A stretch of 10,050 nt of DNA, taken from positions 1 through 10,050 of the forward strand of contig JALGWK010000033.1 of assembly GCA_025774205.1 (NCBI GenBank). Reading direction: 5' to 3'. The number at the start of each line of letters is the position of its first letter. The stretch's first letter is position 1. The stretch comes from a bacterium. GTDB lineage: Bacteria; Blakebacterota; Blakebacteria; Blakebacterales; Blakebacteraceae. The translations under genes and the position numbers were made by a program. This document shows, piece after piece, positions 1 to 10,050 of this stretch. The notes below the pieces were generated by a model. It ran no database searches and had not been told where the DNA came from. It saw only the letters and a program-made list of their open reading frames with translations.

Positions 1-878
1 ATGAGGTCGTTGAAATCGACCGGCTTGCGGAGGTAATCGAAGGCTCCCAGCCGCCGGGCCTCCTCTTCCTCTTCATCCGAGCCGTGACCGGTCATGATGA
101 TCACGGCGATATCGGGGTAGCGGTCGCGCACCCGTCGGAGGACCTCCAGGCCGTCGATTCCGGGCATCTTCAGGTCGAGTACCATGACGTCGGGCAGTTC
201 CTCTTCCAGCCGGTCCAGGGCCGCTTCGCCGTTGAGGGCGACCTCGCTGCCGATCTCCCGCATCTCCATTCGTTCGGCCAAGGTCCGGACGAAATCCTCC
301 TCGTCGTCAACGAGCAGGACCTTGAGAGTGGCTGCGGAGTCGTCGGTTGCGCCGGTGGCAGGGGGCTCCGCCTGATCCGCCTTTTCAGCTTCATCCGCCT
401 CGAGGAGCTCGGCGGCCATCTCGGGCACCCCCCCCTCGGCGAGGGCGGCCGCGGCCATACCGGTCTCGAAACCGTCCTTCGAATGCTTGACGAACTCCTC
501 GATCGCCTGCAGGCGCTTCTTCCAGGCCGATGTGATCCGTTCGTGCAAATCTTTGCTGTCGGCCGGTTTCTGCAGGTAATCGAAGGCTCCCAGTCGCCGC
601 GCCTCTTTCTCTTCCGCATCGGAACCGTGACCGGTGAGGATGATTACCTCGACGTGCGGGTGCTCTTTCTTGATCTTTTCCAGTACCTCCATGCCGTTGA
701 TGCCGGGCATGCGGAGGTCGAGCACCATGACATCGGGAGTTTCTTCACCGACCAGTTCCAGAGCTTCCTCGCCGCTCAGCGCGACTCGGCTGCCGATGTC
801 CCTCATCTCCAGCCGCTCGGCCATCGTCCGGACGTATTCGGCCTCGTCATCTACCAGCAGCAGCTTGATCTTGCTCAT
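1..878 (-). CDS. Tandem receiver-domain response regulator (3' end beyond the window)
   Basis: A signalling protein with two CheY-like receiver domains in one chain; 292 codons are visible and the frame is still open at the left edge. Receiver 1 spans about residues 3-122, with acidic pocket D10/D11, phospho-acceptor D54 (in VLDLRMPG), T82 (LTGHGS) and K104 (QKP). Receiver 2 starts near residue 185, with D191/D192, D235 (VLDLKMPG), T263 and K285. Both therefore have the full catalytic set. A 60-residue Ala/Glu-rich linker separates them. By eye the two receivers match at about two thirds of residues, at an exact 181-codon offset, suggesting internal duplication. The start is ATG at 878, with GGAGG (884-888) five bases upstream. 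No DNA-binding or output domain is visible, but the C-terminus is off the edge. It lies 60 bp downstream of the histidine-kinase-like gene, its likely phosphodonor. The receiver assignment is firm; the output is unknown. Confidence 0.93.
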   Translation of the reverse strand, partial: MSKIKLLLVDDEAEYVRTMAERLEMRDIGSRVALSGEEALELVGEETPDVMVLDLRMPGINGMEVLEKIKKEHPHVEVIILTGHGSDAEEKEARRLGAFDYLQKPADSKDLHERITSAWKKRLQAIEEFVKHSKDGFETGMAAAALAEGGVPEMAAELLEADEAEKADQAEPPATGATDDSAATLKVLLVDDEEDFVRTLAERMEMREIGSEVALNGEAALDRLEEELPDVMVLDLKMPGIDGLEVLRRVRDRYPDIAVIIMTGHGSDEEEEEARRLGAFDYLRKPVDFNDL

Positions 879-883
879 CCGTT

Positions 884-888
884 CCTCC
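884..888 (-). promoter_or_regulatory. Shine-Dalgarno of the tandem-receiver gene
   Basis: GGAGG on the minus strand, five bases before ATG 878. It fixes the start of a gene that would otherwise have no closed frame inside the window. Confidence 0.75.
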
Positions 889-938
889 ACAGTGCGGAGC
901 CCGGCGGGGCCGGGATTCGTATCTCAGGTGCTCGCCTG

Positions 939-1601
939 TCAGGCATCATCGGCGACCGGCAGGGTGATGGTGAATGAGTATCCATCCTCCCCGACGTCGA
1001 CCGACGCGCCCAGGCCTTCAAAGAGGGCTGTCATGTCGATCCAGCCGGAGGCCCCGGTGGGGGAGGGCAGGGCTGAACTGTCAGCAGCCTCACCGGTGAA
1101 ATGAATCGTCGAACCTGTCCCGGTCCGGGTCGTGCGCACCGTGATGCTGCCTTTGTCCGGTACCTGTTCCAGACATCCCTCCACGGCCGCGAAAAGCGCC
1201 ATCTGGAAGTGGAGCGAATCTACCATGATCGTCAGCTCTTCCGATCCCGGAATCATCTCGAGCCGGTGACGACCCTGCCGGGCCAGTCGCTGGCTCAGGA
1301 AGACCACCTGGTCGACCTCCTGATCGAGGTCCACGCCGCTCTGGCTGCGATCGAGGCAGTGGGCGAACCGGTTGAGATGGGAGAGGAGTTCGGCGCCGCG
1401 GCCTACCTGGGCGTCTATCCGGTTGGCGGTCCTCAGCAGTCGTTCAGCCTGTTCAGGGCCGATCTGGCGGCACTGCTCGACCAGGTCTTCGATGAGGCCT
1501 GCCGATTCCTTCACGATAGCCAGGATATTGCGGAATTCATGCGTGGTACTGGCCGTGATGCGTCCCATGAAGGCGGCTTCTGGGTTCCCGGACGTTTCCA
1601 T
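939..1601 (-). CDS. Soluble histidine-kinase-like protein with degenerate ATP-binding domain
   Basis: A 220-residue protein with no signal peptide, membrane segment or sensor domain. Near the N-terminus is an H-box (TTHEFRNILAIVKES, H21) that begins a two-helix dimerisation/phosphotransfer domain ending near residue 95. The C-terminal half follows the order of a HATPase_c fold: a strand before SLHFQMALF, the segment PDKGSITVRT, and a closing strand YSFTITLPV. The usual N-box asparagine is not evident where LFAAVEGCLEQ lies, and no DxGxG box follows TIHFTGEAAD. ATP binding is therefore doubtful. By architecture and length it resembles histidine phosphotransferases of the ChpT kind, which keep a kinase-like fold but do not bind ATP; this is inference, and a diverged active kinase remains possible. 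The next gene downstream encodes tandem receivers, the expected partner. ATG 1601 is chosen as the most upstream start; its ribosome-binding site is weak, and M12 is an alternative. Confidence 0.8.
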   Translation of the reverse strand: METSGNPEAAFMGRITASTTHEFRNILAIVKESAGLIEDLVEQCRQIGPEQAERLLRTANRIDAQVGRGAELLSHLNRFAHCLDRSQSGVDLDQEVDQVVFLSQRLARQGRHRLEMIPGSEELTIMVDSLHFQMALFAAVEGCLEQVPDKGSITVRTTRTGTGSTIHFTGEAADSSALPSPTGASGWIDMTALFEGLGASVDVGEDGYSFTITLPVADDA

Positions 1602-1771
1602 GCTGTATCATCCACGTTGTAGCCTGGTCCCTGATGGTATCCTGCTCTGTCTGAAGGGAAGATACGATGCCCTCCAACACCCTACAAGAGCGACCGGAGT
1701 GTTGACAGGGACCGTTCCGGGTTGTGGTGACAGAGAATGTACATGGTCGTGGTGACAGGGACTGTTCCGGA
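1602..1771. other. Intergenic spacer between lipoprotein and kinase-like genes
   Basis: 170 bp without a supportable gene. It holds a short direct repeat next to the lipoprotein stop. A weak minus-strand promoter is possible: TTGTAG (plus 1687-1682) and TATCTT (plus 1664-1659), 17 bases apart, upstream of the kinase-like gene. That promoter matches consensus only partly, so it is a suggestion. No hairpin followed by a T-run is seen, so read-through from the receptor-lipoprotein pair into the signalling genes cannot be excluded. Confidence 0.5.
1703..1770. repeat. Two-copy direct repeat with 50-bp period
   Basis: TGACAGGGACCGTTCCGG at 1703-1720 recurs as TGACAGGGACTGTTCCGG at 1753-1770, matching at 17 of 18 bases and 50 bp apart. 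An extra partial copy, GTGGTGACAG, occurs at 1724-1733 and again at 1749-1758, overlapping the second unit. Each unit contains the small inverted repeat ACAG-GGA-CTGT (ACAG/CCGT in the first copy). The palindrome ATGTACAT lies between them at 1737-1744. The array ends one base before the lipoprotein stop codon. It could be a dispersed intergenic repeat or a paired operator; the window cannot decide. Confidence 0.7.
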
Positions 1772-2290
1772 TCAGGGAGCGCTGAACTGCAGGCTGGTTG
1801 TGACACGCGGCATGTTGACTTCGAGATTGAGCCGCCCGATCCGGACCCGGCCCTGCAGGACGATGTCGAGAGCCCCGGCTTCCTCATCCCCCCAGTTCCA
1901 GGGCCGTCCCTCACTGTCTCTCAGCGGCAGGTCGAAGCCGATCACGACGTAGTACCCGTGGACGAGATCATCGATCGGATTATTGAAGGTCCGCTGGGTG
2001 CTGAGATGGATGTGTCGGCCCGGATCGCGGGCGAGGAAGACGGAGATGTTCACCGACACGCTCCACGGCACGTGGAGCGCCCATTCATCAATGAATTCAC
2101 TGGTGTTCGTGATCGTGACCGCAAAATCCGGGCTGACGGCGGAGACATCGGGGCCGTAGAGGTGGGGTTCGATGATGATCTCTGCCGCCAGGGGAGTGTC
2201 GGGCGCCTCGTAGGCCGGCAGACTCTCTTCGCAGCCGGTCAGGATCAGGGGCATGGCCAGGGGCAGGAGCAGGAGGCGAAGCCGGGGCAT
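1772..2290 (-). CDS. Small outer-envelope lipoprotein, function unknown
   Basis: A 172-residue protein with a type II signal peptide: a charged start (MPRLR), a Leu-rich core and the lipobox LTGC with the acylated cysteine at C20. The mature part is not a family I recognise. It reads as alternating hydrophobic strands (for example DFAVTITNTS, WSVSVNISVFLA, YYVVIGFDLP, LDIVLQGRVRIG), so an all-beta, Ig-like fold is plausible. Its ATG (2290-2288) overlaps the receptor stop by one base (TGATG), with GGAGG at 2305-2301 ten bases upstream, so translation is probably coupled to the receptor. A surface or periplasmic accessory of that receptor is the natural inference. It is far too short to be a SusD-type binding lipoprotein. 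Residues after the cysteine (EES) give no sorting clue that I can interpret for this lineage. Confidence 0.85.
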   Translation of the reverse strand: MPRLRLLLLPLAMPLILTGCEESLPAYEAPDTPLAAEIIIEPHLYGPDVSAVSPDFAVTITNTSEFIDEWALHVPWSVSVNISVFLARDPGRHIHLSTQRTFNNPIDDLVHGYYVVIGFDLPLRDSEGRPWNWGDEEAGALDIVLQGRVRIGRLNLEVNMPRVTTSLQFSAP

Positions 2291-4914
2291 CAGAAGTGCA
2301 CCTCCAGGCCGATCCGGGTTCGTCGGCCGATTCGCCAGGCGCCCGGATCACCCAGTTCTCCCCCTGCGCGGCCGTCACTGGCGATCCAGACCAGGTTCCG
2401 GCGGTCGGTCACATTCCTGATGTCGGCAAAGAGCGTCAGCTTGATCTCGCGACTGCCCCTCGAGAGGGATATATCCTTCCTGATGCGGGCGTCGAGCAGG
2501 AAGTGTTCCTTCATCCGCGAGTTGTTCGGTACCACCTCCGTCCCTTCCGGGAGCACGCCGGTGGAAGAAGGAGCATAAGTATACGGTCGGGCTGAATTGA
2601 AGCGGGCGATCACGTTGTAACCGATCCCGGCCAGGTTGCCCATCAGCCTGGCCATCAGGGTGTGTCGCTGGTCCCATGAGAGGAAGTGCATCCGTCGGGG
2701 TGGTTCAAAGCCCCACTGCAGGTAGTTGAGGCCTGAGAGCCCCGTCTCGGCCTGGCCGCGGGCGGTCATGAACGTATAGGCCAGTTTCAGTCCCACCCCG
2801 TCCACGATCCGCCGTTCATAGGCCAGTTCAACCCCTGAAGAGCGGGCCAGCGGCAGGTTGACATACTGGGTGAATCCGTCTTCGAGAGCACGTGAATCAG
2901 CAGACAGATATGTTTTAGTATCAACAAGATTGAATGATTCTTTAAAGAAATACGTTACCGAGCCGGCGCTGTCGTCCGTCAGCTCCCGGCGGAAGGCGAA
3001 TTCATATGATTTGGTCCGTTCGTGTTCCAGATCGGGATTACCGACCAGGACTCGCAGGCCACGGGTGAGGTCGAGATCGAGACCGGAATAGAGCTGGTCG
3101 AAGAGCGGCACCTGGAAGAACTCGCCGTAGTTGAAGAGGAACCAGGTCCTCTCCGGCAGCGGGAAGGCCAGGCCGATTCGGGGGCTGACCTGCGCTTTCC
3201 GGCTGGCCGGGACCCACGACGTGATCTCCTGTTCGAACTCATCGGCGGTGGTGGGAACCCACTCCACGACAGGTCTGGAGGCCCGGGGATCGAGCCAGTC
3301 ATACCGTACTCCGGCGTTCAGGATCAGGCCGTCCCCGCTCTCCCAGGTGTCCTGGAAGAAAAGGCCGCCGGTTCGCGGCTGGTAGGAATAGGCATGTGAG
3401 TAATCGAGCGGAGCAAGATCGGGCAGGGGGAGCCCGTAGAAGGTGGTCTGCGGTTCCACTTTCAGCAGATCGGAGCTCAGGTCGTAGAAGGAGGTTTCGA
3501 ATCCCGCCCGCAGGCGGTGACGGCCGGCCTGGGCAGTGATCGAACCGCGCCCGGTGGTGATGTTCTGCTCTCCCCGGAACCACCAGAGCCGCTCGCCGCC
3601 GTCGGGTCGGACGTACTGCAGGAAGGTGTCATACGTCCAGAGGGTGCCGTTCTCGACCTCTTCCCGGGAGCCCCGGTGCATCCCCCGGTTGATGATGAAG
3701 TGGGAGAACTGGAGGTCGTAGAAGATCGAGGGTGAGATCATGTGGTTCAGGGTCAGGGCCAGTCGACCGCTGTCGCGCCAGCTGACGGGAAGGCCGTCCA
3801 GGTTGAAGCGCCAGCGCCATTCGTATTCCTGTTCCTCCTCGTGGCTGAGAACCACCTGGGCAGAGAGACGCAGCTTCCCGGTCAGGTAGACATCGGCGCG
3901 ACCGAATACGTTCCAGGCGCCGTGGTAGGGCGTCGTAAGGGAGAAATGCTGAAGATCCTGCCACCAGCGGGTATTGTCGGTCACATGGTCGGCGGCGATC
4001 ATCCAGAAGGCGCGGTCACGGACGAACGGTCCGCTGATCATCCCCTCCAGCTGGCCACGGCCGGAATGCTCGGTGCCGCCGAACGACTCACCGAGGTCGT
4101 CGCGATCGTACCGGATCATCGACTGCAGGCGGTTCGATCCCCGGCGGGTGATGATGTGCACTACCCCGGAGAGGGCGTTCCCGTAGGTGGCGTCGAAACC
4201 GCCCGTATGGATGTTCAGTTCGGTAATGGCCGATTTCGGCAGACCGATAGCGGAGATCCCGGCGGTCGGATCCTGAATCGGGACTCCGTCGAGGAGATAG
4301 ATGGTCTCATCGACGCGGCCGCCCCTGATATGTCCCCCCGACACAACCCCCGGCTGGAGCTCGACCATGTCCTGGATGGTGTCGACCGGCAGGCGATTGA
4401 TCTCGACCGAGGCGACCCGGTACATGGTGCCGGTCACATCCCGCTGCACCAGCGGCCGCTCGGCCGTCACGGTGACGGGCGGCATCTCGATGGTTGTGGC
4501 CTCCATCCGGACCTCGATGGTGGTCCGCAGGGAGGGGAGGACGGCGACGCCGGTCATTCGTACCTCCCGGTAACCGACGTAGCGGAAGATCAGGACATGC
4601 TCCCCGGCCGGTACGTTCCGCAGCAGGAAGAATCCGTCGGCGTTGGTCATCGAGCCGTAGGGAGTGCCCTCCAGGATCACGTTCACGGCCGCCAGCGGTT
4701 CCTCTCCGACCCCGTCCAGGACCGTGCCCTCGATGATGCCCGTGGACGCCGACTGCGCCGAAACCGTCACAGGGTTGAATAAGACTGAAGTGGCGATGAC
4801 CAGCGTGAGCGGCAGGAGGAAAGTCGGGTGTCGACGTGAACCCCGATCCGACTCGCGGGTATAATCCTGTACAGAAGGAGTAGCACTATCTATCTTAGCG
4901 AGCCGTTTGCCCAT
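2290..4914 (-). CDS. TonB-dependent outer-membrane receptor with N-terminal carboxypeptidase-regulatory-like domain
   Basis: 874 residues. A signal peptide occupies about residues 25-54 (basic GSRRH, hydrophobic LLPLTLVIATSVLF, cleavage near VSA-QS), after an unusually long polar leader. A carboxypeptidase-regulatory-like beta-sandwich follows (about 59-138, with the typical GTVLDG and FRYVGYRE). Next are a TonB-box-like stretch (PPVTVTAERP, 145-154) and the plug domain (about 160-260, with HIRGGRVDE, LLDGVPI and ALSGVVHIITRRG). The rest is a 22-strand-type barrel ending in an aromatic residue (LEVHF), as outer-membrane proteins do. It would import a scarce ligand, energised by TonB-ExbBD; the substrate is not readable. 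The only usable start in this frame is ATG 4914, with GGAG six bases upstream. That start shares CATG with the divergent bamA. A stretch near 2885-2960 is noticeably AT-rich against a GC-rich gene. The downstream lipoprotein is translationally linked. Confidence 0.95.
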   Translation of the reverse strand: MGKRLAKIDSATPSVQDYTRESDRGSRRHPTFLLPLTLVIATSVLFNPVTVSAQSASTGIIEGTVLDGVGEEPLAAVNVILEGTPYGSMTNADGFFLLRNVPAGEHVLIFRYVGYREVRMTGVAVLPSLRTTIEVRMEATTIEMPPVTVTAERPLVQRDVTGTMYRVASVEINRLPVDTIQDMVELQPGVVSGGHIRGGRVDETIYLLDGVPIQDPTAGISAIGLPKSAITELNIHTGGFDATYGNALSGVVHIITRRGSNRLQSMIRYDRDDLGESFGGTEHSGRGQLEGMISGPFVRDRAFWMIAADHVTDNTRWWQDLQHFSLTTPYHGAWNVFGRADVYLTGKLRLSAQVVLSHEEEQEYEWRWRFNLDGLPVSWRDSGRLALTLNHMISPSIFYDLQFSHFIINRGMHRGSREEVENGTLWTYDTFLQYVRPDGGERLWWFRGEQNITTGRGSITAQAGRHRLRAGFETSFYDLSSDLLKVEPQTTFYGLPLPDLAPLDYSHAYSYQPRTGGLFFQDTWESGDGLILNAGVRYDWLDPRASRPVVEWVPTTADEFEQEITSWVPASRKAQVSPRIGLAFPLPERTWFLFNYGEFFQVPLFDQLYSGLDLDLTRGLRVLVGNPDLEHERTKSYEFAFRRELTDDSAGSVTYFFKESFNLVDTKTYLSADSRALEDGFTQYVNLPLARSSGVELAYERRIVDGVGLKLAYTFMTARGQAETGLSGLNYLQWGFEPPRRMHFLSWDQRHTLMARLMGNLAGIGYNVIARFNSARPYTYAPSSTGVLPEGTEVVPNNSRMKEHFLLDARIRKDISLSRGSREIKLTLFADIRNVTDRRNLVWIASDGRAGGELGDPGAWRIGRRTRIGLEVHF
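4836..4865 (+). promoter_or_regulatory. Candidate promoter of the bamA operon
   Basis: A perfect TATAAT lies at 4860-4865, with a partial -35 match GTGAAC at 4836-4841 (18-base spacer). Transcription would begin near 4872, about 40 bases before the bamA ATG. The element lies inside the 5' coding part of the divergent receptor gene. The -10 is convincing; the -35 is weak. Confidence 0.45.
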
Positions 4915-7303
4915 GAATAACTCCGTACGGAATAGACCAGTACCTGCGCCCCGCGGCCTCCTGCTGTCGTTGACGATGGCTGTGGCTGTAGCCTCTACCC
5001 TTATCGCGCCGGTTTCCTTCGGTCAGGCTGACCCGCAACCTCCGATCACCATATCGGAAATCCGGGTCGAAGGGAATGTCCGAGCCGATGCCAACCTGAT
5101 CATCGTCGCCTGCGGACTCGTGGAGCAGCGCCCCTACGTCGTCACTGAATTCCATGAAGCGACCTCCCGGGCCGTCAGGCAGCTCTGGACCATCGGCATG
5201 TTCACCGATATCCAGCTGACCGGGCTTCAGATCTCCGACACCGAGGTCGTCATTATTATCACCGTCGCCGAGCGGCCACGGCTGAACACCATCTCGTTCC
5301 GCGGCAATGACAAAATGAAGCGGAAGGAACTCCTCGACGCCGGACTGATCGTGGACGGCATGTCGCTGGGTCCGAGCAACATCGAACAGGCGATGGGCCG
5401 GATTCGTGACCAGTACCGGGAAGAGGGGTACCTGCAGGCGACGGTGGAGGTCGAGTCCGCCCTGGTGGAGTCCGATTCGACGGCGATAAACGTGGTAGTC
5501 GATATCGACGAGGGCTCGAAGGTCGGCATCGACGACATTATCATCCTCGGTAATGAGGTCCTGAGCGACCGCCAGGTGCGGGCCGCCATGGCGACCGGAA
5601 CCGGCTTCCTCTTCTTCTCCAAAGGCAAGTTCGACCGTCGGCAGATCGAGCGGGACCGGGAACTGATCTCCGGCCGCTACGCTGAAGCGGGGCATCTCGA
5701 CGCTACCGTCATTTCGGACAGTCTCAGCATCGACGAGAACGGGCGCTCGATGACCCTCTTCCTCATCGTCGACGAGGGACCGCTCTTCACCCTCTTCAGC
5801 CTCGATTTCTCCGGGATCGAGCTTTTCGAGATGACCGAGATCGAGGAACTGATCACCGCGGAGGTCGGCGCTCCCTACAACCAGGCCGTCCTCGACGCGT
5901 CGATCAACGCCATCCGCGACAAGTACACCGAGGAGGGCTACGTCTACGCCGACATCGATCCCGTACCGAGCTGGCAGGGAGAGGGCGGCACCAACGTCGC
6001 CATCTCGGTAAATGTCTTAGAGGGAGAGCCGGCCAACATAGCGCATGTCTACATCACCGGAAACAACCGGACCAAGGAACACGTCATCCGGCGGGAACTG
6101 CTGATGAAGCCGGGCGAACGGTTCGCGCGCAGCCTGTTCGAACGCTCGATTCGCGAGGTGATGGCGCTCAACTATTTCAGCAACGTAACCCTCGATCCAC
6201 CGCCTTCGCCGACCGTCGACGGCGATCTCAACGTCACCATCCACGTCGAAGAGCGCCCCACGGGTCAGGCCATCATGGGAGCCGGTTTCAGCGAACGGGA
6301 CGGCCTGATCGGCAATATCGGGCTGCAGCTGCCGAACCTCTTCGGGGCGGGTCAGCAGCTCGACTTCACCTGGGATTTCGGCCGGATCCGCCGGACAATC
6401 ATGATCGGCTTCACCGAACCGTGGCTCATGAACACCCCGACCCTGGTCGGATTCAATGTCTACCGGAGCGAACTCTTCTGGAATGTCTTCTACAAGCAGC
6501 GCCGGGAGGGTCTGACCCTGAGGCTGGGGCGCCGGTTGCGCTGGCCCGATGACTACTTCCGCACCAGCATCGGCTACCGGCTCGAGGATACCGAGTTCTA
6601 CGATTTCCTCTCGAGCTATAACCCGAGCCCGACCTACGACCTGCGGCAGTGGGACTGGCCGATCCGGAACTCGTCCATCTCCTGGACGGTCACCCGTGAC
6701 TCCCGCGACCGGCCCGAATTCCCCACCGGCGGCTCGATGAACAGTTTCCGCTTCGAGCTCGCCGGCGGACCGCTCGGCGGGGACGAGCAGTACACCAAGT
6801 GGGACCTTACCCAGGCTTTCTATTACCGGACCTGGTCGGAGGTCGTCATGGCCCTGAAGGTCAGGGGCGGGCTGGTCGAGGGCTATGACAGCCGGAAGCG
6901 TGATGGGTTCGTCCCCTTCAACGTGAAGTACCTGCCGGGCGGCACCTCCTTCGACGGGCAGATCCGCGGCTACGAGAACCGCCGGGTCGGACCGGTCGAT
7001 CGTGATGGTCTGGAGATCGGCGGCCAGTCGATGCTTATCTTCACCCTCGAATGCACCTTCCCGCTGGCACAGGAACAGGCCCTCTACGGTCTTGTCTTCG
7101 CCGACGCCGGAAATTCCTGGCTCGATCTCGGCGACACCGATCCCTTCGACCTCCGTCGGTCAGTGGGATTCGGCCTCCGTATGTTCACTCCCATGGTGGG
7201 ACTCATCGGATTTGACTTCGCCTACGGCTTCGACCACTTTGAGAACGGGCGGCGCAAGGGCAGGTGGGTTCCCCATTTCCAGTTTGGAGCACAGTTTTAC
7301 TAG
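4913..7303 (+). CDS. bamA: Outer-membrane protein assembly factor BamA (Omp85 family)
   Basis: Core insertase of the BAM complex, which folds barrel proteins into the outer membrane. It is 796 residues from ATG 4913, the usual family size. A signal peptide (RGLLLSLTMAVAVASTLIAP, cleavage near FGQA-DPQ) is followed by five POTRA repeats at about residues 45-122, 123-202, 203-290, 291-373 and 374-451. Each carries a recurring pattern such as EIRVEGN, ISFRGNDK, IIILGNEV or VYITGNNRT. The 16-strand barrel starts near 452 and contains the lid-loop motif IRGYE at 684-688 (the family's VRGF/Y motif) and LPNLFGAGQ near its start. The C-terminus FQFGAQFY forms the terminal strand and ends in Tyr. An in-frame TTG at 4907 is an alternative start; no strong ribosome-binding site fits either (AGAAGGAG at 4873-4880 is too far upstream). 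It heads a plus-strand cluster with ompH, lpxD and lpxC. Confidence 0.97.
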   Translation: MNNSVRNRPVPAPRGLLLSLTMAVAVASTLIAPVSFGQADPQPPITISEIRVEGNVRADANLIIVACGLVEQRPYVVTEFHEATSRAVRQLWTIGMFTDIQLTGLQISDTEVVIIITVAERPRLNTISFRGNDKMKRKELLDAGLIVDGMSLGPSNIEQAMGRIRDQYREEGYLQATVEVESALVESDSTAINVVVDIDEGSKVGIDDIIILGNEVLSDRQVRAAMATGTGFLFFSKGKFDRRQIERDRELISGRYAEAGHLDATVISDSLSIDENGRSMTLFLIVDEGPLFTLFSLDFSGIELFEMTEIEELITAEVGAPYNQAVLDASINAIRDKYTEEGYVYADIDPVPSWQGEGGTNVAISVNVLEGEPANIAHVYITGNNRTKEHVIRRELLMKPGERFARSLFERSIREVMALNYFSNVTLDPPPSPTVDGDLNVTIHVEERPTGQAIMGAGFSERDGLIGNIGLQLPNLFGAGQQLDFTWDFGRIRRTIMIGFTEPWLMNTPTLVGFNVYRSELFWNVFYKQRREGLTLRLGRRLRWPDDYFRTSIGYRLEDTEFYDFLSSYNPSPTYDLRQWDWPIRNSSISWTVTRDSRDRPEFPTGGSMNSFRFELAGGPLGGDEQYTKWDLTQAFYYRTWSEVVMALKVRGGLVEGYDSRKRDGFVPFNVKYLPGGTSFDGQIRGYENRRVGPVDRDGLEIGGQSMLIFTLECTFPLAQEQALYGLVFADAGNSWLDLGDTDPFDLRRSVGFGLRMFTPMVGLIGFDFAYGFDHFENGRRKGRWVPHFQFGAQFY
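4921..4924 (-). promoter_or_regulatory. Shine-Dalgarno of the TonB-dependent receptor
   Basis: GGAG on the minus strand, six bases before ATG 4914. It lies within the first codons of the divergent bamA and supports the long-leader start of the receptor. Confidence 0.55.
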
Positions 7304-7471
7304 CGTTCTGAGCCGGAAGTCCGTTGCATCACCGAGGGCTACGCGGCGTTGCACCGGCCAGGCGCGTCGACGAGGTATAGCGGTGGCTATGGCGAGGAGA
7401 GGCAACACCGCCGGGGCTAATGCCGCGGAGAACGAATGACAACGGATTTGTGGTTCAGGACACCGACGGAC

Positions 7472-7499
7472 GGGTATCACGGGAAGCTCCCGGATATCC
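7472..7499 (+). promoter_or_regulatory. Hairpin upstream of ompH
   Basis: GGGTATC (7472-7478) pairs with GATATCC (7493-7499), including one G-T pair. Inside it, CGGGA (7480-7484) pairs with TCCCG (7488-7492) around an AGC loop, with one bulged A at 7479. This gives about twelve pairs in 28 bases. No T-run follows, so it is not a canonical intrinsic terminator. It ends 16 bases before the ompH ribosome-binding site, so it may be an RNA processing or leader element or a protein-binding inverted repeat. The rest of the 227-bp bamA-ompH gap (7304-7530) shows no gene or clear promoter. Confidence 0.55.
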
Positions 7500-7515
7500 T
7501 CCTATGGTATGTCTC

Positions 7516-7522
7516 GAGGAGG
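7516..7522 (+). promoter_or_regulatory. Shine-Dalgarno of ompH
   Basis: GAGGAGG, eight bases before ATG 7531; the strongest ribosome-binding site in the cluster. Confidence 0.75.
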
Positions 7523-7530
7523 CGTAAACC

Positions 7531-8097
7531 ATGCGTAAGTCCATGACGGCCGGTATCTTCGGCGGCTTCGTTTTCGCCCTTATCGCCGGCGCCGTGATGG
7601 TGCCCGTGCAGGAGACGATGAAACTCGGTTTCATCGATTCGCAGGCGGTTATCGGAGCCTATCCGCCAACACAGGATGCACAGGCGACATTCGCCACCGA
7701 AAACACCGTCTGGGAGCGCCAGGCCGCGGTCCTGGAGGCCGAGTTCAACCGGCTCAACCAGGACCTGGAACGCCAGAGCCTGGCGATGACTCCGGAGCGT
7801 CGGGCGCAGCTCGGGGCCGAGGTGCAGCAGAAGTACGGTGAGTATCAGGCCTACATCGACGAAATCTGGGGTCAGACCGGTCAGGCCTACGAGCGGAACC
7901 AGGAGCTGATGGCGCCGATCATCGAGAAGGTGAACACCCTCATCGAGCAGGTCGGCGAGGATGAAGGGTACGACTACATCTTCGACGCCGCCTCAGGCGG
8001 ACTTGTCTACGCGGCCCCTGCCTTCGACCTGACCCCCCATATCATCGATCTGATGGGGACAGGGACCGACGAGCCCGACCTGCCGCAGGCACCCTAG
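7531..8097 (+). CDS. ompH: Periplasmic chaperone Skp/OmpH family
   Basis: A 188-residue secreted chaperone expected to form a trimer that holds unfolded outer-membrane proteins in the periplasm and delivers them to BamA. A signal peptide covers about residues 1-28 (MRKSM, then a hydrophobic GGFVFALIAGAVMVP). The family's first strand, KLGFIDSQAVIGAYP, follows at 31-45. Residues 55-140 are charged and helical with long Glu/Gln/Arg-rich stretches (for example AAVLEAEFNRLNQDLERQ), matching the coiled-coil tentacles. The segment YDYIFDAASGGLVYAAP (147-163) is the conserved closing strand pair. The C-terminal tail is Asp/Pro-rich. Family length is typically 150-190. It lies 227 bp after bamA and two bases before lpxD, the arrangement common to bamA-skp-lpx clusters. 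A hairpin lies in its leader. Confidence 0.93.
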   Translation: MRKSMTAGIFGGFVFALIAGAVMVPVQETMKLGFIDSQAVIGAYPPTQDAQATFATENTVWERQAAVLEAEFNRLNQDLERQSLAMTPERRAQLGAEVQQKYGEYQAYIDEIWGQTGQAYERNQELMAPIIEKVNTLIEQVGEDEGYDYIFDAASGGLVYAAPAFDLTPHIIDLMGTGTDEPDLPQAP

Positions 8098-8099
8098 AC

Positions 8100-9122
8100 G
8101 TGCTGGCCGGCGATCTGGCCCGCGAACTGGAGGGCCGTCTGGACGGGGAGGATCGCGAGATCACTGCGGTCGCTCCCCTTGAAACAGCCGGGATCGGGGA
8201 CCTTTCCTACCTGAGCGCGGAGAAGTACTCCGGATTGATGGAGACGACCGGGGCGGGGACTGTACTGGTCGATGAAGGGTTCGAAGGAGAGACAGCCGCC
8301 TCCCTGATCCGGGTCAGTGATCCGTACGCATCCCTCAGACAATCGCTGATCCTGCTCTATCCCCCAGAGGCTGTCGAACCGGGCATCCAGCCGACCGCTC
8401 TCATCCATCCTTCGGTCGCCCTCGGCGAGAATCTCTCGATCGGACCATACACCATCATCGACGCGGAGGTGACGATCGGTGACGGCACCGTCATCGGGGC
8501 AAGTGTCACTATCGGACGGGAGGTCCGGATAGGCAGCAACTGTGTGATCCATCCCGGGGTAGTCATCTACCGGCAGTCGTTGCTGGGCGACCGGGTGGAA
8601 CTGCTCGCCAACGCCGTCATCGGCAGTGACGGTTTCGGTCACAGCCGGGAAGAGGGCATCTACCTGAAGATCCCCCAGGTGGGACGGGTCGTCCTGGAGG
8701 ACGACGTCCTCGTGGGGGCCTGCAGTACCATCGATCGGGCCACCTTCGGTGAGACCCGGGTCGAGGCCGGGACGAAGATCGACAATCTTGTCATGGTCGC
8801 CCATAATAGCGTGATCGGACCGAACACGGCGATCGCGGCCCAGACCGGAATGGCCGGTTCCACTATCGTCGGAGGCGAAGTGCAGATTGGGGGACAGGTG
8901 GGACTGGCCGGTCATCTGAAGGTCGGAGACCGGGCCGTCCTGGCGGCCAAGTCAGGGGTCATCAGCGACATTCCGGAGGATGCGTACTACTTCGGTTATC
9001 CCGCCCGTCCACAGAAGGAGTGGATGACCATGCTCGCCGGTCTCAGACGTCTGCCCGACCTCAGGAGACAGGTCCGGGAACTTGAGCGAAGACTGGCCGA
9101 GCTCGAAGACCAGGTGGAGTAA
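8100..9122 (+). CDS. lpxD: UDP-3-O-(3-hydroxyacyl)glucosamine N-acyltransferase LpxD
   Basis: Transfers an R-3-hydroxyacyl chain from acyl carrier protein to the 2-amino group of UDP-3-O-acyl-glucosamine, the third step of lipid A synthesis, in the cytoplasm. It is 340 residues, as in the family. The N-terminal uridine-binding domain (about 1-98) has the pattern ITAVAPLETAGIGDLSYL. A left-handed beta-helix of hexapeptide repeats (about 99-290) contains IGSDGFGHSREEG and STIDRATFG. It also holds KIDNLVMVAHNSVIG, whose H235 matches the catalytic histidine (E. coli H239). The C-terminal helix (LRRQVRELERRLAELEDQ) is the trimer coiled coil. GTG 8100 is the only early start in frame; it lies two bases after the ompH stop, so coupling to ompH translation is likely. 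lpxC, whose product acts one step earlier, follows after 37 bases. Confidence 0.97.
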   Translation: MLAGDLARELEGRLDGEDREITAVAPLETAGIGDLSYLSAEKYSGLMETTGAGTVLVDEGFEGETAASLIRVSDPYASLRQSLILLYPPEAVEPGIQPTALIHPSVALGENLSIGPYTIIDAEVTIGDGTVIGASVTIGREVRIGSNCVIHPGVVIYRQSLLGDRVELLANAVIGSDGFGHSREEGIYLKIPQVGRVVLEDDVLVGACSTIDRATFGETRVEAGTKIDNLVMVAHNSVIGPNTAIAAQTGMAGSTIVGGEVQIGGQVGLAGHLKVGDRAVLAAKSGVISDIPEDAYYFGYPARPQKEWMTMLAGLRRLPDLRRQVRELERRLAELEDQVE

Positions 9123-9148
9123 CGCCCCACCATCAATAGTGTGACAAC

Positions 9149-9152
9149 GAGG
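9149..9152 (+). promoter_or_regulatory. Shine-Dalgarno of lpxC
   Basis: GAGG, seven bases before ATG 9160, in the 37-base lpxD-lpxC gap. Confidence 0.55.
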
Positions 9153-9159
9153 TTCCACC

Positions 9160-9852
9160 ATGGCACAACAGACGTTGCAGGCCACCATCGAGAGTTCGGT
9201 CACCCTGGCGGGGATGGGGCTCCACACCGGGAACGACGTCTCGGTCACCTTCCGGCCTGCGCCGCCCGATACCGGTATCATTTTCGTCCGGTCCGACCTG
9301 GAGGGGCAACCCGAGATAAAGGCCGATATCGAGAACGTACTCGACATTGACCGCGGCACCACCATCGGGTCGAACGGGGCCAGGGTGACGACCGTGGAAC
9401 ATCTCCTGGCCGCGTTGAGCGGCCTCGGGATCGACAATGTCTACGTCGAACTCGACAGCCCGGAGCCGCCCGTGGGTGACGGTTCGGCGATGCCCTTCGT
9501 GGAGGTCCTGCTGAAGGTGGGGAAGAAGGAGCAGGAAGCTCCGCGCAGGTATCTCGAGGTGGATGAAACGATCACCTGGACCGATCCGGAGCGCGGGGTT
9601 GACCTCGTCATCCTGCCCTCCGATGAATTCCGGATCACCTTCATGGTCGATTACCAGAATCCGGCCCTCGGGACCCAGTACACCAGCATGTACGGCCTCG
9701 AAGAGGAGTTCGTAGACGAGTTCGCCGCCTCCCGCACCTTCTGCTTCCTGAGCGAGGTGGAGGAGATGTCGGAGCGGGGATTGATCAAGGGCGGGAACAT
9801 CGACAACGCCGTGGTGATCATCGATCACGATGTATCCGATGAGGCGAAGTGA
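9160..9852 (+). CDS. lpxC: UDP-3-O-acyl-N-acetylglucosamine deacetylase LpxC, 5' part of an interrupted frame
   Basis: LpxC is the zinc amidase that commits UDP-3-O-acyl-GlcNAc to lipid A. This frame (230 residues) starts normally with TLQATIESSVTLAGMGLHTG and carries domain 1 with TVEHLLAAL (general base E80, zinc ligand H81), then PVGDGSAMPFV. Domain 2 reaches ASRTFCFLSEVEEM and GGNIDNAVV. It stops at TGA 9850-9852, where a family member would continue. The missing C-terminal residues, including two zinc ligands and the catalytic histidine, are encoded immediately after in another frame. One extra G at about 9849 would join the two frames and give the expected spacing. Alone, this product should be inactive. 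A one-base deletion (real or an assembly error) is the simplest reading; a genuinely split gene is an alternative. Confidence 0.93.
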   Translation: MAQQTLQATIESSVTLAGMGLHTGNDVSVTFRPAPPDTGIIFVRSDLEGQPEIKADIENVLDIDRGTTIGSNGARVTTVEHLLAALSGLGIDNVYVELDSPEPPVGDGSAMPFVEVLLKVGKKEQEAPRRYLEVDETITWTDPERGVDLVILPSDEFRITFMVDYQNPALGTQYTSMYGLEEEFVDEFAASRTFCFLSEVEEMSERGLIKGGNIDNAVVIIDHDVSDEAK

Positions 9853-10050
9853 TCGTTGGGGGAGGCTTCCGCTGGCCCAACGAACCGGTCCGGCACAAGA
9901 CCCTCGATCTGATCGGCGATTTCACGCTCCTTGGAATGCCCCTGAAGGCGCACGTGCTCGCCGCCCGCTCGGGACACGCGGCCAATGTCGAGATCGTCCG
10001 CAAGCTGCGCCAGTTCCAGGAGCGGAAAGAGATCGAGCTGAAGTACCAGG
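9849..10050 (+). CDS. lpxC: LpxC C-terminal part, displaced frame, open to the right edge
   Basis: This continues LpxC in the -1 frame without a stop to the window end. From GTG 9849 it gives 67 codons. FRWPNEPVRHKTLDLIGDF supplies the zinc ligands H16 and D20 (E. coli H238, D242), and ARSGHAANVEI supplies the catalytic H43 (E. coli H265). From its first Val, the stretch aligns without gaps to the E. coli segment that begins VLNEDGLRF. GTG 9849 overlaps the upstream stop as GTGA, and GAGG at 9841-9844 lies four bases before it, so reinitiation is physically possible. The tail (KLRQFQERKEIELKYQ) runs past the usual LpxC end near the SGHALNN motif. It resembles the linker of LpxC-FabZ fusions, so a downstream FabZ domain is possible but unseen. 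Most likely this is the continuation of one gene. Confidence 0.85.
   Translation, partial: MIVGGGFRWPNEPVRHKTLDLIGDFTLLGMPLKAHVLAARSGHAANVEIVRKLRQFQERKEIELKYQ

Follow-up and report, generated by a model that had tools for sequence, protein, structure and literature searches.

Bifunctional LpxC/FabZ proteins, described by the NCBIfam model PRK13188 (NF009667), carry the EH, HKxLD and SGHAxN motifs of LpxC in one continuous frame, with a FabZ domain fused in frame downstream. In the relatives compared here, members of this subfamily also contain extra residues that precede the RHKxLD motif. A second described phenomenon that bears on the present locus is the creation of many apparent pseudogenes by assembly errors; as described by Cooley and Wright (2024, PMC11017572), such pseudogenes break conserved genes that are intact in relatives and occur several to a draft, as is also the case here. 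That study concerned public genome assemblies and their reassembly from reads, whereas the locus described below belongs to a 527-contig draft known from the assembly alone.

The window, that is, the whole stretch of DNA that was analysed (10,050 bp), makes up the entire contig C79 of the source genome G000 (GCA_025774205.1, JALGWK010000033.1). G000 is a draft metagenome assembly of 527 contigs and 3.09 Mb, with a completeness of 85.85% and a contamination of 4.84%. The corresponding loci of a same-genus genome, G001 (locus L042, on contig JALGVQ010000007.1), and of a same-family genome, G002 (locus L043), served for comparison. The features of the window that concern lpxC and its neighbourhood are as follows.

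4907 to 7303, plus strand: bamA, encoding an Omp85 protein with POTRA domains (Pfam PF01103, PF07244)
7531 to 8097, plus strand: ompH/skp-like gene (PF03938, E 8.5e-30)
8100 to 9122, plus strand: lpxD, intact, the upstream neighbour of lpxC (TIGR01853, E 5.3e-105)
9160 to 9852, plus strand: 5' part of lpxC-fabZ, covering LpxC to model position 216 and including E80/H81 (PF03331 1-216, E 3.9e-71)
9842 to 9843, no strand: junction at which 58 bp are absent (blastn against L042, with an ungapped block on each side)
9843 to 10050, plus strand: 3' part of LpxC with RHKTLD and SGHAAN, in another frame and cut off by the contig end (PF03331 217-267, E 2.9e-18)
9937 to 10050, plus strand: overlap with contig C54 of the same genome (114 bp, 0 mismatches)

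Two further regions of the window were observed alongside these genes. The bamA/ompH-like intergenic region (7304-7450) is a dispersed repeat whose sequence folds back on itself over a long stretch (z = -3.2). G000 holds 14 other matches to it, complete or partial, and G001 holds many, there with a unit of about 160 bp; an Rfam search with it gave no match, and it is possibly a REP- or MITE-like element of this genus. On the minus strand, 2290-4914 holds a long frame that, judged by eye, resembles a TonB-dependent receptor; it has a near-zero DNA match in G001, and its flanks match separate G001 contigs.

The LpxC frame runs from the ATG at 9160 to the TGA at 9850-9852, and LpxC homology within it stops at 9842, before this stop codon. 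The 3' frame (codons at 9843, 9846 and 9849) is stop-free to the contig end at 10050, 208 bp past the junction; the Pfam LpxC model is split between the two frames at position 216/217. The original prediction, which described an LpxC frame ending at this TGA with the remainder in another frame, is thus borne out in its coordinates, as it is in assigning E80/H81 to the 5' part and both RHKTLD and SGHAAN to the 3' part; the subfamily motifs are all present, but across two frames. The GTG (9849-9851) overlapping the TGA and the GAGG at 9841-9844 to which it drew attention are likewise present in the sequence. It had also proposed looking for another intact lpxC, and a search of G000 matched LpxC at the window only, with no second copy, intact or not.

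For both halves the best NCBIfam model is PRK13188. The curated cut-off of NF009667 (465 bits) is not reached by the cut pieces, which score 301 and 68 separately, the FabZ domain lying on another contig. When the two LpxC parts were located in other genomes with the same query pieces, their spacing was mostly about 0-30 nt at stand-alone loci and mostly 57-105 nt at fused ones, compared with 2 nt in the window. The two parts had been thought to fit the spacing of E. coli LpxC, and appeared to do so because stand-alone LpxC lacks residues that are found here in the LpxC-FabZ subfamily.

Alignment with the same-genus relative locates the loss precisely. Window positions 9160-9842 align gap-free by blastn to L042 2511-3193 (83% nucleotide identity) and positions 9843-10050 align gap-free to L042 3252-3459 (85%), which leaves the 58 bp of L042 3194-3251 without a counterpart between 9842 and 9843. 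A stretch corresponding to these 58 bp is also kept in the same-family genome. The suggestion that one added G would make the two parts fit therefore does not hold, and a one-base frameshift is ruled out. Microhomology-driven deletion was considered as well and set aside, no clear repeat being found to flank the breakpoints.

The break is confined to this assembly among the loci compared. We compared 118 other loci, five of which gave the first LpxC half only; in all of the 113 having both halves, the two lie in a single stop-free frame, although some of these loci are one genome taken from two collections, so that they represent somewhat fewer independent genomes. A continuous lpxC in relatives had been named beforehand as an observation that would speak against a biological split, and this is what was found. 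The open LpxC-FabZ frames measure 518 aa in G001 (474 aa from ATG) and 478 aa in G002, and these and the other loci have the continuous frame that is interrupted here at 9842/9843. Family searching gave the same picture, with every other genome that has two partial LpxC matches carrying both in a single open frame, and neither this search nor the 118 loci revealed a split LpxC conserved in independent genomes. The original prediction had proposed looking for the same GTGA junction in independent genomes; the exact junction sequence of the window was sought in other genomes and found no match. A literature search by phrase returned no paper on a split LpxC.

These comparisons bear directly on the possibility, raised by the original prediction, that stop/reinitiation at the GTGA yields two LpxC chains, which then come together to form a single active site. 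The overlap of GTG and TGA, the GAGG four bases upstream and the conservation of both halves speak for such an arrangement. However, the split is absent from all relatives compared, 58 bp of conserved coding sequence are gone at the junction, the local RNA fold is no better than that of shuffled sequences (z = -0.04), and the GTG simply encodes valine within the gene in relatives (GAG GTG ATC in G001); breaks of this kind, moreover, also occur in unrelated genes of the G000 draft (see below). We consider two-chain synthesis extremely improbable, and give equally little credence to its fuller form, in which the deletion would be real and fixed and a short N-terminal LpxC would reassemble with a reinitiated C-terminal LpxC-FabZ into one zinc site. 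Programmed ribosomal frameshifting or bypassing, which would restore the product from the closely adjacent frames, is just as hard to credit, as a slippery heptamer is not visible (already observed in the original prediction), the junction has no stable RNA structure that could be stimulatory, and the frame offset stems from a 58-bp loss seen in no relative.

The continuation of the gene is found on a second contig. The window's final 114 bp are identical to the start of C54 (reverse complement), on which the 3' LpxC frame stays open through FabZ to a natural stop; the FabZ domain is thus fused in frame downstream, as in the described family, on the overlapping contig. After the overlap, C54 carries the FabZ domain, lpxA (placed through DNA similarity to the G001 cluster, not by family search) and the first part of lpxB. 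The contig pair C97/C513 likewise overlaps by exactly 114 bp, and because the two overlaps are identical in size, 114 bp is most likely the k-mer overlap of the assembler. Loss of LPS, one of the explanations put forward at the outset, finds no support: lpxD is intact, and fabZ, lpxA and lpxB are present on the overlapping contig.

Both parts of the gene carry the mark of selection. Compared with G001, the 3' part differs at 32 of 207 nucleotides and at 2 of 69 residues (dN 0.013, dS 1.19), and the 5' part has a dN of 0.047 and a dS of 0.99, giving dN/dS values of about 0.01 and 0.05 respectively. Purifying selection on the gene has thus been strong, keeping it functional at least until very recently, and the break is therefore either very recent or not real.

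Similar breaks occur elsewhere in the same assembly. Comparison of translated G001 genes with 40 contigs of G000 under strict criteria covered 106 genes (112 kb) and revealed 9 frame breaks; in addition, the NDK gene of G000 lacks about 79 bp. At the DNA level, deletions of about 20-80 bp affect lpxC-fabZ, a sensor kinase, a crotonase, a family 9 glycosyltransferase (heptosyltransferase-like) and NDK, while FabH, a Kdo transferase and an ABC ATPase carry exact tandem duplications (7, 10 and 10 bp). Break sites seen at the DNA level lie at C142 ~5698, ~13450 and ~16000, C280 ~669, C102 ~5921, C103 ~2805 and C124 ~8970, with further candidate sites at C124 ~17012 and C55 ~17560. Pieces joined end to end, with a gap left unfilled or a short overlap left unmerged, would produce both kinds of break. 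The pattern is not peculiar to the G000 assembly: in the reverse comparison G001, which is also a draft, has 5 frame breaks in 85 genes (L274 ~13060; L273 ~1700 and ~1290; L275 ~1900; contig C218 ~380). Short frame-breaking exact tandem duplications, counted as an independent test of bad joins, number 6 in 366 kb of G000 against 4 in 595 kb of G001, a weak excess.

A clean-ended 58-bp deletion can be a genuine mutation, and a real, very recent deletion that affects this strain, or some cells of its population, and inactivates lpxC-fabZ in its carriers has to be weighed against an error of assembly. The breakpoints are clean, and the contig fork 94 bp past the junction could mean that two variants coexist. 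Yet the only FabA/FabZ domain found in G000 is the fused one on C54, and therefore a real break would strike LpxC together with the sole FabZ found in the bin, both activities being normally essential; the remaining LPS gene set is retained, and the breaks in FabH, NDK and the Kdo transferase would need to be real too. Taken together, this makes a real deletion unlikely, though better placed than the translational explanations considered above.

The broken lpxC-fabZ is, with a probability of about 0.87, an assembly artefact in an ordinary fused gene. This reading is favoured because the break is absent in relatives, the contig breaks off with an exact overlap and similar breaks are found in the same assembly; it agrees with the sequencing or assembly error listed among the original options, in the form of a 58-bp loss at a bad join and not of a one-base error. 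On this account an ordinary bifunctional lpxC-fabZ would lie in a bamA-skp-lpxD-lpxC/fabZ-lpxA-lpxB cluster, and a bad join made 208 bp before the contig end would have cost the draft 58 bp of the gene. We infer that assembly is the cause, one possible route being that two pieces were abutted and the intervening gap was left unfilled.

Annotation of broken genes in the G000 draft accordingly warrants caution. Where a single essential gene appears broken near a contig end of a fragmented draft, both the neighbouring contigs and the frequency of breaks across that assembly should be checked before a new mechanism is invoked. In the living organism, a single continuous frame most likely encodes LpxC fused to FabZ.
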